Shown here piece after piece: positions 1 to 7,943 of a stretch of 7,943 bases of DNA. Numbering within the stretch: the stretch's first letter is position 1; each line of letters begins with the position of its first letter. Source of the DNA: Pseudomonadota bacterium (GTDB lineage Bacteria; Pseudomonadota; Gammaproteobacteria; Xanthomonadales; Rhodanobacteraceae); contig JAJZGE010000061.1 of the NCBI GenBank assembly GCA_021798675.1, positions 1-7,943 on the forward strand, given 5' to 3'. The position numbers and the translations under genes were made by a program. The notes below the pieces were generated by a model. That model did not search any database. It worked only from the letters and a program-made list of their open reading frames with translations, and was not told the DNA's origin.

Positions 1-582
1 CTTGTCCACCACCTTCTGCAACGCGTCGTCGATGGCGCTGCCGCCGCCCTGCTGCCAGGCGTTCTCGAAGCGCGTGGGCCGGTATTTCACCGGGTTGGTG
101 TGCCGCATGATCCGGGTGTCGCCCTGCGGCATGTGCTGCACGTAGTCCGGCACGGGTGCGCTGCCCGGGGCGGCCGGCAGGATGGGCATGCCGCTGCTGT
201 CGAACAGGCGCGGTGGCCTTGCCACGCTGGCCGCGGGCGCGGGCAACTGCACGCTCAAGGCGTTCTTCGACACGGGCTCGGCGACGACGCGCCGTACCGG
301 CCGCTGCGCCGTGGGCGGCGGCAGCGGCACGGGCGGCGGCGCTTTCGCGGCCGCTGCCGTCGCCGCGATGAAACGCACCTCGAGCACATCGCTGGCCGCT
401 TCGGTTTGCCCGCCCTGCGCCGGGGCAGGCGGTCGCATCGCCCACCAGGTCATCGCCGCGAACAGGACATGCAGCAGCACGACCACGGCCAGCACCAGCC
501 ACGCCAGTCGCGGGTTGCGCTGCGGCTGGCGCCAGCGCAACTGGCGCAGGCGGGCGATGGTCGCGTGGTCGAGCGCGTGCAT
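1..582 (-). CDS. TonB-like single-pass membrane protein of unknown function (partial, C-terminus outside window)
   Basis: This open frame runs off the left edge, so only about 194 N-terminal residues are visible and no stop is seen. It has a short basic cytoplasmic segment (residues 1-25), one hydrophobic helix (about 26-49, ending MTWWAM), then a proline/alanine-rich stretch (PPPVPLPPP, about residues 84-92) and a more ordered tail containing ENAWQQGGGSAIDDAL. The layout resembles TonB-type energy transducers or other periplasm-spanning proteins. No TonB C-terminal domain is visible, so no function is assigned. I chose the ATG at 582 because GGAG lies four bases upstream. An in-frame ATG at 633 would add 17 residues but has no Shine-Dalgarno sequence. 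The gene is divergent from the EF-G-like gene. That it is a real inner-membrane protein is fairly sure; its role is unknown. Confidence 0.7.
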   Translation of the reverse strand, partial: MHALDHATIARLRQLRWRQPQRNPRLAWLVLAVVVLLHVLFAAMTWWAMRPPAPAQGGQTEAASDVLEVRFIAATAAAAKAPPPVPLPPPTAQRPVRRVVAEPVSKNALSVQLPAPAASVARPPRLFDSSGMPILPAAPGSAPVPDYVQHMPQGDTRIMRHTNPVKYRPTRFENAWQQGGGSAIDDALQKVVDK

Positions 583-901
583 GCCGCTCCGGTGGGAGCC
601 GGTCGGTGCCGTGGCGCGGGTGTCGGCCTGCATGCGATGGACGATGGGACTGCTCCGGATGGGCGGCGACGCGGGGGAAGCTCTCTCCCCCGCCCGCACG
701 GCAAGGCGGAAAGCGCGGCGCGGCTTTCAGACCGCGATACCTTGCGGCGGTTCCCGCCGGCCTTGACGCAAGCCTAACCCCGCATCGACGTAACATCGCC
801 GAACTCACCCGCCATGACCGCCCCCGCGTCCGCGCCCGGACGACCATGACGGCCCGCCATCGTCAGCCGCCACGTGCGGTTCCGTGCGGCGCCGCTCATG
901 C
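583..901. other. Divergent intergenic region with GC-rich inverted repeats
   Basis: This stretch separates the minus-strand membrane protein gene from the plus-strand EF-G-like gene. I see no convincing gene in it. It holds several short hairpins: 671-693 (8-bp arms GCGGGGGA/TCCCCCGC), 709-728 (GAAAGC/GCTTTC), 745-759 (CGGCGG/CCGCCG) and 827-842 (CGTCCG/CGGACG). A near-perfect 12-base direct repeat, CCATGACCGCCC at 812-823 and CCATGACGGCCC at 844-855, flanks the last hairpin. Promoters for both flanking genes must lie here or just outside, but I found no hexamer pair with acceptable spacing. Confidence 0.5.
671..693. repeat. Perfect 8-bp inverted repeat, 7-base loop
   Basis: The arms GCGGGGGA (671-678) and TCCCCCGC (686-693) are exact reverse complements around the loop AGCTCTC. 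No T-tract follows on either strand, so it does not look like an intrinsic terminator. A second, weaker hairpin (709-728) follows closely. It could be a structured leader element, a REP-like unit, or simply chance in GC-rich DNA. Confidence 0.35.
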
Positions 902-940
902 CGATGCGACCCGCACCTCTGCAAGAGGAGGGTCGCATCG
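902..940 (+). promoter_or_regulatory. Hairpin masking the ribosome binding site and start codon of the EF-G-like gene
   Basis: The outer arms CGATGCGACCC (902-912) and GGGTCGCATCG (930-940) are perfect 11-bp reverse complements. Inside them, CCTCT (916-920) pairs with AGAGG (924-928) around the triloop GCA. Only 913-915 and A929 are unpaired between the two stems. The Shine-Dalgarno run AAGAGGAGGG (923-932) is almost wholly paired, and the 3' arm ends on the G of the GTG start at 940. In the mRNA this should block ribosome access until it is melted or bound. No T-tract follows, so it is not a terminator. A DNA-level operator is an alternative reading. The structure is seen directly; the regulatory role is inferred. 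Confidence 0.65.
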
Positions 941-2979
941 TGTCCTACACCACGGAAAGCATCCGCAACATCGCGCTCGCCGGCCACGCCGGCAGCGGCA
1001 AGACCACGCTGTTCGAGGCCTTGCTGCACGCCGGCGGCGTGATCCAGGCGCAGGGCTCGGTGGAGCGCGGCACCACGCAGTCGGACACCGACGCGCAGGA
1101 GAAGGCGCGCGGCCATTCCATCGACAGCTGCATCGCCGGCATCGACCGCGGCGATTGCCATATCAACCTGATCGACACCGCCGGCTACGACGACTTCCGC
1201 GGCGGCACGCTGTCCGCCTTCGCCGCGGTGGAAACCGTGATGGTGGTAGTGAACGCGGTCAACGGCATCGAGCACGGCACGCGCCGCATGATGGAACACG
1301 CCCGTTCGCGCGGCCTCGCCCGCGTGCTGGTGGTGAACAAGATCGACTACGAAGGCGCCCATCTTGGTGCGCTGGTGGAGGCACTGCGCGAGGAGTTCGG
1401 CCCCGAATGCCTGCCGGTGAACCTGCCCGCGCAAGGCGGCAAGCGGGTACTGGACTGCTTCTTCCATGCCGAGGGCAGCACCGACTTCTCCTCGCTGGCC
1501 AGCGCGCACCAGCGCATCCTCGACCAGGTGGTGGAGATCAACGAGGCCACCATGGGCGCCTACCTCGACAACGGCGAGGCCGCGCTGAGCCGCCAGCAAC
1601 TGCACGACGCGTTCGAGCAATGCCTGCGCGAGGGGCACCTGGTGCCGATCTGCTTCGTCAGCGCGCGCAATGGCGTGGGCGTGCCGGAGCTGCTGGACAT
1701 CGCCGACCGCCTGCTGCCCAACCCCGCCGAAGGCAACCCGCCGCCCTTCGTCAACGGCGAGGGCGAGGCGATCACCGTCAACGCCGACCCGAAGCAGCAC
1801 GTGATCGCCGACGTGTTCAAGATCGTCAACGACCCCTTCGTCGGCAAGCTCGGAATCTTCCGCGTGTGGCAGGGCACGGTGCGCCGCGACGCGCAGCTCT
1901 ACGTGGACGACGGCCGCAAACCGTTCCGCGTGGGCCACCTGTTCCGGCTCAACGCGAAGGAGCACGTGGAGATCGAACAGGCCGTGGCTGGCGACATCGC
2001 CGCGGTGGCCAAGGTAGAGGAGATCCATTACGACGCCGTGCTGCACGACGCGCACGAGGAAGACCACATCCACCTCGCGCCGATGCGCTTTCCGCATCCG
2101 ATGTCGGGCCTGGCGCTGGAGCCGAAGCACAAGGGCCAGGAGCAGAAGCTGGCGAACGCGCTGGCGCGGCTGGCCGAGGAAGACCCCTGCCTGCGCATGG
2201 AACATCACAAGGAGCTCAACGAGACCGTGCTGCGCGGCCTCTCCGAGCTGCACCTCAAGGTGACGCTCGAGCGCATGCGCGAACGCTACGGTGTGGAAGT
2301 GGAAACCCATCCGCCGCGCATCGCCTATCGCGAGACCATCGCCGCGCCAGCGGAAGGCCATCATCGGCACAAGAAGCAGACCGGCGGCGCCGGCCAGTTC
2401 GGCGAAGTGTTCCTGCGCGTGGAGCCGCTGGAGCGGGGCGCCGGCTTCGAATTCGTGGACGCGGTGAAGGGCGGCGTGATCCCCGGCAGCTTCCTGCCCG
2501 CCATCGAGAAGGGCGTGCGCCAGGCGATGGAACGCGGCGCGGTGGCCGGCTACCCGCTGCAGGACCTGCGCGTCACCGTGTACGACGGCAAATACCACCC
2601 AGTCGATTCCAAGGAAGTCGCCTTTGTCAGTGCCGGCAAGAAGGCCTTCCTGGACGCCGTGGGCAAGGCACGCCCCATCCTGCTGGAGCCGATCGTGGAC
2701 GTGGAGGTGGCCATCCCCGAGAGCGACGTGGGCGATGTCACCGGCGGCCTCGCCGGCAAGCGCGCGCGCATCCTCGGTACCGACAGCCGGCGCGGTGGCG
2801 AGCTGCTGATCAAGGCGCAGGCACCACTGGCCGAGCTCACCGACTACCCCACCGAGCTCAAGGCCATGACCGGTGGCCGCGGCCGCTACAGCCTCGACCT
2901 CAGCCACTACGAACCGGTACCACCGCCGCTGCAGAAACAGCTCAGCGAAGGGTGGAAGCCGAAGCTGGAGGAAGACTGA
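940..2979 (+). CDS. fusA2: Elongation factor G-like translational GTPase (EF-G paralogue)
   Basis: This 679-residue protein has the five-domain plan of EF-G. The G domain shows a P-loop GHAGSGKT (residues 15-22), a switch I region with RGHSI (57-61), G3 DTAGYDDF (79-86), G4 NKID (133-136) and G5 SARNG (241-245). Domain II follows, then domain III with LARLAEEDP (from 408). Domain IV has KKQTGGAGQF (from about 478) and a tip loop YHPVDS (552-557), in which His553 matches the tip histidine of canonical EF-G. Domain V closes with a C-terminal tail. It is oddly divergent: canonical DTPGHVDF has become DTAGYDDF, so the catalytic His is Tyr83, and the switch I Thr is Ser60. It therefore resembles EF-G2-type paralogues rather than the housekeeping translocase. 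I chose the GTG at 940 because AGGAGGG lies seven bases upstream; GTG 874 and ATG 898/904 lack one. It stands alone and converges with the cyclase gene. EF-G family membership is certain; its cellular role is not. Confidence 0.93.
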   Translation: MSYTTESIRNIALAGHAGSGKTTLFEALLHAGGVIQAQGSVERGTTQSDTDAQEKARGHSIDSCIAGIDRGDCHINLIDTAGYDDFRGGTLSAFAAVETVMVVVNAVNGIEHGTRRMMEHARSRGLARVLVVNKIDYEGAHLGALVEALREEFGPECLPVNLPAQGGKRVLDCFFHAEGSTDFSSLASAHQRILDQVVEINEATMGAYLDNGEAALSRQQLHDAFEQCLREGHLVPICFVSARNGVGVPELLDIADRLLPNPAEGNPPPFVNGEGEAITVNADPKQHVIADVFKIVNDPFVGKLGIFRVWQGTVRRDAQLYVDDGRKPFRVGHLFRLNAKEHVEIEQAVAGDIAAVAKVEEIHYDAVLHDAHEEDHIHLAPMRFPHPMSGLALEPKHKGQEQKLANALARLAEEDPCLRMEHHKELNETVLRGLSELHLKVTLERMRERYGVEVETHPPRIAYRETIAAPAEGHHRHKKQTGGAGQFGEVFLRVEPLERGAGFEFVDAVKGGVIPGSFLPAIEKGVRQAMERGAVAGYPLQDLRVTVYDGKYHPVDSKEVAFVSAGKKAFLDAVGKARPILLEPIVDVEVAIPESDVGDVTGGLAGKRARILGTDSRRGGELLIKAQAPLAELTDYPTELKAMTGGRGRYSLDLSHYEPVPPPLQKQLSEGWKPKLEED

Positions 2980-4866
2980 TCAGGCCGACTCGACGCGATT
3001 CCGGCCGGTTTGCTTGGCGCGGTACAGCGCGCTGTCGGCGCGCATGACCAACGTGCCCGGGGCGGACTCGTTCGCGCGCAACGACGCGACACCCAAGCTG
3101 ACGGTAATCCTGATCTGTGCATCGCCGACCGCGAACACGGCGGCCGCGACCTTGGCGCGCAAGCGCTCGGCCACCATTACGCCGTGTTCGAGATCGGTGC
3201 CCGGCAGCACCACCAGGAACTCCTCGCCGCCGACCCGACCGAAGCGGTCGTGCTGGCGCATGGAGTCCTGGCACAGGCGGGCGGTTTCGCGCAGCACCTG
3301 GTCGCCGACCGGGTGGCCGTGGGCGTCGTTGACATGCTTGAAATGGTCGATGTCCAGCATTGCCACCGTCAGTTCCTCGTGCGACTGGCTTGCCCTCGCG
3401 ATGGCCGTCTCGAGCAGGTGGTCGATGTGGCGCCGGTTGGAGATGCCGGTCAACGGATCGAGCAGCGACAACCGGTTCAGGTGGCGGCTCTTCAGCAGTT
3501 GCCGATAGGCCAGCCAGGCCACGCCAAGCATCAGCAGGCCGCCCAGCAGGATCGCCAGCCACTGCCATTTACGCACGCTTTCCAGCGAGGCCAGTTGCTG
3601 GCTCTGCAACGCCTTTTCGTCGGCGAGGCGACGGTTTTCCAGGTCGCGGCGCGCGGTGTCGAAGCGGTAGCGCATCAAGGTGGTGACCTGCGCCTTGGTT
3701 TTCTGCTCCAGCTCCTTGTTGGTGGCGATCATGCGCTTGAGGTCGTCAAGCGCCGCCTGGGTCTGGCCCAGCGCCTCCTCGTTCTTCGAGCGCGCGGCAT
3801 AGAGTTCGGCGAGGTAACGCAGGTTGCCGCTGCTGGCCAGGGCTTTTGCCGCGGCCTGGAACTCCTGTGCCGCGAGGCTGCGCTGGCCCAGCCCGGCGTG
3901 CGCCTCCGCCGACTGCAGCGCCAGCATGTCGGCGTTGGAGTGGTCCGAAACGGACCGGAAGATCCTGGAGGCCTCCGCGAGCTGCTGCAGTGCGGTGTCG
4001 TACTGGCCGAGCTGGTTGCTGATTTCCGCCTGCGCCAGCAGGGCCGAGCCAACGCTTTGCGGCGGCCCGATCTCGCGCGCAAGCTCCAGCGCCTTCTGCA
4101 GCGGTGCCACCGCGGCGGCCGGTTCGCCCCGCTCGCCGGCAAGGAAGCCCCGCTCCATGTCGATGGCAAGCAATTGCTGCTTGTCCTTGGCATGGCCGAT
4201 CGTCGCCAACGCCTGGCGCAGGTAATTGGCCGCATCGTCGTATTCGCCCATGCGCCGGTACAGGCTGGCGATGTTGACGAGGTTGGCGCGCGCGGGCGCC
4301 GCGGCATTGGCGATCTTCTCGTAGGCGGTCTGCGCGTCCAGCAGGTCGATCATCGCCTTGGCCTGGTCGCCCAGCAAGGAGAGCTCGCTGCCACGCCAGG
4401 TCAACGCGTCCGCGATCACATGAGGGTCGCCCAGTCGCTTCGCGGTCCGCACCGCGGCGTCGAAGCTCGCCAGTGCCTCGCGATCGCCGCTGGCCTGGAT
4501 GAGGTAATTACCGAGGCACATCTGGAAATTCGACTCGGCGTTCAGGTCGCCGGCCTGCCGCGCCGTCTCGACGCCTCGCCTCGCGTAGGCTACGCCGCCG
4601 CTGGCGTCGCTCTGGAAGGCGAGAAAGCAGTAGATGTAGCCATAGCTGCGTTCACGGGCCGCGTCATGCGGCGGCAGCAGGGCATGCAACTGTGCCAGTG
4701 TCCTCTTCACCGCCGCATCGCTGTCGGGGGCGACGGTGCCGTCGTTCAATTGTTGCAGCAAGTGGTCGAACGCAGCCGGATCGGGTGCCGCCGCCCTCTG
4801 CGCACGCAGGGTCGGGAGCACGGCCAACGCCATGCATGCCAGCAACGCCTGCAAGCTGCTACGCAA
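2980..4866 (-). CDS. Membrane diguanylate cyclase with periplasmic TPR sensor domain (GGDEF)
   Basis: This 628-residue protein should make cyclic di-GMP from two GTP. It has a signal-peptide-like N-terminus (residues 1-22, ending LRA). An alpha-helical region of TPR-type repeats follows (about 30-375; for example MGEYDDAANYLRQAL and LGQYDTALQQL), then a probable coiled coil (about 380-430), one transmembrane helix (about 436-456) and a C-terminal GGDEF domain (about 465-628). Active-site residues are all present: Asp505 of DIDHFK, Asn513, Asp522 and the GGEEF signature at 546-550. The inhibitory I-site RxxD is RQHD (537-540), exactly five residues before GGEEF, so product inhibition is expected. 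The sensor should lie in the periplasm and the cyclase in the cytoplasm; the ligand is unknown. The start is TTG at 4866, supported by GGAGGAGG (4870-4877) just upstream. It follows the SET gene on the same strand after a 100-base gap. Confidence 0.93.
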   Translation of the reverse strand: MRSSLQALLACMALAVLPTLRAQRAAAPDPAAFDHLLQQLNDGTVAPDSDAAVKRTLAQLHALLPPHDAARERSYGYIYCFLAFQSDASGGVAYARRGVETARQAGDLNAESNFQMCLGNYLIQASGDREALASFDAAVRTAKRLGDPHVIADALTWRGSELSLLGDQAKAMIDLLDAQTAYEKIANAAAPARANLVNIASLYRRMGEYDDAANYLRQALATIGHAKDKQQLLAIDMERGFLAGERGEPAAAVAPLQKALELAREIGPPQSVGSALLAQAEISNQLGQYDTALQQLAEASRIFRSVSDHSNADMLALQSAEAHAGLGQRSLAAQEFQAAAKALASSGNLRYLAELYAARSKNEEALGQTQAALDDLKRMIATNKELEQKTKAQVTTLMRYRFDTARRDLENRRLADEKALQSQQLASLESVRKWQWLAILLGGLLMLGVAWLAYRQLLKSRHLNRLSLLDPLTGISNRRHIDHLLETAIARASQSHEELTVAMLDIDHFKHVNDAHGHPVGDQVLRETARLCQDSMRQHDRFGRVGGEEFLVVLPGTDLEHGVMVAERLRAKVAAAVFAVGDAQIRITVSLGVASLRANESAPGTLVMRADSALYRAKQTGRNRVESA

Positions 4867-4869
4867 ATC

Positions 4870-4877
4870 GCCTCCTC
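4870..4877 (-). promoter_or_regulatory. Strong Shine-Dalgarno site supporting a TTG start
   Basis: On the minus strand GGAGGAGG lies three bases before TTG at 4866-4864; the first GGAGG has a six-base spacer. It fixes the cyclase start at TTG rather than at the internal ATG 33 bases downstream. The internal ATG would remove half of the hydrophobic signal sequence. Confidence 0.75.
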
Positions 4878-4895
4878 CGCCCGACGCGATGGCGC

Positions 4896-4913
4896 AGCGT
4901 GCCAGGGCACGCT
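4896..4913. repeat. 8-bp inverted repeat in the leader of the cyclase gene
   Basis: AGCGTGCC (4896-4903) and GGCACGCT (4906-4913) are perfect reverse complements separated by AG. The repeat lies 30 bases upstream of the TTG start of the diguanylate cyclase and about 50 bases past the stop of the SET gene. There is no T-tract, so an intrinsic terminator is unlikely. The tight two-fold symmetry suits a dimeric regulator's operator or a small mRNA hairpin (7-bp stem, 4-base loop). Its function is not established. Confidence 0.4.
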
Positions 4914-4966
4914 ACCTGCAGACTGCATCGGCGGGCAGGGCGCACGCTTTAGCGGTGACCGGCCTC

Positions 4967-5434
4967 TCAGCGCTTCGGCTTGAGCAGCGTGCCCGTGCAG
5001 TTCGGCGCACCGCACAGGCACTTCCACAGCTTCTTCAGCCGCGCCGTGTGCGGCACTTCCAGCGTGATGCCGTAGTCGTAGGTGAGCTCCTCGCCCGGCT
5101 TGATGTTGCGGACGGCCTCGATCAGCACCTTGTCCCTGCGCGGATCGCCGCTGGCGCTTTCCTCGATCACGGCGCGGCAGTTGGGGGCGCAGCTGTGGTT
5201 GATCCAGCGCGCGGTGTTGCCCTTGCGGTTGGCATCGACGATGTAGTCGTCGTTGAGGGTGAACAGGAAGGTGTGGCCGGTTTCGCCGCCGTCGCCGTAC
5301 ATCTCGTCGGCTTCGGCGTGGGTCATCAGCGTGCCCCGGTACTGGATGATTTCCTCGCCCTTCCTGATCGGCTCGACGGCGAACACGCCATTGCCATGGA
5401 TGGGGGAGCGACGGGCGACAATGCGACGGGTCAT
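4967..5434 (-). CDS. Small SET-domain protein lysine methyltransferase
   Basis: This 155-residue protein is a nearly bare SET domain, predicted to transfer methyl from S-adenosylmethionine to a protein lysine. Visible motifs are HGNGVFA (residues 13-19), the cofactor and pseudoknot motif NHSCAPNC (79-86), GEELTYDY (114-121) with the catalytic tyrosine, and a post-SET zinc motif CLCGAPNC (139-146). By analogy with Dim-5-type enzymes, Cys139, Cys141 and Cys146 would bind zinc together with Cys82. No signal peptide or partner domain is seen, so it is probably cytoplasmic. The substrate is unknown; bacterial relatives have been linked to histone-like or ribosomal targets or to host histones. I chose ATG 5434 because homology-like sequence starts there. 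An in-frame ATG at 5506 adds 24 residues, and neither start has a clear Shine-Dalgarno sequence. It is divergent from the lipoprotein operon. Confidence 0.88.
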   Translation of the reverse strand: MTRRIVARRSPIHGNGVFAVEPIRKGEEIIQYRGTLMTHAEADEMYGDGGETGHTFLFTLNDDYIVDANRKGNTARWINHSCAPNCRAVIEESASGDPRRDKVLIEAVRNIKPGEELTYDYGITLEVPHTARLKKLWKCLCGAPNCTGTLLKPKR

Positions 5435-5505
5435 GTGGCGTGCTGGCGACGGTGGCGGAACGTCGCATGATGCCTGCAGTACGCAGCCGTGGAAACTGTC
5501 CGCCA

Positions 5506-5534
5506 TTGACGTGCGCGGCGGCCCGGGTCAAGAT
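5506..5534 (+). promoter_or_regulatory. Candidate sigma-70 promoter for the lipoprotein/acyl-CoA dehydrogenase operon
   Basis: TTGACG (5506-5511; five of six matches to the -35 consensus) is followed after 17 bases by CAAGAT (5529-5534; three of six matches to the -10 consensus). Transcription would start near 5541, inside the PsrA-like operator, which is the geometry expected for a repressor. The -10 is weak, so this is tentative. Confidence 0.3.
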
Positions 5535-5550
5535 TCAAACAATCGTTTGA
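5535..5550. promoter_or_regulatory. PsrA-type (TetR family) fatty-acid-responsive operator
   Basis: TCAAAC (5535-5540) and GTTTGA (5545-5550) form a perfect 6-bp inverted repeat around AATC. This fits the PsrA recognition pattern described in Pseudomonas, [C/G]AAAC-N2-4-GTTT[G/C]. AGAT (5531-5534) and ATCT (5552-5555) extend the symmetry imperfectly. It lies 25 bases before the GTG of the lipoprotein gene and between that operon and the divergent SET gene. PsrA repressors release DNA on binding long-chain acyl ligands and control beta-oxidation genes, which matches the acyl-CoA dehydrogenase downstream. The site is seen directly; the identity of the regulator is inferred. Confidence 0.6.
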
Positions 5551-5574
5551 GATCTTAGCCATGAGGTCACGGCC

Positions 5575-6072
5575 GTGATGCGACTGATCCGCTGTTTCGC
5601 GCTCATTGCCCTCGCCGCCTGTCTTGCCGCCTGCGGACCGCAGCGAAAAAGCGTGTTCCCGCCCTCGCTCACGGTGCAGCAGGTGCAACTACTGCCGAAC
5701 GGAGCCTGGCGCCTCACCGTGCGCATCCAGAACAACAGCTACGGCGGCGTGGACTTCCAGTCCATCGAAGGATCGCTGCAAGTGGCCAACGCGACGCCGG
5801 TACGGCTGCACGCCGCCTTCCACCGCGACATTCCATCGTTCGCCAGTGACGTGGTCACGGTGGACGTGCTGCCCACGCCCGCGATGACCAGCGCGCTCGC
5901 CGCGGTGGCCGCCAAGGGCAGCAGCGGCTCGCTGGCCTACGCCATCGGGGGCACGATCCGCGCCCAGCCCGACCTGGCCGACCACCCGGACAAGAAAAAC
6001 CCGCAGGACTTCCCCTTCCAGCACAGCGATTTCCTGTCGCCGGTGCCGGGCATCGCCAATACCTTCCGCTGA
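5575..6072 (+). CDS. LEA14/WHy-like lipoprotein
   Basis: This 165-residue protein is a predicted lipoprotein. It has a short basic N-terminus, a hydrophobic helix and two tandem LAAC boxes (residues 13-16 and 17-20). Cys20 followed by Gly-Pro is the likelier lipidation site. Position +2 is Gly, not Asp, which favours sorting to the outer membrane. The mature part reads as a beta-sandwich, with RLTVRIQNNSYGGVDFQSI and a later block running from HRDIPSF to LAYAIGGTI. That pattern resembles the LEA type 2 (WHy) fold, an assignment I make by eye. GAGG eight bases upstream favours GTG 5575; the next codon, ATG 5578, is the alternative start. It precedes the acyl-CoA dehydrogenase gene by 23 bases, so co-transcription is likely. 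Its biochemical role is unknown; envelope stress or lipid-related work is only a guess. Confidence 0.82.
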   Translation: MMRLIRCFALIALAACLAACGPQRKSVFPPSLTVQQVQLLPNGAWRLTVRIQNNSYGGVDFQSIEGSLQVANATPVRLHAAFHRDIPSFASDVVTVDVLPTPAMTSALAAVAAKGSSGSLAYAIGGTIRAQPDLADHPDKKNPQDFPFQHSDFLSPVPGIANTFR

Positions 6073-6095
6073 TTCCTATCCCCGAGAGAACGACC

Positions 6096-7871
6096 ATGAC
6101 GATCTACAAGGCCCCGCTCGATGACCAGCGCTTCGCCCTCTTCGACCTGCTCGGCGCCGAGGCCATCCTGACCAGGCTGCAGGGTGGCGCGGAACACAGC
6201 CGCGACCTGCTCGACGCCGTGCTCGAGGAGGCCGCCAAGCTCGCCGAGCAGGTGCTGGCGCCAACCAACTGGCCGGGCGACCAGGAAGGCTGCCACTACG
6301 ACAAGGAAACCCGTACGGTCACCACGCCCAAGGGCTTCAAGGAAGCGTTCAAGGCGTTCGCCGAAGGCGGCTGGGCCGGCCTGACCGCGCAGGAAAAATT
6401 CGGCGGCCAGGCGTTGCCGGGCGTGGTCGGCATCGCCACCACGGAGCTGTTCCAGTCCGGCAACCTGTCGTGGAGCCTGTACCCGCTGCTCAGCGAGGGC
6501 GCCTGCCATGCGATGGAGCTGCACGGCACCGCCGAACAGCAGCAGACCTACATGATGCCCATCGTGGAAGGCCGCTGGACCGGCACGATGTGCCTCACCG
6601 AACCGCAGGCCGGCTCCGACCTCGGCCTCCTGAAGACGCGCGCGGAGCCGAACGCGGACGGCAGCTACGCGATCAGCGGCACCAAGATCTTCATCAGCGC
6701 GGGCGAGCACGACCTCGCCGAGAACATCGTGCACCTGGTGCTGGCACGCCTGCCCGACGCGCCGGCCGGCAGCCGCGGCATTTCGATGTTCATCGTGCCG
6801 AAGTTCAAGGTAAACGCCGACGGCTCGCTGGGCGAGCGCAACAGTGCCTACGCCGGAGCCATCGAGCACAAGATGGGCATCAAGGGCTCGGCCACCTGCG
6901 TGATGAATTTCGACGGCGCCGAAGGCTACCTGATCGGCCAGCCGCACAAGGGCCTGGCCGCGATGTTCACCATGATGAATGCCGCGCGCCTGTCGGTGGG
7001 CGTGCAGGGCCTGGCACTGGCCGAGCGCGCCTACCAGAACAGCCTCAACTACGCGCGCGAGCGCCTGCAGGGCCGCGCGCTGTCGGGCGCTAAGTTTCCC
7101 GACAAGGCCGCCGACAACCTGCTGGTGCAACCCGACGTGCGTCGCATGCTGCTGACCCAGCGCGCCTTCGTGGAGAGCTCGCGCGCCCTGCTCTACTACA
7201 CCGCGCTGCAGACCGACATCGAATCGCGCGGCGCCGACGAGGCCAGCCGGCAGCAGGCTGGCGAACTGGTGGCCTTCCTGATCCCCATCGCCAAGGGCGT
7301 GGTCACCGAACTGGCGCAGGAGTGCACCAAGGAAGCACTGCAGGTGTACGGCGGGCACGGCTTCATCGGCGAGAACGGCATGGAGCAGTTCGTGCGCGAC
7401 GCGCGCATCATCACGCTGTACGAAGGCACCACCGGCATCCAGGCGGCCGACCTGCTGGGCCGCAAGATCCTCCAGTTGCAGGGCGTGGGCTTCAAGCACT
7501 TCGCCGCCGAGATCGGCGCGTTCTGCAAGGCGCACGCGGGCGACGCCAGGCTCGCCGCCTTCGTCGCGCCACTGGGCGCCGCGCTGAAGCAGTGGGGCGA
7601 TCTCACGCTCGCGCTGGCGCAGCGCGTGCGGGCCAACCCGGAGGAACTGGGCGCCGCCGCGACGGATTACCTGTGGTACTCGGGCTACGTCACGCTGGCC
7701 TACTTCCAGGCGCGCAGCGTGGCCGCCGCCGAGGCCAGCGCGCAATCCGAGGCGTTCAAGCAGGCCAAGCGCGACACCGCCGCGTTCTACTTCGCGCGCA
7801 TCCTGCCGCGCACGCTAATGCACAAGGCGGCGATCGAGGCCGGCGTGGCGAGCCTCCCCGAGATCGCCTGA
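6096..7871 (+). CDS. Large acyl-CoA dehydrogenase (FadE5/DmdC-like, about 600 residues)
   Basis: This 591-residue flavoenzyme should catalyse FAD-dependent alpha,beta-dehydrogenation of an acyl-CoA, the first step of beta-oxidation. It begins with the short N-terminal element of large bacterial enzymes (YKAPLDDQRFALFDLLGA, residues 4-21). The acyl-CoA dehydrogenase N, middle (MCLTEPQAGSDLG, about 165-177) and C-terminal helical domains follow, and then an extra helical C-terminal extension. YEGTTGIQAADLLGRK carries the presumed catalytic base Glu443. GGHGFIGENGMEQFVRDARI just before it is typical of the family. The length rules out the 380-residue short/medium-chain class and the 800-residue E. 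coli FadE. A GAGAG sequence seven bases upstream supports ATG 6096. It lies second in an operon behind the lipoprotein and the PsrA-like box, which suggests fatty acyl-CoA substrates. Specificity cannot be read from sequence; methylthiopropionyl-CoA (DmdC-type) is an alternative. Confidence 0.93.
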   Translation: MTIYKAPLDDQRFALFDLLGAEAILTRLQGGAEHSRDLLDAVLEEAAKLAEQVLAPTNWPGDQEGCHYDKETRTVTTPKGFKEAFKAFAEGGWAGLTAQEKFGGQALPGVVGIATTELFQSGNLSWSLYPLLSEGACHAMELHGTAEQQQTYMMPIVEGRWTGTMCLTEPQAGSDLGLLKTRAEPNADGSYAISGTKIFISAGEHDLAENIVHLVLARLPDAPAGSRGISMFIVPKFKVNADGSLGERNSAYAGAIEHKMGIKGSATCVMNFDGAEGYLIGQPHKGLAAMFTMMNAARLSVGVQGLALAERAYQNSLNYARERLQGRALSGAKFPDKAADNLLVQPDVRRMLLTQRAFVESSRALLYYTALQTDIESRGADEASRQQAGELVAFLIPIAKGVVTELAQECTKEALQVYGGHGFIGENGMEQFVRDARIITLYEGTTGIQAADLLGRKILQLQGVGFKHFAAEIGAFCKAHAGDARLAAFVAPLGAALKQWGDLTLALAQRVRANPEELGAAATDYLWYSGYVTLAYFQARSVAAAEASAQSEAFKQAKRDTAAFYFARILPRTLMHKAAIEAGVASLPEIA

Positions 7872-7893
7872 CGTACGATCCGAACCTGCGTCG

Positions 7894-7926
7894 AAGCGAA
7901 GCCCGGCACCCGCCGGGCTTCGCTTT
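7894..7926 (+). terminator. Rho-independent terminator after the acyl-CoA dehydrogenase gene
   Basis: AAGCGAAGCCCGGC (7894-7907) and GCCGGGCTTCGCTT (7912-7925) form a perfect 14-bp GC-rich stem around the loop ACCC. The T-run at its end is short (CTTTC), as is common in high-GC genomes. It begins 23 bases after the TGA stop and closes the operon. No such signal ends the lipoprotein gene, which supports co-transcription. Confidence 0.85.
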
Positions 7927-7943
7927 CATGGGAGATGCGCCAC

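Follow-up and report, generated by a model that had tools for sequence, protein, structure and literature searches.

A probable start-occluding translational leader on the EF-G II gene of a Rhodanobacteraceae bacterium and its older counterpart in the Lysobacterales

Translational leaders in which mRNA structure occludes the ribosome-binding site (RBS) exist in ribosomal-protein and translation-factor operons. The leader described here resembles them in that a cis-located mRNA structure hides the Shine-Dalgarno (SD) sequence and the start of a gene of the translation machinery and can set its level; it differs from them in that it has no known bound regulator, in that it belongs to a separate EF-G II gene rather than to a ribosomal-protein operon, and in that a start-pairing helix is accompanied by a second hairpin downstream. 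RNA thermometers of the ROSE and fourU types likewise bury the SD sequence and the start codon in a hairpin, but the stem studied here is neither weak nor meltable and is calculated to be stable at 70°C. While start-occluding leaders are known as a kind, a family of them on an EF-G II gene is new in that, to our knowledge, none has been described. Proteins of the EF-G II type occur widely as second elongation factors. Control of Bacteroides fusA2/EF-G2, a gene from a phylum other than that of the gene analyzed here, is reportedly transcriptional; the account of its master regulator portrays a second EF-G that is made under special conditions.

The EF-G II gene and the hairpin at its start

The window, i.e., the whole stretch of 7,943 nucleotides that we analyzed, stems from a Rhodanobacteraceae genome (G000) of 3.07 Mb in 294 contigs, assigned to this family through the named relatives nearest to it. 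It contains the following features around the start of the gene:

940-2979, forward strand: gene for an EF-G paralogue of the EFG II type, 679 amino acids, GTG start (NF009891, 932 bits; Pfam domains; alignment to EF-G)
902-912, forward strand: 5' arm of the hairpin, CGATGCGACCC, a perfect reverse complement of 930-940 (11 bp)
930-940, forward strand: 3' arm of the hairpin, GGGTCGCATCG, which takes in the first base of the GTG
916-928, forward strand: inner stem of 5 bp, CCTCT (916-920) with AGAGG (924-928), loop GCA
925-932, forward strand: buried SD sequence, GAGGAGGG (reading of the sequence and calculated fold)

Alignment to EF-G revealed RGHSI in place of RGITI and DTAGYDDF in place of DTPGHVDF in the window protein. 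The protein thus has no RGITI in G2 and carries a motif of the HSI/HSL type, as do members of the EFG II subfamily (PMC3150367); the accessible portion of that study concerns the proteins, and mRNA leaders are absent from it. Among the orthologous loci read, RGHSI is present in 91 and RGHSL in 12. In switch II, a Tyr occupies the position of the catalytic His of EF-G, and the orthologues display DTAGYADF (35 loci), DTAGYDDF (15 loci) or DTPGYADF (8 loci), with 76 loci unmatched by the pattern. The gene is present in 206 of the 233 genomes of the family (cut-off E 1e-250) and in 288 of 398 genomes of the order (cut-off E 1e-200). A gene for a TPR-GGDEF protein (2980-4866, reverse strand) converges on it with abutting stop codons (2979/2980, zero spacer), and a small SET-domain protein (Pfam PF00856) is encoded at 4967-5506 on the reverse strand.

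The hairpin at 902-940 has a calculated free energy of -26.7 kcal/mol (z -6.98); none of 200 dinucleotide shuffles folded equally well, and its stem stays folded within a context of 101-141 nt (z -3.0 to -4.0). The preliminary description of this DNA, made by eye, had reported an 11-bp outer and a 5-bp inner stem that enclose the whole RBS and the first base of the GTG. Both stems are real and the first base of GTG940, and only this base of the codon, is paired, while the burial of the RBS is incomplete in that SD base A929 is unpaired; by calculation, the leaders of the window and of its relatives have the SD sequence, the start codon, or both in paired form.

A hairpin of this length is by itself no rarity in such genomes, and it is the placement over a start that is rare. 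In 400 kb of the sister genome G013, perfect arms of at least 11 bp with loops of 3-20 nt occur about 1.7 times per 8 kb (nested registers counted), and the window itself holds a longer, terminator-like 14-bp perfect inverted repeat (7894-7925) behind an acyl-CoA dehydrogenase gene. The unusual placement singled out in the preliminary description is borne out by a background of 109 SD-bearing starts among 232 ORFs, taken with a crude ORF caller of our own from 400 kb of G013: none of them (0/109) carries an unbroken stem of at least 11 bp over the start region, three fold as strongly as the window, and three are as inaccessible. This set supersedes an earlier one of 73 genes that had been obtained with the same crude caller.

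The calculated free energy of the hairpin rises from its value at 37°C to -21.0 kcal/mol at 50°C and -12.3 kcal/mol at 70°C, and the SD sequence has an unpaired probability of 0.14-0.18 from 15 to 70°C. An RNA thermometer that melts with heat, suggested as a trigger in the preliminary description beside a protein-bound leader, an sRNA target, and a helicase or stalling switch, would occlude the SD sequence and the start just as this hairpin does, but the calculated temperature profile makes such a device very unlikely.

An older leader upstream and its counterparts in the Lysobacteraceae

The by-eye reading found 902-940 but missed an older leader that lies before it, which we located with a covariance model. 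The region upstream of the hairpin contains:

763-796, forward strand: possible promoter, TTGACG (763-768) and TAACAT (791-796), a tentative assignment from upstream alignments with non-canonical spacing
808-903, forward strand: older leader, homologous to the start-occluding Lysobacteraceae leader (covariance model R2; ends on ATG 898-900)
813-819, forward strand: motif M0, CATGACC, conserved in alignments
827-842, forward strand: small stem CGTCCG/CGGACG, a possible SL1 counterpart (fold of 800-980)
845-854, forward strand: motif M1, CATGACGGCC, the anti-start strand of the older hairpin, which pairs with 891-900 in the fold
891-900, forward strand: old start region, GCCGCTCATG, with ATG 898 and no SD sequence before it (sequence, fold, covariance model)

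We compared 234 distinct leaders of the orthologous EF-G II type gene from the Lysobacterales; the named loci number 80, the best among 561 confirmed candidates. Of these leaders, 105 have an SD-GTG element of the type seen in the window; the pattern used to select them includes GGAGGG and GTG. The remaining 129 comprise 86 with a CATGACG-like motif upstream and 43 without the M1 motif. After four of the 86 had been dropped as doubtful, 82 Lysobacteraceae-type leaders remained. In these, a motif that mostly reads CATGAC is located about 40 nt before the start (range 32 to 85 nt); the first five bases of this motif are able to base-pair with UCAUG, which comprises the start codon and two additional bases, and those that follow can do so with the spacer between the SD sequence and the start. 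The variable part of this helix differs on both strands (GGCC/GGCC, GUCC/GGAC, GCCC or GCUC/GGGC, GCCUU/AAGGC and, in some leaders, CG/CG), and the pairing of the start codon is kept even though bulge registers shift between leaders. Folding of 71 of the 82 leaders gave a mean probability of 0.73 for pairing between the start codon and M1 and of 0.08 for an unpaired start codon; the probability of pairing with M1 falls below 0.1 in nine of these 71.

Compensatory changes in this older helix are strong at the level of sequence comparison. The stability of cognate duplexes exceeds that of swapped ones (class means -10.6 vs. -8.9; permutation p 0.0005) and that of tree-simulated sequences (-12.0 vs. 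-7.4; p 0.01). In 39 leader classes, which represent 65 leaders after 17 leaders in five classes with a shifted bulge had been left out, 78.5% of the cells are paired vs. 28-60% for slid partners; their covariation score was matched by none of 500 shuffles, and one pair occurs as GC15/CG7/UA4/GU1. An alignment of 38 leaders picked for diversity gave a similar picture for the two-hairpin structure (87.3% of the cells pair vs. 23-41%; 0/500 shuffles). On the EF-G protein tree with 48 full-length rows, the most variable pair needs three changes for CG and two for UA, of which two and one, respectively, are forced by starred branches; this tree offers few independent pairs for a sign test. Two of the five measures, both-sides-changed pairs and pair types, lie within the shuffles (352 and 351 of 500 for the 39 classes; 173 and 207 of 500 for the 38-row alignment). 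With default RNAalifold, the 38 rows did not yield the start helix but a structure of -2.4 kcal/mol with M0 paired to M1; the M1-start helix appears with ribosum scoring on 71 rows, or when given as a named structure. A fixed-register column test of this helix on 82 rows returned a single pair at p of about 0.05, a weak outcome because one Lysobacter group has its bulge in a shifted position and CATGAC is for the most part invariant.

The covariance model R2 was built from the 38 leaders, with three rows from genus g25 of the window's family and none from Rhodanobacter, Dyella, or the genus of the window (g1); a model built on the default RNAalifold structure (R1) was not used for searching. 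R2 matches the window at 808-903 with 27.8 bits (E 9.8e-4 in 477 kb), which is the only place matched at E <=0.1 in the genome of the window (E 0.006). It also matches all nine other Rhodanobacteraceae loci of the same search, and 36 of 38 further hand-picked Rhodanobacteraceae loci have a leader match at E <0.1. Among 99 relatives, 44 have a match at E <=0.1, and the 48 places listed for these matches divide into 32 that are at most 300 nt upstream of the gene as located by our searches, eight elsewhere, and eight in genomes without a recorded gene position. Since the best background match in 400 kb scored 21.1 bits vs. 20.7 bits at that genome's own gene (L289), single weak matches prove little. 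The match ends on the real start in the single-copy Dyella-like leaders L030, L153, L159, and L166 and also in some leaders that carry the local arm (L104, L085); in others, such as L010 and the window, it ends on the older ATG. Within Luteibacter, L065 and L078 have a match, while L064 and L072 have none. For motif M1 of the window, whose partner strand covaries in the Lysobacteraceae-type leaders, GGUCG-ca-UCGUG at the real start offers a second possible partner (duplex -9.6 kcal/mol).

In the window, ATG 898 shares the reading frame of the gene and coincides with the start codon of the model; translation could on these grounds begin there or at ATG 904, with the hairpin then lying within the coding region. 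We regard this as hardly credible, since ATG 898 is preceded by no SD sequence, its counterpart in the sister locus L003 lies out of frame (44 nt from the GTG), frames are scattered across the relatives, and GTG940 has a strong SD sequence 8 nt before it. The ATG at 898-900 is apparently disused. The distances from M0 to M1 and from M1 to the start spread over all three frame classes in both leader groups. This scatter of motif-to-start frames marks the leader as non-coding, and it likewise rules out an upstream ORF or leader-peptide attenuator as the explanation of the repeated ATGAC motifs.

Among 27 chosen leaders, the stretch CTTGACC-N17-GANGCT lies just 5' of the first motif in Lysobacter and in genus g47, which is taken to be Pseudoxanthomonas, and a similar one does so in Dyella. 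Neither a match to the sigma-70 consensus nor an intrinsic terminator (a stem followed by a T run) was found within 640-960 of the window. As a promoter-like stretch precedes the first motif in the aligned leaders, the leader hairpins are probably transcribed. The leader has no Rfam match at gathering thresholds, and a search of 700-1060 at E up to 5 returned two unrelated sub-threshold matches only. The literature searched, which covered few subscription journals, also contained no EF-G II leader of this kind, in agreement with the preliminary description, whose author knew of none for EF-G paralogues. An identity of 21 nt elsewhere in the window's genome was taken as chance.

The inverted repeats could alternatively be operator sites for a transcription factor, RNA structure not being involved. 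M0 and M1 are indeed short repeated motifs (CCATGACSGCC), and 10 of 12 exact matches to the 17-mer GGACNRCCATGACGGCC in 121 genomes lie at this gene (one elsewhere, one unplaced). Because a reversed control pattern was about as frequent (11 matches vs. 12), only the placement of these matches is informative, and the 17-mer was abandoned as a marker. A DNA element is a distinctly improbable explanation given that the pairs change on both strands and that the start-codon pairing is retained although M1 lies anywhere from 32 to 85 nt before the start and the bulge registers shift.

The local hairpin in the Rhodanobacteraceae

Nine of the 105 GTG-type leaders, in which the local arm is absent or replaced (L030, L064, L065, L072, L078, L089, L153, L159, L166), were set aside, leaving 96 leaders with a local arm and 86 distinct rows. 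The four Luteibacter loci among the nine (L064, L065, L072, L078) retain GGAGGG(T/A)CGCATCGTG and have different upstream arms. In the local-arm leaders, the arm reads CACGA and is complementary to UCGUG, which consists of the start codon and two further bases. Its counterpart in the genus of the window is UGCGA, whose partner, in a shifted register, is UCGCA; the 11-bp stem results from this shift. The preliminary description had made its reading depend on orthologues retaining the pairing, and nearly all of these rows do: the five pairs over UCGUG are each possible in 80-84 of 85-86 rows, where wobble pairs accommodate changes from C to U and from A to G.

That description had also looked to compensatory changes in the stem, and these are clear in the older helix and modest in the local hairpin. 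The 3' arm reads GGGTCGCATC in 74 of the 86 distinct rows and GGGACGTCTC in seven, with GGAGGG being part of the row selection, and as this arm is almost invariant, the outer stem is unable to show covariation. Swapping the 3' arms between the TCGCATC and ACGTCTC groups incurred zero energy cost, which rules against a simple co-evolution of the local outer stem. In the inner stem, pair 23-36 occurs as CG (23), UG (15), AU (14), and UA (8) and is unpaired in 21 of the 81 rows shown (p 0.007), and pair 22-37 reached p 0.07; both values are uncorrected, and most of the 24 column pairs tested were not significant. The mean minimum free energy (MFE) of the local hairpin is lower than under a tree null, though only at p 0.03-0.04.

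When 98 leaders were folded with more context, their start bases paired with the local arm at a mean of 0.47, with M1 at 0.07, and elsewhere at 0.41; the corresponding values for the window are 0.25, 0.01, and 0.54. Relative to the 109 background starts, 1% of the 105 leaders fall below the 5% quantile in energy; in accessibility, 20% fall below the 5% quantile and 85% below the 25% quantile. By calculation, the relatives are moderately, hardly extremely, more occluded than background starts. This moderate excess, the frequency of perfect inverted repeats of such length in the genome, and hairpin-only tree nulls of p 0.007-0.07 at best would suit chance pairing between a GC-rich leader and a conserved SD sequence, the 11 bp of the window being drift. 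Such a coincidence is nevertheless improbable in view of the placement on the start, unmatched in the background set, and of a homologous leader with compensatory changes. Selection on the local hairpin alone appears modest, and the case for it rests mainly on position, retention, and homology. Since the 5' arm of Rhodanobacter, GCCACGAGGCC, resembles the old GCCATGACGGCC, it is plausible that the local arm arose by duplication of the old arm.

A proposed start-occluding brake

Related soil bacteria keep such a fold across many species while its letters change, and for this reason we consider hairpin 902-940 probably to be a built-in, start-occluding translational brake, one lineage's version of an older brake of the Lysobacterales. 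The deliberate translational control suggested in the preliminary description is thereby favored through the start-occluding fold common to the orthologues and the compensatory changes in the Lysobacteraceae-type leaders, less so through the local hairpin. The EF-G II transcript would carry at its 5' end, from a start that we infer, about 140 nt of structured, non-coding leader, whose last element, hairpin 902-940, is predicted to pair away the SD sequence and the first start-codon base; 30S subunits are therefore proposed to be excluded until the hairpin opens. In the older brake, an upstream anti-start motif (CAUGAC-NNNN) would pair with the spacer and the AUG. The Rhodanobacteraceae seem to have kept this older leader while translation moved, in an order of events that we have reconstructed, to a new SD sequence and GTG downstream, which a second hairpin, of 11+5 bp in the window's genus, would hide in turn. 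The brake would be closed by default and would presumably lower translation in the cell; as the opening agent, we consider temperature less likely than either a trans-acting factor or a refolding that involves the older leader. The compact leader looks like an instance in which a regulatory hairpin has been rebuilt at a start codon that shifted, and its conservation suggests that the cells hold EF-G II synthesis down and implies a releasing signal, which, once found, would show when EF-G II is used.

The main rival of a brake that can be opened is a fixed low setting without a switch: the hairpin would set a low, constant EF-G II synthesis that nothing opens, and the 11-bp version would reflect a relaxed need for the protein. 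We consider this possible though doubtful. The calculated stability is very high and no switch temperature is predicted; hairpin strength varies widely among the relatives, from about -14 to -29 kcal/mol (median MFE -19.3 in the 105 leaders); and the gene looks dispensable, because 27 of the 233 family genomes are without it at the search cut-off. A low setting, however, needs neither the conserved M0 and M1 nor a second hairpin, as a weak SD sequence would be enough. As a more speculative and rather unlikely elaboration of the brake, the double leader might serve as a sensor of the translation machinery, in which old and new anti-start strands compete, a leader-bound factor shifts the balance, and EF-G II synthesis is confined to times when normal translocation or the supply of ribosomes is impaired. 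The factor may be EF-G II itself, a ribosomal protein, or the initiating 30S complex; if true, this would be the first autoregulatory leader known to us for an EF-G paralogue.

An insertion is found directly behind the hairpin's GTG in four relatives (L087:1225-1503, L020:2725-3003, L134, and L171), with 245-248 nt from the GTG to a new ATG. Rfam searches with it gave sub-threshold matches only. The insertion is bounded by inverted ends of 38 nt, of which 33-36 are paired, so that the new ATG comes to lie within a stem; when two copies are compared, as many as six end pairs have changed on both sides. Together with its flanks, about 305 nt in all, the insertion has calculated folding energies of -179 to -217 kcal/mol (z -19.9 for the L087 copy). 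In L087 and L020, the old GTG begins an ORF of about 83 codons that stops at the EF-G gene's new ATG. Sequences resembling the core of the insertion occur in 106 of 230 family genomes, and the copies in L314 and L315 have closing arms that are of other sequence yet complementary.
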